This document shows, piece by piece, positions 1 through 64,000 of a DNA stretch of 64,000 nt. Positions within the stretch are counted from its first letter, which is position 1; every line of letters starts with the position of its first letter. Below the pieces are notes generated by a model, which saw only the letters and a list, made by a program, of their open reading frames with translations, did no database searches and was not told the origin of the DNA. Position numbers and translations under genes: made by a program. This stretch comes from Paenibacillus pabuli (GTDB taxonomy: Bacteria; Bacillota; Bacilli; Paenibacillales; Paenibacillaceae), in the NCBI RefSeq assembly GCF_039831995.1, contig NZ_JBDOIO010000003.1, positions 372,001-436,000 of the forward strand, written 5' to 3'.

Positions 1-1
1 T

Positions 2-1321
2 TTACATGAACATATCCAAAATCAGAACACCAGCAAGTCCCACCAGGGAGATAATCGTTACCATGACCGACCATGTTTTTATCGTTTTACCGATACTAAG
101 ATTGAAGTACTCCTTGTAGATCCAGAATCCTGCATCATTGACATGAGAGAAAGTAACACTACCCGCACCTGCTGCGAGAACCATCAATTCCGGACTTACA
201 CCTGTTGCAGCAACCAGAGGTGCGGCAATACCAGCTGCTGTCATACCGGCTACGGTTGCAGAACCAACGGCAATCCTTAAGATGGCTGCGATCAGCCAGG
301 TTAAAAGGAGTGGAGAGAGGGTTGAGCCTGACATCAGATCCGAAATATATTGGTCAATATGACTGTCAATCAAAACTTGCTTAAACGCACCACCACCAGC
401 GATGATTAAGAGGATCATTCCGATTCCACTTACAGATTCACTCAGTGAGGTCATGATCTCAGGCATTTTCTTGCCCAGATTTAATCCGAAAGTAAAAATG
501 GCAACAATGACTGAGATTAATAAAGCCACATTCGCATTACCGATGAAATCAGTTACTGGTGAAATGGCTGATTCAGGTGCAAAAATTTCGACAACGGTTT
601 GAAGCGCGATCAAAATGACCGGTAAAAGAGCTGTGAACAGACTGATTCCGAATTTAGGAAGCTCTTCTTCTTTGAATTCCTTGGGATTAAATAGCCCTTT
701 TGGGATATCGATCTGTAATGCTTCTTTTTTGAACAGCTTGGTATAAACAGGACCCGCAAGGATAAATGCCGGGATCGCAATAATCATGCCTAAGATCATC
801 GTTAATCCGATATTGGCTCCAAAGACATTCGCAACGGCTGTCGGTCCAGGATGCGGAGGAACGAATCCGTGCATAGTGATAAGGGCTGCAATAACGGGCA
901 TTCCCAGATATAGAACAGGCACACGTGCAGCTCTCGCGATGGTAAATACCAATGGAATTAATACCACCACTCCAGTTTCGAAGAATAAAGCGATTCCAAC
1001 AATAGCTGCCGTAATAACCGCCGCTAGCTGAGTCCGTTTTTGACCAAAGGCACTTATCATGGTGGTGGCGATACGCTGCGCACCACCGGAATCGGTCATT
1101 AACTTCCCGAGAATTCCTCCAAAAATGATAATCATCGTTAAATGTCCGAGTGTTCCGCCTAAACCGGATTCGATGGATTCGACAGCCTGAATTGGTGTCA
1201 TTCCTTCCAGTACTCCAACAGCCAGGGAAACAATAATCAAGGATATGAAAGCGTTTAACTTAAAAGCCATCATTAATATGAGCAGTAGAATGACCCCAAT
1301 GGTAACGGAGATAATTGGCAT
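2..1321 (-). CDS. GntP-family gluconate/acid-sugar:proton permease
   Basis: A 439-residue integral membrane protein made almost wholly of hydrophobic segments (about 12 to 14), the usual length for the GntP/GntT family. Recognisable family stretches are FETGVVVLIPLVF near residues 112-124, HGFVPPHPGP near 149-158 and SHVNDAGFW near 391-399. The family imports gluconate and related acid sugars with protons. The start is ATG at 1321 behind GAGGAAA. The stop is at bases 2-4, so the gene is complete. It is the third gene of a leftward run after a dehydrogenase and a DUF1537 kinase, so the imported substrate is probably a four-carbon acid sugar such as threonate, erythronate or their oxo forms. 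The family call is firm; the substrate is inferred from neighbours only. Confidence 0.9.
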   Translation of the reverse strand: MPIISVTIGVILLLILMMAFKLNAFISLIIVSLAVGVLEGMTPIQAVESIESGLGGTLGHLTMIIIFGGILGKLMTDSGGAQRIATTMISAFGQKRTQLAAVITAAIVGIALFFETGVVVLIPLVFTIARAARVPVLYLGMPVIAALITMHGFVPPHPGPTAVANVFGANIGLTMILGMIIAIPAFILAGPVYTKLFKKEALQIDIPKGLFNPKEFKEEELPKFGISLFTALLPVILIALQTVVEIFAPESAISPVTDFIGNANVALLISVIVAIFTFGLNLGKKMPEIMTSLSESVSGIGMILLIIAGGGAFKQVLIDSHIDQYISDLMSGSTLSPLLLTWLIAAILRIAVGSATVAGMTAAGIAAPLVAATGVSPELMVLAAGAGSVTFSHVNDAGFWIYKEYFNLSIGKTIKTWSVMVTIISLVGLAGVLILDMFM

Positions 1322-1365
1322 ATATTTTCCTCTTTTCTATATTGGCTTGATCAAGGAAACCAAAA

Positions 1366-1421
1366 TGTAAGGAGTTCACGATTTGTTTTTTATTAGTCAT
1401 TTATCAGTGTTACTCCTTACA
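1366..1421. repeat. 10-bp inverted repeat between kinase and permease genes
   Basis: TGTAAGGAGT at 1366-1375 is repeated exactly in inverted form at 1412-1421, with a 36-base AT-rich loop. It sits in the 127-base gap between the DUF1537 kinase and the permease. No T-run follows either arm on the minus strand, so it is not a plain terminator. It may be a processing or mRNA-stability hairpin separating the two cistrons, or chance. Confidence 0.35.
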
Positions 1422-1448
1422 GTTTGGCCATACTAAACTTATTTTGAA

Positions 1449-2885
1449 TTACTTCGCACTCAACATTTCAACGACTTCTCTTAAATCCGTTTTGGTACCC
1501 ACGTTTCCCGGGAAGATGACATAGGAAATTCCGGGGAATTTACTTTCGCTCCCCGTTGTCCACACCGGGATACCAGGCCGAATCTGCCCAGCAACGGTAG
1601 CTCGTTTTACTTCAAGGCCGTTCGTTCCAATATCGCTCGAGGTAATCCCACCTTTAGCAATGATATACGATGGTCTTACTTCCAAACGTTTGACAATACT
1701 CGTGACGGCATCCGAAATTTTGACCGATAGTTTTAATTCCTCTTCTTTTCTGTCTTCTCCAAGATCCAATCGTTCTCTTCTGGTATAGACAGCCACATTT
1801 TTGCCTTGAAGAATCAGTTCATTGGTTGTCTCCACAACTCTATGAAGCTCGTTCTCGAATTGATCGGGTTCCAGAACAAGGTGAACATTAAATTCAACAA
1901 ATTCTACTGCACTGGACTTCTTCAGTTCTTCAAACTGTTCCGTTGTTTTTTTAACATGGGATCCAATGATGACTAATCCGCCATGATTTGTGTTATCACT
2001 CATCATTTCTTTACGCGTGAGCAGGCTTTTGTCACTAACGCCTCCGATGACCTTCGTAAGTGCAGCAGCACTTCTAAACATAAAATGTTTACCTTTATTG
2101 ATGGCTCGAATTAAAGCAATGGTGAAGACTTGAACATCGGAATAGTCAACCGCATTCACGATAACTTTATTGAAGTTCTCCACTTTCAACAGCTGCTGTT
2201 CAATGAGATCAATGTTGATGGCACGCAGACTTTCAAGCGAGATGTACGTCATCTGATCGGCTTTATACTGACCATTCGATTTCTCCTCAGCCCACTCCCC
2301 TAAATGTGATTTGGTATAACCAAAGGTGCGGTCCTTGGCGAATTCGGTTTCTCCAGCAGGAACCAGTTCCGTGTCATATTGAACATAGTGAATATTATCG
2401 ATTGTGAAGCGTCCGCCTTCTTTGAAGAAAGGGAGGAGTATTTCACCGTCAAACCGTATATCTGACTTTGCTTCAACGGTGTCTTTTAACACTTTAGTTT
2501 CAAGTGGATAGTGGCCTCGAAGTGTGGAATCTCCACGACTAATAATGGTGAACTCACGGTTGTTTTTCTTGGCAGCTGCTACGATATTTGCAGCAATTTC
2601 CTGGTGTGCTTTTGTCGTCTCAGCAGCTGTAAATCCACGTGAATTGGTGAGAATAAAGAACATCGAATGGTCTTCCTTAAATCCTCTGTCGATGCTATCT
2701 ATGGACCAATCCGTATAGACCGAGATCCCATGTACGGTTTGAACACCCGTTGGATCATCATCCAAAACGATAATTTTGGGATTAAAGTGTTGAAGCTCTT
2801 GTTCAATCATTCCATGGATAAGGTTCGTATCAGGAGAAGGAATTTTGCTGAAAACTTCTTCTACAGATCGGTTATTTGTTTTCAT
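1449..2885 (-). CDS. Four-carbon acid sugar kinase (DUF1537 family)
   Basis: A 478-residue protein with the two-part architecture of the OtnK/LtnK/DtnK kinases: an N-terminal sugar-binding domain with DDDPTGVQTVHG (residues about 39-50) and SRGDSTLRGHYPLE (about 113-126), and a C-terminal nucleotide-binding domain with AKGGITSSDIG. Known members phosphorylate 3-oxo-tetronate, threonate or erythronate in the cytoplasm, after or instead of the dehydrogenase step. ATG at 2885 has AGGGG eight bases upstream; an in-frame TTG at 2891 is less well placed. It overlaps the upstream dehydrogenase by 14 bases, which suggests translational coupling. The usual partner aldolase and isomerase are not in the window and may lie beyond its left edge. 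Confidence 0.9.
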   Translation of the reverse strand: MKTNNRSVEEVFSKIPSPDTNLIHGMIEQELQHFNPKIIVLDDDPTGVQTVHGISVYTDWSIDSIDRGFKEDHSMFFILTNSRGFTAAETTKAHQEIAANIVAAAKKNNREFTIISRGDSTLRGHYPLETKVLKDTVEAKSDIRFDGEILLPFFKEGGRFTIDNIHYVQYDTELVPAGETEFAKDRTFGYTKSHLGEWAEEKSNGQYKADQMTYISLESLRAINIDLIEQQLLKVENFNKVIVNAVDYSDVQVFTIALIRAINKGKHFMFRSAAALTKVIGGVSDKSLLTRKEMMSDNTNHGGLVIIGSHVKKTTEQFEELKKSSAVEFVEFNVHLVLEPDQFENELHRVVETTNELILQGKNVAVYTRRERLDLGEDRKEEELKLSVKISDAVTSIVKRLEVRPSYIIAKGGITSSDIGTNGLEVKRATVAGQIRPGIPVWTTGSESKFPGISYVIFPGNVGTKTDLREVVEMLSAK

Positions 2886-3780
2886 GTCCAAGACCCCTTA
2901 CTTCGACATTTGCTAATTTTTCATAATACTGCACGATACCCCCGTGGTCGTCCATTAATTTTCCGTCAACCTTTAGCGCATGGAACATTTCTAACAGATG
3001 ACTGGATAGTGGGAGAGGTACTCCAATCTCGTGAGCTGTATCCATGACATTTGTAATATCTTTCATATTGATCGCGATCGTGCCTCCTGGAGCAAAGTTT
3101 CTTTCCAGAATCAGCGGAACTTTGGCATCAAGAACTGCACTGCCCGCTAATCCGCCTCGGATCGCCTGATACATTTTATCGATATCAATGCCCGCTTTAG
3201 CTGCCAGGACAAGTGCTTCGGACATCGCAGCGATATTCAAGTTAACGATAATTTGATTCGCGAGCTTCGCTGTAACTCCACATCCGCTATCTCCAACCAA
3301 GGTAACAGCTGTCCCCATGTCAAACAATACGGACTTGGCTTGTTCGAATACGCTTTCTTTGCCGCCTACCATAATTGCTAATGTACCATCAATGGCTTTA
3401 GGTTCTCCGCCGCTAACGGGTGCATCCAAGAAGCCGACGCCTTTTTTCGCAGCTTCTTCAGCAAGAGCGATGGAAACAGCAGGAGTGATGGAACTCATAT
3501 CGATAATAACCGAGCCTTCTTTGGCTCCGGATAAAATGCCTTGTTCACCCAAAACAACTGCCTGCACATGTTGAGACGCAGGGAGCATCGTGATGATGAT
3601 TTCACAGTTTTCAGCGACTTCTCTTGGTGATGAAGCTGCAGTGGCACCTGATTCGACCAATATTTGAACCGCTTCCTGATTTAGGTCATTAACGGTTAAT
3701 TCGTGTCCTTTTTTTCTGAGGTTTAGAGCCATCGGTTTCCCCATAATACCTAATCCAATAAAACCAATTTTTTTAGCCAT
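2872..3780 (-). CDS. NAD(P)-dependent beta-hydroxyacid dehydrogenase (GarR/LtnD-like)
   Basis: A 302-residue protein of the 3-hydroxyisobutyrate / tartronate semialdehyde reductase family. The Rossmann start GFIGLGIMGKPMA (residues 6-18) is followed by the substrate signature DAPVSGGEPKAIDGTL near 137-152 and the catalytic-helix stretch GVTAKLANQ with its lysine near 182-190. In DUF1537 gene clusters this family supplies L-threonate or D-erythronate dehydrogenase (LtnD), oxidising the acid sugar at C2 before the kinase. AGGAGG precedes the ATG at 3780. It is the first gene of a three-gene leftward operon, facing the GntR regulator across about 300 bases. The exact substrate cannot be read from the sequence; tartronate semialdehyde reductase is the main alternative. 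Confidence 0.88.
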   Translation of the reverse strand: MAKKIGFIGLGIMGKPMALNLRKKGHELTVNDLNQEAVQILVESGATAASSPREVAENCEIIITMLPASQHVQAVVLGEQGILSGAKEGSVIIDMSSITPAVSIALAEEAAKKGVGFLDAPVSGGEPKAIDGTLAIMVGGKESVFEQAKSVLFDMGTAVTLVGDSGCGVTAKLANQIIVNLNIAAMSEALVLAAKAGIDIDKMYQAIRGGLAGSAVLDAKVPLILERNFAPGGTIAINMKDITNVMDTAHEIGVPLPLSSHLLEMFHALKVDGKLMDDHGGIVQYYEKLANVEVRGLGHENK

Positions 3781-3937
3781 GATGTTTTCCTCCTAGTAAC
3801 TTTTCTAAGAAAGGCTTCTATGCCTATGAATTGAGTTAAGTACACAAACTGGATGCAAACCACGTTGAAGTTAACTTGGAATGCTGAAAACAAGAAAGTT
3901 TGATTCGGCAACCGCTTACATCGTTGTTTGCGTTTTC

Positions 3938-4010
3938 ATTGTATACTAAAAAATAAAAATTGTATACGTTAATTCATAAAATTGTATACAATTTATGAAT
4001 TAACGTATAC
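3938..4010. promoter_or_regulatory. Four GTATAC operator boxes in the divergent promoter region
   Basis: GTATAC occurs at 3941-3946, 3962-3967, 3984-3989 and 4005-4010, that is 21, 22 and 21 bases apart, about two helical turns each. The third copy lies in the fully symmetrical ATTGTATACAAT (3981-3992), which fits the TNGTNNNACNA-type operator known for FCD-subfamily GntR repressors. The last three boxes form one large palindrome (3962-4010) that is perfect except for one extra A in the left arm. The cluster lies between the dehydrogenase operon and the divergent FCD GntR gene, so it is the likely operator of that regulator. The binding itself is inferred. Confidence 0.75.
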
Positions 4011-4100
4011 TTTTATGATTAGACATCGTTTATTGGAATGCTTTTATGAACATAATTTGGTACTATATTTATGATGAGAAATGAAACTGAGGTGAAGTTA

Positions 4101-4724
4101 GTGCATGAAAATAATAGCTCACGACCGGCGTATCATCAGTGTTATGAAATTCTCCGTGACAAGATTTTAAACGGTGAGCTTCCTAGCGGTACGAAGATTG
4201 TTGAAGAGAAACTGGCTGCAGAGCTTGGAGTTAGCAGAACGCCCATAAGGGATTCTATACGAAAATTGGAGAACGAAGGATTAATTGTTCAAAAAAAAGT
4301 GGTTAAGCCGACGGAAAAGGATTTACGTAATTTATTTAATGTTCGCATATTGTTGGAAGGGTATTCAGCCAAATGCGCGGCGAATTTCCTGAAAGACAAC
4401 GAGATTGAGGAACTGTATACGTATGTGGAGATCGGGAGATCGGGGACCAAAGATGAGATTATGTCGGCTAACGAAAGCTTTCACAATGACATTGTAAAAG
4501 CAAGTAATAATCCGCTCATGATCGATATTATAGACCGGATGCAGGCTATTATTTATCTGTTCAGGAAGACCGTTGTGATCTATAATCGTCCTCATCTGAT
4601 TGATGAGCATGAAGAAATTTATGATGCAATCAAGTCGAGAAATGGCGAGAAAGCAGAAGAGTTGATGAAAAAACATCTGGAGAACGATCTGAACTTTTAT
4701 CTTCATGTTATGAGCAATCAGTAA
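4101..4724 (+). CDS. GntR-family transcriptional regulator, FCD (FadR-type) subfamily
   Basis: A regulator of about 207 residues. The N-terminal winged helix-turn-helix shows the GntR hallmark GELPSGTKIVEEKLAAELGV and SRTPIRDSIRKLENEGLI; the remaining helical part is an FCD ligand domain with the metal/ligand residues expected in the segment containing NESFHNDI and the late histidines. It divergently faces the acid-sugar operon and probably represses it until an acid-sugar ligand is present, and itself through the shared boxes. The start is uncertain. An ATG at 4071 has no ribosome binding site and would sit on a likely transcription start (TACTAT at 4061-4066), whereas GTG at 4101 has GAGGTG six bases upstream. 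I therefore prefer the GTG. Confidence 0.88.
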   Translation: MHENNSSRPAYHQCYEILRDKILNGELPSGTKIVEEKLAAELGVSRTPIRDSIRKLENEGLIVQKKVVKPTEKDLRNLFNVRILLEGYSAKCAANFLKDNEIEELYTYVEIGRSGTKDEIMSANESFHNDIVKASNNPLMIDIIDRMQAIIYLFRKTVVIYNRPHLIDEHEEIYDAIKSRNGEKAEELMKKHLENDLNFYLHVMSNQ

Positions 4725-4742
4725 GAAGCAAGGGGAATCATA

Positions 4743-4779
4743 AAACGCCGGTGACCTTAAGAAGGTGACCGGCGTTTTT
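4743..4779. terminator. Bidirectional terminator between gntR and VOC genes
   Basis: Long stem ACGCCGGTGACCTT / AAGGTGACCGGCGT with one internal mismatch and a three-base loop, flanked by AAAA on the left and TTTTT on the right. It can end transcripts from both convergent genes. Confidence 0.9.
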
Positions 4780-4782
4780 CGA

Positions 4783-5184
4783 TTAGCGTTTCGGCATGTT
4801 GCTCTCATCCATGTACAGCAGGTTCCACCGGTGACCGTCCAGGTCGGCAAATCCGGCACCGTACATCCAGCCCTCATTTTCACTCGGTTTGCCAAAGATA
4901 CTTCCTCCGGCAGATTCTACTTTTTGAATAATCGCGTCGACTTCTTCTCTGCTTTCGGCACCAAGTGAAAATATAATTTCTGCACAATGGGAAGTATCTG
5001 CGATTGTTGAACCTGTGAATTTCTCAAACACCGCCTCCGGGAAGAGCAGAAGTGTTGTTTGGCCGATGGTTAGCTTAGCTCTTTCGCTACCAACGCTCAT
5101 CGCATCGAAACCAATCTCATTGAAAAAGGCAGTCGATTTCTCAACGTCTTTGACCGGCAGGTTAATCCAGATATCCTGTGACAT
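4783..5184 (-). CDS. VOC (glyoxalase/bleomycin-resistance fold) protein
   Basis: A 133-residue single-domain vicinal-oxygen-chelate protein. It has the beta-alpha-beta start with KDVEKSTAFFNEIGF (residues 12-26) and the typical closing segment GFADLDGHRWNLLYMDES near the C terminus. VOC proteins bind a metal and act as lyases, dioxygenases, isomerases or drug-binding proteins; the substrate here is not evident. AGGAGGC lies seven bases before the ATG at 5184. It stands alone on the minus strand, convergent with the gntR gene and sharing its terminator. A PhnB/YaeR-like unknown-function assignment is as far as the sequence goes. Confidence 0.85.
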   Translation of the reverse strand: MSQDIWINLPVKDVEKSTAFFNEIGFDAMSVGSERAKLTIGQTTLLLFPEAVFEKFTGSTIADTSHCAEIIFSLGAESREEVDAIIQKVESAGGSIFGKPSENEGWMYGAGFADLDGHRWNLLYMDESNMPKR

Positions 5185-5318
5185 GGCTGTAGCCTCCTGA
5201 AATATATTTTTGACTAATCCTACTATACTCTACTGCTGGCAGCAGAGACAGCACAAATTGGAAGGGTGTGGTAAAGTATAGGGGGAAATGAATAAAATGA
5301 GGAGGCTGCTAATCGTTT

Positions 5319-5684
5319 ATGATGAAAGACTTACACCGAAAACTTGGTCCTATCATTCTGAGTAAAGATCTAATTCAGGTGGTTTTTTCGTTTTTTATTT
5401 CTGCGATCATCGGAGTTATATATAGTTTTATGATCATTGATGAGACTATAGGCGGATATATTAACAGAGTATTACCGAGTAAAGCGGGACCAGACCTTCA
5501 TCAATATTTGCCTGTTGTGATTACTGTGCTAATTTACTCGTTTTTCATTCAAAAAAAGAAAAGAAATGTTCTGGAAAAAATCTCATTCACTTGTCTTCAG
5601 ATCATCATTGCAATAGTAAGCTGTATATTTTCTCTTATCCTTTTATTACTGATTCAGCAATATTTCAAGAGAGCAGCTGGCTAA
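5319..5684 (+). CDS. Small membrane protein of unknown function (3 TM)
   Basis: A 121-residue protein with three predicted membrane spans (about residues 21-42, 63-75 and 88-113), a KKKKR basic stretch after the second span and a basic C terminus. I do not recognise a family. The start is ATG at 5319 or the adjacent ATG at 5322; GAGGAGG at 5299-5305 is 13-16 bases away, rather far for efficient initiation. It is transcribed alone, divergent from the VOC gene. Confidence 0.6.
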   Translation: MMKDLHRKLGPIILSKDLIQVVFSFFISAIIGVIYSFMIIDETIGGYINRVLPSKAGPDLHQYLPVVITVLIYSFFIQKKKRNVLEKISFTCLQIIIAIVSCIFSLILLLLIQQYFKRAAG

Positions 5685-5812
5685 CAGTCGGTTGCTTTTT
5701 TGATTTTCATGTTTCGATAAGGTCTGTTATCCCCGACAAGTTGTGGAACTTAAAATCGGTTTAATACTTAACAAAAAAATATGTTCTTTGCAAGATACCT
5801 GGAGGGAAGGTC

Positions 5813-6190
5813 ATGAAAAAAACCATTTATATTGCATGCCTATTTTTATTGGGAATTTTTTTGATCGTAACCATAGAAGGATTACATTTCAACGAAACGA
5901 ATGCAATACCAGGAGATGTGCAAATTGTGCGCTCCGAAGTAATGAATGATTATGGGAAAGCGGTGTTGTTTGAAGATAAGCAGGATAAGACATTCGGGAT
6001 TGCTCAGTTAAAAAAAGAGTTCAATGTCCTGTACCGTTTTGGTGGAAGTACAATTGGTCATTGGATCGAGGAAGGTAAACCGTTTGAAGCTGCTGGATTT
6101 GGTGATGCGAAGCACTTCTCCGTTGCGATAAAGACGGCTAAAGATTCAAATATCAAATACATTTTCTCTAAAATAACGGCAGCCGAATAA
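5813..6190 (+). CDS. Small exported or membrane-anchored protein of unknown function
   Basis: A 125-residue protein with a basic MKK start, a hydrophobic segment at about residues 4-21, and a soluble remainder rich in charged residues. The N terminus could be an uncleaved anchor or a signal peptide. GGAGGGAAGG precedes the ATG at 5813, so it is well set up for translation. The downstream rarD gene has its own promoter, so the two are probably not co-transcribed by necessity. No family is recognised. Confidence 0.65.
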   Translation: MKKTIYIACLFLLGIFLIVTIEGLHFNETNAIPGDVQIVRSEVMNDYGKAVLFEDKQDKTFGIAQLKKEFNVLYRFGGSTIGHWIEEGKPFEAAGFGDAKHFSVAIKTAKDSNIKYIFSKITAAE

Positions 6191-6222
6191 GAGCGTGGCT
6201 CCCTGCTTGTCCGATTATTTCC

Positions 6223-6252
6223 TTTACTTAAGCTAGGATCAAGGCGTATAAT
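6223..6252 (+). promoter_or_regulatory. Sigma-A-type promoter for rarD
   Basis: TTTACT at 6223-6228 and TATAAT at 6247-6252 are separated by 18 bases, about 40 bases upstream of the rarD start. The -10 box is perfect; the -35 box has one mismatch to TTGACA in the first three positions. Confidence 0.6.
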
Positions 6253-6291
6253 CCGTTCAGACATCAGAGAGAGAAGAGGAGAATTGGATTC

Positions 6292-7170
6292 ATGAATAAC
6301 GGGTTAGTCAACGCTATTATTGCTTATATTATGTGGGGGGTTCTCCCGCTCTATTGGAAATTGTTTAACGATGTGCCGGCAGGCGAGATTCTGTCCCACC
6401 GGGTCGTCTGGTCGTTTGTCTTCATGGGTATTCTCGTCGCCGTCCAGCGCCGCTGGGGTGATATGAAGCGGATTGCTGCTAACCGATCACACCTGCTATC
6501 CCTCACCGCAAGCGGACTGCTGATTGCAGTGAATTGGCTCATCTTCATCTGGGCGGTCAACAATGGGCACGTTGTCGAGACAAGTCTCGGTTATTATTTG
6601 AACCCGCTGCTGAACGTGCTGCTAGCGGTTGTCTTCCTTCATGAGAAGCCAAACCGCGGCCAGTGGCTCGCCATTGCCATCGCTGGGGTCGCGGTACTCA
6701 TTATCGCTATCGACTATGGTCGTTTTCCGTGGGTCGCGATCTCACTGGCTGTATCGTTTGGCTTGTATGGACTTGCTAAGAAGAAGACGGTACAAGACGC
6801 TTCTGTAGGCTTGCTGTCAGAGACGGCTGTAGTCCTGCCCATCGCGCTTGGCTACTGGATCTATTTGACTGTCATGGGAGAGTCTACGGCATGGACGCTG
6901 CCTCCATCCATGTTCGTTGGACTGATTCTTTCCGGTGTGGTAACGGCGCTGCCGCTATTATTTTTTGCGCGTGCGGCCGCACGCATGTCGCTGTCCACAC
7001 TCGGATTCGTACAATTCATCGGGCCGACAATCATGCTATTCCTAAGCATATTTGTGTTTAAGGAATCGGTTTCGCCGGTTCTTCTCGTCGGCTTCGCACT
7101 GATCTGGACAGCACTCGTCGTATACGCGATATCCTCAGTTCGCGGCACAAAACTTGCGAAAGTGAGTTGA
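6292..7170 (+). CDS. rarD: RarD-type EamA-family transporter
   Basis: A 292-residue membrane protein with about ten hydrophobic segments in two EamA halves. The start is typical of RarD (YIMWGVLPLYWKLF, residues 12-25, and GEILSHRVVWSFVF, about 31-44). The family belongs to the drug/metabolite transporter superfamily. E. coli RarD is linked to chloramphenicol sensitivity, but its physiological substrate is unknown. The start is ATG at 6292 behind AGAGGAG. It is a single-gene unit with its own promoter, and a terminator hairpin lies at 7242-7276. Confidence 0.88.
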   Translation: MNNGLVNAIIAYIMWGVLPLYWKLFNDVPAGEILSHRVVWSFVFMGILVAVQRRWGDMKRIAANRSHLLSLTASGLLIAVNWLIFIWAVNNGHVVETSLGYYLNPLLNVLLAVVFLHEKPNRGQWLAIAIAGVAVLIIAIDYGRFPWVAISLAVSFGLYGLAKKKTVQDASVGLLSETAVVLPIALGYWIYLTVMGESTAWTLPPSMFVGLILSGVVTALPLLFFARAAARMSLSTLGFVQFIGPTIMLFLSIFVFKESVSPVLLVGFALIWTALVVYAISSVRGTKLAKVS

Positions 7171-7241
7171 AGGCAGGGGGTCTGGTTTCGTCATTTTTCG
7201 AAGAATAGAACGGTTAAATCGGAAACTAAATATTAATTTTC

Positions 7242-7276
7242 AAACCGTTGATCCTGATACATTTCAACGGTTTTTT
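7242..7276 (+). terminator. Rho-independent terminator of rarD
   Basis: Stem AAACCGTTGA (7242-7251) with TCAACGGTTT (7264-7273), 12-base loop, then TTTTTT. Confidence 0.85.
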
Positions 7277-7292
7277 GATGTATAAATTTTCT

Positions 7293-7340
7293 CAGTAAGC
7301 AAGTGCATTCAGGTTCCCATTTCTCCTAGTTTGCTTACTG
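7293..7340. repeat. 10-bp inverted repeat upstream of the SDR gene
   Basis: CAGTAAGCAA (7293-7302) and TTGCTTACTG (7331-7340) are perfect inverted copies with a 28-base spacer. There is no T-run, so this is not a terminator; an operator pair or a chance repeat are both possible. Confidence 0.35.
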
Positions 7341-7593
7341 GAACATATCATTCGAGAAAGGCGTGATTTGCTAGTTTGTTGTCGCTCACTGCTAGTTACA
7401 TATAGAAACGTTAAGAGTATCATTAGACCCGTAAGTCAGCGAGAGAATACTTATCAGTCCGAATGTGTCTGTCAGCAGAAGAAAGTACAAAAGAATGACA
7501 ACCTATTCCTTGACAGCATCAAATGCCGCCGGGTAAGGAATCGGATATGATAATATTCATTAATTACAAGAGCAGAAAAGGGAGAAATGCATC

Positions 7594-8385
7594 ATGGATA
7601 TGGGGTTAAATAACAAAATAGCGTTGGTAACAGGTTCAACGAAAGGAATTGGCAAAGCGATTGCCATCCAGTTGGCCAAAGAAGGAGTCAATGTACTTAT
7701 TAATGGACGGAATCATGAAGATGTTGAACGCGTAGTCGGAGAAATCAAGTCTGCCTATCCAAATACTACGCCTCAAAATGCGACAGCCGATATCGTCAAT
7801 GCTGCCGAGCGGGAAGCATTGTTTGCTAAGTTCCCGCACGTTGATATTTTGGTAAATAACACCGGGATATATGAGATCATGTCTTATTACGACGTAGATG
7901 ACACCGTGTGGGAAAAATACATTCAGACGAATGTGATTTCCGCAAATGCACTGACCAAATATTATATGCCCGATATGCTAAACAGCGGCTTTGGCCGGAT
8001 CATCTTTATAGCGAGTGAAGAAGCCGTGATGCCAGGTCATATGCCGCAATATGCCGTCACCAAATCCATGCTGCTTTCGTTATCGAAGAGTCTGTCCAAA
8101 TTGACAGTGGGGACGGAAGTAACGGTCAATACGATTATGCCTGGACCAACACTTTCAGAGCATGTACAACAGATCATTGAGAGCGTTTATCAGGATGAAA
8201 GCATGACTTTTGAGGAAAAAGAAAAAGCGTTCATGGCTGCCAATCTTCCGCAATCCGAGTTGCAGCGTTTCATCAGACCGAGCGAGATCGGCAGACTTGC
8301 TGCATTTCTATGCAGCCCTTATGCAGCTCCATTCAAAGGTTCACCGATTCGTATGGATGGGGGAATGGTCCCGACGATTTACTAA
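7594..8385 (+). CDS. SDR-family NAD(P)-dependent oxidoreductase
   Basis: A 263-residue classical short-chain dehydrogenase. The cofactor motif TGSTKGIG is at residues 13-20, the structural motif reads NNTG rather than the usual NNAG, and the catalytic residues are Ser141, Tyr153 and Lys157 in YAVTK. The C terminus ends with the common SDR signature RMDGGMVPTIY. The ATG at 7594 has a GGGAGA site about eight bases before it; ATG 7600 is an alternative. It is monocistronic with a strong terminator at 8513-8538. The substrate is unknown. Confidence 0.88.
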   Translation: MDMGLNNKIALVTGSTKGIGKAIAIQLAKEGVNVLINGRNHEDVERVVGEIKSAYPNTTPQNATADIVNAAEREALFAKFPHVDILVNNTGIYEIMSYYDVDDTVWEKYIQTNVISANALTKYYMPDMLNSGFGRIIFIASEEAVMPGHMPQYAVTKSMLLSLSKSLSKLTVGTEVTVNTIMPGPTLSEHVQQIIESVYQDESMTFEEKEKAFMAANLPQSELQRFIRPSEIGRLAAFLCSPYAAPFKGSPIRMDGGMVPTIY

Positions 8386-8512
8386 TCATGATAGATTTCG
8401 AAATGATCTTATAACTGATATTCCGGGTTCCAGTTCTATTCCTTTTTCAATGATCCAATGTGCGTAAAACGAGAGTTAATTCATCCCTGTAGTTGCTGTA
8501 AAGTCACGTATT

Positions 8513-8538
8513 GGCGAGCGTATCGGCTCGCCTTTTTT
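8513..8538 (+). terminator. Rho-independent terminator of the SDR gene
   Basis: GGCGAGC and GCTCGCC form the stem around a short GTATCG loop, followed by TTTTTT. Confidence 0.85.
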
Positions 8539-8621
8539 GTTCCTGCACTTTTGGGCTCTTGGTAAGATGTTTTGTTTTCTTAAGCTCACCTTGAACAGTA
8601 GCGCCTATGAAAGGGGTTACT

Positions 8622-9593
8622 TCATTCTTTATTCCGATACTTGAAGGGTGTCTTTTTGTAACGTTGTTTAAACAGTTTGTAAAAGTAACTCGGATCGCTG
8701 TAGCCGATCTCATATGCGATTTCCGCTGTGTTCAGGTCGCTCTCCCGCAACAGTTTTCTGGCAACGCTTAGACGCTTGTCATTGAGCAGTTCAAGGAATC
8801 CCTTACCTAGCTCCTTCCGGATTTTGAGGGACAGATAATTTTTGTTGTACTGGAACGTCTCGGCAAGCGACTCTAGCGTCGCGTCCCGGTAGTGCCGGTC
8901 GATATAGTGAACGATCTCCATCAGCTTGGGTTTGGCCGGATTTCTTGTCCCTTCCAGCGCCCATTTCTCCAATTCGCGGCTGATCTCGTAGCTGAAGATT
9001 GAGAAGTAATTCTTAATTATTTCCTCGCGAAAAGGCTTCCTGCTGAAATGCTCAACCATCATGCCGCGCAGCACGGGCAGGATGGTTGTATTCTCTGAGG
9101 CGTCGATCAGCAGAAAATTGCGGTAGGCTGATTTCTCCCGGATTGCGTTGACAAGAAATTCGCTGAAGATCGAGTGGACCTGAACTGCTTCAAACAGTAT
9201 ATCAGTGGACAGGAAGTTCTCGTGTACCAATATGTTGATTAGAATATCGTCCTCACCAATTTCATCGACCCGATGAACCACATCCTTATCCATAACAACG
9301 ATGTGCCCTTTTTGCAGTTCGATTTTCTCGTCGTTGACGTACTGCGTACAGCTGCCCGAATACATATAGTTGATCTCAACGAAGTCGTGTGTATGCGCCG
9401 GAATCGGGGAGAACCGCTGCTGCTTGTTGATGAAGATATTACCATCAAGGAAAAAGGCTTCTTTTGGAATCTTAGGTACCCGCTGCAGGGCGTAAGGCAG
9501 ATTCAGCTCATTGATATTCTGTTTGTCAGCCAGCTGCATTCGCTCAATTTCCGTGTGCGAGCACAATTGCTCGTCCAATGTGAGCAATTCCAT
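8622..9593 (-). CDS. AraC-family transcriptional regulator of the rhamnoside locus
   Basis: A regulator of about 323 residues with an N-terminal cupin-type sensing domain (PIPAHTHDFVEINYMYSG is the typical cupin strand with its histidines) and a C-terminal pair of helix-turn-helix motifs (ESLAETFQYNKNYLSLKIRK and TAEIAYEIGYSDPSYFYKLF). The track-length start is a TTG at 9602, but ATG at 9593 has AGGGG nine bases upstream and is preferred. It is divergent from the GH78/MFS pair, so it most likely activates that pair in response to a rhamnose-containing sugar. The ligand is inferred from neighbours. Confidence 0.88.
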   Translation of the reverse strand: MELLTLDEQLCSHTEIERMQLADKQNINELNLPYALQRVPKIPKEAFFLDGNIFINKQQRFSPIPAHTHDFVEINYMYSGSCTQYVNDEKIELQKGHIVVMDKDVVHRVDEIGEDDILINILVHENFLSTDILFEAVQVHSIFSEFLVNAIREKSAYRNFLLIDASENTTILPVLRGMMVEHFSRKPFREEIIKNYFSIFSYEISRELEKWALEGTRNPAKPKLMEIVHYIDRHYRDATLESLAETFQYNKNYLSLKIRKELGKGFLELLNDKRLSVARKLLRESDLNTAEIAYEIGYSDPSYFYKLFKQRYKKTPFKYRNKE

Positions 9594-9712
9594 TATTCGC
9601 AACCCCTATACTTGATTTTTTTGATGATGTTATCGATTGGAATGAAGTAAAAACCTGAATAAAGACCATTTTTATATAAGATAATGCCATTCGTTCTGGA
9701 ATATCCTTAGAT

Positions 9713-9738
9713 TATACTTAATATTGTAAGCGTTAACA
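9713..9738 (+). promoter_or_regulatory. -10 element and cre box upstream of the GH78 gene
   Basis: TATACT at 9713-9718 is followed directly by TGTAAGCGTTAACA (9725-9738), which matches the CcpA consensus TGWAANCGNTNWCA at every position. Its placement just downstream of the -10 element is the roadblock/repression position. This indicates glucose repression of the rhamnoside genes. Confidence 0.75.
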
Positions 9739-9754
9739 AGATGTTAGGGAAGGG

Positions 9755-11780
9755 ATGAACACATTGAATGGTTGGATATGGTTTCCCGGAGATTTTGAGA
9801 TTTATCACATCATGAAGCAAAATTTCAGCCGTGAGGAGCGCGGCTTTGATTGGCCGGCATACTGGTATGCGTCCGGTTGGAATCACAAGGTTGAGTTCTC
9901 TTGCACGTATGAACTCATGGAAACGACAACGTTTAAAGCTTTCGTCCAGGGAAAAGGATACATTGCCGTCAAGCGACAGTTGCCGGACGGTAGCAAACAG
10001 GTTGAGAAGTACCCTTTTGGTCAGGAGGTAACCTGCGCGCCAGGCAAAGTGAAGATTGAGGCGGTCGTCGCACATCTGGAGGGACTACCGAGCGTACTGG
10101 TTCAGGGTGCGATCATTCGATCGGATGAATCATGGCTGGCATCCAATCACCTCGAACACGAGCTTCCTGTAGGATTAAGCGAGCTGTTTACCCAAGCGAA
10201 GCAGAACCCGTCGGTCTTCCCGTACACGCACGAGCTGAGGGAGCCGATCTCCGTCGAACGGGTGAATGGAGGTATGCTGCTGGACTTTGGCTGCGACATC
10301 ATGGCCGTGACGCAGCTTACGTTCCACGGCGAATTTCAGAGCGGTTACGCTCTGCTATGGAGAGAGCAGAACAGAGGCACTGGACGTGGACCATTGTTAT
10401 CTGAAGCAGAGCATTGAGATACCGGAAGATGCCGGAATTGAGCGGATTGGAGAGAATACATTCGCCACGTGTCTGAGGGCATTTCGTTATATTTTCCTGC
10501 CTGGCGTGGAGGACGACTCGGTCATTGTCCAAGCAGATCGTCAATTCGTCGATTTCGGAGGTGTGAGCGATTTCCGTTCTTCGGATGAACGATTAAACGA
10601 GATCTGGACAATTGCCGACCGGACATTCCGTGCATGCAGCGATATATTTTTTCTAGATGGGATTAAACGGGACAAGTGGGTGTGGTCTGGCGACGCGTAT
10701 CAGAGCTACTTCATTAATCAGTACAGCTTCTTCAACAAAGAGATCGTCGAGCGTACCATTTTGGGGCTTCGCGGCAGCGAACCGTTCCGTCAGCATTTGA
10801 ACACCATCGTCGACTATTCGCTCTACTGGCTAATTGGTCTGGAGGAATATTATCGGACGTTCGGAGATCGCAGATTTTTGAAGACTGTATATTCAAAGAT
10901 GGAATCACTCCTCAATTATTGCGAGCAGCAGATCGATGAGAATGGATTTATTTATGGGAGAACAGGCGACTGGATCTACATCGACTGGGCAGAGTTTGAT
11001 AAGCAAGGGCCGCTATGCGCGGAACAGATGCTGTTGGCCCGTGCCTACGAGAGCGTCATTGCCGTTCGCGGGGCACTTGGGAAGCCGATCAACGGTCTGG
11101 ATGAGAAACTGGTGAAGCTCAAGGACAACATCGAGCAATTCTATTGGGACGAGGAGAAGGGAGGTTATATCGACAGCTACGAATCCGGCAAACGCAATGT
11201 GACGAGGCACGCCAATATTTTCGCCATTTTGTTTGACTACGTGGAAGGAGCGAGAGTAGAGAACATCAAGCGAAGTGTTCTGCTGAATCCAAACATCGGC
11301 GCCATTCATACGCCATACTTCAAGTTCTGGGAGCTCGAAGTGATGGCGAAGATCGGCGAATTCGGTTATGTGATCGAACAGATCAAGTCTTATTGGGGCG
11401 GCATGCTGGACGAGGGCGCAACCACCTTCTGGGAGTATTACGATCCAAGCGAGACTGGGCCGGAGAAATATGCGATGTACGGGGACAAATACGGCAAAAG
11501 CCTCTGTCATGCGTGGGGCGCGAGCCCAATCTACCTGATTGGTCGCTATCTGCTTGGTGCTCGGCCGACTTCACCCGGATACTCCACTTTTGAAGTCGCA
11601 CCCCGGGCCGAGCTTCCGGACGAACTGATCTGTACGCTGCCGGTCGGATCGGGACAGGTGACGATCGAGCTTTGTAAGGGGCAAGTGGCTGTCACCTCCA
11701 GCGTTGCCGGAGGCACCCTTCGCCTTGCCGACCGCATGATCGAACTGCCGGAGGGTCAATCTATAAGCGTTATTTTGTAG
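9755..11780 (+). pseudogene. Alpha-L-rhamnosidase-like GH78 protein, frameshifted
   Basis: Two overlapping open frames (9755-10417 and 10386-11780) encode consecutive parts of one GH78-type protein of about 675 residues. The first carries the beta-sandwich part with no signal peptide. The second carries the (alpha/alpha)6 catalytic domain with FLDGIKRDKWVWSGDAYQSY and the closing GASPIYLIGRYLLG. The second frame is open backwards past its nominal start and reads VTLCYGESRTEALD, a typical GH78 stretch, so the break lies near 10330-10345. Going from frame one to frame two skips one base, i.e. a one-base insertion, a sequencing error or a rare slip. Family members release L-rhamnose from oligosaccharides in the cytoplasm. 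The MFS gene follows 34 bases later. Confidence 0.8.
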
Positions 11781-11814
11781 ATATTCGATATTCATGAAAT
11801 AAAGGAGAATAAAC

Positions 11815-13128
11815 ATGAATAAAGCAAACGAAAAGCTGTCAGGCAAAGACTGGTTTCTTGCAAGTATTGCGGGGATTGCTTCGTACCTCGATGCCGCACT
11901 GCTAGTAAGCGCCGGCATCGCCTTGGCAATCTGGTCCGACCACTTTGGCGTGAACGCATGGTGGACAGGCGTTATCAGCACAACGTTGACATTATCTGTA
12001 GCGATCGGTGCATTGTTCGGCGGACGGCTATCGGACAAATTCGGCCGCGTGCGGGTGTTCAACATTGACATTCTGTTGGTGGCGATCGGCAGCTTAATTA
12101 TCGGGTTCGCCAGTAATCTGGAGACGCTGCTCGTTGGTCTGGTCATCGCTGGGCTGGCGTCGGGAGCAGATCTGCCCACCTCGCTTGCTGTTATTACGGA
12201 GCGCGTCGCGCCTGAACGGCACGGCAAAGTCATCACCATCACCGGCATGTTCTGGATCCTCGGCATTCTGCTCTCGCAGGCGCTGGGCTTCGCCACTTCG
12301 ACGATGGGAATGACCGGAACACGAATGTTGTTCATCTGGATTGCTGCTGTGGCGCTGCTGAACTGGGGAGTGCGTGTGTTCTCAAGCAAGTTTCGCCAAG
12401 TCGAGCAGGAGTTGTACGAGGAGAATGCCCATAAAAATACCTCGACTCAGCCGGAGATGCGACTGACGATCAAGACCATCTTTGCCTCGAAGAGATACCT
12501 GATGCCGCTGTTGTCCGTGACTGGCTTTTATCTATTCTGGAACATTCCTGCCAACACTTGGGGGTCGTTCGTAAACTATTTTCTCGTGACGATTAACGGT
12601 CGTTCACAATCCTATTCGACAGCCCTGGGCTTCATCGCCAATGCGGCCGCGATCGCAGTATTGTTCTTCATTTATATGCGTTTCGCCGATACGAAGTACC
12701 GCTATACCATGATGAACATGGGTTTGCTGTTGTGTACCTTATCTTTCGTTGTGTCAGGCATCTTTGGCGCAACCTCTTGGGTTGTGTTCTCTATAGCTTA
12801 TTTCGTCTATTCCGCCTGTAACAATCTGCACGGGGAATCGATCTTCAAGATCTGGACACAGGCATTCTATTCACCAGATATGCGGGCTAGTGCCACAGGT
12901 GTATCCATCGCGATCGTACGCATTCTGACGGCTGTCTGCTCCGTGTTCACTCCAGTTATAATGAACTATTCTCCGAATCTCTTGATGTGGCTGCTCGTTG
13001 CTTCGCTGCTGATCTGCTGGGTATTCGCCAGTATATCCACTCAGATGGTCAAAAAGTACAATATCGCTGACCCCGGAATTAAAGGGTCGGAAGTGGCAAG
13101 GAGTAGTATGGCGGTAACGCAGAAGTAG
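11815..13128 (+). CDS. MFS transporter, probably for a rhamnoside or sugar
   Basis: A 437-residue, 12-span major facilitator. The loop 2-3 signature reads GGRLSDKFGRVRVF (about residues 69-82), the standard MFS motif, and a related sequence appears in the second half. AAAGGAG lies seven bases upstream of ATG 11815. It directly follows the GH78 gene, probably in one transcript, so it is expected to import the glycoside that the enzyme cleaves. If the GH78 frameshift is real, transport may persist without hydrolysis. Substrate is inferred from context only. Confidence 0.85.
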   Translation: MNKANEKLSGKDWFLASIAGIASYLDAALLVSAGIALAIWSDHFGVNAWWTGVISTTLTLSVAIGALFGGRLSDKFGRVRVFNIDILLVAIGSLIIGFASNLETLLVGLVIAGLASGADLPTSLAVITERVAPERHGKVITITGMFWILGILLSQALGFATSTMGMTGTRMLFIWIAAVALLNWGVRVFSSKFRQVEQELYEENAHKNTSTQPEMRLTIKTIFASKRYLMPLLSVTGFYLFWNIPANTWGSFVNYFLVTINGRSQSYSTALGFIANAAAIAVLFFIYMRFADTKYRYTMMNMGLLLCTLSFVVSGIFGATSWVVFSIAYFVYSACNNLHGESIFKIWTQAFYSPDMRASATGVSIAIVRILTAVCSVFTPVIMNYSPNLLMWLLVASLLICWVFASISTQMVKKYNIADPGIKGSEVARSSMAVTQK

Positions 13129-13161
13129 CATATTGTTATTCTAGCGTTTCTTAGAAGAGTC

Positions 13162-13191
13162 AAGGTCGTCTTCATAGACGGCCTTTTTTTT
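13162..13191 (+). terminator. Rho-independent terminator of the MFS gene
   Basis: AAGGTCGTCT / AGACGGCCTT stem with one mismatch and a four-base loop, followed by eight T. Confidence 0.85.
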
Positions 13192-13340
13192 GTTTTGAGA
13201 ATTGAAATGAAAAAATTCCTAACAAAAAAATATATTTTTACATATAAAAAATTGTGAGAAAAATGTCGAAATTGAATAAGCATAGATTTTCACTCATTGA
13301 GAGATAGGTCTATTTTTAAATTATATAGGGGGTAAATCAT

Positions 13341-15581
13341 TTGAAGAAAAAGCTACTCATCAAAGTCATGACAACTACTGCTCTGCTTAGTGCAAGCATC
13401 CAGCCTGCTTTCGCTTCAACGGAACTGACCGATATCCAAGGTTCGTTTGCCCAAGACGCCATTCAGAAGCTAGCTGAGACCGGAATTATCAACGGGCAAG
13501 GTGATGGCAAGTTTAATCCGACTGGCAAGATAAACAGACAGGATTTCGCAATCATTCTTGCCAAAGCTCTAGGTCTGAATGTGGAAAGCGCGCCTGTACA
13601 GCCGACTTTTTCGGACATTCCGGCAGATAGTTACTCCTACAGATACGTGGAAGCTGCAACTAAAGCAGGCTTGATCAAGGGACTTGGAAATGGTACTTTC
13701 GGCTTGGGAAAAAATCTTTCCCGGGAGGATATGGCGGTACTGTTTGCCAGATCACTAAACTATACTGCAGGTGCTGATATTACAATCGGTAAAGCATCGC
13801 AGTTGAAATTCACGGATGCAAACTCCATCGCAGATTATGCCAAAGATGCGGTAGCAACGGCTGTTGAGCTTGGACTGATTAATGGAAATCGTAACGGCAC
13901 CTTTAACCCGCAAGGCAGTGCCAGCCGTGAACAGGTAGCTATGGTAGCCAGTAAATTCCTAACAGCTCAGCAAAAAATAAAAGACGAGCTCGCAAATCAG
14001 CAATCCCAGGAGCAGGATAATTCAGTCCCCCCGACCATAACGCCTGAACAAACGGCGCCTGTTCCAACCGTGCCTTCTTCCAGCGGAAGCAGCAGCGGCA
14101 ACAATAGTAACAGTGGAAGCCCAACTGTCCCAACTGATAGCTTAGCTCCAACGGTAGCTATCATGTCTTCCACCCCTGTTCCAGTTGGAGGGAGCGTAAG
14201 TGTAACCAGTTCCGAAACCGGTTTTGTTTATTTGGTGCCATATGAAGGCATTCCAGTGGAAGTATCCGGGCTGAATGCATTAGTAACAGAGCACCGTGCT
14301 GCAAAAGAAGCCATCACAGCAGCTAATATCCAAACCTTCATCTCGACCGAGGGACTGGCTGCCGGAATGTACCGGGCAGTAGCGGTCGATGCAGCGGGTA
14401 ATATTTCCGCACCTTCAGAAGCATCGATTGAATTGATAGAGAACACCATCCAAATGACTTCAATCGAGTTTTTGGACGCCCGTACGATCGTGTTGAATTA
14501 TGATGAAGAGTTGGATACGACTCATATTCCCACTGCTTTTAACGAAGACGGGGATACAATTACCTCTGATTTGGTTGTAAAAAGCTTAGACGGTGACGTT
14601 CTATATCCTATACCTTTGAGTAACGAGGATGTCGTGATTTCAGGGAAGCGAGTAATGATTAAACTGCAATTCCCGGTGCAAGTGGATGAGTATCTGTATA
14701 TCTCATATCAGCCTCATGCCGAGGAAAATGCTCTTCGCACGATATCAGGCAAAAAGGCTCAGTCAATTAGTGATTACAAAATTCAATACTCAAAGGCTTA
14801 TGAATCCTCACTTTCATTGTCTCTTGCACCAAGTGCTTTCTTTGTAGTTAATACTAGTTTAGCAGTTAATGAACCGATCTCACTATCTGTATCAGCCAAT
14901 CCTGAAAACTACAATAAGCGCAGCATTAAGAGTTTAATTCAGGTTAAGCGGGGCGAATCGGTAGAGAACTTCCAATACAATTCTGTAGACAACGATTTTG
15001 ATATTATCGATACAGAACAGCATGTGCTGGGCAGCGTAAGCGTCACTTCTACCTCTGATGCACTGACGATTACTCCAAATGGAAATAGTGGATTGTCGAT
15101 AATGCCTTCTAACATGTTATTGGGAGATAATACTCAGCTTGTATTCACCCTTCATGAGGAGGGAAATGACCAAACTAAACAGGTATTACTTCCTGTTACA
15201 ATTGATCAAATCAAGCCAACCGTGACGGATGCGACATATAATAACGGCAACATTACGCTGAATTTTAGTGAGTCTATCACTGTACCGTTCCCTTCTGTGG
15301 GTAGTACTACACTGGAATATGCACCTAGTGGTGATTTCACAGCAGAAGATAACAAGACACTAAATGGCAGTCCTTTGGAAATGAGTAGTCCGGAAACAGA
15401 TTACCAGTATTCCTTAGTAAATAATCAGCTGGTAATCTTGTTGACGCAGCAATCCTTTAACAAATATAACTTTGCATCCCCTGGAAAGTTTCGAGTAACG
15501 CTTAATGGCTATCAAGATTACGCGAAAAACAACTTCGAGCAAGACCAGTGGGAAGTTTCTATTCCCGCTATACTCGATTGA
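13341..15581 (+). CDS. S-layer-homology (SLH) domain surface protein
   Basis: A 746-residue exported protein: signal peptide about 1-26 (ends AFA), three SLH domains at about 30-72, 88-132 and 152-198 (each with the GxGxGxFxP-type turn, e.g. NGQGDGKFNP and NGNRNGTFNP), a Pro/Ser/Gly/Asn-rich linker at about 213-265, then a long beta-rich C terminus with Ig-like character. SLH domains bind pyruvylated secondary cell-wall polymer, so the protein is anchored on the cell surface. The function of the C-terminal part is not recognisable. It starts with TTG at 13341 behind a GGGGGG-type site. Its stop overlaps the next gene. Confidence 0.9.
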   Translation: MKKKLLIKVMTTTALLSASIQPAFASTELTDIQGSFAQDAIQKLAETGIINGQGDGKFNPTGKINRQDFAIILAKALGLNVESAPVQPTFSDIPADSYSYRYVEAATKAGLIKGLGNGTFGLGKNLSREDMAVLFARSLNYTAGADITIGKASQLKFTDANSIADYAKDAVATAVELGLINGNRNGTFNPQGSASREQVAMVASKFLTAQQKIKDELANQQSQEQDNSVPPTITPEQTAPVPTVPSSSGSSSGNNSNSGSPTVPTDSLAPTVAIMSSTPVPVGGSVSVTSSETGFVYLVPYEGIPVEVSGLNALVTEHRAAKEAITAANIQTFISTEGLAAGMYRAVAVDAAGNISAPSEASIELIENTIQMTSIEFLDARTIVLNYDEELDTTHIPTAFNEDGDTITSDLVVKSLDGDVLYPIPLSNEDVVISGKRVMIKLQFPVQVDEYLYISYQPHAEENALRTISGKKAQSISDYKIQYSKAYESSLSLSLAPSAFFVVNTSLAVNEPISLSVSANPENYNKRSIKSLIQVKRGESVENFQYNSVDNDFDIIDTEQHVLGSVSVTSTSDALTITPNGNSGLSIMPSNMLLGDNTQLVFTLHEEGNDQTKQVLLPVTIDQIKPTVTDATYNNGNITLNFSESITVPFPSVGSTTLEYAPSGDFTAEDNKTLNGSPLEMSSPETDYQYSLVNNQLVILLTQQSFNKYNFASPGKFRVTLNGYQDYAKNNFEQDQWEVSIPAILD

Positions 15582-16471
15582 GCCAGCCAGTCCGATTGGA
15601 GTTTGTTATCTTTCAAAGGGCAGTTCCAATCGAATTTCTGGATTATCTTTCTATAGAGCACCACGCGGTCCTCAAGCAAATGCCGCATTTCTACGCTGCT
15701 GTGGGTGCATTAGTTGAAGGGAAGCCGGCAGGAATTTCATTAGTCCATCTTCCTGCTGCTGATTCTCAACGATCGGCAAAATTACTAGATTTTTGTATTG
15801 TCCCATCGTATCGCCGGATTGGAATTGGCCTAGCTTTAATGAATAAGCTGTGCTTATTACTAAGAAAGGCCGGAGTACAGAAACTGACTGTTGAATATCT
15901 GAAGAGCGAAATAGATCAACCCATGTTATCGACTTTTTTTCAAGCTTGTGGCTTTGATCTCCCGCAACCTGGTATTTATGTTTACAGTTCATCTCTGGAG
16001 GTTCCATTAGAGTTCCCGTGGGTAAGACGCTTTTCCTTGCCTGAAAGCTTCACAACCACTCCTTTCCATTCGATTTCCCCGGAGGAACGGGAATGGATAA
16101 AAGGCGGGTTTGGAGAGTGGTACCCCTCAATTCTGGACCCGTTTGCAGAAGAAGAATTAATTGACAAAAGTCGAAGTGTGATTCTGCGCCGCCACAGGGA
16201 GGTTGTGGGATGGCTGATCTTTGAACCTTTTGATGACAAGACCATCCTGTGTAAATCCATGTTTGTCCGTATTCCATTTCAGCGTATGGCCAGAGGTGTA
16301 GCATTGATGGCCGAGGCTAGCCGGAGGCTGACAATGGATCCGGTTTATAAAGAATTGATCTTCTTTGTGGAAGTGGAAAATCAGCCGATGTTGAGATTTA
16401 TTAAGAAACATGTATGTTCTCCACATATAAAAGAAGAAATTTTATGGAGATCACAGAAGACACTTCATTAG
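15578..16471 (+). CDS. GNAT-family N-acetyltransferase, tandem-domain type
   Basis: A protein of about 297 residues. The first half has the GNAT acetyl-CoA stretch CIVPSYRRIGIGLALMNKL (V-x-x-x-x-R-x-x-G-x-G/A), and the second half repeats a degenerate version (MFVRIPFQRMARGVALMAEA), so it looks like two fused GNAT domains with probably only the first binding cofactor. The start is uncertain: an in-frame GTG at 15548 or TTG at 15578, whose TTGA overlaps the TGA stop of the SLH gene. I prefer the TTG because the overlap suggests translational coupling. The substrate is unknown. Pairing with an SLH protein is by position only. Confidence 0.78.
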   Translation: MSQPVRLEFVIFQRAVPIEFLDYLSIEHHAVLKQMPHFYAAVGALVEGKPAGISLVHLPAADSQRSAKLLDFCIVPSYRRIGIGLALMNKLCLLLRKAGVQKLTVEYLKSEIDQPMLSTFFQACGFDLPQPGIYVYSSSLEVPLEFPWVRRFSLPESFTTTPFHSISPEEREWIKGGFGEWYPSILDPFAEEELIDKSRSVILRRHREVVGWLIFEPFDDKTILCKSMFVRIPFQRMARGVALMAEASRRLTMDPVYKELIFFVEVENQPMLRFIKKHVCSPHIKEEILWRSQKTLH

Positions 16472-16493
16472 GAGTAATCGTATACTTCCTCTT

Positions 16494-16523
16494 AAAAGTT
16501 AAGCCTCGGCTTAACTTTTTTTT
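16494..16523 (+). terminator. Rho-independent terminator of the SLH-GNAT unit
   Basis: AAAAGTTAAGCC (16494-16505), two-base loop, GGCTTAACTTTT (16508-16519), T-run. Confidence 0.85.
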
Positions 16524-16573
16524 AAAGCTAGAGAAATTATTTCTGCTTCCCAAGGTTAGGGATACAAAATTAA

Positions 16574-16605
16574 AACGCTACTGACATCCCGTTGTCAGTA
16601 GCGTT
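16574..16605. terminator. Second strong hairpin upstream of VOC gene
   Basis: AACGCTACTGACA (16574-16586) pairs perfectly with TGTCAGTAGCGTT (16593-16605) around a six-base loop; AAAA precedes and ATTTT follows. It looks like a bidirectional terminator, but it ends only 17 bases before the ribosome binding site of the next gene, so it could also lie in that gene's leader. Confidence 0.6.
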
Positions 16606-16639
16606 ATTTTATGATTCATGAAAAGGAAGGATGGTATTT

Positions 16640-17044
16640 ATGAAATTTGCTTCTGTACGTATTATTACCGATGATGTGGATCGTCTTGTCCAGTTCTATG
16701 AGAAAGTCATGGGTGTTTCGGCGGAACGTCCTGCACCAGTCTTTGCTGAACTCGTTGTGCCATCGTGCACCCTGGCCATCGGTCACTCCCAGACGGTGCC
16801 ATTGTTCGGAGTTGATTCCGCTGTGGCTGGCGACAATCGCAGTGTCATCCTCGAGTTTCGCGTTCATAATGTCGATGCCGAATACGAACGTTTGAAGCCA
16901 TTGGTCGATGAATGGGTTAAGGAGCCAACCACAATGCCGTGGGGGAATCGAGCTGTGTTGTTCCGTGATCCAGACGGCAATCTCATTAACCTCTTTCAGC
17001 CGGTGACTGAGGAAGCGATTAAACGGTTCAGCGGAAGAGGTTGA
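16640..17044 (+). CDS. VOC (glyoxalase-fold) protein
   Basis: A 134-residue single VOC domain: N-terminal RIITDDVDRLVQFYEKVMGV and C-terminal NRAVLFRDPDGNLINLFQPV, the standard metal-site strand of the superfamily. ATG 16640 is preferred over ATG 16631 because AAGGAAGG ends nine bases upstream of the former and abuts the latter. Function is unassigned beyond the fold; glyoxalase, dioxygenase or drug-binding activity are all possible. It is a single-gene unit bounded by hairpins on both sides. Confidence 0.85.
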   Translation: MKFASVRIITDDVDRLVQFYEKVMGVSAERPAPVFAELVVPSCTLAIGHSQTVPLFGVDSAVAGDNRSVILEFRVHNVDAEYERLKPLVDEWVKEPTTMPWGNRAVLFRDPDGNLINLFQPVTEEAIKRFSGRG

Positions 17045-17049
17045 TTTAT

Positions 17050-17092
17050 AAATTGAAAGCAGCTGATCAACAAGATCAACTGCTTTCAATTT
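17050..17092. terminator. Hairpin terminator after VOC gene
   Basis: AAATTGAAAGCAG (17050-17062) and CTGCTTTCAATTT (17080-17092) form a long stem; the loop region also holds GATC/GATC pairing. The T-run is short. Confidence 0.65.
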
Positions 17093-17282
17093 ATCATCTA
17101 ACGAACAAGAGCTTGAAATGACTCACTAATCTTGTTATATGAACAGCATCTCTATTGAAAATAGCTGTACGAAAACCATAATATACAAATTATTTAGTAA
17201 CTTTTTCCGGATTCGTGCGTTTAATAGTATGACTTTTAATAGATTGAAATTTGCGAGGGAGCGAAAGGGGAAAAAACAAAGA

Positions 17283-19583
17283 ATGAATCTGAAAAGAAAT
17301 ATGTCCATAGTTACCGCTGTAGCTGTACTGCAAGCATTTGCAGTTGGTTCAGCAAACGCACAACCCGTGGATCAAGGGGATGCAGCAGTTGTCCAGCCCG
17401 CCAAAGTAGAATCAGTAGAGGTCATGAAGAAAGAAGTGCCGCTTACCGAGAATGAAATAAAGATAAAAAACAGCACAGCATCCTCAAAAGCTGAATCTTC
17501 TGAAGAAGGCAACGAAGCCACCAAATCAGTGGGCGTGGAGACAACACCTGCGACAGAAAATGATCCGCCTGCTAGTGGTAAAGAAACAACAACGGATGAA
17601 TCCGAGGACGGTTCTGCGATTCAGGAAGGAACCTCAGAAGATGACAAGACGACAGCTACTCCAGCTCAAGTCGAGCAGCCTTCAACAGGTCAGACTACTA
17701 CCGGTACATCAGGTGGAGACCTTACATTGTACATGAATAGCAATAAAATGGATCAGGATGGGATATCGTATCTTGCTGGCCAGCCAATGACTGTAAAAAA
17801 CGGTGTATCCTATGTTGCGATCCGTGCACTGGTGGACCGTGTGGGGTACGGGGTAAAATACGATAACAAAACCAAGGAAACCATCATTATCAGTGGTGAA
17901 AATGAGCTCCGATTTAAAACGAACAGCAAGGTCTATACCGTTAATGGGGAGTCCAGAACAATGAAAGGCCCTGCGTATCAGCAAAAAAATACGTTTATGG
18001 TGCCGTTAACTTCCATTACTCAAGCTCTCAACATTTCCTACAAGGTGAATCAGTCAGCGAAAACAGTGGTGCTGAATCTACATAAGAAACCCGTTGCAAG
18101 CTTTGTAATTTCCCAGAAGGAAATTTTTGCGGGAGATCAAGTGGATTATGTGACTTCCTACAACTCTCCAAATGGACTGGAGCTTGCCAGCGAACGCTGG
18201 ACAGGTCGTCAGGAATCGTTTGATCAAGCTGGTACATATACGATATCATATCAAGTTCAGGATTCAAACGGTCAATGGAGCGACCCCTATTCGGTTACAA
18301 TTCAAGTTTTGCAGCCTAATCTTCCTCCTGTGGCTTTGTTCACAACGGACAAGGAACAATATAAGATGGGCGAAAAAATAACATATATCGACCAAAGTAC
18401 AGATGATGAAGGTAAGATTGAGAAAACGGTTTGGGATAACAATCCGCTTGCATTCTTTGAACCTGGAGCCAAGACGGTGACATTGACCGTTACCGACAAC
18501 CATGGTGCTACTAATACGTATTCCAAAGTGATAAACATAACCGATGAGACGTTATATAATTTTTCGGATTTTAATTTACTCTTCACTCCGGTTGGACAGA
18601 AGTTTACCTTTAATGGTGGCGAAGTGACTGCCATGGAGAAAGTGCCTTATACCTATAGAGATGAGGCAAGTTTGCTCATCCGCAGCAACAGTCCGGAAAC
18701 GGTTAATACAGAAGGCATCGTGTATAAAGAATCATCTTCGGGGCAGACCCGTTTCATGATTCACCATGTGAACAATACAGGCAAAAGAGTGAAAATGTAT
18801 GTTATTGCAACGAACAACAACCCATATCCAGCAGTATTCGAACAACAAAATATGGGCTTTGCTGGACCTACTCCGTTTGCTACCGTAGCCGGCAAATTGT
18901 CGATTGATAAATGGTTCAAGTCGATTCAGACTGGAGCTGATCAAAAGAAAGAGTATATAGAACCTGGAGAAAGCAAGCTGATCTTGACCGAACTCAATAA
19001 AACTCCAATGAAGGAAGGGCAAGTAATCTCGCTCTATTCCGACGCATTCAGCGATTATACCCTGGACTATAATGTTATCCTGGTTGAAGAAAATAAAGAT
19101 CCGTTCGAAGCTTTACCGACGCTTCCTGTACTTGATCGGGATGGTGTGCACAACCGTGGCACGTACCCGAATGCAACACGTATCATAACGTACGATCAGC
19201 AAGTGGGAGCTACACCAGCACGTTTGCCCCTAGGAGACAACGTTAGTGACCCGAATTTGGTTGGAACAGATCCAATGGCTTACATTGAGGCTTCCAATGC
19301 AGGTAACTTTGGGGTGTTATACAAAATCACGCTCAGCAATGTGGCACCGCGTACACTAATCTCTTTTAATCCGCGTGGAGGAAAGTACTTTGGAGTAGCG
19401 CTCGTGAACGGCCAGCTTGTACAAATTGTTGATGGTAGCATATCTGTCAACAACTCGAGTGAACAGAGCGTACTCTACCGCACAGGATCCAATTCGGAAA
19501 GTGTAACAATTCTTTTCTCGGCCGCGCCAGGAAGCAACCTGCCGGTTAATCTGCTCTTTACACCGCTTCCGATGGAGAAGTAG
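17283..19583 (+). CDS. Exported stalk-domain protein with PKD-like repeats
   Basis: About 766 residues from ATG 17283. The open frame extends to an ATG at 17139, but only the 17283 start gives a proper signal peptide (cleavage after SANA, near residue 25). A low-complexity acidic/Ser/Thr stretch (about 30-145) leads to a copper-amine-oxidase-N-terminal-like stalk domain (about 146-262, with PMTVKNGVSYVAIRALVDRVG), followed by two PKD-like domains (about 265-340 and 345-425, with DNHGATNTYS) and a 340-residue C terminus I do not recognise. The stalk domain is common in Paenibacillus surface proteins and does not imply amine oxidase activity. AAAGGGG lies about 12 bases upstream. There is no SLH domain, so attachment is unclear. 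Confidence 0.82.
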   Translation: MNLKRNMSIVTAVAVLQAFAVGSANAQPVDQGDAAVVQPAKVESVEVMKKEVPLTENEIKIKNSTASSKAESSEEGNEATKSVGVETTPATENDPPASGKETTTDESEDGSAIQEGTSEDDKTTATPAQVEQPSTGQTTTGTSGGDLTLYMNSNKMDQDGISYLAGQPMTVKNGVSYVAIRALVDRVGYGVKYDNKTKETIIISGENELRFKTNSKVYTVNGESRTMKGPAYQQKNTFMVPLTSITQALNISYKVNQSAKTVVLNLHKKPVASFVISQKEIFAGDQVDYVTSYNSPNGLELASERWTGRQESFDQAGTYTISYQVQDSNGQWSDPYSVTIQVLQPNLPPVALFTTDKEQYKMGEKITYIDQSTDDEGKIEKTVWDNNPLAFFEPGAKTVTLTVTDNHGATNTYSKVINITDETLYNFSDFNLLFTPVGQKFTFNGGEVTAMEKVPYTYRDEASLLIRSNSPETVNTEGIVYKESSSGQTRFMIHHVNNTGKRVKMYVIATNNNPYPAVFEQQNMGFAGPTPFATVAGKLSIDKWFKSIQTGADQKKEYIEPGESKLILTELNKTPMKEGQVISLYSDAFSDYTLDYNVILVEENKDPFEALPTLPVLDRDGVHNRGTYPNATRIITYDQQVGATPARLPLGDNVSDPNLVGTDPMAYIEASNAGNFGVLYKITLSNVAPRTLISFNPRGGKYFGVALVNGQLVQIVDGSISVNNSSEQSVLYRTGSNSESVTILFSAAPGSNLPVNLLFTPLPMEK

Positions 19584-19630
19584 GTCGTTGTCTCTTATAA
19601 AATTGCCGAGGAACAGGAATATGGTTCAAT

Positions 19631-19645
19631 TAAAAGTCGCTAATA
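19631..19645 (+). repeat. Left half of a repeated hairpin split by the IS
   Basis: TAAAAGTCGCTAATA is the left arm of the repeat seen intact at 38.1, 44.1 and 47.2 kb. It ends in ATA, the left copy of the target duplication, directly at the IS boundary. Confidence 0.75.
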
Positions 19646-19688
19646 TGGTCATAACCCCGTCAAGTAGACAGTTCTAAAAAGACAAAAT

Positions 19689-20556
19689 TTAAGCTGCGGC
19701 CGTTTCCCGGTATTCTATCGGGGAACGGTCGTTTAGTTTTTTCTGAAATCGGTTTTGGTTGTAAAACAATATGTATTCGCTTACTTGCTGTTCAACCTCT
19801 GCTTTGTTTGCCGCCTTATTCAAGTATATTTTCTCGGTCTTTAAATGAGAGAAAAAAGACTCGGGTACAAGCATTATCTAAGCAATTTCCACGCCTGGAA
19901 TGACTGCCTAACATGCCGAGCTGGTTCAGTTTACGGTTAAAGGGCTTCGAAGTATATTGAAATCCTTGATCCGAGTGTAGGATTACACCACTCAGATCCA
20001 CGTGCTGACGGAGTCTATCCAGCGTTTCATGAACTAAAGCAAGGTCATTTCGTTCAGAAAGATGCCACGCTACAATTTCATTATTGTATAAATCCTGAAT
20101 AACAGAGAGATACACAAAGTGTTCTCCAGCACGAATATAGGTAATGTCCGTAACCAGCTTCGTTCGTGGTGTATCCGCCCGAAACTGGCGCTCAAGCCGA
20201 TTCGGGTTCACCACAGAGGCTTGTTTTCCAAAGAATCGACGCTTTTTTCGAATGACAGAACAGATGCCTAATTGTTTCATTAATCGGTACACCTTTTTGT
20301 GGTTGACTCGAAGGCCTTCCCGTCGTAAAGCAACGGTCATTCGAAGATAGCCAAAGTAAGGATGCACGCGATGGATGGCAAGCAAATGGGATTCTAGTTC
20401 ATGTTCCTTGTGTCTACGCTCTTTTGCTGCTGCAATGCTTTTTCTCCACTTGTAATAACCCGAGCGGGAAACCGCAGCTAACTTCAAGAGCCAAGCCAGA
20501 CTATGGCGTGCTCTCAGGTCCTCAATGATTTGAAATCTGGCTGCTTTACTCGTCAC
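19689..20556 (-). pseudogene. IS3 transposase orfB (DDE integrase), frameshifted
   Basis: The main frame (19816-20556) starts at an ATG that overlaps the orfA stop and contains HTH_21 sequence (HPYFGYLRMTVALRREG) and the integrase core with catalytic Asp in VTDITYI and VILHSDQGFQYTS. It then reads NCLDNAC followed by a wrong frame. The correct continuation ESFFSHLKTEKIYL...RSPIEYRETAAA is in the overlapping frame 19689-19874. One extra C in the ACCCG stretch near 19863-19866 would explain it. The break falls directly before the catalytic Glu, so the product should be inactive unless the base is a sequencing error. Confidence 0.82.
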
Positions 20557-20852
20557 TCCTTGTGTAGATTTGGATACTGCTTTTTTAAGTATTCAATTTC
20601 CGCCCGCAAATACGCCATCTCTTCTTCCATACTGGAAAACTTGGTTCTAGGGCGTCCCCGTTTGGGTGCAGCAGGTTCTAGACTCATTCCCTGTTTCGCT
20701 TTGGCTGCCCACACTTGTACCTGAGATTTATTTTGAATATCTAAACGCGTCGCTACTTCACGTATACTCATATGTTCTTCGTTGACCAGCCGGACGGCCT
20801 CCAATTTCAACTCCAAGGAGTACTGCCGGTATGTTTGACCTTTTTTAGCCAT
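20553..20852 (-). CDS. IS3 transposase orfA (helix-turn-helix subunit)
   Basis: A 99-residue protein with the IS3 orfA/HTH_8 start YSLELKLEAVRLVNEEHMS, helix-turn-helix REVATRLDIQNKSQVQVWAAK, and a C-terminal leucine/isoleucine coiled coil (MEEEMAYLRAEIEYLKKQ). It binds the IS ends. AAAAAAG (plus-strand 20580-20586) near its 3' end is the slippery heptamer used in this family for -1 frameshifting to make OrfAB. Confidence 0.88.
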   Translation of the reverse strand: MAKKGQTYRQYSLELKLEAVRLVNEEHMSIREVATRLDIQNKSQVQVWAAKAKQGMSLEPAAPKRGRPRTKFSSMEEEMAYLRAEIEYLKKQYPNLHKE

Positions 20853-20935
20853 GAAAAAATCCCCTTCGTTTACATGATTAAGTTCATCTTAACAGATGTC
20901 TTTTTTCTCATGTCTACTAAAAGGGGATAATACCA

Positions 20936-20952
20936 ATATAGCGGCTTTTTTG
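20936..20952 (+). repeat. Right half of the repeated hairpin split by the IS
   Basis: ATATAGCGGCTTTTTTG is the right arm and T-run of the repeat whose left arm is at 19631-19645. It begins with the second copy of the ATA target duplication. Confidence 0.75.
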
Positions 20953-21214
20953 TTTTTTTGTATAACATCAAAACTGAAGTTGATAACAAGAAGTCGTACC
21001 AATGGCTAAAGTGGACAAAGCAATGCCGATCCTGACTGGATGACGAACTACTAAGAGTAGATTTACTTACGTATGAAAATATAATCGTTATAATAGACAT
21101 TTAAAGTCTTTATTAGGCGTTAGATTTTCCGTATACGTCAAAAATGCAGTGCAGAATTATTAAAAAGAGATGCAGCAATAAAATGGATAAAGTACAAATA
21201 CAGGTGGGGAGAAG

Positions 21215-21537
21215 ATGGATATTTTTGAAACTCAGTATAGGATGATCCAACAAACCAGGGAATCATTATTTCGTTATTGTGAGACGGTAACTCAGGAAGA
21301 TTACGTGAGAGAAGTTGAAACATTAAGTGGAGCATCTATACGAAATTTGCATGTCCATGAAGCAGATTGCTATCCCCTAAAGTTCAAGCATCTTGGTATA
21401 GTGACAGCGTAGAATTAACAGAATTATGGTTATTTACACACACCATCACCCACGAATTTCACCATCAGGGGAAAATCGTAAAGATAGGCCGGTACCTGGG
21501 TTACATTCCACCCAAAATGAACTTGGCTAAACGTTAG
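21215..21537 (+). pseudogene. DinB-family gene with internal deletion
   Basis: ATG 21215 has a good GGTGGGG site and begins a DinB-like N terminus (about 52 residues, up to the metal-site region HVHEADCY), then runs out of frame to a stop at 21410. In another frame, from 21409 to the stop at 21535, lies the matching C terminus with ELWLFTHTITHEFHHQGKIV, the HxxxH-type metal site and family closing GRYLGYIPP. Relative to full-length members of about 150-160 residues, roughly 60 central residues are missing. The gene is therefore a deletion-derived pseudogene. DinB proteins are four-helix metal-binding enzymes, several of them thiol transferases. Confidence 0.75.
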
Positions 21538-21623
21538 CTGCTAGCTGTACGATTTCAACAGCTTTGCATCGTTAAAGCCAGAACAAGTTGGCTTCTCAAA
21601 ATTGTTGACTGGCATCGTTACAT

Positions 21624-22049
21624 TTACAGATCTTTCATATTGAATTGCATACGTGTGAGCATATCAGTCATCAGTGCGACTTCTTCTTCACTGAAATCAA
21701 GCATCATCTGGTGAACGAACTGGTTTCGATCCTGCTTAAAGTTGGCAATATGCGTGAGTCCTTGTTCAGTTAACCGGACAAACGTTTCTCTTTGGTCGAT
21801 GGGATTTCTTCTTCTTGATACCAAACCATCTGCTTCCAGCTGCTTCAAATGGCGTGTAATGGCAGCACTGTCAATGTGAATGGCCTTTTGCAAATGACTT
21901 TGAGTAACCTCTTCATGAATATAGAGATGATACAGCAGAATGTACCGTGAGGAACTGATCCCCGTACAACGTTCAAATTTGGGTTTTAGTTGATTACTTA
22001 TATTTTTAAGTAGAATTAACAAGTTTTCTTGCTCCAGTGAACAATTCAT
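21624..22049 (-). CDS. MarR-family transcriptional regulator
   Basis: About 141 residues from ATG 22049, which has AAGGAGGGG five bases upstream; the longer open frame to 22142 lacks a site. The winged helix is clear: TQSHLQKAIHIDSAAITRHLKQLEADGLVSR (recognition helix) and RRNPIDQRETFVRLTEQG (wing). It lies 144 bases downstream of a nitroreductase gene on the same strand and probably controls it, a common MarR arrangement for sensing quinones, phenolics or oxidants. There is a single Cys in the ERCTGI segment besides the N-terminal one, so a redox-sensing mechanism is possible but not shown. Confidence 0.88.
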   Translation of the reverse strand: MNCSLEQENLLILLKNISNQLKPKFERCTGISSSRYILLYHLYIHEEVTQSHLQKAIHIDSAAITRHLKQLEADGLVSRRRNPIDQRETFVRLTEQGLTHIANFKQDRNQFVHQMMLDFSEEEVALMTDMLTRMQFNMKDL

Positions 22050-22193
22050 GTGTGCCCCTCCTTGAATGGTGCCGAATATCTTGGAAAAGCAGCCTGGTAA
22101 CGAAGGCAAATCCCTTCCAAGACATTCAGCAGCTAAAGGCAACTATATCACAATCTGGTGCTTACTCGCACCAAAACATGCAGCTGATTTAAC

Positions 22194-22832
22194 TTAAGCC
22201 CAGAATGTGGTTTCTTCGGCTGGCAGGCGGTAAGAAGTATATCCCTCGCTTGCAGCTTTTCCGATTGTCAGTAGCATGACGGGTACATAACGTTCCTTGT
22301 CCAATCCAAACACTTCGGCAATTTGATCTTTTTCATAACCGCCGATTGGATTGGTGTCATAGCCATGCGCACGGGCAACCAGCATCAATTGCATGGAAAC
22401 GAGACCCGAGTCAAGCATAATGACATCATTCATTTCAGCATCAGACATGCTGTTATAGATCGGTTTGAATGCGTTTAATTGAAAGTCCTTAACATCCTGT
22501 GGCATTAAGCCAAGCTCAACGGCTTTCCCATAAATGTTTTCAGCATAATCGAAGTTGTTTTTGTCCGCAAACACGGCAATGACAGCAGAAGCTTGAGCCA
22601 CTTTTTCTTTGTTGAAGCGGGACAGTGGGACGAGTTTCTCTTTTCCCTCTGGAGTATCCACAACAAGGAAGCGCCAAGGTTGCATGTTTATGGAGGAAGG
22701 GGCAGTGCTTGCTTCATTAATGATTTGAGTCATTTCTTCTCTGCTGATTTTTACGGATGAATCATAAGTCTTAATAGAGCGGCGTCCGTATATAATTTCA
22801 TTGAAGTCGTTTGTTTTTTGGTATGCTTTCAT
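22194..22832 (-). CDS. Nitroreductase-family FMN oxidoreductase
   Basis: About 212 residues from ATG 22832 (AAAGGGAGAG eight bases upstream); the open frame extends to 22907 but without a site. Family features are GRRSIKTYD (FMN phosphate contact) near the start, APSSINMQPWRFLVV (FMN-binding loop) and the C-terminal GGYEKDQIAEVFGL. Members reduce nitroaromatics, quinones or flavin using NAD(P)H as homodimers. It is followed by the MarR gene. The nearest functional types are the NfrA/YdgI-like reductases; the physiological substrate is unknown. Confidence 0.88.
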   Translation of the reverse strand: MKAYQKTNDFNEIIYGRRSIKTYDSSVKISREEMTQIINEASTAPSSINMQPWRFLVVDTPEGKEKLVPLSRFNKEKVAQASAVIAVFADKNNFDYAENIYGKAVELGLMPQDVKDFQLNAFKPIYNSMSDAEMNDVIMLDSGLVSMQLMLVARAHGYDTNPIGGYEKDQIAEVFGLDKERYVPVMLLTIGKAASEGYTSYRLPAEETTFWA

Positions 22833-22874
22833 AATAGTTACTCTCCCTTTATCTATTAGTTGAGGCATCAATAT

Positions 22875-22901
22875 TTGATTAGTCAATAGTTGATAAGTCA
22901 A
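22875..22901 (-). promoter_or_regulatory. Tandem TTGA-N4-TCAA boxes upstream of nitroreductase
   Basis: TTGATTAGTCAA (22875-22886) and TTGATAAGTCAA (22890-22901) are two near-identical 12-mers, each with TTGA/TCAA symmetry, 15 bases apart centre to centre. Read on the minus strand each supplies a TTGACT -35-like hexamer. They lie 43-69 bases before the nitroreductase start, a good position for operators of the downstream MarR protein. Binding is inferred. Confidence 0.6.
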
Positions 22902-23077
22902 ATACAATTGAAAGCTAAGTTGTTTTCAACTATTTTTTTCGTGTTAAAATATTACAATAATGATTTGAGATTTTATATTGTTAAGTTGCATAATGAAGAG
23001 AATAGGCGGTTGTCGAATCTAGTTGATTAGAATTCAACGGGTGAAAATAAGCACTGAGAAGAGAGAGGGAAATCGAA

Positions 23078-23533
23078 ATGAAAACAATCAAGCGCATGAT
23101 GGAGCATCTGTATTGGGCGGACGAACGCATCTTGGATGCGCTTCAGGAGAGCGAGATGAAGAACAAGGAACTGTTGAAGTTGGTTAGGCATGTCGCGGTG
23201 GCTGAACGGGTCTGGTTGTCCCGATTGCAGGGCAAAGGCAGCGCGCAATATTCGTTGTGGGAGGAGGCGGAAGATCTCACGGTGATCCGGACCATGTTCG
23301 AAGAAAACGCCGAGCAGTATCGGGTCTATATTAAAGGGCTTGATGAATCCCTGTTGGACGAAATGATCGATTATGCGAACCAAAGCGGGGTTCCGTTCCA
23401 AACGTCCGTCCGAGATATCCTGTCACAGGTCATTTTACATGGGCAGTATCACCGAGGACAGATCAACCGTGCACTTCGAATCGAATCGGCAGAGCCTGTC
23501 CAAATCGATTACATCACGTTTGCAAGGCTTTAA
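23078..23533 (+). CDS. DinB-family metalloprotein
   Basis: A 151-residue four-helix-bundle DinB/YfiT-type protein. The metal ligands are visible as His in LVRHVAVAERVW (about residues 40-51) and the HGQYHRGQ pair (about 120-127). The family includes bacillithiol/mycothiol-dependent transferases and proteins of unknown role, found in low-GC Gram-positives in large numbers. It starts at ATG 23078 behind GAGAGAGGG. It is not obviously linked to the neighbouring genes; a decayed second DinB gene lies about 1.5 kb upstream. Confidence 0.85.
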   Translation: MKTIKRMMEHLYWADERILDALQESEMKNKELLKLVRHVAVAERVWLSRLQGKGSAQYSLWEEAEDLTVIRTMFEENAEQYRVYIKGLDESLLDEMIDYANQSGVPFQTSVRDILSQVILHGQYHRGQINRALRIESAEPVQIDYITFARL

Positions 23534-23610
23534 CGGGGCTAATAAGCACTATTACATCAAATGAGATTGGCTTTGAATAACGGGGAATGACAGTTGATAG
23601 CTGAACTATT

Positions 23611-23650
23611 TGAAAAAATAGCAAGGAGCTTCTGCTGCTAGCTCCTTGCT
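23611..23650 (-). terminator. Terminator of the GH125 gene
   Basis: AGCAAGGAGCT (23620-23630) pairs with AGCTCCTTGCT (23640-23650). On the minus strand the stem is followed by ATTTTTTC, so it ends leftward transcripts from the GH125 gene. Confidence 0.75.
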
Positions 23651-23784
23651 TAGATATTCGATCATTACTCCTGAATCGACTGAGCCCTTCTTCTATTTTA
23701 AGGGGCGCAGCGGTTTTTTTAGTTGCAGTACAATATTTTCTTTGCGGTAGTGTTTTTTTGAGGGTTCGGATCAGCAGGCAGGGC

Positions 23785-25065
23785 TTAAACAATTCCCTTG
23801 TCCATTGCTTTGCTGATCAGCGTAGCAAACAGGCTGTTGGACCAGGCGAACCACTCGCGTGAAAAATCGGAGGGGTCATCCGGGTGGAACCCTTCATGCA
23901 TATATCCGGTATCTGCATCGGTCCGGACCAGCATATCAATTAATCCTTTGATTTCCTCATCGTTATCTGCTGTCAGCGCCTGCATGGATAGTGCCATATG
24001 CCACACATAACCACCTGGCGTATGCGGACTGCCGATGCCTTTGGCATGTTTACCCTCGAAGTAGAAGGGGTTGTCGAAACTGAGGGCAAATCGGCGGGTG
24101 TTCTGATAGATTTCATCCTCCACACCCACATAACCAATATAAGGAATGGATATCAATCCCGGTGTACCAGCATCATCCATCAGTGAATAATTACCATATC
24201 CATCCGTTTCATAGGCGTAGATTCTGCCGTATTTCGGGTGATTCACAATTCCATACGTCCGGATGCCGAAGTCGATTTCCTTGCGCAGCTTCGCTGCCCG
24301 GGCCGCCAGTCTTTCGTCCTCATAGACGACGCTTGCAATCTCGCGGATATAGTCCAGAATCACCACAGCGAACATATTCGAGGGAATGTTGTAGCCGAAC
24401 TGGCAGCTATCATCACTCGGGCGGAAGCCGGACCAGCTCATACCGGTGTAGTTGACAGGCATGCCGCGTCCGTTATTGTACAAGGTCTCCGTGTCCTGAA
24501 GCGTCTGCCGGATGAAATGGTAGGGCGATTTCTCCCCGTGGTACTGCTCCGTTTCGATAACGTTCACGATGGAGCTCAGCGCTCGGTAGCATTCGGTATC
24601 GAAAATATCCGTTTGTTCCGCTTCCTTCCAGTACATGTACGCCAGCTGTACAACGAAGCACAGAGAATCCAGCTCGTATTTGCGCTCCCACATCCATGGG
24701 TTTAGATTGCAGTCATCCGTAGCCCGGTAATGCTTGTCGCTTGCCGTTTCGTTGAAGGCGTTAGTATATGGATCAATGTTGACATAGAACATCTGCCTTG
24801 CAATTAAACCGCGGAGAATTCGCTGCAGCTCGGGATCGTTTTTGGCAAAAGGAATATAATGACGCACCTGCTCCGTGGAATCGCGCAGCCACATGGCCGG
24901 GATATCCCCGGTGAATACGAAGGTGGTACCGTCTTCAAGCAGCTTCGTTGTTGTCTCTAGCGTGTTCGGAAAACAGTTGCGGAACAGCTTTTGCAATTTT
25001 GGATGATGGGCAAGCCGTTCGTCGGCCTCTTTCAAATACGCGGTAATGGAAGATGGCAGGTTCAT
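23785..25065 (-). CDS. Glycoside hydrolase family 125, exo-alpha-1,6-mannosidase-like
   Basis: A 426-residue protein matching GH125 over its whole length. Typical stretches are FTGDIPAMWLRDSTEQVRHY (about residues 50-69), MSWSGFRPSDDSCQFGYNIP (about 208-227) and the closing DPSDFSREWFAWSNSLFA. GH125 enzymes are inverting exo-alpha-1,6-mannosidases. There is no signal peptide, so it acts in the cytoplasm on imported mannosides. ATG 25065 has AGGAGGAG at good spacing; the TTG at 25071 is too close to it. Two bases after the stub of a GH38 gene on the same strand, and divergent from a sugar ABC transporter, it belongs to a mannan or N-glycan-type oligosaccharide locus. Confidence 0.9.
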   Translation of the reverse strand: MNLPSSITAYLKEADERLAHHPKLQKLFRNCFPNTLETTTKLLEDGTTFVFTGDIPAMWLRDSTEQVRHYIPFAKNDPELQRILRGLIARQMFYVNIDPYTNAFNETASDKHYRATDDCNLNPWMWERKYELDSLCFVVQLAYMYWKEAEQTDIFDTECYRALSSIVNVIETEQYHGEKSPYHFIRQTLQDTETLYNNGRGMPVNYTGMSWSGFRPSDDSCQFGYNIPSNMFAVVILDYIREIASVVYEDERLAARAAKLRKEIDFGIRTYGIVNHPKYGRIYAYETDGYGNYSLMDDAGTPGLISIPYIGYVGVEDEIYQNTRRFALSFDNPFYFEGKHAKGIGSPHTPGGYVWHMALSMQALTADNDEEIKGLIDMLVRTDADTGYMHEGFHPDDPSDFSREWFAWSNSLFATLISKAMDKGIV

Positions 25066-25067
25066 AG

Positions 25068-25303
25068 TCAAACTCCTCCTATATTGTTAAAGTTGGGTTG
25101 TACCGATTGCAGGGCATAGGTGACAATTTGGGCCTTGCCGACGGAGCTGCGGAGAATTCCTTCATCTGATATTCGTCCTTTTCCAGGATCTCCAGAAGTT
25201 CGTTCATCAGCTTCGCCAGCAGAACATGATGACGCCCGTATGGCATATACCATTCCCGGTCCCAGAGAGTGTGGGAGATTAGGTGGGCAGTTGTACGGGT
25301 CAA
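25068..25303 (-). pseudogene. GH38 alpha-mannosidase remnant
   Basis: A TTG start at 25303 behind TAGGAGGT opens the unmistakable GH38 N terminus HLISHTLWDREWYMPYGRHH; the usual motif is HTHWDREW, so one His has become Leu. The mannosidase sequence stops after about 45 residues (EILEKDEYQ). A short C-terminal-like tail (VGKAQIVTYAL) continues in a different frame to a stop at 25068. A normal GH38 enzyme has 800-1000 residues, so nearly all the gene is deleted while its start signals and end survive. Confidence 0.72.
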
Positions 25304-25661
25304 GACAGAAACCTCCTAATATCATCAGTCAATGATTCAGTCTTGGCATTCGTAGCAAATATTTGCATACCTGCCCGGCGATCACAATATGTAACTTTTG
25401 CAGGGAGAAGAGAGGTTCATAATTCACATATTATAGACATGCTCCATCGGTTGGCATTTGCATTACGGCAAGCTGAAAAGTACCGCAGCAGCGCGGATTT
25501 ACACTCTCTCTAACATGACAATGCACAACCTACATATTTACTGTGTCAGGTAAGTTTCACTACACTTTGAATTGTAAGCGCTAGCATGAAAGGGAACAGC
25601 CAGAATGCGAAGTGAGACATGAATTTATGTAACGAAAACTACCATAGAGAGGAGTGGGGGA
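25304..25661. other. Divergent promoter region of the mannoside locus
   Basis: About 360 bases between the GH38 remnant and the ABC transporter. It contains one cre-like box (25573-25586) and otherwise no gene-like frame; the open frame at 25283-25513 overlaps the remnant antisense and has no ribosome binding site. No confident -10/-35 pair was identified. Confidence 0.5.
25573..25586 (+). promoter_or_regulatory. cre (CcpA) box upstream of ABC transporter
   Basis: TGTAAGCGCTAGCA matches TGWAANCGNTNWCA in all but one position and has the palindromic GCGC core. It is about 75 bases before the first permease start. It shares TTGTAAGCG with the boxes at 9.7 and 48.3 kb. Confidence 0.65.
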
Positions 25662-26612
25662 ATGAAGGGGAGTTATACTGCAGTATCCGTAAATCCTTCA
25701 TGGAAGAACAAATCCCTTGGCAAAAGAATCTGGAAAAATTGGGAGCTCTATTTGTTCATGCTTCCTGCGCTGTTGTATTTCCTCGTTTTTCATTACGGTC
25801 CGATGTACGGCATTCAGATTGCTTTTAAGAATTTCGTACCTTCGAAAGGAATTACCGGCAGCGAATGGGTCGGCTTCGACCATTTTGAACGATTCTTCAA
25901 TTCCTATTTTTTCTGGGATCTGCTCTGGAACACGTTCAGCATCAGTTTCTATGAACTTGCGATCGGGTTTCCGCTTCCAATTATTCTGGCGCTAGCCTTT
26001 AATGAGGTACGCAACGGTCCGTTCAAGAAGTCGGTTCAGACGGTAACTTATGCGCCGCATTTCATCTCTGTTGTTGTTATGGCAGGCATGATCATTACCT
26101 TTTTGTCGCCTTCCAGTGGAATGATTGTCCGGTTCATCGAGTTTCTGGGCTTTCAACCAGCACAGTTTCTAACGGATCCGGCCTGGTTTAAGACAATCTA
26201 TGTTTTCTCGGGCGTTTGGCAGAGCACCGGGTGGGGAACCATCATTTATCTCGCGGCTCTGTCCGGTGTAGATCCCCAGCTGCATGAAGCGGCCATTATG
26301 GATGGAGCAAGCCGGATTAAACGGATGCTGCATATCAATCTGCCGACGATTGTGCCCACCATTACAATCATGCTGATCTTAAATATGGGGAATATACTGG
26401 GCCTGGGCTTCGAGAAGATTCTGCTGCTGCAGAATTCACTCAATATGGAAGCTTCCGATGTGATCTCCACCTATGTATACCGCGCCGGCCTGGTGGACGC
26501 CCAGTATAGCTTCTCAACGGCTGTGGGATTGTTTAACTCGGTAATCAACGTTATTCTGCTTATTACTGTCAATCAGATCGCCAAACGTACCAGTGAGAAC
26601 AGCCTCTGGTAG
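25662..26612 (+). CDS. Sugar ABC transporter permease (LplB-type)
   Basis: A 316-residue binding-protein-dependent permease with six hydrophobic segments. Its EAA loop reads EAAIMDGASRIKRMLHINLP (about residues 209-228), the site that docks the ATPase. It has the long N terminus typical of LplB/CUT1 permeases. It begins with ATG 25662 and overlaps or abuts the second permease and the lipoprotein gene, forming a three-gene transporter. As usual in Paenibacillus there is no ATPase gene nearby; a shared MsmX-type ATPase elsewhere is expected. GH125 and GH130 neighbours suggest mannose-containing oligosaccharides as the cargo. Confidence 0.9.
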   Translation: MKGSYTAVSVNPSWKNKSLGKRIWKNWELYLFMLPALLYFLVFHYGPMYGIQIAFKNFVPSKGITGSEWVGFDHFERFFNSYFFWDLLWNTFSISFYELAIGFPLPIILALAFNEVRNGPFKKSVQTVTYAPHFISVVVMAGMIITFLSPSSGMIVRFIEFLGFQPAQFLTDPAWFKTIYVFSGVWQSTGWGTIIYLAALSGVDPQLHEAAIMDGASRIKRMLHINLPTIVPTITIMLILNMGNILGLGFEKILLLQNSLNMEASDVISTYVYRAGLVDAQYSFSTAVGLFNSVINVILLITVNQIAKRTSENSLW

Positions 26613-26628
26613 AAAGGAGTTGAAGTCT

Positions 26629-27540
26629 TTGGTTACTGCCATGAAAGAATCCAAGGGAGACAAGCTGTTTGTAATCAGCACCTATATTTATTTGGTACTT
26701 TCACTGCTGGTTGTTCTATATCCGCTGATCTACATCCTCAGTGCTTCAATCAGTTCGCCGCAGGACGTCAATTCGGGAGCCATGTGGCTGTTCCCGAAAA
26801 ATGTGACACTGGATGGTTACAAGCTTGTTTTCGAGAACCCGAAGATATGGAATGGTTATTTGAACACGATTATTTATACGGTGGTAGGAACTCTGGTTAA
26901 TCTCGCCGTTACCCTGCCGGCCGCGTATGCGCTGAGCAGATCCGATTTTGTCGGGCGTCAGCTGTTCATGGGTCTCATTCTGTTCACGATGTTCTTCAGC
27001 GGCGGACTTGTGCCGACATATCTACTGGTCAAGAATCTCGGACTCATCAACAGCATGTGGGCATTGATTCTGCCGGTGGCCGCTTCAGTCTGGAATATTG
27101 TCGTGGCCCGCACTTTTTTTCAGACGACCATCCCAAAAGAACTGCAGGAAGCGGCTCACATTGATGGCTGTACGAATCTGAAGCTGTTCATCCGCATTAT
27201 TCTGCCGCTGTCGGCACCCATTATAGCCGTTATGGCCTTATTCTATGGAGTTGGCCACTGGAACAGCTATTTCCCGTCCTTGATTTATTTGAATGATGAA
27301 GCCAAATATCCGCTGCAAATGGTTCTGCGCCAGATCCTTGTCCTTCAGGAAATGTCGGCCGAAACCACGGGCGCTTCAATCAATAGCGAGGTGGCAACCG
27401 CCATGAATAATAAGGCGGAAACGGCATCGCTCATCAAATATGGAGTCATTGTCGTCTCCACACTGCCCATCGTGGCAGTCTATCCTTTCCTGCAGCGTTA
27501 CTTTGTCCAAGGGGTCATGATTGGCTCTGTTAAAGGCTGA
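26629..27540 (+). CDS. Sugar ABC transporter permease (YtcP-type)
   Basis: About 303 residues, six spans, with the EAA loop QEAAHIDGCTNLKLFIRIILP (about residues 185-205). It is the usual partner of the LplB-type permease. The open frame runs back into the first permease, but AAAGGAG at 26613-26619 is followed nine bases later by TTG 26629, the preferred start; ATG 26641 is an alternative. It lies between the first permease and the solute-binding lipoprotein in one operon. Confidence 0.9.
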   Translation: MVTAMKESKGDKLFVISTYIYLVLSLLVVLYPLIYILSASISSPQDVNSGAMWLFPKNVTLDGYKLVFENPKIWNGYLNTIIYTVVGTLVNLAVTLPAAYALSRSDFVGRQLFMGLILFTMFFSGGLVPTYLLVKNLGLINSMWALILPVAASVWNIVVARTFFQTTIPKELQEAAHIDGCTNLKLFIRIILPLSAPIIAVMALFYGVGHWNSYFPSLIYLNDEAKYPLQMVLRQILVLQEMSAETTGASINSEVATAMNNKAETASLIKYGVIVVSTLPIVAVYPFLQRYFVQGVMIGSVKG

Positions 27541-27577
27541 ACGATTAGAATGTGTATATAACAAGGAGGAATCATTC

Positions 27578-29188
27578 ATGCGGACCACACGCAAACCATG
27601 GAAGCTTCTGTTGTCTTCGGCTCTAGTTGTTGCACTGCTCGCAGGCTGCAGCAGTTCAAACGAAGGAGCAGCAAATAACAGTACCGGAGAGGTCACTGTG
27701 AATAAAGAGGGTTTCCCCATTGTCGATGAATCCCTAACCCTCACGCTTATGGCGCCGGATGTAGGAATCCAGAACTGGGAGAATATGAAGGTACTCCAGC
27801 AAATGCAGGAGAAGACGGGGATTACGCTGGAATACAGGAATGCACCGAAGGACAGCTTCGAGACCAAGAAGAATCTGGTGCTCGCCAGCGGGGATTATCC
27901 GGATATTCTCTATGCTGCCGGTCTGACGACTGCAGAGCAGATGAATTACGGAGAACAGGGTATCCTCGTTCCTCTGGAGGATCTGATCGAAGAATACGCT
28001 CCGAATTTCAAGGCCTTGCTGGAGGAGAATCCGGATGTCCGCAAATCAATCACAGCACCGGACGGTCATATCTATTCTTTGCCGGTAGTAGAACTTAGTC
28101 AGCACTGGTACCGCAATCCGATGTGGTATAACGGGGACTTCCTAAAGGCGCTGAATATCGACAAGCTTCCTGAAACGACAGAGGAGCTGTATACCTACCT
28201 GAAGCGTGTGAAGGAGGAAGATCCGAACGGCAATGGCATAGCCGATGAAATTCCCATTTCCTCGGTGACAACACCCGCTGCGAACCTCCGGGATATCCGT
28301 ACCTGGCTGCTAGGCGCCTTCGGTATTTATGAAGAAGAGGTATACGTGGACGATGCGGATAAGGTGCATTATACACCGCTTGAAGAAGGCTACAAGGAAT
28401 ATTTGACCTATATGAACCGCCTATGGTCCGAAGACCTGCTGGATCATGAGAGCTTCTCGCAGACAGCAGAGCAAAAGAAGGCCAAAGCACAGAACAACCA
28501 AGTCGCCCTCTTCTCCGACTGGCATGCCTACATGTCCAAGGGCGGAGAGCCTTCGACGGAAGATCCGATGTTTGCACCTGTTCGCAGCGAATCGGTTGAT
28601 GCTCCGGCGATTGCGAAGAACAGAGGAATAACAACGGGTGCCTTTGCCATCACGGAGAGCAATCCGGCGCCGGAAGCCTCGATGCGCTGGGTGGATTATC
28701 TCTATTCTTATGAAGGTGCCATGTTCTTCAATAAAGGGCCGGAGGGCATCCTCTGGGAATACACCGACAAAGAGAACCGGGTCAAGAAGTACTTGCCTGT
28801 ACCGGACGGTAAGGAAATGGAAGATTATCGAGCCACTCTGACGCCAAACTACGGCATTCCTGCTCCGACCCTGTCCATGGATGATATTAGCAAAGGGCTG
28901 AAGACAGACTTTGATCTCTGGGTAGAACAGGAAACCCAGCAGAAGCTTCTCGATCAAGGCGCACGGATTCCGTTCCCTACGCTGTTCCTCACCGTGGAAG
29001 AGCAGACTGAAATCAGCAACCTGAATTCGGATTTGAGCACATATGTGAAACAGATGGAAGCAAAGTTCATCACCGGTGCAGAGCCGCTAACCGGTTGGGA
29101 CAATTATGTGGCTACCGTCAAGAAAATGGGCGGAGAGCGTGTGGCTGAAATCAACCAGGCTGCGTATGACCGTTGGAAGTCCAACTAA
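27578..29188 (+). CDS. ABC transporter solute-binding lipoprotein (LplA-type)
   Basis: A 536-residue lipoprotein. The signal peptide ends in the lipobox LAGC with lipidated Cys24, followed by a Ser/Asn-rich tether and a large family-1 binding domain (LTLMAPDVGIQNWENMKVL; later FAITESNPAPEASMRWVDYL). ATG 27578 with AAGGAGG is chosen over the earlier in-frame start, which would overlap the permease and spoil the signal peptide. It captures the sugar outside the membrane for the two upstream permeases. The size (over 500 residues) is typical of Paenibacillus LplA-type proteins. Confidence 0.92.
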   Translation: MRTTRKPWKLLLSSALVVALLAGCSSSNEGAANNSTGEVTVNKEGFPIVDESLTLTLMAPDVGIQNWENMKVLQQMQEKTGITLEYRNAPKDSFETKKNLVLASGDYPDILYAAGLTTAEQMNYGEQGILVPLEDLIEEYAPNFKALLEENPDVRKSITAPDGHIYSLPVVELSQHWYRNPMWYNGDFLKALNIDKLPETTEELYTYLKRVKEEDPNGNGIADEIPISSVTTPAANLRDIRTWLLGAFGIYEEEVYVDDADKVHYTPLEEGYKEYLTYMNRLWSEDLLDHESFSQTAEQKKAKAQNNQVALFSDWHAYMSKGGEPSTEDPMFAPVRSESVDAPAIAKNRGITTGAFAITESNPAPEASMRWVDYLYSYEGAMFFNKGPEGILWEYTDKENRVKKYLPVPDGKEMEDYRATLTPNYGIPAPTLSMDDISKGLKTDFDLWVEQETQQKLLDQGARIPFPTLFLTVEEQTEISNLNSDLSTYVKQMEAKFITGAEPLTGWDNYVATVKKMGGERVAEINQAAYDRWKSN

Positions 29189-29220
29189 ACTTGCCTCTAA
29201 GCAGAAAGGTACTGTAAGAC

Positions 29221-29515
29221 ATGATTTATAGGGACAAAATACGCGCTGTAGCAGATCGAGTATAGGACCTGCTGCAGCGCATGACCCTTGGAGAGAAAAG
29301 CTGGACAATTCGTACAGCCTTTCGGCTGGCAGTACTATGAGAAGCACCCAGATGGAGTGCTGGGCAGCAATTACTGGTTCATCCCGCTGCCACCCGCTGG
29401 GCTGATTTGTCCGAAGGTGCTTGAGAGTGACATTTTCTGTGAAGACTTCCGGAGACGCGGTTGCGCTTTATTTGAAACCTTATGAGGTCCAGACGATCAA
29501 ACTATACCATGAACA
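29221..29515 (+). pseudogene. Glycosidase remnants (GH3-like start, other C-terminal tail)
   Basis: ATG 29221 opens MIYRDKIRAVADRV then a stop; after it come RMTLGEK and, one base out of frame, GQFVQPFGWQYYEKHPDG, resembling the N terminus of a GH3-type beta-glycosidase. About 60 residues later a tail in a third frame reads SGDAVALYLKPYEVQTIKL, typical of the last strand of large glycosidases. Bulk sequence is missing between. So at least one glycosidase gene once stood between the lipoprotein and GH130 genes and has decayed by nonsense, frameshift and large deletion. The GH3 identity is tentative. Confidence 0.55.
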
Positions 29516-29536
29516 TGAATGCCAGGAGGAAAAGAC

Positions 29537-30553
29537 ATGCAAATTACGAGACATCCGAATAATCCTATTGTTGTCCCGGGCGGCTATGAATGGCGCAAAG
29601 TTACGGTCTTCAACCCGGCGGTCATAATGGATAACGGCAAATTTTATATGATTGAGCGCACCGCAGGTTCCCTGACTCCATGCAAGAACTATTTGGGATT
29701 GCTGGAGAGCGAAGACGGCGTAAACTTTACCCATGTGAAGGATGAGCCCATTGTGACGCCTGATATGCTGGGATTCCCGTACGGCAGTGTGCAGGACCCG
29801 CGGATAGTCAAAATCGACGGGACCTTCTATCTGAACTATGCCCTACGTCCTTGTGCTATGAGTTATTACCCTACCGGTGCAGGTGTTCCCCTGCGCTCTA
29901 TCCCGGAATATCCGGAGGGATGGGGAGAAGAGGAGGGGCATTGGCTGACCCGGTCCTCCATTTTGAAATCGAATAATCTCCTGGATTGGGAGTTTGTGGC
30001 GGACACGACCCCTCTTGATATTAATGACCGGGACAATATTCTGTTCCCCGAAAAAATAGGCGGCAAATTCGTGCTGCTGCGCCGCCCCGAGGAATATGTG
30101 GGAGAAGCCTACGGGACGGAGAAGGCGGCCATGTGGATTACCTACTCCGAGGATCTGATGAACTGGGAAGAGCCCAAGCTGCTCGCCACCGCCGAAAACC
30201 TGTCATGGGAATCGCGGAAGATCGGAGGCTCTACGCCTCCAATCCGTACCGACAAGGGCTGGCTGGTGCTCTATCACGGCGTTGATGAAGATATTGTCTA
30301 CCGTGTTGGAGCGATGCTGCTGGATTTGGAGCAGCCTGAGAAGATCATTGCACGGACCCATGATTTCATTATGGAGCCGGAGACGTACTACGAGAAATTT
30401 GGATTCCAGATTCCGAATGTCGTCTTCCCGACCGGAAATGTAGTGAAAGACGGACTACTCTATATCTATTACGGGGTAACGGATACAGCGATTGCGCTCG
30501 CCACAGTTCCTCTGGATGAGTTGGTAGAGCATATCCTTCAGGAAGCGCAGTAG
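29537..30553 (+). CDS. GH130-family beta-mannoside phosphorylase/hydrolase
   Basis: A 338-residue five-bladed propeller enzyme of GH130: FNPAVIMDNGKFYMIERT (about residues 25-42), the conserved DPR catalytic-loop motif in SVQDPRIVKIDGTFYL (about 89-104) and GGSTPPIRTDKGWLVLYHG near 228-246. Most characterised members are phosphorylases that cleave beta-mannosides with phosphate to give mannose 1-phosphate; some are hydrolases. There is no signal peptide, so it is cytoplasmic. ATG 29537 has AGGAGG seven bases upstream. As last intact gene of the transporter operon it should process the imported sugar together with GH125. Confidence 0.9.
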   Translation: MQITRHPNNPIVVPGGYEWRKVTVFNPAVIMDNGKFYMIERTAGSLTPCKNYLGLLESEDGVNFTHVKDEPIVTPDMLGFPYGSVQDPRIVKIDGTFYLNYALRPCAMSYYPTGAGVPLRSIPEYPEGWGEEEGHWLTRSSILKSNNLLDWEFVADTTPLDINDRDNILFPEKIGGKFVLLRRPEEYVGEAYGTEKAAMWITYSEDLMNWEEPKLLATAENLSWESRKIGGSTPPIRTDKGWLVLYHGVDEDIVYRVGAMLLDLEQPEKIIARTHDFIMEPETYYEKFGFQIPNVVFPTGNVVKDGLLYIYYGVTDTAIALATVPLDELVEHILQEAQ

Positions 30554-30761
30554 AAAATAACCCTTAACGTGAAGCTTGATCATCAAAATATACGAATAAC
30601 TATGGTTCGATAGCATATAATTCTGACGATTTCACGCTGAGACGATACCGACCTACAATAGGACAGTACAACAGGTCCCACTTGGTTTGTGATTTAGGTG
30701 CTTGGCAGGGCAGGGACAACAAAACATATAAATTTATCTTCCATTCCAGCAAGAACGGGAG

Positions 30762-30787
30762 AAAGACCGGGATTAAACCGGTCTTTT
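30762..30787. terminator. Bidirectional terminator between GH130 and the AraC-type regulator
   Basis: AAAGACCGG (30762-30770) and CCGGTCTTT (30778-30786) form the stem with a seven-base loop. T-runs are short on both sides. It overlaps the regulator stop codon. Confidence 0.65.
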
Positions 30788-33109
30788 CGCAACAGCGCCC
30801 TTCAAAGCATGTTCCTTACGGTACTGTCCTGGTGTCAGACCGATTTCCTTTTTGAACTTGCGGATGAAATTCGGCGTATCCAAATAACCGACCTGCTCAA
30901 TAATTTCTTTGAGCGGTGCGCTAGTATTCTCCAGCAGCCGGATAACTTCATCCACACGCCTTTGCCAGATATATTGTGAGAAATTGCTGCCAGTCTTCTC
31001 TTTGAAGCTCCGGCTTAAATAAGAGGTTGAAATGGCAAACTTAAGTGCCACATGCTCCAGGCTGAGTGTGTAATCTGCGAACTGCTCGTCCACGTAAGCC
31101 AGAATGTCATCCATTAATGAAGATTCGCTTGTCTCTGTATTCCGCTCGACCTGCGCGCAAATGTCAGCGGCCAGAGAGAGCAGGCGGCTCTCCAGTTCTT
31201 CAAGCGTTTCGAAGGAGGTCAATTCCGGCATATTGGCGAAGACACTGTCCATACCAAGTTCGGAGGCGGTGCGCAGAAAAGCGTTCAGCAGATCGAAGCA
31301 GATGCAGCGCAGCAGATGAATCTGCAGTGGCTCGTCTTTGATCATATCGATGGTATCAGCAATCATCTGGACGGCTACCGATTCGTTGCCCTGCTTCAGG
31401 CTCTGCTCCAGCTTCAGCATGGATTTGCGTGGAATCCAGAAACTCTCGGTTGCGGAAGGGTTCAGCTCTGCAAGCTGCTCGAAGTAGGTTACCTGTCCGC
31501 TGCGCCGGATCATTCGGTGCTCCAGTGCTGCTGCAGCTTCGATAAACGATTGGTTAAGACGGGTCAGGTCCGTGTAGGCCATACCGACACCGATGCTTAA
31601 AGACAGCTGTGAGTGCTCGCGGATGATCGCTTGAATTCCTTCAATAACCTGTTCCATTTGGTTCTGAACCGGCATGTCTGCACCGCCCGGAAGTGAAATG
31701 ATCAGGGCAAACTGGTCCTTAACCGAGAACTCCACACCAAAGATCTGTGCACCAGGGCCGGGCAAACATACATTGCTGAGTATTCCCTGCAGCAGATGAC
31801 GTTCCTGCCAGGAGTTGCCGCCTGGCTGGGTGTCATCCCAGGACAGAATAGCCGAGAAATAGAGGCCTTCTCCCTGAGGATGCCTGAAGCCGGTGCTGAA
31901 GATCATCTGCTCAATCTCTGGATCATCCGGCTTGCCGTGCTTGAGCAGCAGCAGCATACACTGATTGCGGACGAAGGGCTCCTGTAGATCAATTTTGGCA
32001 CTGTAATCGTGGAGAGTCTGGCGGATCCATTCCCACTCATTGCGAAGCTTGGGAGCATCATTGCCGCTGCCTTTCAGCTTGGCAAATTCCATCAGATCCC
32101 TGATCGGATGGTACTGCCGTTTGGCCAGCAGTAGTGCGGCAGCAATGCCGGTAATGACCGTGATACCGAAGACGATCAGTATCAGGGTCTGGACATGGGC
32201 GACACGACTGAAGAACTGGAAGCTTGGCATCGTGGTTACATAGGTCCAGCCATTCTCTTCCGATTGTACAGAAACGACAGAGTGTTGTTCCCCGTCCAGC
32301 TGTAGATTATGAATACCAGGTTGAAGTCCGGATAATTTCTTAAGCTCGTCCTGAGGTAGGGTGACGCCATGGCTGTTCGCGGTTAATACCTCTCCGGTGG
32401 GACCGAAAATATAGGTGCTCCCCGTGAAGTCACTCAAAATCGAATCCATGACCCCGGTTAGCTTGGATTCTTTCATTAAATACACGACGGTTCCGTATGG
32501 AAAGGGGTCATTCGGTTTAATGGGTACGAGCATGACGAGCATCGGATCCGTACGGGAATTGATCGTCACATTCTCAGCGGGACGCACCAGAGGCTGCCGA
32601 GTATCATTCAAGTCCTGTCGCAATACATCCGGGGTCCAGCGCTCGAATTGATAGAGCGTATCAAACGTGACATGAAGATCAGCGAGACCACGGTGAGAAT
32701 AGATGTTGGAATCGTTGTGGAAGTAGAGAAGCAGATCCTCTGCTATGTTGCTGCTGGCTTTGTAATTCGCCAGTGCCTGAACCGCCTCCATGCTGTAGTA
32801 GGGATGCCGTACCATGTAGGGGGTTAAATGCTTGTCATAAGCGATTCTCCCTGCAATTTCCTGAAGCTCATTCATACGGGTATCTATGGTGTTCTTCACC
32901 TGGTTCAGCTGATTGACATTGGATTGTTCAATTTCAACACGAAGGCCATTGACAGCGTTTTCATATACAAAAATAGTTACACCTGTCAGAGGGATAAGAA
33001 ATATGAGGATGTAGGAAAACGCATATTTCAGCAGAAGTCTTGATTTGAAATGATTCCAGCTGAGCCTGAATCTGTTGAGCAAGGATGGCTTGAGTGCCGG
33101 ATTAGCCAT
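30773..33109 (-). CDS. Membrane-bound AraC-family regulator with extracellular sensor
   Basis: A 778-residue one-component regulator: TM1 about 25-47, a long extracellular domain (about 48-305, Cache-like), TM2 about 306-327, a cytoplasmic linker, and a C-terminal AraC DNA-binding domain (about 675-772; EHVALKFAISTSYLSRSFKEK and KEIIEQVGYLDTPNFIRKFK). This type is common next to LplAB-YtcP transporters in Paenibacillus and is thought to sense extracellular sugars or transporter state. It is convergent with the GH130 operon, so it is the best candidate regulator for the mannoside locus. The ligand is unknown. Confidence 0.9.
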   Translation of the reverse strand: MANPALKPSLLNRFRLSWNHFKSRLLLKYAFSYILIFLIPLTGVTIFVYENAVNGLRVEIEQSNVNQLNQVKNTIDTRMNELQEIAGRIAYDKHLTPYMVRHPYYSMEAVQALANYKASSNIAEDLLLYFHNDSNIYSHRGLADLHVTFDTLYQFERWTPDVLRQDLNDTRQPLVRPAENVTINSRTDPMLVMLVPIKPNDPFPYGTVVYLMKESKLTGVMDSILSDFTGSTYIFGPTGEVLTANSHGVTLPQDELKKLSGLQPGIHNLQLDGEQHSVVSVQSEENGWTYVTTMPSFQFFSRVAHVQTLILIVFGITVITGIAAALLLAKRQYHPIRDLMEFAKLKGSGNDAPKLRNEWEWIRQTLHDYSAKIDLQEPFVRNQCMLLLLKHGKPDDPEIEQMIFSTGFRHPQGEGLYFSAILSWDDTQPGGNSWQERHLLQGILSNVCLPGPGAQIFGVEFSVKDQFALIISLPGGADMPVQNQMEQVIEGIQAIIREHSQLSLSIGVGMAYTDLTRLNQSFIEAAAALEHRMIRRSGQVTYFEQLAELNPSATESFWIPRKSMLKLEQSLKQGNESVAVQMIADTIDMIKDEPLQIHLLRCICFDLLNAFLRTASELGMDSVFANMPELTSFETLEELESRLLSLAADICAQVERNTETSESSLMDDILAYVDEQFADYTLSLEHVALKFAISTSYLSRSFKEKTGSNFSQYIWQRRVDEVIRLLENTSAPLKEIIEQVGYLDTPNFIRKFKKEIGLTPGQYRKEHALKGAVAKRPV

Positions 33110-33305
33110 GAAGCTGTCCCTCCAATTTTTAAAAAGTTCGGATTCGTAATCTTGGGCTTATAAATGACTGTTCTGTTCTGAATTATACTTAAGTTAGCAT
33201 AAACATTATAACATTATAATCTTTGGAATAAAGTAGCTCATTAGGTTTATTTTTAATAGATGGATGTACAGGTTTCATGAAATAAATCATATGTGAATTT
33301 TGCCT

Positions 33306-33311
33306 GTATAC
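33306..33311 (+). promoter_or_regulatory. GTATAC-centred candidate operator before the amino-aldonate operon
   Basis: CCTGTATACCTGG around 33303-33315 has a GTATAC core and lies about 25 bases before the operon start. A half-similar TGTACAGG occurs at 33265-33272. UTRA-type GntR regulators, one of which ends this operon, use GTATAC-centred sites. Evidence is thin. Confidence 0.35.
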
Positions 33312-33337
33312 CTGGGTCGAAGAAGGAGATGGGTTGA

Positions 33338-34438
33338 TTGGGCACAGAGCATGTGCTGCGCAATTTGCAGCTTGTTGACGGGCGGATCATAGATATTGCC
33401 ATTCGGGACGGGATCATCACTGCCATTACACCGCCAGGCCAGGCTGAAGGAGAGAACGGTCAAGACTGTTTGGGATTATATGTGTCCAGCGGATGGATTG
33501 ATCTGCATGTGCATGCTGTTCCGGAGCTTGATCCCTATGGCGATGACATCGACGAAATTGGTGTGAAGCAAGGGGTAACGACACTCGTGGATGCCGGAAG
33601 CTGCGGTGCAGACCGGATTGGGGCTTTGTATACCGCCAGCCTGAAGGCGGAGACGCAGGTGTTTGCTATGTTGAATATTTCCAGGATCGGCCTTGAACGG
33701 ACAGATGAACTGTCACAGCTGGAATGGATAGACCTGGCCAAGGCCCAGGCAGCGGCAGCGGCTTATCCTGATTTCATCGTAGGCCTGAAAGCACGCATAA
33801 GCAGAAGCGTCGTCAAAGACAGCGGCATACAGCCTCTTAAGCTGGCACGCGTATTGTCGAAAGAAACGAAGCTGCCGCTCATGGTGCATATCGGTTCCGC
33901 TCCACCCGCAATCTCTGAAGTGTTGGGGCTATTACAGCCGGGCGATGTAATCACCCATTATCTAAATGGCAAGTCGAACAATCTGTTCCATGCGGACGGC
34001 ACACCCCTGCAGGGACTGCTTGATGCAGCAGCCCGGGGAGTTCATCTGGATGTGGGACATGGCACAGCGAGCTTCTCGTTCCGGATTGCAGAACAGGCCA
34101 AGGCAGCAGGCATTGAACTGAATACGATCAGCACGGATATTTACCGGAGCAACCGGTTGAACGGGCCGGTGTACAGTATGTCAAATGTACTGACCAAATT
34201 TCTGGTTCTTGGCTACAGTCTGGAAGAGGTCATTCGCGCGGTTACAATCAACGCAGCAGAGTGGCTCGGCAAGCCGGAGCTCGGACAGATTAGGGTGGGA
34301 CAGCGGGCAAACCTGACTTTGTTTGCCCTGGAAGCGGGTGAAAAACACCTTAAGGATTCGGAAGGCGATGTCCGGGTCGCGCAACACTATATTAAGGTTA
34401 AAGGAGTATATGCTAATGGATCACTCATTACAAGCTAG
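33338..34438 (+). CDS. Amidohydrolase-superfamily deacetylase (EF_0837/AHA_3915-like)
   Basis: A 366-residue metal-dependent hydrolase with the first metal site HVH in GWIDLHVHAVPEL (about residues 51-63), a carboxylated-Lys-type segment VGLKARISRSVV (about 148-159), His in MVHIG and the last Asp in NTISTDIYRS. The closest named group are deacetylases encoded with DgaE/DgaF-like genes, so N-deacetylation of an N-acetylated amino-aldonate is the likely first step here. Starts with TTG 33338 behind AAGGAGA. It overlaps the next gene, heading a five-gene operon. Confidence 0.82.
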   Translation: MGTEHVLRNLQLVDGRIIDIAIRDGIITAITPPGQAEGENGQDCLGLYVSSGWIDLHVHAVPELDPYGDDIDEIGVKQGVTTLVDAGSCGADRIGALYTASLKAETQVFAMLNISRIGLERTDELSQLEWIDLAKAQAAAAAYPDFIVGLKARISRSVVKDSGIQPLKLARVLSKETKLPLMVHIGSAPPAISEVLGLLQPGDVITHYLNGKSNNLFHADGTPLQGLLDAAARGVHLDVGHGTASFSFRIAEQAKAAGIELNTISTDIYRSNRLNGPVYSMSNVLTKFLVLGYSLEEVIRAVTINAAEWLGKPELGQIRVGQRANLTLFALEAGEKHLKDSEGDVRVAQHYIKVKGVYANGSLITS

Positions 34439-35525
34439 ATATGGACTGAAGCGTGTTATAAATGCCAGCGGTAGAATGAGCATTCTTGGCGTTTCCGCAC
34501 CAACGGATTCGGTCATGGAGGCAATGAAACAAGGCGGACAGAAATACGTGGAAATTGCGGATCTTGTAGACAAATCGGGAGAATATATTGCACGCCTGCT
34601 TGGTTCGGAAGGGGCGGTTGTTGTGAACTCGGCATCCAGCGGCATAGCCCTGTCGGTGGCTGCCATGGTGACCGCCGGAGATCCGCGGCTCAGTCTTCGC
34701 CTGCATCAAGAGCCGGTATTGAAGAATGAAATTATTATGCTAAAAGGTCACAATGTGCAGTATGGAGCACCTATTGAAACCATGGTATTCCTTGGCGGCG
34801 GCCGGGTTGTGGAAGTTGGATACGCCAATGAAGGTCGTCAGGAGCATATTGAACAGGCCATCGGTGAATATACTGCGGCCATTCTCTATGTCAAATCCCA
34901 TCACGCCGTCCAGAAGAACATGATCTCTGTGGAAGAGGCCTGGGCGGTTGCGCAGCGCAGCGGAGTCCCGCTAATTGTTGACGCGGCTGCAGAAGAGGAT
35001 CTGCTTAAATATGTCCAATATTCGGATCTGGCGATTTACAGCGGATCCAAAGCAATTGAAGGTCCTACTTCCGGGATTGTTGCCGGTAAAAAGAAATACA
35101 CCGAGTGGTTAAAGATCCAGCTGCACGGGATCGGCCGGAGCATGAAGGTCGGCAAAGAGACTACCTTCGGGCTGCTTCAGGCGCTGGAGGAATACCAGGA
35201 TAAAGCCGATAACAGCGAACAGGAAAAGCAGACCCTTGACACTCTTCAGCTGTTGGCCGAGCTTCCTGGGGTTTCAGTCCGTATCGTGCAGGATGAAGCG
35301 GGCAGAGCGATTTTCCGTGGACGCATCCAGATTGATTCCGCTGTTGCAGGGTTGGATGCGAGGGATGTGAATGACCAGCTGCGTGAAGGCGAGGTTGCGG
35401 TATATACCCGGGACTATGGCGTAAACCAGGGTTATTTCGATATTGATCCAAGGTCGCTGCAAGGTGATGATCTTCAGGTCATCGTCAGCAGAATACATGA
35501 AATCGTGGGGGGAACACCAGAATGA
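34416..35525 (+). CDS. DgaE-family PLP-dependent ammonia lyase
   Basis: A 369-residue fold-type-I PLP enzyme related to SelA and D-glucosaminate-6-phosphate ammonia lyase (DgaE). The PLP lysine is Lys212 in IYSGSKAIEGPTSG, and the Asp contacting the ring is in LIVDAAAEED. The reaction expected is loss of ammonia from a 2-amino-2-deoxy-aldonate to give a 2-keto-3-deoxy acid. ATG 34416 lies nine bases after AAAGGAG and overlaps the end of the deacetylase gene by 23 bases; the longer upstream frame is not used. The phosphorylation state of the substrate here is uncertain because a kinase gene follows. Confidence 0.85.
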   Translation: MDHSLQARYGLKRVINASGRMSILGVSAPTDSVMEAMKQGGQKYVEIADLVDKSGEYIARLLGSEGAVVVNSASSGIALSVAAMVTAGDPRLSLRLHQEPVLKNEIIMLKGHNVQYGAPIETMVFLGGGRVVEVGYANEGRQEHIEQAIGEYTAAILYVKSHHAVQKNMISVEEAWAVAQRSGVPLIVDAAAEEDLLKYVQYSDLAIYSGSKAIEGPTSGIVAGKKKYTEWLKIQLHGIGRSMKVGKETTFGLLQALEEYQDKADNSEQEKQTLDTLQLLAELPGVSVRIVQDEAGRAIFRGRIQIDSAVAGLDARDVNDQLREGEVAVYTRDYGVNQGYFDIDPRSLQGDDLQVIVSRIHEIVGGTPE

Positions 35526-36277
35526 CGAATATTCAGCAGTGTCTGTATAAGAACAGGGCAGCACTTAATGTACTGGCTGGCAGTATCGGGAACGCTAAGG
35601 AAGTATACGAAGCTGCGGAAGGATATGTACTGGTAGGTGTGCTCTCCAAAAATTATGCTTCGGCGGAGGAAGCGGTAGCCGCTATGACTGAATATGGTCA
35701 GGCTATTCAAGATGCTGTATCCATAGGGCTCGGGGCCGGTGACAACCGCCAGGCAGCAGTTGTGGCGGAGATTGCCGCAAGTTATCCGGGAAGCCATATC
35801 AACCAGGTATTTCCGGCGGTGGGGGCAACCCGCGTCAATCTGGGAGCCAAGGACAGCTGGATTAACAGCCTGGTCTCTCCATGCGGGGAGCCAGGCTATG
35901 TAAATATATCGACCGGCCCCGTCAGTTCAGGGACGACTCCGCATGCTATTGTTCCCGTTCATGCCGCCATTGCACTGGTGCGTGACATGGGCGGCAATGC
36001 GCTCAAATATTATCCGATGCAGGGGCTGAAGCTGGAGGAGGAGTACCGTGCGGTTGCCAAGGCCTGCGGAGAAGCTGGATTTGCTCTGGAGCCTACGGGC
36101 GGAATCGATCTGGATAACTTCGGAGCCATACTGGAGATTGCACTTCAGGCAGGCGTGCCACAGGTTATCCCACATGTTTATTCCTCTATTTTCGAGCCAG
36201 AGACGGGGAGTACGAATGTGCAGGATGTTCGCAGACTGCTCGATATGATGAAATCGCTGGTGGACCAGTATGCCTAG
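35522..36277 (+). CDS. DgaF-family KDPG aldolase
   Basis: A 251-residue TIM-barrel aldolase of the DgaF / KDGP aldolase family. Characteristic stretches are VGVLSKNYASAEEAV (about residues 38-52), VNISTGPVSSGTTPHAIVP and the ring Lys in NALKYYPMQGLK with GFALEPTGGIDLDNF. It should split 2-keto-3-deoxy-6-phosphogluconate to pyruvate and glyceraldehyde 3-phosphate. ATG overlaps the DgaE stop as ATGA, so the two are translationally coupled. It is smaller than bacterial Eda-like functional analogues and distinct from them. Confidence 0.85.
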   Translation: MTNIQQCLYKNRAALNVLAGSIGNAKEVYEAAEGYVLVGVLSKNYASAEEAVAAMTEYGQAIQDAVSIGLGAGDNRQAAVVAEIAASYPGSHINQVFPAVGATRVNLGAKDSWINSLVSPCGEPGYVNISTGPVSSGTTPHAIVPVHAAIALVRDMGGNALKYYPMQGLKLEEEYRAVAKACGEAGFALEPTGGIDLDNFGAILEIALQAGVPQVIPHVYSSIFEPETGSTNVQDVRRLLDMMKSLVDQYA

Positions 36278-37283
36278 GATTGCTGCTTTTGGTGAAGTGA
36301 TGATGCGTCTGCAGGTTCCGGGCTACGAAACGTTGGTCCAGAGCAGCAGGCTGGAGTATTCTTTCTCCGGGAGCGGGGTGAATGTAACGGCAGCACTGGC
36401 CAAATACGGCCATACCGGTGTTCTTATAACCACCTTGCCGGAAACCTCGGTGGGCGAAGCAGCTATCGCTTATCTGCGCAAGCTTGGAGTGGACACTTCA
36501 CTAATCAGCCGTGGCGGCAAGCAGTTGGGGATGTACTTTCTGGAAAATGGCTTTGGAGCCCGGCCCGGCAGAGTCACTTACACCGACCGGCTGGGCAGCA
36601 GTTTCAATACCGCAGAGGCGAGCAACTATGATATGGAAGCTCTTGCCTCCAAGGTCGACGTTCTTCATTTGTGCGGCATTACGCTGGCTATGAATGAAGG
36701 CGTGCGCCAGCAAATGAAACGGCTTGCTGTGGAAGTGAAGGGTGCGGGGGGCAAGGTTGTTTTTGATTGCAATTACCGTCCTGCGTTATGGGGAACAGAT
36801 GGCTATATTAAGGCCCGTCCGCACTATGAAGAACTGCTCGAGCTTGCGGACCTGGTATTGATGAATGAGAAGGATGCGCGGTTTATTCTTGGCATTGGAA
36901 CCGGAGATTATGATAGAATAACACAGTTGAAACAAGCGATTCCCGAAGTTGTCGAACGCTTCGGAATCGGAACGGTAGCGGGAACCCACCGTGAGATTAA
37001 CGCAGACAACACGCATTCCCTAACAGGATATATCTATCATCAAGCTACGTTCGTGTTTTCCCCCAAGCTGACCTTCCCGGTGTATGACCGGATCGGAGCC
37101 GGCGATGTGTTTGCCAGTGCCATGATCCACGGGGAATTGCAGCAATACCCGCAGCAGCAGACGGTTAATATGGCAGCGGCGGCAGCGATGCTGGCCCATA
37201 CTACTCAAGGCGATACAGCGCTTTTTAGCGAGAGTGAGGTGCTCCGGGCGCTGTCAGACCATACCTTAGATCTTGAAAGGTAG
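36270..37283 (+). CDS. PfkB-family sugar kinase, 2-dehydro-3-deoxygluconokinase-like
   Basis: A 337-residue ribokinase-fold enzyme. It begins PRIAAFGEVMMRL, has the substrate lid segment FSGSGVNVTAALAK and the second PfkB signature DRIGAGDVFASA with catalytic base Asp279. The family and operon context fit KdgK, which makes KDPG for the adjacent aldolase. It overlaps the aldolase gene by eight bases. The presence of a kinase after a lyase suggests the amino-aldonate is deaminated before phosphorylation, unlike the PTS-linked Salmonella route. Confidence 0.85.
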   Translation: MPRIAAFGEVMMRLQVPGYETLVQSSRLEYSFSGSGVNVTAALAKYGHTGVLITTLPETSVGEAAIAYLRKLGVDTSLISRGGKQLGMYFLENGFGARPGRVTYTDRLGSSFNTAEASNYDMEALASKVDVLHLCGITLAMNEGVRQQMKRLAVEVKGAGGKVVFDCNYRPALWGTDGYIKARPHYEELLELADLVLMNEKDARFILGIGTGDYDRITQLKQAIPEVVERFGIGTVAGTHREINADNTHSLTGYIYHQATFVFSPKLTFPVYDRIGAGDVFASAMIHGELQQYPQQQTVNMAAAAAMLAHTTQGDTALFSESEVLRALSDHTLDLER

Positions 37284-38016
37284 TGAACAGCGAGTGTCCC
37301 TGAAGCGCAAGCAAGGTCCTTTATATCAGCAAATCCAAAAAATTCTCAAAGACCGGATACTCCATGGCGTTTATCCTCTCGGAAGCATCATTCCCTCCGA
37401 GCCGCAGCTGGAGAAGGAATTTGGCGTCAGTAAAATGACGGTCCGCGGTGCGGTTCAGGAGCTGTCCCAAGAAGGCTATGTGCAGAAGAAAAGCGGAATT
37501 GGCACGATTGTGATGCGCAATACTTCTCATCAGAAGCTCTCTAAGGGGAAACGGTTTACGGAGCTGCTCGTAGAAGAGGGCCATAAGCTGGAAAAGAGAG
37601 TACTGAATTCCCGGTTAGTCACCAATGATGCCGGAACGGAGGAATATGGCCGCTACGGGCCGTATTGCCAGCGGATTGAAAGACTCTACATTCTGAACGG
37701 ACAGCCTTATATTCATCTGATACACTTCTTGGCTGCAGCTGCTCTGCCTGGTGGAGGTACGCAAGAAATGGATACAGACATACAGTCGCTGTATGACTCA
37801 CTGGAGGAGAACGACATTATGCTGGAGAACTTCAGGGACCGTTTCTTTGTAGAACCGGCACCTCCCGAGGTATGCCAGCTGCTGGAGATCCCACCGGGGA
37901 TGCATGTGCTTAAGCGCCTGCGTAACTCCTTCGACGGGGAAGGAAGACTAATTGAGCACAGTATCGGCTGCTATAACACAGAGCTTCATCATTACCTGGT
38001 CAGTTACGACACTTGA
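37273..38016 (+). CDS. GntR-family regulator with UTRA domain
   Basis: A 247-residue regulator: GntR winged helix at about residues 12-78 (GSIIPSEPQLEKEFGV, SKMTVRGAVQELSQEGYV), then a UTRA effector domain of chorismate-lyase fold (FVEPAPPEVCQLLEIPPG and RNSFDGEGRLIEHSI). UTRA regulators sense phosphorylated or free sugars. It is the last gene of the deacetylase-lyase-aldolase-kinase operon and overlaps the kinase by 11 bases, so it is very likely its local repressor. It starts at TTG 37273; an in-frame GTG at 37294 is an alternative. Confidence 0.88.
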   Translation: MKGSEQRVSLKRKQGPLYQQIQKILKDRILHGVYPLGSIIPSEPQLEKEFGVSKMTVRGAVQELSQEGYVQKKSGIGTIVMRNTSHQKLSKGKRFTELLVEEGHKLEKRVLNSRLVTNDAGTEEYGRYGPYCQRIERLYILNGQPYIHLIHFLAAAALPGGGTQEMDTDIQSLYDSLEENDIMLENFRDRFFVEPAPPEVCQLLEIPPGMHVLKRLRNSFDGEGRLIEHSIGCYNTELHHYLVSYDT

Positions 38017-38063
38017 GGTTGGGTTAGGAACAGGGTGTATATATGAAGAAATCAAAGGTATAT

Positions 38064-38083
38064 AGTATTAGCTAGCTAATACT
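38064..38083. repeat. Perfect 20-bp palindrome
   Basis: AGTATTAGC followed by its complete inverse (centre TAGCTA) forms a 20-bp palindrome with no loop. It lies 47 bases after the GntR gene and 28 before a repeated hairpin. With no loop it is unlikely to be a terminator; a dimeric-protein binding site or a mobile-element relic fits better. Confidence 0.5.
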
Positions 38084-38110
38084 GTCGAGGGAGAACAGTA
38101 TGATCCCATT

Positions 38111-38140
38111 AAAGTCGCTCAATAGCGGCTTTTATTTTTT
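38111..38140 (+). terminator. Repeated terminator-like hairpin, copy 1 (intact)
   Basis: AAAGTCGCT (38111-38119), loop CAAT, AGCGGCTTT (38124-38132), then TATTTTTT. It has one G.U pair. It can terminate the amino-aldonate operon, but the same sequence recurs at 44.1 and 47.2 kb and, split by an IS, at 19.6/20.9 kb. Confidence 0.8.
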
Positions 38141-38341
38141 GTATAGAGGAATATTTTCTTCATTTTGTAGATATTCAATTGGGAACTAAATGCTAAATGA
38201 TTTAACGAATAGGAAACATCAGTGAAAAAGAATGAAGCAGATTCGAGAATTTTTATGTTATTTTAAGGTATTATTTTCCGAATACATTATATTTAATTAA
38301 AAAGTAGATTTAGGAAAAGACCTAAGGGGGATCATATTTTA

Positions 38342-39442
38342 ATGGATAATAACAAACCGTCAGAATCCGGCAATGAAGAAGAAATGAAAGATTCTTTGAC
38401 AGAAGAGCGGGAACCACAGCAAGAAACAACCTTGGTGCCGGAAATGCAAGAAGAGGAGATTCAAGGGAACCCATCAGAGGTTCATCCACAGGCGGCTAAA
38501 GGGAAAAACAGTGTGGTCTGGATGGTAATCTCGGGAGTTCTAGCTGCTGCACTTATCGTTGTACTCATATATCCACCGTTCGGCGGAGGCAGGGAGTCTG
38601 TGGCTTCGGTCAATGGCACGGACATTTCAAAGGACGAGCTGTATAATGAATTGATTTCTCTAGGTGGCGAGAGCACACTAAACTCCATGATTACGATGAA
38701 ATTGATAGATCAGGAGGCAACAAAGGCCAACGTGTCTGTTACGGAAAAAGATGTGAATGCCGAGATTGAATCACTAAAAACCCAGTATGGCGGTGAAGAA
38801 GGGCTTAATATGGCACTTTCACAATCCGGTATGACCATGGATTCACTTAAGAAAAATACGGAAGTACAAGTGAAGATCCGTAAAATTTTAGAGCCGCAAA
38901 CGACAGTAAAAGATGAGGATATCAGTGCTTATTATGAGGCGAACAAAGCGACGTTCGCCACTCCGGAGCAGGTAAGAGCATCCCATATCCTTGTGGCAAC
39001 AAAAGAAGAAGCTGATGAAATAAAGAAACAGCTTGATGAAGGAGCCGATTTTGCAACCCTGGCAAAAGATAAATCCACAGATACAGCCTCTGCAGCGAGT
39101 GGTGGGGATCTTGGATTCTTCGGAGAAGGTGAAATGGTAGAACCTTTTGAGAAAGCAGCTTTCTCCATGAAAATCGATGAGATCAGTGACCCGATTAAAT
39201 CGGATTTTGGTTACCACATCATCAAGAAGACAGATTCTAAAGAAGCAACCAATCCCACACAGGAAGACAAAAAGGAAGATATTCGTAAAATACTGGTGGA
39301 GCAGCAAGTCGGTGAACTCAGTACCAATTGGATGACCGAATTGCGTTCCAAAGCAACCATTGTCAATACACTTGAACCAGCAGAAGAAAGTGCGGATACT
39401 GCAACCTCCGCTGCAGATACAGAGTCTTCTACCAAGGAATAA
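38342..39442 (+). CDS. PrsA-like parvulin foldase with transmembrane anchor
   Basis: A 366-residue protein. Residues 1-56 are acidic, Gln/Glu-rich and presumably cytoplasmic; one TM is at about 57-78; an N-terminal SurA/PrsA-type helical part leads to a PpiC parvulin domain (about 213-305: VRASHILVATKEEA, GGDLGFFGEGEMVEPFEKAAF, FGYHIIKK), and a Ser/Thr/Ala-rich tail follows. PrsA proteins help exported proteins fold outside the membrane. Classical PrsA is a lipoprotein; here there is no lipobox and an unusually long cytosolic N terminus. It is transcribed alone with a strong terminator. Confidence 0.85.
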   Translation: MDNNKPSESGNEEEMKDSLTEEREPQQETTLVPEMQEEEIQGNPSEVHPQAAKGKNSVVWMVISGVLAAALIVVLIYPPFGGGRESVASVNGTDISKDELYNELISLGGESTLNSMITMKLIDQEATKANVSVTEKDVNAEIESLKTQYGGEEGLNMALSQSGMTMDSLKKNTEVQVKIRKILEPQTTVKDEDISAYYEANKATFATPEQVRASHILVATKEEADEIKKQLDEGADFATLAKDKSTDTASAASGGDLGFFGEGEMVEPFEKAAFSMKIDEISDPIKSDFGYHIIKKTDSKEATNPTQEDKKEDIRKILVEQQVGELSTNWMTELRSKATIVNTLEPAEESADTATSAADTESSTKE

Positions 39443-39474
39443 CAGTAACGATAGATTGAATATTAACAAGCAAG

Positions 39475-39524
39475 CAGCTGACAGATTTGAACTGCAAGGT
39501 TCAAATCTGACCGGCTGTTTTTTT
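39475..39524 (+). terminator. Rho-independent terminator of the PrsA-like gene
   Basis: CAGATTTGAAC (39482-39492) pairs with GTTCAAATCTG (39499-39509), extended by CAGC/GCTG, followed by TTTTTTT. Confidence 0.88.
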
Positions 39525-39667
39525 GATTGTATCCTAAGTGAAATAAGGCTGGTTAAAATCACTGTTTTATGACGCTTAGCAGAGAGTGGTTGAAGTGAAA
39601 TTGAAGAAGTCCGGAGAGAAATGGATGCCTTATTCGTATCATTACCGTGAATCATGGGGAATTGTAG

Positions 39668-39808
39668 CTCCTTAAACAAACGGAAGATGCAGCTCAACAA
39701 ACCAAGGAAGCAGGCAATCACATGATTGGCTGCTTTCGTTCAACAAACGGTCAGGAAGTTTCATATTATCGATTGAATGACGTGACCTACTGGGGTGAAT
39801 TTAACTAG
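39668..39808 (+). pseudogene. Possible C-terminal remnant of an unknown gene
   Basis: A 46-codon frame without a start codon reads as plausible protein (ending TNGQEVSYYRLNDVTYWGEFN) and its stop coincides with the stop of the convergent serine hydrolase gene. Short protein-like pieces also occur just upstream in other frames. No family is recognised; it may equally be chance. Confidence 0.25.
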
Positions 39809-41262
39809 CTGTACTTTTTATGCTGTACATAGACGTAATAATAGCAAGCCAAATGCACGAGATTAACAATGGACCATACAACAAGCCATATGATGGGAGT
39901 TGACAGCGTAGTCCAGATGCCGAACCAAGGCAGCACGCGTCCTCCGCCGATAAACGTCATCAATGGGGACAGGAACACGAGGATTACAATCGGAATAATT
40001 CTTCCGATCGTTATCCACATCATTTTACGGATCGTTAGGATTTGGTTCCTCCGTCGGATGCGAAAACAGGCATATACGCCCCATAAGAGCGTGGCGACGA
40101 TTAGCGTAATCATGATCATTTCCATATTTCGACCGTTCACAAATGAGGTAGCATGTTTCTCCCCTCTCATAATCTTCGCGATTTCATCAATAAAAGTCGA
40201 GTAATTCACATAAGCGTTTAATCCGGAATTAAACATCACCGCAATGCCCATCTGTTCGTCCAGAAATATCTTTTCTTCTGACTTGTATGTCCAGAAAATG
40301 CCGCTATGGGAGATAATTCGGCCCCAGGATTCGTCTTGGTCTGCAAGCCAGCCCATGCCGTAAGGACCGATGGCCCCAGCCGCGTGATATTGTTTCATTA
40401 GGGTAGGAGAAAGTAGGTGTTCGTGATATTGTGCAAGCATCCAAAGGGACATGTCCTCCGCGGTTGAAACGATACCGGCCGGGCCTTCGATAAACCACAT
40501 CGGTTCCGTTTGTCCTACGGCACGTCCCAAACTCAAGTAATGTCCTAGCGGAATCGTTACATTCTCATAGAATTGCTGCGTTGTGCTGACACTGAAGGTA
40601 TGGTTCATCCCCAGCGGTTGGAAGATATGTTTATTCAGATAATCCGAAAAGCGCTCTCCGCTCACATTTTCCACGAGGTTCGCCAGCAGCACGTAATTGG
40701 GATTATGATAGCTGTAGGCTGTTCCAGGGCTATGGGCCAGTTGTACCTCGGTTAATAACCGGTTCACCTCATGCAGGGTTTGGAATTGTGGCTTCCTCGT
40801 CATATCCGGATTTATTTGGTCATTGAGACCGCTAGTCTGATTCAATAAATGGCGGACCGTGATGTTGTGAACGCGGGGGTCCTGTGCAAGATTGTCTGGA
40901 AAATATGAATTGTATGCTGCATCCAGGTCAATCAGGCCGTTGTCCGCCAGCTGCAGCACAGCTAGTGCGGTAAAGGACTTGCTTAAGGAAGCAATGGGGA
41001 AATGAGTGTCGCTAGTAACGCTTTGGCCGTTTTCGAACGTTCCATAGCCTTTTGCGTAGTAGACCTCATTGCCCTTAACAATGGACAGTGAGGCAGCCCT
41101 GATCTGATTGACTTCCATACTCCGATTCATATATTCGTCGATATTTTGCAGAATTTCTGACCTGTCTCGGGCTTTCGTGGCGGAAACGAAGTTCGGCCAT
41201 ATGGAACATAACAATAGTAAGCAGCTGATGGCAATAAACATTCTTTTTTTCATTATAAGCAT
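39805..41262 (-). CDS. Beta-lactamase-fold serine hydrolase with membrane C terminus
   Basis: A 485-residue class C beta-lactamase / penicillin-binding-protein-like hydrolase. It has an N-terminal signal or anchor (about 8-28), catalytic SxxK as Ser92-Leu-Ser-Lys95, the YxN motif as Tyr185-His-Asn187, and HSG near residue 317. After the hydrolase domain come three to four membrane spans (about 360-475), a layout seen in the PbpX/EstB-like group rather than secreted beta-lactamases. ATG 41262 lies nine bases after GGGGAG. Fifty-two bases behind a histidine kinase gene, it is the probable output of that two-component system, perhaps in cell-envelope remodelling or peptide-antibiotic response. 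Confidence 0.85.
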   Translation of the reverse strand: MLIMKKRMFIAISCLLLLCSIWPNFVSATKARDRSEILQNIDEYMNRSMEVNQIRAASLSIVKGNEVYYAKGYGTFENGQSVTSDTHFPIASLSKSFTALAVLQLADNGLIDLDAAYNSYFPDNLAQDPRVHNITVRHLLNQTSGLNDQINPDMTRKPQFQTLHEVNRLLTEVQLAHSPGTAYSYHNPNYVLLANLVENVSGERFSDYLNKHIFQPLGMNHTFSVSTTQQFYENVTIPLGHYLSLGRAVGQTEPMWFIEGPAGIVSTAEDMSLWMLAQYHEHLLSPTLMKQYHAAGAIGPYGMGWLADQDESWGRIISHSGIFWTYKSEEKIFLDEQMGIAVMFNSGLNAYVNYSTFIDEIAKIMRGEKHATSFVNGRNMEMIMITLIVATLLWGVYACFRIRRRNQILTIRKMMWITIGRIIPIVILVFLSPLMTFIGGGRVLPWFGIWTTLSTPIIWLVVWSIVNLVHLACYYYVYVQHKKYS

Positions 41263-41314
41263 CAATAGCAACTCCCCAATTCAAGATAAGGAAATGCTAT
41301 CAGAACATTTTCAA

Positions 41315-42409
41315 CTATTTATCAACTTGGACCCCAATACTTGCAGTGACGATACCGCCGCCTTGAGGTCCGTTATCGACCTGCAGGATCCCGTTATGCT
41401 TTTCGCAAAACACCTTGCAAATGTAAAGGCCCAGCCCGCGATGTTCGGTCGCATCCCACACCTCGCCTCGGTAGAAAGGGAGCACAGCCTTGTTGAGAGC
41501 TTCTTCGGAGAAGCCCTGCCCGTCGTCTGAGACGGTGATTTTCATAAAGCTTTGCTGAATGTCATAGTGAACATTCACTTGACGGACAGCGTATCGAACT
41601 CCATTGGCCACCATATTCTCGAAAATTTGCATGACGATATAGGGGTCCACGTTGATTACGACGTTATCATAGTCCATGGATGAGACAAAGGTTTTGCCAG
41701 ATTGCCTTGCAATTTGTTCAGCACTGTCGTTTAGCAGAGTCGTGAATGAGATTATATCCATCGATTGGCGTCGTACTGGGACATCCTCCAGTTTCTGAAT
41801 CGAGTTCATGGCCTCCGTATAGTTCTCCAGACGCACGATGTTAAGATTCATGGTATGGATAAGTTCCAGCACCTTTTCTTCAGACAATTTTTTTTCAGGC
41901 AGATAAGCAGCGAGTAGCTCGGTGTTCCCTTTCAACACGGACAACGGTGTTCTCAGGTCATGAGCAAAAATTGCATTTAGTTTTTTGCGTTCCTCAACAG
42001 ACCGCCAGAGCATCCTTACGTTTTTCTCCAATGTGGAGCGCATGTTTTCGAATGCAGCAACCAGCTCGCCCATCTCGTCCCGGCTGTCATAGGAGATGCG
42101 GAAGTCTAGATCGTTGGCCGAAATTTTCTCGGATGCTCGGTTTAGTAGTTCCAGCGGACGTTTTAGTTTCCATCTGTAAAAGAGTATGGCCATGGTGATA
42201 ATTCCGGCTGTCACAGTAAGCATCACTGCCGCGACAAGGGAAGGAAGCACCCAATCCGTTTCTCCGAAACGCTGCCTTAGCTTTTCCGCCCAGTTGAACT
42301 CCAGAGTTATAACGGCAAGCACGGCAATAAGCGTGGCTACAGATAACAAAATAAAAGATTGCCGCAAGGTAAATCGTTTGAATAACCGTCCATTCATGAG
42401 CTTGGCCAT
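41315..42409 (-). CDS. Sensor histidine kinase (HAMP-containing)
   Basis: A 364-residue membrane kinase with two TM segments (about 17-37 and 57-79) enclosing only a short external loop, HAMP (about 80-132), phospho-acceptor His in FAHDLRTPLSVLKG, N box IFENMVANGVRYAV, and ATP-lid glycine boxes DDGQGF and GLGLYICK. The very short external loop suggests it senses within or at the membrane, as in intramembrane-sensing kinases. It starts at ATG 42409, overlapping its response regulator gene by 16 bases. The serine hydrolase gene follows. Confidence 0.9.
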   Translation of the reverse strand: MAKLMNGRLFKRFTLRQSFILLSVATLIAVLAVITLEFNWAEKLRQRFGETDWVLPSLVAAVMLTVTAGIITMAILFYRWKLKRPLELLNRASEKISANDLDFRISYDSRDEMGELVAAFENMRSTLEKNVRMLWRSVEERKKLNAIFAHDLRTPLSVLKGNTELLAAYLPEKKLSEEKVLELIHTMNLNIVRLENYTEAMNSIQKLEDVPVRRQSMDIISFTTLLNDSAEQIARQSGKTFVSSMDYDNVVINVDPYIVMQIFENMVANGVRYAVRQVNVHYDIQQSFMKITVSDDGQGFSEEALNKAVLPFYRGEVWDATEHRGLGLYICKVFCEKHNGILQVDNGPQGGGIVTASIGVQVDK

Positions 42410-43071
42410 TTGTATCCTACTCCCCAAACGGTCTCGATTCGGTCATTGCACCCGTGTTCTTTTAATCTAGAGCGAATTCTACGAATATGTTCCGCGATGA
42501 CACTACTATCGCCTTGGGTGTCCCAACCCCAAATTTTTTCGTATATGCGTTCCTTTTCAAACACGATATTGGGATGCGTAGACAGCAACTCGATAATGTC
42601 GAACTCTTTTTTGGCCAGTGGGATTTGCTTATGACGGTAGAAGACCCCCCGTGCTGTATAGTCAATGACCAGGTCTTCGTTAAACCTCACCGAGGATTTG
42701 ATGTGGATTCGCTGCTCCCTGCGCAAATGCGCTTCAACCCTGGCCCCCAACTCGTGAATGCTGAAAGGTTTAAGGATATAGTCGTCACCTCCGGCCCGAA
42801 ATCCGGCTATTTTATCGGTATCTTCAATTCGAGCTGTTAAAAATAGAATTGGACATGATACAAAGTTACGGATCTTCTCACATACTTGCAGGCCGTTCTG
42901 CTCAGGCATGTTGATATCCAGCAAAACAAGGTCGGGTTGTTGTTCGATTTTCCGCAGCGCTTCTTGGCTGTCCTTGGCCGTTAAGACGGCATACCCATTG
43001 ATTTCGAAATAATCCGTCAGCAGCTTTCGCAGATCTGCTTCATCGTCTACGATCAGTATTTTATGTATCAA
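42394..43071 (-). CDS. OmpR/PhoB-type response regulator
   Basis: A 225-residue regulator: receiver with acidic pocket in LIVDDEADL, phospho-Asp in LVLLDINMPEQNG (about residue 52) and Lys in ILKPFSIHELG, then an OmpR winged helix (FEKERIYEKIWGWD, EHIRRIRSRLKEHG, ETVWGVGYKW). It is the first gene of a leftward operon with the overlapping kinase and the serine hydrolase. Confidence 0.92.
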   Translation of the reverse strand: MIHKILIVDDEADLRKLLTDYFEINGYAVLTAKDSQEALRKIEQQPDLVLLDINMPEQNGLQVCEKIRNFVSCPILFLTARIEDTDKIAGFRAGGDDYILKPFSIHELGARVEAHLRREQRIHIKSSVRFNEDLVIDYTARGVFYRHKQIPLAKKEFDIIELLSTHPNIVFEKERIYEKIWGWDTQGDSSVIAEHIRRIRSRLKEHGCNDRIETVWGVGYKWPSS

Positions 43072-43347
43072 TGCTCAGTCTCCCGTTAACATATTTAACT
43101 CAGCATAGCAAAATTCTACTAATAATAAAATCTCCATCTAATTGTGAGATCTAACTTACCATCCTTCGATCGAACGCTATGTACAAAATCATACTGGAAT
43201 TCAATGTCCAACCATAACTTATGAAAAGGGGGGCTAAATAATTTATTTGAATAAGGTTGTTGATTGTGGGTTAATGTACAGGGTAATTCACTATTCTGGT
43301 AATGAAAGCTGCTATTGATAAAAAAGGATAAGGGAAGGTGAACCATT

Positions 43348-44016
43348 TTGGATCTTGTCATTTATTCGGCATTGGCACTAATTTATTTGATACTTGTTAT
43401 TAGAATTGCCACTCAATTATCTGGAAAAAGGCAATGGCTCAATTACTCCATCTTCCAGATTTTCGTATTGTTCAGCCTTGCGTATGATAACGGAATTATT
43501 GCAGCAGGTCATTTCATAGGTGAAGGGGAGCTACTCAAGACACTTAGCAGTGTTCGATTTTGGCTCCATGCCTTTGCTACCCCCACTTTAATTCTTGTAG
43601 GCTACTATATTTTACGTAGATCACAAGTCCAATTTTCCAAACATATTATTACACATATTACTGCGTGGTTATTAACAGTAGGCCTTATCATTTACCAAAT
43701 GGTTAGTTCAACTTTACATGAGGTTAAAAGCCTCATTCCCATAGAGGAGTACGGCGTATTGAGGTACACGTCAGAAAGTCATACAAGTCCGCCATTCATG
43801 GTGATCATCGTTGGTTTTTGGCTCTTGATAATTGGCCTAATCGTTCTTGTGAAACAAAAATGGGTATGGCTGTTTGTCGGAACGACACTTTTATTTGTAG
43901 GTCAGGGGCTCCAGATACCGATCGCAAGCACAGCGTTAACGAATGTTTATGAACTGATCCTCATGTTATCCATATGGATCACAACTTCAAGAGCTATGCT
44001 TTCTCAGCGACGCTAA
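43348..44016 (+). CDS. Membrane protein of unknown function (about 7 TM)
   Basis: A 222-residue protein with about seven membrane spans and little soluble sequence. Starts with TTG 43348 behind GGGAAGGTG. Conserved-looking polar positions inside the membrane (a His/Gly in IIAAGHFIGEGE) hint at an enzyme or transporter but I do not recognise the family. It is divergent from the two-component operon by about 275 bases and followed by a repeated terminator hairpin. Confidence 0.65.
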   Translation: MDLVIYSALALIYLILVIRIATQLSGKRQWLNYSIFQIFVLFSLAYDNGIIAAGHFIGEGELLKTLSSVRFWLHAFATPTLILVGYYILRRSQVQFSKHIITHITAWLLTVGLIIYQMVSSTLHEVKSLIPIEEYGVLRYTSESHTSPPFMVIIVGFWLLIIGLIVLVKQKWVWLFVGTTLLFVGQGLQIPIASTALTNVYELILMLSIWITTSRAMLSQRR

Positions 44017-44081
44017 AGTTCAAAAAAGAAGATACAATATCAGACTATCGTTCATTTTTCCATAGTTATTCGCAGACGTTT

Positions 44082-44112
44082 AAAGTCGCTAATTTTAGCG
44101 GCTTTTTTTGTT
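44082..44112 (+). terminator. Repeated terminator-like hairpin, copy 2 (intact)
   Basis: AAAGTCGCTAA (44082-44092) and TTAGCGGCTTT (44095-44105) with TT between, then a T-run. The downstream TATTGGTACTAGGTCTTGTC resembles the sequence after the 47.2 kb copy. Confidence 0.8.
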
Positions 44113-44332
44113 TTATTGGTACTAGGTCTTGTCTCGGGTTAAGGAAAAGGAGTTGTACATATTGCCGAGATGACAAATTATGAATTCCCTCCTTCATCTC
44201 GTTAGCGTACAGAAATGATTATTAACCTGAAAAGTTCAGCATATAGTCCATGAAATCAGAAGATGCTGAATGGCTTTGAGCACTCTGCTTCTCTATAATA
44301 AAGCACAAAATATGAGAAAGAAGGGAATTTGA

Positions 44333-46309
44333 ATGAGAGCCAGATTAAGTATTCCATTGGAAGAATCATGGATATTTCAGGCAGATACAGAGAACGAAGG
44401 AGTAAAACAAAAATGGCATGAAGAGGGTCCTCCTTTAGGAGAGAACATCAAAATTCCACACACATGGAATGTGCAAAATGGTTTGCAGGAGTTTCGTGGC
44501 ACAGGCTGGTATAGTTGCGTCTTTTTTGCACCCGCTGAATGGGAGGGCAAATTACTTCGACTGCAGTTCGATGCGGTATATCGTGATGCAGTTGTATGGG
44601 TAAATGGACAAAAGGTAGGAGAACATATCAATTCAGGTTACACCTCATTTGTTTTAGAGATCTCAAGTACTGTTGTCTTTGGAGAAAACAACAGGGTTGT
44701 GGTATCGGCAAATAATGAGAATAGTCAGACAGCCCTTCCAATGGGTAATAGCTTTGATTGGGCAGACGATGGCGGAATTATACGCGGTGTATCTCTCATC
44801 GTTAGCGGGCGCGCAGCGATTGATTATACCAAAATTCAAGCGGTTCCTGTCTTTAGCGATGAAGGAGAAGGATGCTGCTCCCCGTACGGTTTAATATCAG
44901 GCGAGATTTGTTTGTGGGGACAATATGGAGAGGCTAACAACACATCTTTAAAGATGATTGTGAGGGTAACGAGCAAAGATGGCACGATCATTTCAGAAGA
45001 ATGGGAGAAGTCTAGCTTCAAAAGCCTGTTGCACTTTAAAAATATTAAGGTGGAAAGCCCCAAGTTGTGGCATTTTGACCATCCTCATTTATACAAGGTG
45101 AATCTTTCTTTAAACGTGGGTGAGGTCCTCTCGGATGAGGTAACCGTTGAAATTGGTTTTAGAGAGATTCGTTCAAAAGGAAGTACATTACTACTTAACC
45201 GAGAACCTGTACGCCTCATGGGGGTTGAATGGATGCCGGGCTCACACCCGAATCGAGGAATGGCTGAAACGTCGAGCCAACTTCAAGAGATGCTCCGACA
45301 TATTAAAGAGGCCAATTGCGTCATCACCCGTTTTCATTGGCAGCAAGATAGCAAGTTACTGGAATGGTGTGATCGAAACGGGTTATTGGTACAGGAAGAG
45401 ATTCCGCATTGGCAGGCACCGCTTGATCCTGACGCCGAATGGCTTCAAACCTCCATGCAGCATGCCCAGGAGATGATTCAACAGCATTACAACCATCCAT
45501 GTATTTATGCTTGGGGAATAGGCAACGAGGTGAATGGGCAATCCCCTGTCACCGTCCGTTATTTTGAGAAATTAAAAGCGCTTGTTAGCGATCTGGATGA
45601 TACTCGATTTATTAACTACGTATCCAACACGGTGCATGAAAATTCCGCCAAAGATGCAACGGGTGTTGGTGATGTTATCATGTGGAATGATTACATTGGA
45701 ACATGGCATGGCGATTTAGACAGGCCAGCCGTTATTGATACCATTACAGAGACTTATGAAGATAAACCTGTGATCGTTGCAGAGTATGGACTATGTGAGC
45801 CCGCTTACGAGGGTGGAGACAAACGACGTATACAGATTCTTACTGACAACACGAGTGAGTACCGGAACCACTCTGGAATTGCTGCGATTATTTTTTTCAG
45901 TCTAAACGATTATCGGACACAGATGGGCGAAGCAGGTGAGGGGATGCTGCGTCAACGTGTGCACGGTTCCATGTATCTGGATGGCACGCCTAAGCCTTCA
46001 TATGAAGTTCTGCGTCAATTGGCCTCCCCGATCAACATTTCCTTAACTCTGCAATATGATCTGGGCAAAATGGAAGTAATCATAGAAACCTCGAATGACA
46101 TTCCATCCTATAGAATATCTGGATATACACTGAGGATGATCGATACGGACGGGGATGTATATGCTCAGGAAATTCCAAAGTTAGAACCAGGAGAGCGTTG
46201 TGTTCTACAGTTTTTAGACATACCGCAGTTAAGGTGGGACGAAATGCTGTTGAATATTGCAAGACCTACCGGATTTACGGTCTTAAGCGGTTCATTAACC
46301 CGTTTCTAG
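44333..46309 (+). CDS. Glycoside hydrolase family 2 (beta-galactosidase/glucuronidase type)
   Basis: A 658-residue GH2 enzyme: N-terminal sugar-binding sandwich (FRGTGWYSCVFFAPAEW, VWVNGQKVGEHINSGYTSF), an Ig-like middle domain, and a TIM barrel with acid/base Glu in YAWGIGNEVNGQ (about residue 399) and nucleophile Glu in VAEYGLCEPAYEGG (about 484). There is no signal peptide. It is shorter than LacZ and resembles the beta-glucuronidase/beta-galactosidase group; the sugar specificity cannot be read. ATG 44333 lies behind GAAGGGA. It is 2.2 kb upstream of the pectin-lyase gene, so pectin side-chain galactan is a possible substrate. Confidence 0.88.
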   Translation: MRARLSIPLEESWIFQADTENEGVKQKWHEEGPPLGENIKIPHTWNVQNGLQEFRGTGWYSCVFFAPAEWEGKLLRLQFDAVYRDAVVWVNGQKVGEHINSGYTSFVLEISSTVVFGENNRVVVSANNENSQTALPMGNSFDWADDGGIIRGVSLIVSGRAAIDYTKIQAVPVFSDEGEGCCSPYGLISGEICLWGQYGEANNTSLKMIVRVTSKDGTIISEEWEKSSFKSLLHFKNIKVESPKLWHFDHPHLYKVNLSLNVGEVLSDEVTVEIGFREIRSKGSTLLLNREPVRLMGVEWMPGSHPNRGMAETSSQLQEMLRHIKEANCVITRFHWQQDSKLLEWCDRNGLLVQEEIPHWQAPLDPDAEWLQTSMQHAQEMIQQHYNHPCIYAWGIGNEVNGQSPVTVRYFEKLKALVSDLDDTRFINYVSNTVHENSAKDATGVGDVIMWNDYIGTWHGDLDRPAVIDTITETYEDKPVIVAEYGLCEPAYEGGDKRRIQILTDNTSEYRNHSGIAAIIFFSLNDYRTQMGEAGEGMLRQRVHGSMYLDGTPKPSYEVLRQLASPINISLTLQYDLGKMEVIIETSNDIPSYRISGYTLRMIDTDGDVYAQEIPKLEPGERCVLQFLDIPQLRWDEMLLNIARPTGFTVLSGSLTRF

Positions 46310-46694
46310 ATAAGTCTCATTATCGAACTGCAGCCGAGGGACTAGGATGGATCCCATTTTCCGATTAGCTTTTTATGCTTTTCCTTAACATTAGATGAAA
46401 TAAACAAGGGTATAATACTACAAAAACCATGGAGGGTATCCCTTGTGTAATCGGTTTGTTTCTTTGATTTATTAAAATTGACAGCAAAGTGTTCACTAAA
46501 GAGGAAATGGTGGATTTAGCTAGTCATTGTTCAATGAACGGAAAACGATAATGTGACGATGGAACTCGCCCGACAAATTGGAAAGACATGCTGAGGGGAC
46601 CTGCATCGGTACGGCTTCCTTTATTAAGCCTATCCATGCTGGCAATGGACAGTGATTAAGGTTAAATCTGATGTTACACAGGAGGTTTCACTTT
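46310..46694. other. Gap with possible decayed coding sequence
   Basis: About 385 bases. A start-less frame reads KVFTKEEMVDLASHCSMNGKR up to a stop near 46550 (46481-46552), protein-like but unrecognised; further fragments follow in other frames. TATAAT occurs at 46411-46416. No intact gene is seen. It may be a degraded small gene. Confidence 0.35.
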
Positions 46695-46940
46695 TTGAAA
46701 TTCGAATTAGGACGTTGCTTACTGAATGAACGGTTGATGGAGTCTGGAAAGTCAGCGGAATGGCTGGCAAAAGAGTTACTTTTTAAACCCGAACGAGTTT
46801 ACGACTTTATTGAAAACAAGAGAGTGATGCCGCTCAAAATTGCCATATCGATCGCCGATTCCATCGATTGTGATATTCGTGCCTTGTATGAATTAATTCC
46901 GAACGATAACGATGTAAAGGGAGACGGATGGAATATTTAA
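46695..46940 (+). CDS. Small XRE-family helix-turn-helix protein
   Basis: About 81 residues from TTG 46695, which has GGAGGT eight bases upstream; the longer frame from 46671 lacks this spacing. It begins KFELGRCLLNERLMESGKS and has a Cro/C1-type helix-turn-helix (AEWLAKELLFKPERVYDFIENKRV, LKIAISIADSIDCDIRALYE). It is probably a stand-alone DNA-binding protein; similar short proteins are common in this genus and their targets are unknown. Confidence 0.78.
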   Translation: MKFELGRCLLNERLMESGKSAEWLAKELLFKPERVYDFIENKRVMPLKIAISIADSIDCDIRALYELIPNDNDVKGDGWNI

Positions 46941-47148
46941 GCACGCGATCGGTAAACCAGAGGTGATTTAGTTGTGTGAAAATGATGCAAATTGTAAGGA
47001 TCAGAGACTGATCCCAACTTTGTTAAGTTCCAAAAATAGAAGAACAACTAACCCTCTTTATAAAGATCGATTGACTGAGAAACCTATAGTGTGGAGTATA
47101 ATCGTAAAAATGTCGAAAGACAATGAACATAGTTCCATTGTTCCATTG

Positions 47149-47177
47149 AAGGTCGCTATTATAGCGGCTTTTTTTGT
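47149..47177 (+). terminator. Repeated terminator-like hairpin, copy 3 (intact)
   Basis: AAGGTCGCTA (47149-47158) and TAGCGGCTTT with a short TTA-type loop, then TTTTT. The remainder of 46941-47341 has no supported gene. Confidence 0.75.
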
Positions 47178-47341
47178 TATCTGCACTAGTGCTTGTCCCT
47201 AATGCAAAATGGAAAGAACGACCTATTCATTTGGGGATGAATCGGTCAGTCGATTTGTTCTTCTCTTGCGCCTGCTTCAGTACGAGGCCGAAGATTATGC
47301 GTTTGAAAAGTCGGAATGATGACTACCAACAACGAGATCGG

Positions 47342-48214
47342 TTATTCATAATAAATGGCCTCGTAAGGAAATGCTAACTTATTCATACGATATTCTTTGG
47401 GTGACATGGACATATATTGCCGAAAAACTTTGCCGAAATAGCTGGGACTCTCAAAGCCGCATTGTTGTCCAATCTGGGAAATGGGAAGTTCCGTCGTGCG
47501 GAGTAGTCGGATTGCAACCTCAATTCGTCTGTCTTTGAGATAGGCTAGGGGTGATGTTTTCTCCGATTTCTGAAATAATCTGCACAAGTAGTGTTTATTG
47601 ATATCGCAATGGCTGGCCAGCAGATCCAACGTTAATGGGGAAGCATAATTCTCCCGGATGAACTTTTTGCATTTCTCGATCGTTGTAATCGAAAGGACAC
47701 CGATATCCCTCTCCGCTTCCCGACTCGTCTGAACTAAGATAAGCAACCACTGATAGACCTGCATGGACAAGCGATACTTGTCCGTCACTTTCTCTTGATG
47801 AATCAAATGGATAATTTGCCATAACTCTTGAATCAAGGGAGAATCTCCGTTTCGTAGAATGACATGCCCCTCATTTTCATGAATCAAATCCCAAATTCGA
47901 CTCGCTTCATCCCCGCGAATGTTGATCCAAATAAATTCCCAGGGTTCGTTATTCTCTTGCTTATAGTAATAGCAGTGTTCTCCGGAAATTTTAACGAGTA
48001 GTGCATGTCCCTTCGGTAAGGAAATCGTTTGATTTTTAATATCCAGATAACCCTGACCATTAAGCGTGTATTGAAAAACAACGTGCCCCGGGTCCGGTCT
48101 ATTATCACTTGGACAGCGATATTCCTCGCTTGAGACGATCTGCCATCCAATAGAGTCTAGTGTCATGATTGATGTATCGTCATTACGAAAAGCATAAGAG
48201 ACCGTATGAACCAT
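47342..48214 (-). CDS. AraC-family regulator of the pectin-enzyme locus
   Basis: A 290-residue regulator with an N-terminal cupin-like domain (GHVVFQYTLNGQGYLDIKNQ, PKGHALLVKISGEHCYYYKQ) and a C-terminal double helix-turn-helix (LDLLASHCDINKHYLCRLFQ, ISQIGQQCGFESPSYFGKVF, ending SPKEYRM). AGGGGATG precedes ATG 48214. It is divergent from the PL11-CE12 gene across a cre-containing region and is the natural candidate for inducing it, probably by rhamnogalacturonan fragments. Confidence 0.88.
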   Translation of the reverse strand: MVHTVSYAFRNDDTSIMTLDSIGWQIVSSEEYRCPSDNRPDPGHVVFQYTLNGQGYLDIKNQTISLPKGHALLVKISGEHCYYYKQENNEPWEFIWINIRGDEASRIWDLIHENEGHVILRNGDSPLIQELWQIIHLIHQEKVTDKYRLSMQVYQWLLILVQTSREAERDIGVLSITTIEKCKKFIRENYASPLTLDLLASHCDINKHYLCRLFQKSEKTSPLAYLKDRRIEVAIRLLRTTELPISQIGQQCGFESPSYFGKVFRQYMSMSPKEYRMNKLAFPYEAIYYE

Positions 48215-48305
48215 ACTTTCATCCCCTGCCTAAAAAAGTCAATTATTTTATATAATACGTCACATTTTTTAGATTGTCTGCCTTTTTTTACACCTGTAAG
48301 ATAAT

Positions 48306-48319
48306 TGTAAGCGGTAACA
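48306..48319 (+). promoter_or_regulatory. cre (CcpA) box upstream of PL11-CE12 gene
   Basis: TGTAAGCGGTAACA matches TGWAANCGNTNWCA completely. It lies between the AraC gene and the pectin enzyme, about 210 bases before the latter. The rest of 48215-48527 shows only the AAGGAGGAG site of the enzyme. Confidence 0.75.
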
Positions 48320-48527
48320 TTAGAAGGGGGTGACAGTAGTTTGTGTTTCTTTGGAGAGCGAAAACAAGTTTTTAAGCAACAAAGCATCAGTGCTTCAAAT
48401 GTACAGCGAACGACAAACAACAAGTAGGGCAGATCGAATTGATGATACTGTGGGGCTGCCTTAAAGACAAAAAAAATTCTTTCCCCAAATTCTAAAAACG
48501 ATTTTTAGATAAGGAGGAGCTAACTCA

Positions 48528-51500
48528 ATGGAACGAAGAACTGTTTCCATCCAGAAATCAATGTTTGTATCTTTTCTAGCTTTCCTTATGGTTATTTCAC
48601 TGGCCATACCCCCAGCTCCGGCGCGTGCAGAATCATCAGACATCCTGACGGGCCGCCAGGGGGAATATCTTAACCGAGGTCTAGTTGCGGTTCTCGTAGA
48701 CAACGGCGTATTTTTGAGCTGGAGATATTTAAACACGGATCCGGATGAGATCGCTTTCAATATATATAAAAACGGAACTAAAGTGAATGCGTCACCCATA
48801 AGCGATGTGACAAACTATGTGGACACAACGGGTTTTGACAGCTCGCAATATCAGATTTCCACTATCATTGCGGGTAAGGAGCAAATGCAGCCGGAGGTTG
48901 TATCGGTCTGGCATAACGATTATCTGCCTATTCCGCTGGATAAACCGGCCGACGGCCGGACCAAAGACGGTGGAACGTACTCCTATTACGCGGGCGACGC
49001 TTCTGTAGCAGACTTGGACGGTGATGGCGAATATGAGATCGTTTTCCTATGGAGTCCAAGCAATTCCAAAGACAATTCGCAGGCCGGGTATACCGGCAAT
49101 GTCTATATCGATGCCATCAAACTGGACGGCACGAAGCTGTGGCGGATTGACCTGGGAGTCAACATCCGCGCAGGAGCACATTATACGCAGTTAATGGTAT
49201 ACGACCTGGATGGCAACGGAAAAGCCGAGGTTGTTGTTAAGACGGCGGATGGCACGAAAGATGGACAAGGCACGGTCATTGGGGATGGGACGAAAGATTA
49301 CCGCAACGAGAGCGGATACATACTGTCTGGACCGGAGTATCTCACGCTGTTTGACGGTGAGACCGGAGCGGCCGTATCCACCGTGGATTATGATCCGCCG
49401 AGAGGCAATGTTAGCGAATGGGGCGATGGCTACGGTAACCGTGTAGACCGTTTCCTTGGCGCCATTGCGTATCTGGACGGCACGAAGCCAAGTGTCGTGA
49501 TGAGTCGTGGGTATTATACCCGCACCGTGCTTGCTGCTTATGATTATGTGGGCGGGGAACTCGTCAAGCGCTGGACATTCGACACGAACGAAACAGGAAC
49601 ACAATATCAAGGACAGGGCAACCACAATTTAAGTGTGCTGGATGCCGACAATGACGGCAAGGACGAAATCATGTTCGGAGCCTTGGCCATAGACGATGAC
49701 GGCAGCTTGATGTACAGCACAGCACTCGGCCACGGCGATGCCATGCATGCCGGGCAGCTTGATCCGATTCGGGATGGATACCAGATTGTAAGCGTGCATG
49801 AGCATTCGGATGCTGCATACGGACTGGAGATGCGCGATGCCGCAACAGGCGAAATTATCTGGGGGCAGAAAACAGGCATCGACACCGGTCGCGGGATGTC
49901 CGCGGACATTGATCCGAACTATCCGGGCTACGAATCATGGGCTACGACCATTACGAACGGACAGAGTGTTCCCGTAACAAGCACGTATTCGGCTGCCGGA
50001 GAAGCGATTTACACTGCAGAAGACTCACCCAAAACCGCCAACTTTGCAATTTGGTGGGATGGAGATCTTCAGCGGGAGCTGTTTGATCATGAGTGGGATA
50101 ACAGTACAGCCAAAGGAATTCCGCTCATCTATAAGTGGGATTACGAAAACAAAAAGCTGGATGAAATCTTCCGGGCGACTGGTACGTTAACGAACAACCA
50201 TACCAAGGGAAATCCAGCGCTTCAGGCGGACATTCTGGGCGACTGGCGTGAGGAAGTTTTGCTGCGGAGTGAAGATAGTTCGGAATATCGTCTCTATACA
50301 ACGACCATTCCTTCGGACTATCGGATCCCTACGCTGATGCAGGACCCCGTGTATCGACTTGGCGTCGCCTGGCAAAATGTTGCCTACAACCAGCCGCCGC
50401 ATACAGGCTTTTATCTTGGAGCAGAAGCTACATCTTTCCCGAAAGCCGATCTGGCACTGACCCGCGAAGCAGAGATGCCGGTACAGGTCTACCGCTTTGA
50501 TTTCGGTACAGAGACAGCCTCTGGAAGTACGAACATACAGGACACGCTTTACGCGCAAGATCCGGGATATGGATTTAAGGATACAAGCGGTATTAACGTA
50601 GGGGCAAACCAGGTTTCGGTCGCGGCAGGTACGACCTTCGCCGTTGACTTGCCAAATGCCAACTATAAGGTGACATTGCGATTGGGCAATGATGCGAATG
50701 ACTCAAATGTTGGGGTCAAGTCGGAATTCGTCCAAAAGCTCGCCGTGACCAATGTAAAAGTGGGAGAACCGCTGGAGTATTCCTATGATATCGCATTGGT
50801 GGATGGACAGCTTGATTTCCTCTTCACGGGTACAGCCATAGACATCCAGGACATTATCATTGAGAAATATCCGGAGAAAGCGGCCGGTGCCGCAACGACG
50901 ATCTATATGGCCGGTGATTCAACCATGCAAACTTACAGTGAAATGCAGGCACCACAAGAAGGATGGGGCCAGCAGTTCGGTCGTTATTTCTCAAATGGGG
51001 CAGTGATCGTGAACGACGCGATCGGCGGCCGAAGCAGCAAATCATTTATGGTAGACGGCCGTCTGGATACGATTCTGCAGCGTATCAAGCCGGGGGACTT
51101 CTTCTTCATTTCCTTCGGTCATAACGATGCCAGTGCAGGGATACCTGACCGTTATGCATCGCCGGAAGATTATAAGATCTACTTGGCCCGCTATGTGAAT
51201 GGTGCGAAACAGCGCGGCGCTACTCCAGTATTGCTCACTCCGGTTGGACGCAGAGATTTCAATACGGTAACTCAGGAATTCAACGTCAGCTTCCCGGCAT
51301 ATGTGCAGGCTGCCAAAGAAGTGGCGGAGGAGCTTGACGTGCCGCTGATTGATCTCAGCAAGCTAAGCATTGCGTACTACGACAAAATTGGTAATGCTGC
51401 AACGGAAAAAGTATTCCTTTACGCTAATCCGGGTGAATATCCGAAGTACCCGAATGGGATCAACGATAACACTCATTTCAGCAGTTATGGTGCACAGAAA

Positions 51501-54500
51501 ATTGCCGGATTGGTTGCAGGCGCGGTCAAAGACATGGAGCTGAGCATTTCTTCTCTGGTCATCGACCCGGATATTTCCGAGCCGGAACCGGAGCCGGATA
51601 TCCAGCTTTATGAGGAGGATTTTGAAGGCGACGCTGCCGACTACCAGTATGCGATGGTCAATGCCACGGGTATTGCAGGAACGATGACGGGAACGGTTGT
51701 TGAACAGTCAGGAAATAAGGTCCTGTCTGTCACGGGGTCCGGATCGGGCCATCGGGCCAAAGTGTTCCGTCTGTTCGATGCCGTAAACGGCGATCAGGTG
51801 AACGTGAACTTTGACTGGCAATCCGGTAATGTGAGCGCCTACCCGTCAGAAGGTCATCTCACGATCCAGGATTCTAACGAGAATGCCCTGTTCACGCTGT
51901 ATACCAAAACCGGAAGCACCCAAATTCATTATTTTATCGGTGCATATAATCCGGAATACGGCACAGGGGATACAGCCATACCCGAAGGGGGAACGGCGAC
52001 AGAAATGTCCAAGAACCAGTGGGTCAATGTAGATGCAACCGTTAATTTTGCCGAGAGAACACTCGATCTGACATTGACGAACCTAGCGGATCCGACAGTT
52101 ACACAAACGATTGCAGATATTTCACTGAGTTCCGGCGCATATGCGGACAACGTCAGATCCATGCGTTTCCTGGGAACGAGAAAAGGCGGTGGAGGCACGT
52201 TGAACTGGACTACCCAGATCGACAACGTGCGAATTGAAGGCACGCAGCTCTCTTCGGAGGGCGGCGATCAGACTGCATTGATCGCTCTGTACGATGAGAT
52301 CAAGGCACTTGATCTGTCGGAATATACAGAAGTATCGAAAGCCGTAGTGAACCGGGCTTTGGCAGCTGCCGAGGCAATATTCGATACGGAAGCCACCCAG
52401 GCTCAAATTGACCATGTAGTTAATATGTTAACTGTCGCGAGGGATTCATTGACAAGTGAACCTGGGGAAGAGATTAGCGAGTATAAGTTTGATTTTGGTT
52501 CCGGCAGTGCAGCCGATGGATACATTAAGGTAGATGCCAGACGAGCGTACATCGAAGGCAATGGGTACGGCTTTGCCGATACTGCACTGACCGAAGATGT
52601 GAACCGGGAAACCGGAGATGCACTCAAAGAGGATTTCACACGGGTGAATGGTACTTCTTTCCTGGTGGAAATGGAACCCGACAATTACCGGGTAACGATG
52701 ACCATTGGGGATGCGGAGGAATCGACTAGCGCGAATGTTGTTGTGGAGCAGATGACGAAGCTGCCGCTCACAACCATTGCCAAGGGCGATTTTAAAGAAA
52801 TCACATATGACATTGCTCTGATTGACGGCGTGTTTAACTTCAACTTCTCTGGAAATGCACCAAAGATTAATGCACTGAAGCTGGAGCGTCTGCCTGAAAA
52901 CGGCAAGGGTGATAAACCGGTCATTTATCTGGCGAGCGATTCCACCGTAGCCAATTATGCGGAGAATTATCGTCCACAAGCAGGCTGGGGCGAAACGTTG
53001 GGCGGATATTTTGATCAGAAGGAAGTCAGCGTTGATAACCGGGCAGTGGGTGGGCTCAGCAGCAAAACCTTCCTGGTCGGTGGATATCTCAATGATCTTT
53101 TGCTCGATATTCATGAGGGCGATTATCTGTTCATGCAGTGGTCTCATAACGATTCCACGCCGTCCCGTCCAGAGCGTTACCTTACGCCTGAGCAGTTTAA
53201 GGTCTATTTGAAAGAATACATTGATGGTGCTCGGCAAAGAGGGGCGATCCCAGTTCTGGTCACACCAGTGAACCGTCGTGATTTTACCGGAGACGTCCTA
53301 AACAAGAGCTTCCCGGAATACGTTCAGGCGATGAAAGAAACAGCGCAGGAGACGGAAACGCTTATCATCGATCTGAATCAAGCCAGCTGGGAGTATTTCC
53401 AGGAGCTTGGCACAGAAGGAACCAAATCGATCTTCATGTGGGTAGGCACAACGGAAGACAATACGCATTTGCAGATGAACGGTGCAATCAAGGTATCTGA
53501 GCTTGTGGCACGCCTTGTAAAAGAATTGAATATACCGCTGTCAGCCTTAGTCACATTGGAAGGGGAATCACCTGAACAGAAGGCTCCGCAAACCACGGTG
53601 AAAGTGGAAGGGGATGCACATGACGAGTGGTATACGTCTCCAGTACAAGTAACCTTTACAGCAACCGATGAAGATTCCGAAATTGAAGGGACTTATTATC
53701 AAATCAATGGTGGCGAAACGGTGAGTGGAACACAGTTGACTCTAAGTGAAGAAGGTACACACACCATCACCTACTGGAGCGTCGATGTGGATGGTAACCA
53801 AGAGAATGAACAGTCTTTGACCATATCCATTGATCTCGTACCTCCAACCATTGAAATTCATGGTCAATCGGAATACACCATTGATCAGCAGGTGGAAATC
53901 AGCTATACAGCCTCTGACACGATATCCGGTGTGGCAGAACCGACAGGTGTGGTTCTGGACACACCGGCATATACGCTGGAACCAGGTTTGAATCAGGTTA
54001 CGGCAAGTGTCTCCGATTTAGCTGGCCGGGAACAGACAGTCGAATATCGTTTCGGAGTTATTGCTACATTTGACAGCCTGACCAATCTGACCAACTCCTT
54101 TGCAGATGAATCAAACGATCCTAATGCTGGTGTTCTTGCTGAACAGCTTGCGAACACATTAGAGCAGGCTAAACAGGCAGCAAACCATCATGAAGGAGCA
54201 AAGGCGCGTCAACTTCTTGCATCCTACGGTAATGACGTTCAGGCAGCTAGAGGCACTGTATATACGGATGAGCAAGCAAATGCGCTGCTTAAGTGGGAGG
54301 AATGGCTTAACCAGGCAACTCCACTAGCGAACGGGGCCCCGGGGATTCCGGTGTTATCCGATAATAACGGTTATGACACAGGGCTCAAAGATGGGGATTA
54401 TACTGTCACGATGAATCTGTGGTGGGGCAATAACGGCAATCTGTTCAAACTGTATGAGAATGGAGAATTGATCAAGGAAATTTCTCTGGTCGATCAATCC

Positions 54501-54911
54501 CCATCTGCCCAGGCTGTTAAAATAGATATTACCGGAAAGAAAAATGGTACCTATATCTATACTGGGGAATTGATTAATACACTAGGTACGACCACGAGTG
54601 TACCCCTGACAGTGACCGTCACGGACGCTTCCCCAGGGCAAGCCGTTCTGTCGAATGATAACTGGGACGGTGACGGCAACTACAATATCACCATGAATCT
54701 GTGGTGGGGAACGAACGCAACGGAATACGAACTTTATGAGAATGGCGTTTTGATCGACACACAATCGCTGGAATCGAATACGCCTACTGCACAGTCGGCG
54801 GTTACCGCAATCTCTGGTAGGGTACCTGGAATCTATGAGTATGAAGCCGTGCTACGTAACGCTTCAGGGGAAACCAGGTCATCCAAGTCAACTGTGACGG
54901 TGCGAGAGTAG
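48528..54911 (+). CDS. Multidomain secreted rhamnogalacturonan enzyme: PL11 lyase plus two CE12 esterases
   Basis: A 2127-residue exported protein. Order with rough residues: signal peptide 1-34; PL11 rhamnogalacturonan lyase 37-640 ([54 protein letters not shown]); malectin-like module 655-785; SGNH/CE12 acetylesterase 789-1010 (AGDSTM, SFGHND, DNTHF); LamG-like module 1025-1235; helical spacer 1245-1310; second malectin-like module 1318-1455; second CE12 1462-1680 (ASDSTV, WSHND, EDNTHL); Ig-like parts 1684-1850; helical spacer 1854-1930; two FN3/ChiA-like repeats 1937-2127. It would cut and deacetylate the pectin backbone in one chain. No SLH or sortase signal is seen. AAGGAGGAG precedes ATG 48528. 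Confidence 0.88.
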
Positions 54912-55002
54912 GTTGAAAAGTTTGTGCATTCCATGAACCACATAAAATGCTGAAGTTCAGCCCAAGTATGTTCACCTAATTACGCCTATGGTTAATACAC
55001 AA

Positions 55003-55036
55003 AACAAGGACGTTCCTGAAGAGGAACGTCCTTGTT
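55003..55036. terminator. Bidirectional terminator
   Basis: AACAAGGACGTTCCT (55003-55017) pairs perfectly with AGGAACGTCCTTGTT (55022-55036) around GAAG. It ends both the pectin-enzyme transcript and the convergent alcohol dehydrogenase transcript. Confidence 0.9.
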
Positions 55037-55073
55037 TATTAGCTCACCTGTAAGGGTGAATGCTGATTTGTCA

Positions 55074-56237
55074 TTACAGGGATGCTTGGTAAATTTGGAC
55101 CACATCTTCACGCTGCAATGTTTTGAAAAATCCAAACGGACCAAAACGCATGGCTTTATCAGCCATCGCGTCAATCTGGCTGCCATCAATATCGTAATCC
55201 GCAAGACGGCTAGGCGCGCCAATGGAATTCCAAAAATCGCGTAAAGCTTCAATGCCTTCTTCAGCAACCTGTCTGTCCGATTTACCTTCAGGGTTAACAT
55301 CAAACACGTTAATTGCCAGACGCTTGAAACGATCTACATCCACATCCAGATTGTGTTTCATCCAGTGCGGGAAGAGAATTGCAAGACCACCACCATGAGG
55401 GATGTCGTAAACTGCCGATACGGCATGTTCAATATTATGAGTTGCCCAGTCTCCAGCAAGACCCATATTCAAAATATCGTTAAGCGCCATAGTTCCACAG
55501 TACAGAATGGTTTCACGCAGTTCAACGTTTTTCGGATCTTTGATCAAACGGGGTGCAGTCTCCATTACCGTGCGAAGAATGGTTTCACAGAATCCAAGCT
55601 GAACCGGTGTGTTGCTATCCAAGTGGAAGTAGTGCTCAAATACATGAGACATCATATCCACCATCCCATATACCGTCTGATCAAGAGGTACAGTGAAGGT
55701 GTTTACCGGATCAAGAATGGAAAACACAGGGAATGAATACTCGCTGAACCAGGCCCATTTCTCCTGCGTATCCTGGTTCGTGATAACTGAACCATTGTTC
55801 ATCTCGGAACCCGTCGCCGCCATGGTGAGCACCGTTCCCAGCGGAAGTCCGCCTTGCGGAGTTGCTTCGCGCACGACAACATCCCACATGTCTCCATCGT
55901 ATTTTGCACCTACTGCGATTGCTTTACCACAGTCAAGCACACTGCCGCCACCAACAGCCAAAACTAAATCAATGTCATGTGCTATGCATAGCTCCACACC
56001 CTTATGTACCGTGGAAAGACGAGGATTCGGTTCAACGCCGGCCAGTTCCGTAACCTCTGCTCCGATTTCCTCCAACTGGCCGATCACCTGATCGTACAGT
56101 CCGCTCCGTTTGATGCTGCCACCGCCATATACAAGCAAAACGCGTTTACCATATTTAGGGACTTCCGTTTTTAATGCTTCAATTTGCCCTTTACCAAAAA
56201 TTAATCGGGTTGGATTGTAAAACTGAAAAGATCTCAT
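55074..56237 (-). CDS. Iron-containing alcohol dehydrogenase (YugJ/YugK-like)
   Basis: A 387-residue group III dehydrogenase. NAD(P) motif [13 protein letters not shown] (about residues 93-105), metal-site stretch [15 protein letters not shown] with its His residues, and [27 protein letters not shown] near 255-282. It matches the butanol dehydrogenase-like YugJ/YugK group in length. ATG 56237 with TTTGGAGGA is chosen over the upstream frame start. The enzyme reduces aldehydes or oxidises alcohols in the cytoplasm. It is a single-gene unit. Confidence 0.9.
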
Positions 56238-56573
56238 GCGTATGTTCCTCCAAAGAAGTCTGAAATTTTGTGCATCAACCATTATAGTTCACATCATATG
56301 TAAAAACAAATGTATGTAAGTTTGGTAGGGGAGATAAGAAACTGAATTTTTGGGCTCTATCTGCTGGCGTTGTTTTAAGGAACTAAGTATTTGCCCTAGG
56401 CAGAGAACAATTTGGATTCAAAATTTGGAGATTTTATGGAAACTTCCACCAAGTAAATGCGTATGTAAAGCCATATCTAAAAAACTGAATTTCGATGGAA
56501 TGAATTTGAACTGCTCAGCTTGGAAGCAGCCATGGATGACGATCAATGGAAATCAGAAATAACGACATGATGA

Positions 56574-56738
56574 AATCATTACCTGCCAATCATGATATCC
56601 GTTAATGGTGGTTATTCCTTTTATGCGATTGATTTATCCAATGAAACAGGTGCGATCGTACGTGGAGACGAACCTGAATTCGAAGAAGTCAAAATAGCGG
56701 CAAATCATCTGGATGAGTTTTTGGAACTCATTATGTAG
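56574..56738 (+). pseudogene. SMI1/KNR4-type C-terminal remnant
   Basis: A short frame reads LPIMISVNGGYSFYAIDLS, then TGAIVRGDEPEFEEVKIAANHLDEFLELIM, closely resembling the last third of SMI1/KNR4 (SUKH) proteins. It has no start and in-frame stops precede it. The 56283-56573 stretch may hold further out-of-frame pieces but nothing clear. SUKH proteins often serve as immunity proteins to polymorphic toxins; no toxin gene is nearby. Confidence 0.5.
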
Positions 56739-56862
56739 AATTCAATCGTACTTCAGTGAGCGAGAGGGCTTGGATTCAGGTATCCTCTACGCCTATGTGA
56801 CTGTTTAGAGAGGTTGCTATCATTATAGATTTGTGCACTTCGACGGAGGAGGAATCACACGA

Positions 56863-59148
56863 ATGAATTTGGTCGTCAAGTTTATGAAGGAATTCAAAGA
56901 TCGCGATAACCGGCAGCAGTTAAAAGGCTATCGAAACAAAGTGGAACTCATCAGGAAACGGAATTTGGAGGCATGGGACGATGAGCGGCTTCAAGGGGAA
57001 TCACTTCGCCTGAAAAAGGAAGCAATAAAGGGCAGACCTTTGGATGAGCTGCTTGTCGATGCCTATGCGTTAGTCTGCGAGGTAGCGAAGAGAAAGCTTG
57101 GATTACAACCTTACGATGTACAGATCATGGCAGCCATCGCTCTACATGAAAGATTTTTGATTGAGCAGCATACGGGTGAAGGAAAAACACTCTCTGCTGT
57201 TATGCCTGCTTATCTAAATGCGCTGACTGGACAAGGTGTGCATGTGCTGACGTTTAATGATTATTTGGCCAATCGAGATGCCGAGTGGATGGGTCCAATT
57301 TATCGTTTTCTCGGATTAAACGTAAACTCGGTTCAAGCGGGAATGAGCCTGGACGCGAAAAAGGAAGCCTACGGGAATGATATTACCTATGTGACGGCTA
57401 AAGAAGCGGGGTTTGATTACTTACGCGACACGATTGCACTAAATGAAGCTGATATGGTTCATCGTCCGTTCCACTACGTCATTGTCGACGAGGCGGATTC
57501 ACTCCTTCTTGACGAAGCGCGGGTGCCGCTAGTCATTAGCGGAGAGTCGGGCTCTTTCAAGAATGACGACATTCGTTTTGCAGAAGTGGCTCGGCAGCTC
57601 GAACAGGTAGAGCATTATGAATTCGATGAGTTCCAGCGGAACGTTTACTTGAATGAAGCTGGTTCTGCGAAGGCGGAGTCACTGCTCGGCTGCGGCAATT
57701 TGTACGATCGTCATAATGGTCATTTGTTAACGTCATTAAATTGTGCGCTGCATGTGGAAACGTTACTAAAAAGAGACGTCGATTACATCGTCCGAGACGG
57801 TGAAATCGAGTTGATTGACGAATATACAGGCCGCGTGGCAGAAAACAGGTATTTACCCGACGGGCTGCAAGCCGCGCTTGTAGCCAAAGAAGGGCTACAG
57901 TGGACAGAAGGCGGGAAAATTCTTGGCACAATAACCATCCAACATTTCATTAGCCTGTATCCGGGAATTTGCGGAATGACGGCTACAGCGCAAGCTTCAG
58001 CAATGGAGTTTGAACATATCTATGCGCTGCAGGTCGTGCAAATTCCGCCAAATCAACCAAACATACGGATCGACTACCCGCACCGAATTTATACTCACAA
58101 AGAAGCCAAACTACAGGCGCTTATACAAGAAATCTTGTCCGTCCATGCGACGGGACGTCCGATTCTCATTGGTACATCTAGCGTCGAGGAGTCCGATAAG
58201 CTAGCGGAAGCGCTGGCGAACGTCAACGTACATTGCCATGTTTTGAATGCGAAAAACGACGCAAAAGAAGCCGAAATCATCGCTAAAGCAGGAGAGATTG
58301 GTGCCGTAACGGTTTCTACGAATATGGCAGGACGCGGAGTAGACATTCGGCTCGGCGGCGGCAATCGTGAGCAGGCAGAAGTTGTCGCCAAGCTGGGGGG
58401 ATTATACGTGATGGGTACATATGTGAATGAAAGCGTGCGGATTGACGACCAACTGCGCGGGCGTGCCGGCCGCCAGGGCGACCCCGGAGCCTCCGTATTT
58501 TTCGTAAGCCTGGAAGACGAGCTAATGGTTCAGTTCGGCATCCATAAGATGGTTCGAGTTACGAAGCAGGATGGGGCACTTGAGGGGGCGGTGCTTTTCA
58601 GTAAAATTGAGCATATTCAGCATGTTATTATGGGTCAGAACTTTGATATCCATCAGGAACTGAACAGTTATTCAGATATGGTCGAAGACCAGAGGCGAAT
58701 TCTGTACGCGGAGCGGCTTAAAATTTTAAAAGGCGATCTGCCAATGAGCCCTTCGGAACAGAGGGTGCGACTTTTTTATATTGACGAATCCTGGGCTGAA
58801 CATCTGACATACGTTTCTTACCTTCGCGAAAGCATCCACTTGGAGAGCATTGCTAGCCGCAATCCAATCGATGAATTTCATACGCAAATTACACAGGCAT
58901 ACGAGCAAATTCCGTCTAAAATCAATAAGGAAGCGAAGAAGATGCTTCTAAGACTCGGGGGTTCGAATGAACCAACGGAGTGGGAGAAACTTGGACTGAA
59001 AAGCCCGGCTTCCACAAGGACCTATATAATCAACGACCAGTACAGCGAGAATAGGCGCAGCTCATGGACTGGAACGACTGTCTTTGCTTTTTGGGGCCGT
59101 CAAATTTTGAGATTGGCACTATGGCCGGTATATAGAATGTCAAAATAA
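56863..59148 (+). CDS. SecA-family translocase ATPase, accessory (SecA2-like)
   Basis: A 761-residue SecA paralogue: Walker A HTGEGKT (about residues 104-110), DEAD as VIVDEADSLL (about 206-215), preprotein-crosslinking region, second helicase half with TNMAGRGVDIRLGG and QLRGRAGRQGDPG. It is shorter than housekeeping SecA (about 835) and lacks the cysteine-rich SecB/lipid-binding tail, ending instead in a basic WGRQILRLALWPVYRMSK. ATG 56863 lies 11 bases after GGAGGAGG. No SecY2 or glycosyltransferase genes are adjacent, so it is an orphan of the SecA2 type. Function in export of a specific subset of proteins is inferred. Confidence 0.85.
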   Translation: MNLVVKFMKEFKDRDNRQQLKGYRNKVELIRKRNLEAWDDERLQGESLRLKKEAIKGRPLDELLVDAYALVCEVAKRKLGLQPYDVQIMAAIALHERFLIEQHTGEGKTLSAVMPAYLNALTGQGVHVLTFNDYLANRDAEWMGPIYRFLGLNVNSVQAGMSLDAKKEAYGNDITYVTAKEAGFDYLRDTIALNEADMVHRPFHYVIVDEADSLLLDEARVPLVISGESGSFKNDDIRFAEVARQLEQVEHYEFDEFQRNVYLNEAGSAKAESLLGCGNLYDRHNGHLLTSLNCALHVETLLKRDVDYIVRDGEIELIDEYTGRVAENRYLPDGLQAALVAKEGLQWTEGGKILGTITIQHFISLYPGICGMTATAQASAMEFEHIYALQVVQIPPNQPNIRIDYPHRIYTHKEAKLQALIQEILSVHATGRPILIGTSSVEESDKLAEALANVNVHCHVLNAKNDAKEAEIIAKAGEIGAVTVSTNMAGRGVDIRLGGGNREQAEVVAKLGGLYVMGTYVNESVRIDDQLRGRAGRQGDPGASVFFVSLEDELMVQFGIHKMVRVTKQDGALEGAVLFSKIEHIQHVIMGQNFDIHQELNSYSDMVEDQRRILYAERLKILKGDLPMSPSEQRVRLFYIDESWAEHLTYVSYLRESIHLESIASRNPIDEFHTQITQAYEQIPSKINKEAKKMLLRLGGSNEPTEWEKLGLKSPASTRTYIINDQYSENRRSSWTGTTVFAFWGRQILRLALWPVYRMSK

Positions 59149-59196
59149 TGATGAAGAGTAGTATTCCATATCATCGAATCGATTGGTACTACAAAA

Positions 59197-59245
59197 GAAA
59201 CTCCGAAAACCCACTACATTCAAGGGTTTCGGAGTTTCTCTTTTT
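59197..59245. terminator. Bidirectional terminator between secA2-like and APH-like genes
   Basis: GAAACTCCGAAAACCC and GGGTTTCGGAGTTTC (59224-59238) form a long stem with one bulged A and an 11-base loop; T-runs exist on both strands. Confidence 0.85.
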
Positions 59246-59254
59246 AGAGCAAAT

Positions 59255-60265
59255 TTAAACAGTGATGTTCTTCATTTCATGAATTTTTTGGAGCATTTGG
59301 ACAAGTTTCGTCTTCTCGCCATTATCCTCTGTGTGGAGATAACTCTCCACAAACCTGTAGCCAAATACAAGAAGGATCATTTCATAGACGCAATGGTCCG
59401 CAACAGGGGGTGCATCGGCATATTCAGAAAATCCTTGGTAATACGCGGGAACACACCGCTCGTAGTAATCGACCATGTAATTAACATCCGCTTCATCCGC
59501 AATCAGGCTTGCAAGATCCTCACCCAAATAGCCCCATCCGGTTGTATCCCAGTCGATCAGCGCGATTTTCCCATCGGCATAGATCAGGTTGGTCACCCAG
59601 AAGTCCCTGTGGCATAGCACGAGGGGGAGTTTTTCAATGCGTGTAAGTATTTTGTCTGAATGTTCATCGATGTCGATGAGCATTTGCTGTATGTGCTGCG
59701 GAAATTCGCAGTCCTCCGAACGGATATAATCGTAGACGACGGGCCATGACCGGTAGTGCAGATACGTATTCTTCATGAGATCCGCATGGCTCAGGTTTGT
59801 CAGGCTCTGCAGTACAGTGGGCTGTTTCGCATACAGCTTGCCCTGAAAGCGTCCTAACTCCAACGCAGCCTGTTCATACATGTCACCGGTTAAGTCTAAT
59901 CCTGTTACACCATCGATATATTCCAGCCATAACTGGAACTCCTCTTCTTCGGTATTCATCTCGGCGTAATAACATGTTGGCCAGCGCAAGGTATCAGAGA
60001 ACGATTCCCCCAAGTCAGACGCATAAAGATCATATTCCCGGCGCCATGAATCCGGATCATTGTAACGATTCCATTGCTTCTGAATTTTCAGCACGATACG
60101 GTAAGATAATTTTTCGCCTACCGCAGTTTCGGCAATCCCCGTAACCAAGTGTACATTTCCCACAGTACCGCCCTGTAACGGCATGGTTTTGTAATCCGCC
60201 GAGATGATCTCTTTCTCAAACCGCCTGCTTAAGACATCGTTCAGTGTTTCGGATTTAATATTCAT
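59255..60265 (-). CDS. APH/choline-kinase-fold phosphotransferase
   Basis: A 336-residue protein of the aminoglycoside phosphotransferase superfamily. ATP Lys is about residue 60 (RIVLKIQ), the catalytic loop is H219-x-D221-x4-N226 in LCHRDFWVTNL, and the magnesium Asp238 is in ALIDWDTTGWG. Such enzymes phosphorylate antibiotics, sugars or other small hydroxyl compounds; the substrate here is not evident. ATG 60265 overlaps the RsgA stop as ATGA, so the two are translationally coupled. This coupling to a ribosome-assembly GTPase behind an attenuator-like leader favours a role in coping with translation inhibitors, but that is inference. Confidence 0.85.
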   Translation of the reverse strand: MNIKSETLNDVLSRRFEKEIISADYKTMPLQGGTVGNVHLVTGIAETAVGEKLSYRIVLKIQKQWNRYNDPDSWRREYDLYASDLGESFSDTLRWPTCYYAEMNTEEEEFQLWLEYIDGVTGLDLTGDMYEQAALELGRFQGKLYAKQPTVLQSLTNLSHADLMKNTYLHYRSWPVVYDYIRSEDCEFPQHIQQMLIDIDEHSDKILTRIEKLPLVLCHRDFWVTNLIYADGKIALIDWDTTGWGYLGEDLASLIADEADVNYMVDYYERCVPAYYQGFSEYADAPPVADHCVYEMILLVFGYRFVESYLHTEDNGEKTKLVQMLQKIHEMKNITV

Positions 60266-61335
60266 ATCTTCCAACCCCCGTTTTTCTTCGTGTTCTTGCT
60301 CTGCATGGCGAGCGTTTTGTCCCTTGCCCTTTTGTCGATAAGGTAACTCGTTTTATCCTGGACATACTTGTTCTCATGCTGTTGGGTGAGATAATGCTCC
60401 CACCGCTCACGAGAAAACGAACCGTCGGCAATCGCGGAGAGAACGGCACAGCCTGGTTCGGTCTGATGGCGGCAATCCGTAAATCGGCATTGAGGGAACC
60501 ATTCCTCCACATCGGCAAAGCTTGCGCGTATGCCTTCATTGGCATCAAAAAGCCCAAGCTCACGCATACCCGGCGTGTCGATGACCATCGTACCGGAGGG
60601 AAGCATGAACAGCTGACGATGGGTTGTCGTATGCCGCCCCCGGCTGTCGCCCTCCCGAATCGCCTGAACCTGCATGACGTTTTGTTCCATCAACGCATTG
60701 AGCAGAGAAGATTTACCGACGCCGGACATGCCGAGAAAGACGACTGTTTTTCCAGGCATGAAATAGGAATCGAGTTCGCTCAGCCCCAGGGCTGTATGAC
60801 TGCTGATCGCGTGAACCGGCACATCTGGGATACTTTGTGTGACTTCTGAGAGTGGGAGCGTATAATCTTCGACGAGATCAGCCTTGGTCAGAATGACGAC
60901 CGGCTGGCCGCCGCTCTGCCTGGCTTGTGTCAGGTACCGCATGATGCGGGTAACGTTAAAATCCCTATTTAGAGAAGAAAGGATAAACACATAGTCAAAG
61001 TTGGTTGCGACGAGCTGTTCCAGCACGGTTTTGGTATAGCCTGTGGCATGACCGGAGTAATCCGCCCGCGAAAATTTGGAATGGCGGGGCAGTACCGTAA
61101 CGATGAGAGAGTTTCCGCTCTCGTTGTATTTCAGCAAAACAAAATCTCCGACACACGGAAAGTCCACGCGGGTTTCCGCGCCGTGATAGAACGTTCCTTT
61201 GAGAACCGCTGTTACTTCACCACGCTCGGTCATGACCGAGAAGCGCTCGCGCCGAAGCTCTGTCACCCTGCCGGGTAATAATCCGCCTTGAATTGCATCT
61301 ATTTCTGTATAGCCATAGGTTTTTAAATCAATCAT
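60262..61335 (-). CDS. rsgA: RsgA-family ribosome small-subunit biogenesis GTPase (paralogue type)
   Basis: A 357-residue circularly permuted GTPase: OB fold about 15-90, G4 TKAD (150-153), G1 GMSGVGKSS (202-210), G3 DTPG (253-256), and a zinc site Cys283, Cys288, His290, Cys296. RsgA checks late 30S assembly and is released by 30S-dependent GTP hydrolysis. The N terminus (about 20 residues longer than B. subtilis RsgA) and the divorced context (not in a prkC-rsgA-rpe cluster) suggest a second, specialised copy. ATG 61335 has AAAGGAG 13 bases upstream, a long spacing. It is followed by the overlapping phosphotransferase gene and preceded by a structured leader. Confidence 0.88.
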   Translation of the reverse strand: MIDLKTYGYTEIDAIQGGLLPGRVTELRRERFSVMTERGEVTAVLKGTFYHGAETRVDFPCVGDFVLLKYNESGNSLIVTVLPRHSKFSRADYSGHATGYTKTVLEQLVATNFDYVFILSSLNRDFNVTRIMRYLTQARQSGGQPVVILTKADLVEDYTLPLSEVTQSIPDVPVHAISSHTALGLSELDSYFMPGKTVVFLGMSGVGKSSLLNALMEQNVMQVQAIREGDSRGRHTTTHRQLFMLPSGTMVIDTPGMRELGLFDANEGIRASFADVEEWFPQCRFTDCRHQTEPGCAVLSAIADGSFSRERWEHYLTQQHENKYVQDKTSYLIDKRARDKTLAMQSKNTKKNGGWKI

Positions 61336-61374
61336 GTTTGTTTGTTAGCTCCTTTAATGTTGTTTTTTGGACGC

Positions 61375-61602
61375 AAAAATGCCACGGACAAGCAGCCTCT
61401 AAAAAAGCTGCTGTCGCGCGGCATCAGGACGCAAAAAAGATACGACCTTCATCGTATCTGCAAACAGCAATATTCACGAAAGGTTACTTTGGATGGCATA
61501 GCAAATAATACGGGAGTTTTCCCACCTTTTTTACGTATGCCTACTATTCAGTTTTAAGACAAAACCACCATATAAGTATTTGCCATTAAAAACATCTCCC
61601 TT
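61375..61602 (-). promoter_or_regulatory. Attenuator-like leader of the rsgA-APH operon
   Basis: Read on the minus strand: AAGGGAG (61602-61596), leader peptide (61586-61554), then four segments with alternating complementarity: ATACG (61538-61534), CGTAT (61512-61508), AGATACGA (61459-61452), TCGTATCT (61445-61438), the last followed by TTTTTT. A second bulged hairpin (61424-61379, ATGCCGCG...GTGGCAT) is followed by TTTTT; GGACGCAAAAA-type repeats (plus strand) mark both T-runs. GGCATA/TATGCC (61541-61536 with 61500-61495) adds another competing stem. No gene on this strand lies upstream, so the terminators must sit in the operon's own 5' leader. Ribosome-mediated attenuation is inferred. 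Confidence 0.68.
61554..61586 (-). CDS. Ten-residue leader peptide MANTYMVVLS
   Basis: ATG 61586 lies nine bases after AAGGGAG and reads MANTYMVVLS before a TAA at 61556-61554, 15 bases upstream of the first attenuator segment. The hydrophobic short peptide, strong site and position before alternating hairpins fit leader peptides of antibiotic-inducible genes. A stalled ribosome near its end would mask segment 1. Confidence 0.55.
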   Translation of the reverse strand: MANTYMVVLS

Positions 61603-61876
61603 CGTGTAAGGAACTTGCTTATCGCTAAGCTGTTTATAAAATAACCTTTTTTTTCAAAAAAATCAATGATGAAAAGAAGCAGGAAGAACGTATGATGCAT
61701 GACCTGGCTAGCATTGAATAAGGCCAAAAATCTTAAGTTCAACGATTCGGGACAGTAAGCCGCATTGGGAGATCGAGTTCAGAATGTAAATTTGAGACGT
61801 TGCGGTTTACAATAAGATAAAAATTAATTATAGTTATCAAAGAGTTGTTTTATCTACAATCAAAGGAGAGATCAAC

Positions 61877-62425
61877 ATGAATCCAAAATTACAAAAGAAA
61901 ATTAGCAATTTAGAAAATATCGAGAGATTTCCAGCAGAGGAATTATTGGAGCTTTTACCTGTCAAAAAAACCGACAATGTATTGGACCTTGGAGCAGGCA
62001 CTGGTTACATTTCACTTTCTATTGCTGAACGAGTGAACACTGTATATGCGCTGGATAATGATAAGGATGTCCTTGAATATTTGGAAACCCAAGCGAAGGA
62101 GAGAGGCATCGCGAACATTCAATCTGTTGTAGGTGACTTTAAAAAAATTCCGTTAGATAACCTTGATATAGCTATTGCTTCAATTTCTTTACACGAGGTT
62201 CAACCACTTGCAACAGCTCTGAAAGAAATCAACAGAAGTTTGAAAGACAGAGGCTTGCTCTTATGTATCGAATTAGAGAAGACAGAAACTTCAACGGGTC
62301 CAAGGGTTTCTTCGAAAGACATGGAAATTGCAATCCTAGATGCTGGCTTCTCGATCGTTAACAAAATCTACCCGTCCACCAAAATTGCCAACCAGTCTAT
62401 CTACATTATTCTGGCTCAAAAGTAA
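61877..62425 (+). CDS. Class I SAM-dependent methyltransferase
   Basis: A 182-residue Rossmann methyltransferase with motif I VLDLGAGTGYISL (about residues 35-47), motif II acidic YALDNDKD (about 57-64) and a QSVVGDFKKIP stretch. This UbiE/Methyltransf_11-type scaffold gives no substrate. AAAGGAGAG lies eight bases before ATG 61877. It is divergent from the rsgA-like operon, about 270 bases from its leader peptide. Confidence 0.85.
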   Translation: MNPKLQKKISNLENIERFPAEELLELLPVKKTDNVLDLGAGTGYISLSIAERVNTVYALDNDKDVLEYLETQAKERGIANIQSVVGDFKKIPLDNLDIAIASISLHEVQPLATALKEINRSLKDRGLLLCIELEKTETSTGPRVSSKDMEIAILDAGFSIVNKIYPSTKIANQSIYIILAQK

Positions 62426-62518
62426 ATGACAAGAGCAACAATTGCAACAATGATGATTTATGAATAAAAGAGTATTTAATATTAAGCAACGAGAGACAAA
62501 GGTTTAATATAAATGAAA

Positions 62519-62553
62519 GCGAGGCTGCCGGTATTATCGGCGGCCTCGTTTAT
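62519..62553 (+). terminator. Terminator after the methyltransferase gene
   Basis: GCGAGGCTGCCG and CGGCGGCCTCGT form a GC-rich stem with a seven-base loop; the T-run is short. Confidence 0.7.
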
Positions 62554-62626
62554 CTATGGAACAGACGTATTACGAGTATTTGAACGGTTAGCAGGCTTAC
62601 CCGGATGTTCTGAAGCATGAAAGCGT

Positions 62627-62654
62627 TTGACTTATTTGAATATCGATCTATAAT
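62627..62654 (+). promoter_or_regulatory. Sigma-A-type promoter for the YesM-type kinase
   Basis: TTGACT (62627-62632) and TATAAT (62649-62654) separated by 16 bases. Transcription should start near 62661, giving a leader of about 195 bases. Confidence 0.65.
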
Positions 62655-62794
62655 TATGAAGGAAATTGGACTTGGACGAGAGTAGTCGGAGTGGCCTGAT
62701 TTTGTCCGCCTGAATGGATTGAAATGCCGACGAGCTTCAAAGTAGGCCGGGGCCTATGGGGAAAACGAAAATCGGTATAGCTGTATGTATACTC

Positions 62795-62831
62795 ACAGCA
62801 AGCTTCCATAACCAGGAGGCTTGCTGTTTTA
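62795..62831 (+). terminator. Terminator-like hairpin in the leader of the YesM-type kinase
   Basis: ACAGCAAGC...TTCC pairs with GGAGGCTTGCTGT, followed by TTTATTTT. It lies downstream of the 62627 promoter and ends about ten bases before the AAGGAG site (62839-62844) of the kinase, so it is inside that gene's leader. The preceding leader also contains TAGGCC/GGCCTA and GTATA/TATAC pairs. Confidence 0.6.
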
Positions 62832-62855
62832 TTTTCAGAAGGAGACTAGGTCAGA

Positions 62856-64000
62856 ATGACACTTAAAAAAAGGATTTTTTTATTGTTCTTTCTCAGTGCG
62901 TTTATCCCCTTTATCAGCATATTTGCGATCTCTTACTATACGATTGACTCCATTTTCGCAAATAAAATCGATGATGGTATCCGCAGCAATTTACAGCAGG
63001 TGACATCCTCACTGGAGAATTCGATCACCAATCTGAATCACGTTACACAGCAATTGTCTTACCGAGGAACCATTGGCAAAAAGCTGGATGAATTCCTGAA
63101 ACCTTCCTCGGATATCCTCAAATTGATGGAGGCCCGGGATGAATTAAAGAGCGAGTTAAGCGTGGTTACCTTTACCAATCCGAATATCGGTTTGACCTTA
63201 TACTACTTCCAGAAAGATGGCACTACACAGTTCGGCAACTTTCCCATTAAGGATCGATTTTCTCCTGAGACTCTGCCTGTACTCTTCCAAACCTATGGCA
63301 TTAAGTACTATGGTCCGCATATCAGCATGAACCGGTTCGATGACCAACTCGTTCTGTCTGCCATGCGAAGAGTACAGCAGCCCGAAAGGAACGACGTGTA
63401 CATTTACGTAGAGTCCGGCTTCCGCCTTACACAGGATACCTTGAGATACAATCAGTACAACGGCACTTTATCTCATCTGATCCTGGATGGTGAAGGCAAC
63501 ATTGTGTACAGTGAGATACCGGAAGCCATGAAGGTCGGAGAGAATTTCTCCAGCTTGACGGCCGATCCTGCCAAGGACGGAATATCCCGGGGGTATCACT
63601 GGTTCAAGGAGGAATCGTCACAGAAATGGAGTGTCGTATCGGTTATTTCGCAGGCTCAATATCAACAGGAGAAAAACCAGTGGTTACTTCAAATATTGCT
63701 GGTCGCTTTATTTTTCCTCGGCTTTACCGTATTTCTGGCGTGGCTCCTGTGGAAGATGGTCTACAAACCACTCGGCTTGTTCCATTCGGAAATCAATGGG
63801 ATGTCCCAAAATCCACAAACGACAGGAAGCCGAGCTCGCACCCAGATTCCCGAATTCGATTTTCTGCTCGGTGAATTTTCAAATATGCAGCATCAAATTG
63901 GCGACCTCTTCAAGGAAGTACAGCAGAAAGAGAAGATTCGTGCAGACCTGGAAGTGGAAAAACTGCTCTATCAGATCAACCCGCATTTTCTGATGAATAC
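62856..64000 (+). CDS. YesM-type sensor histidine kinase, partial (cut by window end)
   Basis: The frame is open from ATG 62856 (AAGGAG 11 bases upstream) to the last base, 381 codons. It shows TM1 about 7-29, a large extracellular dCache-like domain (about 30-283), TM2 about 284-306, a HAMP-like linker and the start of the His_kinase domain: QQKEKIRADLEVEKLLYQ then INPHFLMNT, the phospho-acceptor region of the LytS/YesM group. A cognate AraC-type response regulator (YesN-like) is expected beyond the window. Such systems regulate sugar uptake and glycan use. Confidence 0.88.
   Translation, partial: MTLKKRIFLLFFLSAFIPFISIFAISYYTIDSIFANKIDDGIRSNLQQVTSSLENSITNLNHVTQQLSYRGTIGKKLDEFLKPSSDILKLMEARDELKSELSVVTFTNPNIGLTLYYFQKDGTTQFGNFPIKDRFSPETLPVLFQTYGIKYYGPHISMNRFDDQLVLSAMRRVQQPERNDVYIYVESGFRLTQDTLRYNQYNGTLSHLILDGEGNIVYSEIPEAMKVGENFSSLTADPAKDGISRGYHWFKEESSQKWSVVSVISQAQYQQEKNQWLLQILLVALFFLGFTVFLAWLLWKMVYKPLGLFHSEINGMSQNPQTTGSRARTQIPEFDFLLGEFSNMQHQIGDLFKEVQQKEKIRADLEVEKLLYQINPHFLMN

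Follow-up and report, generated by a model that had tools for sequence, protein, structure and literature searches.

To our knowledge, leaders that sense antibiotics are mostly known gene by gene. Those of hflXr and vmlR are closest in logic to the leader presented here. As described in PMC6310831 and PMC12121999, the sources for the hflXr and toiL comparisons, the leader rli80 of hflXr (lmo0762) in Listeria combines a leader ORF with a terminator, an antiterminator and an anti-antiterminator, and its target is a ribosome-associated GTPase homologue. Compared by description, it differs from the present leader in its 14-aa peptide with an RLR motif, its induction by lincomycin and erythromycin, and the one terminator described for it. 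The vmlR leader of Bacillus subtilis, according to PMC9226507, carries an anti-antiterminator overlapping the uORF, an antiterminator and an intrinsic terminator; stalling on the uORF prevents the anti-antiterminator, induction is lost when the SD or the start codon of the uORF is mutated, and variant uORF peptides work. In contrast with the present leader, it has a three-codon uORF, an ABC-F target, and one terminator together with pause and SD-sequestering hairpins. The toiL leader of E. coli (topAI) similarly contains a uORF that senses several classes of ribosome drug, with tetracycline stalling at its start codon, but acts on translation and Rho-dependent termination (compared by description; PMC1586002 was also consulted).

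The window, the whole stretch of 64,000 nucleotides of Paenibacillus pabuli that was analysed, belongs to a 6.95 Mb genome with three RsgA homologues. Its minus-strand leader (61606-61375) lies between a divergent methyltransferase gene (61877-62425, plus strand) and an rsgA-like gene (61335-60262). This leader is best explained as a transcription attenuator under ribosome control that drives genes protecting, repairing or clearing ribosomes and belongs to a family to which we found no name attached; it would probably turn its gene on only when protein synthesis is hindered. Judged by the genes that follow related leaders, its notable feature appears to be its spread over genes guarding the ribosome. 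No Rfam 15 family matches the window's leader at the gathering score, and over 18 loci the only match is a pan motif elsewhere in L058; searches of open-licence PMC papers turned up nothing on an rsgA leader, and blastn gave no match for the window's leader on plasmids. The elements of the locus are listed in Table 1.

Table 1. Elements of the leader and the genes that follow it (window positions).
Feature	Positions	Strand	Basis and remarks
Promoter-like site TTGATT-17-TATTTT	61638..61666	-	33 nt upstream of the leader SD region; 8/12 consensus
P0 5' strand CACGAAGGG, overlapping the leader SD	61598..61606	-	complementary to 61483-61475; swap tests; compensatory changes
Leader ORF MANTYMVVLS + TAA	61554..61586	-	ORF conserved; SD AAGGGAG
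Hairpin P1, GGCATA (61541-61536) with TATGCC (61500-61495), inner GGG/CCC stem	61495..61541	-	swap test, alignment
Core C1 AACCTTTCGTG, 3' strand of P0, with complementarity to the T1 loop as well	61475..61485	-	near invariant; swap tests
Core C2 TTGCTGTT, proposed antiterminator strand	61463..61470	-	complementary to 61415-61408; swap tests
Terminator T1 (AGATACGATGAAGGTCGTATCT + T-run)	61433..61459	-	terminator calls; stem swap test
Terminator T2 (GATGCCGCGCGACAGCAGC..GGCTGCTTGTCCGTGGCATT + T-run)	61375..61425	-	terminator calls; stem swap test; hairpin + T-run listed as 61425-61378
rsgA-like GTPase (RsgA paralogue, RsgA2), 357 aa	60262..61335	-	homology searches, tree
APH-fold kinase, ATG overlapping the rsgA stop (ATGA)	59255..60265	-	PF01636 51.6 bits

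The preliminary description of this DNA had read the leader as an attenuator with segments in the order 1-2-3-4. The elements that it listed are all present on the minus strand, namely the ATG..TAA frame (61586-61554), AAGGGAG, ATACG (61538), CGTAT (61512), AGATACGA (61459), TCGTATCT (61445), the T-run and a second hairpin with a T-run, and there is indeed no same-strand gene upstream; the next upstream gene, that of the methyltransferase, sits on the plus strand. Hairpin 1 also exists, but ATACG:CGTAT is another register that is missing from the minimum-energy fold, and the true stem is larger (GGCATA:TATGCC). The observation was right, and so was the class of interpretation: an attenuator agrees with the conserved leader ORF, the conserved terminators, the compensatory changes and the translation-stress-type targets, whereas the specific 1-2-3-4 pairing scheme is not supported (see below).

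The folding energy of 61336-61620 has a z-score of -6.4, with none of 200 shuffles as good, and 61300-61900 contains three terminator-like sites against 0.5 expected, one of the three being the inner P1 hairpin. The most conserved part of the leader, which the preliminary description does not mention, is 61485-61463. Within this block, CCTTTCGTG is complementary to CACGAAGGG of the leader SD region (61606-61598), and TTGCTGTT is complementary to GACAGCAG in the 5' arm of T2 (61415-61408). P1 begins 15 nt past the first base of the stop codon. The start codon given in Table 1 is presumptive, since an ATG nine bases earlier (MFLMANTYMVVLS) and a TTG frame of 62 aa share the same stop in frame. 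Promoter-like sites were found upstream of 48 of 64 leaders, against 25-36 of 64 in five shuffled upstream sets, which lends weak support to the site in the window.

A search with the GTPase in a collection of one genome per species gave 73 loci. Of these 73 RsgA-like relatives, 68 have the core motif (AACCTTTC[GA]T or a variant near to it) upstream, in Paenibacillus, Bacillus and relatives, Clostridium and uncultured Bacillota, and a script picked a leader ORF in 63 of these loci as well as in the window. Five loci were dropped before the alignments and tests: L028 and L053 (no ORF), L041 (decayed), and L056 and L066 (different layout). Alignment A1, of 46 sequences, runs in the order SD, ORF, stop codon followed by a conserved AAC.GAATA, P1 and core. 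An alignment of homologous leaders had been named beforehand as the test that could overturn the reading, and it did not do so: the leader ORF is conserved, and 92.5% of the P0 and P1 cells are paired (shuffled mean 90.1; none of 500 shuffles attains the observed value; versions slid along the alignment give 34-54%). Moreover, 7 of the 18 P0 and P1 pairs change on both sides, a number reached in only 4 of 500 shuffles; examples are a C-G to U-A change beside the SD in Clostridium and a G-C to A-U change in L044. T2 with its T-run is called in all 51 leaders of the two main clades (A and B), and T1 with its T-run in 44 of the 51. Where T1 is uncalled, the T-run is gone (L010, L020, L021 and L069) or an insertion has displaced T1. 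By sequence, a leader ORF with an SD is conserved, and intrinsic terminators (T1 and T2) lie between the ORF and the gene.

The pairings were compared by a swap test, in which duplex energies within each leader are set against those obtained when partners are exchanged between clades (up to 73 leaders, 8-17 clades); the fractions below are those of swaps at least as good as the native pairs. The stems of T1 and T2 are each matched in 0/5000 swaps, and that of P1 in 0/2000, where the script mislocated the P1 5' segment in at least L047 and L071. The SD pairs with core C1 (P0) better than nearly all exchanged partners (25/2000 and 5/5000), as does core C2 with the 5' arm of T2 (1/2000 and 3/5000). 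The latter pairing is exclusive with T2, as expected of an antiterminator. On these comparisons the better supported regulatory pairings are a putative anti-antiterminator, SD:core, and a putative antiterminator, core:T2. C2 with itself (1/5000) fits a small local hairpin.

Core C1 and the T1 loop do not covary (1113/5000 swaps), and covariation cannot be seen here because C1 is nearly invariant. The complementarity of the T1 loop to C1 is, in each of 14 clades, above that of shuffled loops (single-clade fractions 0.01-0.24; combined 0/5000). Other combinations were not significant: C2 with the T1 5' arm (977/2000 and 3533/5000), the ORF with T2 (3605/5000), T1 (4508/5000) or C2 (3347/5000), T1 with T2 (4572/5000), and C1 with T2 (509/2000 and 549/5000). 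Two pairings outside the model are borderline, that of the P1 3' side (segment 2) with the T2 5' arm (89/2000) and that of the ORF with C1 (235/5000). A motif after T2 (TGCGTCC/ATGCCC) looks convincing by eye as a partner of the P1 5' strand, yet 310/2000 swaps are as good, in a test subject to the same mislocated P1 segments, and it was rejected; its pairing with segment 2 is not supported either (727/2000).

The preliminary description had proposed a classical attenuator, in which a ribosome stalled at the end of the peptide masks segment 1, segments 2 and 3 pair, and T1 is lost. In its favour, P1 starts 13-16 nt after the stop codon in all but one of 64 leaders, roughly as far as the front of a ribosome sitting on that codon would reach. 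The window does contain CGTAT:ATACG, and L034, L038 and L064 form 2:3 once the mask extends into P1. This scheme is nevertheless improbable: swapped 2:3 partners from other clades do at least as well in 1574/2000 and 4838/5000 cases, and when only the peptide end is masked in equilibrium folding, 2:3 stays close to zero in 15 of 17 leaders and exceeds 0.1 in L034 and L064 only.

We consider it somewhat better than an even chance that a ribosome held on the ORF instead frees the core from its pairing with the SD, disarms the terminators and lets transcription read into rsgA2-aph. In the unstressed state the leader SD region would pair with the core block (P0), T1 and T2 would form, and RNA polymerase would stop. 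If a ribosome were held on the ORF, the simplest case being one at or close to the start codon, it would cover the SD and preclude P0; as the loop of T1 and the 5' arm of T2 emerge, the freed core could then engage them, allowing transcription into rsgA2-aph. The ORF, P0, P1, T1, T2 and the core:T2 complementarity are conserved as far as comparison among leaders shows; translation of the ORF, the switching step and the disruption of T1 by the core are steps that we infer. The inducers would be translation inhibitors, probably ones that act on the small subunit.

The change from P0 to a free core is the weakest step of this model. Equilibrium folding with ribosome masks reproduced no switch: T1 stays formed (at least 0.77) under every mask in 20 of 21 leaders, the exception being L064, where it falls to 0.07, and three further leaders have no T1 call. 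In 15 of 17 leaders core:T2 is already formed, with no mask, by the time the 3' arm of T2 is still to be transcribed; with the SD masked, core:T2 rises in one leader (L049) and falls in L057, L064 and L063, a decrease that slightly reduces our confidence in the mechanism. P0 is supported by the swaps (5/5000), but folding does not show that C2 is blocked by it. The switch therefore needs co-transcriptional kinetics or another partner, or the P0 reading is incomplete.

Two further explanations of the leader were weighed. Translation attenuation could be the main output, with leader AGTTCC upstream of the SD sequestering GGAGCT, the ribosome site of rsgA, until translation of the ORF by a ribosome opens it. 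The minimum-energy fold of the window does pair AGUUCCUU with AAAGGAGCU, and the pairing is strong in clade A (-10.1 kcal/mol), but across 8 clades the leader start and the rsgA ribosome site do not pair clearly better than swaps (421/5000), and the conserved intrinsic terminators would be left unexplained; we regard this as quite improbable. A small-molecule riboswitch with an incidental small ORF seems very improbable. The near invariance of the core nucleotides would suit it, but the ORF is kept despite variable start and stop codons and length, P0 is built on the SD of this ORF, and the downstream genes have no obvious common metabolite, besides the lack of an Rfam match noted above.

A compilation of 102 leaders, made partly by hand, contains 76 distinct peptides of 9-13 residues. 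The residue fourth from the end is Val in 74 of the 76 and Glu in the other two, while the last two residues vary freely. By eye, this Val is encoded in almost all cases by GTG, preceded by a codon with G in third place; as GGT is able to pair with the core ACC, the constraint on Val may be on the RNA. Start codons vary (ATG, GTG, TTG), stop codons are TAA in 56 and TAG in 8 of 64 leaders, and the length is variable, yet the frame stays open. No R-x-R arrest motif of the macrolide RLR type was seen by eye among the 76 distinct peptides. Apart from the Val the peptide is degenerate, which argues against an arrest specific to the nascent chain.

Leader models were used to collect further places. 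R1 matched 8 of 398 genomes of the phylum, and R2 matched 15 of 398 genomes of the class and 30 of 391 genomes of another class, a few of which had no leader on inspection; the R2 matches L167 and L191 are without one. When R3, a sequence-only model whose alignment took in the leaders L185, L187 and L197, was run on the same 391 genomes, 47 places scored E <= 5e-5. The E-values are rough, the clades few and the genomes partly chosen for having matches.

The GTPase downstream of the leader is distinct from the housekeeping enzyme. Each of the 15 genomes searched carries an RsgA homologue at 26-38% identity. In 13 of them there is in addition a copy with 42-100% identity along most of its length; G006 keeps no more than a remnant next to its leader, and G1011 lacks the 42-100% copy. 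In a tree of 40 rows, 13 housekeeping copies and 27 paralogues are split at 100/100 support (of the paralogue rows 23 are labelled as having the leader and 4 as lacking it, L188 and L225 being one gene). Judged by this tree, the downstream GTPase is a deep RsgA paralogue, RsgA2, and not an orthologue of the housekeeping copy. In the 15 genomes, which were picked for carrying some leader, the R2 leader was found at 14 of 14 RsgA2 places (at least 42% identity, a line drawn after the fact; two leaders weak, L226 with E 0.001 and L224 with E 0.0097; 10 of the 14 outside the alignment of R2) and at none of 17 other RsgA homologues (a set that includes three copies of 40-41%), 31 of 35 RsgA places having been tested. 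A second RsgA paralogue in genome G000, L075 (G000:C3:1643791-1644729), is 41% identical and has no leader. The RsgA-like gene of L202 (revcomp 1500-1720) follows a minimal layout, with a leader ORF MKKVYELVIVG and one terminator-like hairpin.

The window's own family comprises 70 leader places in 67 of 245 genomes. They precede rsgA2 and aph in 41 cases, rsgA2 only in 7, aph with rsgA2 missing or a remnant in 19, and neither in 3, so that an APH homologue is downstream in 60 of the 70. The 19 aph-only places mean that the kinase is often kept where the GTPase is lost. Places where rsgA2 is lost or a remnant while leader and APH are kept include L078, L084, L090, L101, L102, L130, L142 and L150. 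The kinase motifs HRDFWVTN and IDWD look intact by eye. That the protein might be an amicoumacin kinase (YerI/AmiN) is a candidate idea; a PDB search with the APH returned only choline kinases, at E about 0.003 (limit 0.01).

Beyond RsgA2, the leaders precede a variety of genes. Targets include GNAT acetyltransferases (L108, L111, L172, L186), class I methyltransferases (L107, L187), a kinase (L169), an APH (L166) and ABC transporter genes (L206, L193). The target of L204 is a 680-aa tetracycline-protection-like protein (NF012153, 622.7 bits, below the cut-off of 775), and that of L203 is rtcB followed by prfH (TIGR03073, 425 bits on L197; TIGR03072, 243 bits; both above cut-off). Leader ORFs are present in L193 (before the ABC gene), L198 (before a GNAT gene; the same place as L287) and L202 (before the RsgA-like gene). 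Between two and four leaders stand before different genes in each of the genomes G1268, G1175, G1064 and G1284.

Twenty R3 stretches were newly fetched, 18 of the 47 places and two at 1e-4 and 2e-4. Ribosome-linked or resistance-type genes follow in 13 of these: rsgA2 (3), rtcB-prfH (3; L290 and L291 scanned, L292 by likeness), MutS2-like (4; L294-L296 scanned, L300 assigned by likeness, and a single genus supplying three of the four), GNAT (1) and ABC (2). The remaining 7 precede a gene of the CD3324 family or like it (2), an AAA ATPase (1) or no clear gene (4; L282, L284, L285, L297).

Several of these places deserve separate mention. CD3324-family (L184, scanned) or similar small proteins come right after the leader in L184, L188, L289 and L299, in L188 followed by rsgA2. 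The MutS2-like genes (L294, L295, L296, L300) encode about 650 aa, and their leader ORFs end in V-I-x-N; the L294-L296 proteins have no Smr domain at E <= 1e-8. MutS2 is said to be a splitter of collided ribosomes. The rtcB-prfH (16S rRNA repair) operons L203, L290, L291 and L292 have a related short-ORF leader upstream; in PMC9223846, RtcB2-PrfH is described as acting on 16S rRNA cut in the decoding centre.

The leaders before rtcB-prfH, MutS2-like and ABC genes could be unrelated attenuators caught through the generic features of an SD, a short ORF and a terminator, which we think unlikely but carry as a serious alternative. R3 has no base pairs and was itself built with one rtcB leader (L197), weak R3 matches are abundant (125 of 391 genomes at E <= 0.1), and the cores of the divergent leaders L184-L192 and L197 are altered. 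On the other side, the MutS2-like and ABC leaders are absent from every model, and besides the 13 of 20 targets counted above, 17 of the 20 new stretches contain an ORF whose fourth-last residue is Val (L286 and L287 are without it, L284 gave no call).

If these leaders are related, as we favour, they may form a translation-stress regulon of the Bacillota that has no trans-acting regulator. Each copy of the one leader family would sense a ribosome held on the ORF that it carries, and together the copies would switch on genes for small-subunit protection and repair (RsgA2, rtcB-prfH, MutS2-like, a Tet-type protection protein, drug-modifying enzymes and exporters). RsgA2 would be induced by drugs and would protect or rescue the 30S subunit, as the counterpart of HflXr on the small subunit. 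This proposal is tentative, and we put it at somewhat below even. A leader common to unrelated ribosome-protection genes would be a sequence handle for new factors of resistance and ribosome rescue, with RsgA2 and the APH-fold kinase encoded beside it as candidates. It also allows a test of whether a uORF whose peptide is degenerate can respond to inhibition of the small subunit.

The leader family may in addition shed light on the tet(M) leader, with which it has much anatomy in common. The tet(M), tet(W) and tet(O) leaders likewise contain an SD, a 7-codon ORF (MRQGILK), a hairpin and a terminator (L247 900-1200, L245 860-1200 and L246 850-1200, respectively). In tet(M) this ORF sits upstream of the annotated leader peptide and pairs with a downstream AAGAATACC core over about 15 bp (-18.2 kcal/mol); in contrast with the present leader, the partner of the core is the body of the ORF and not the SD. 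TTTTTATGCCC follows the terminator in the tet leaders and in the Clostridium- and Lysinibacillus-type leaders, where the window has TTTTTGCGTCC. R2 with filters off scores 7.2 bits for tet(M) and 5.4 bits for tet(W), neither significant, and R2 and R3 at default settings give no match at the tet leaders; since neither model recognises them, they are not filed with this family.

Adjoining the rsgA2-aph operon of the window on the plus strand is a gene for a SecA-like ATPase of 771 aa (56833-59148), possibly an accessory SecA.
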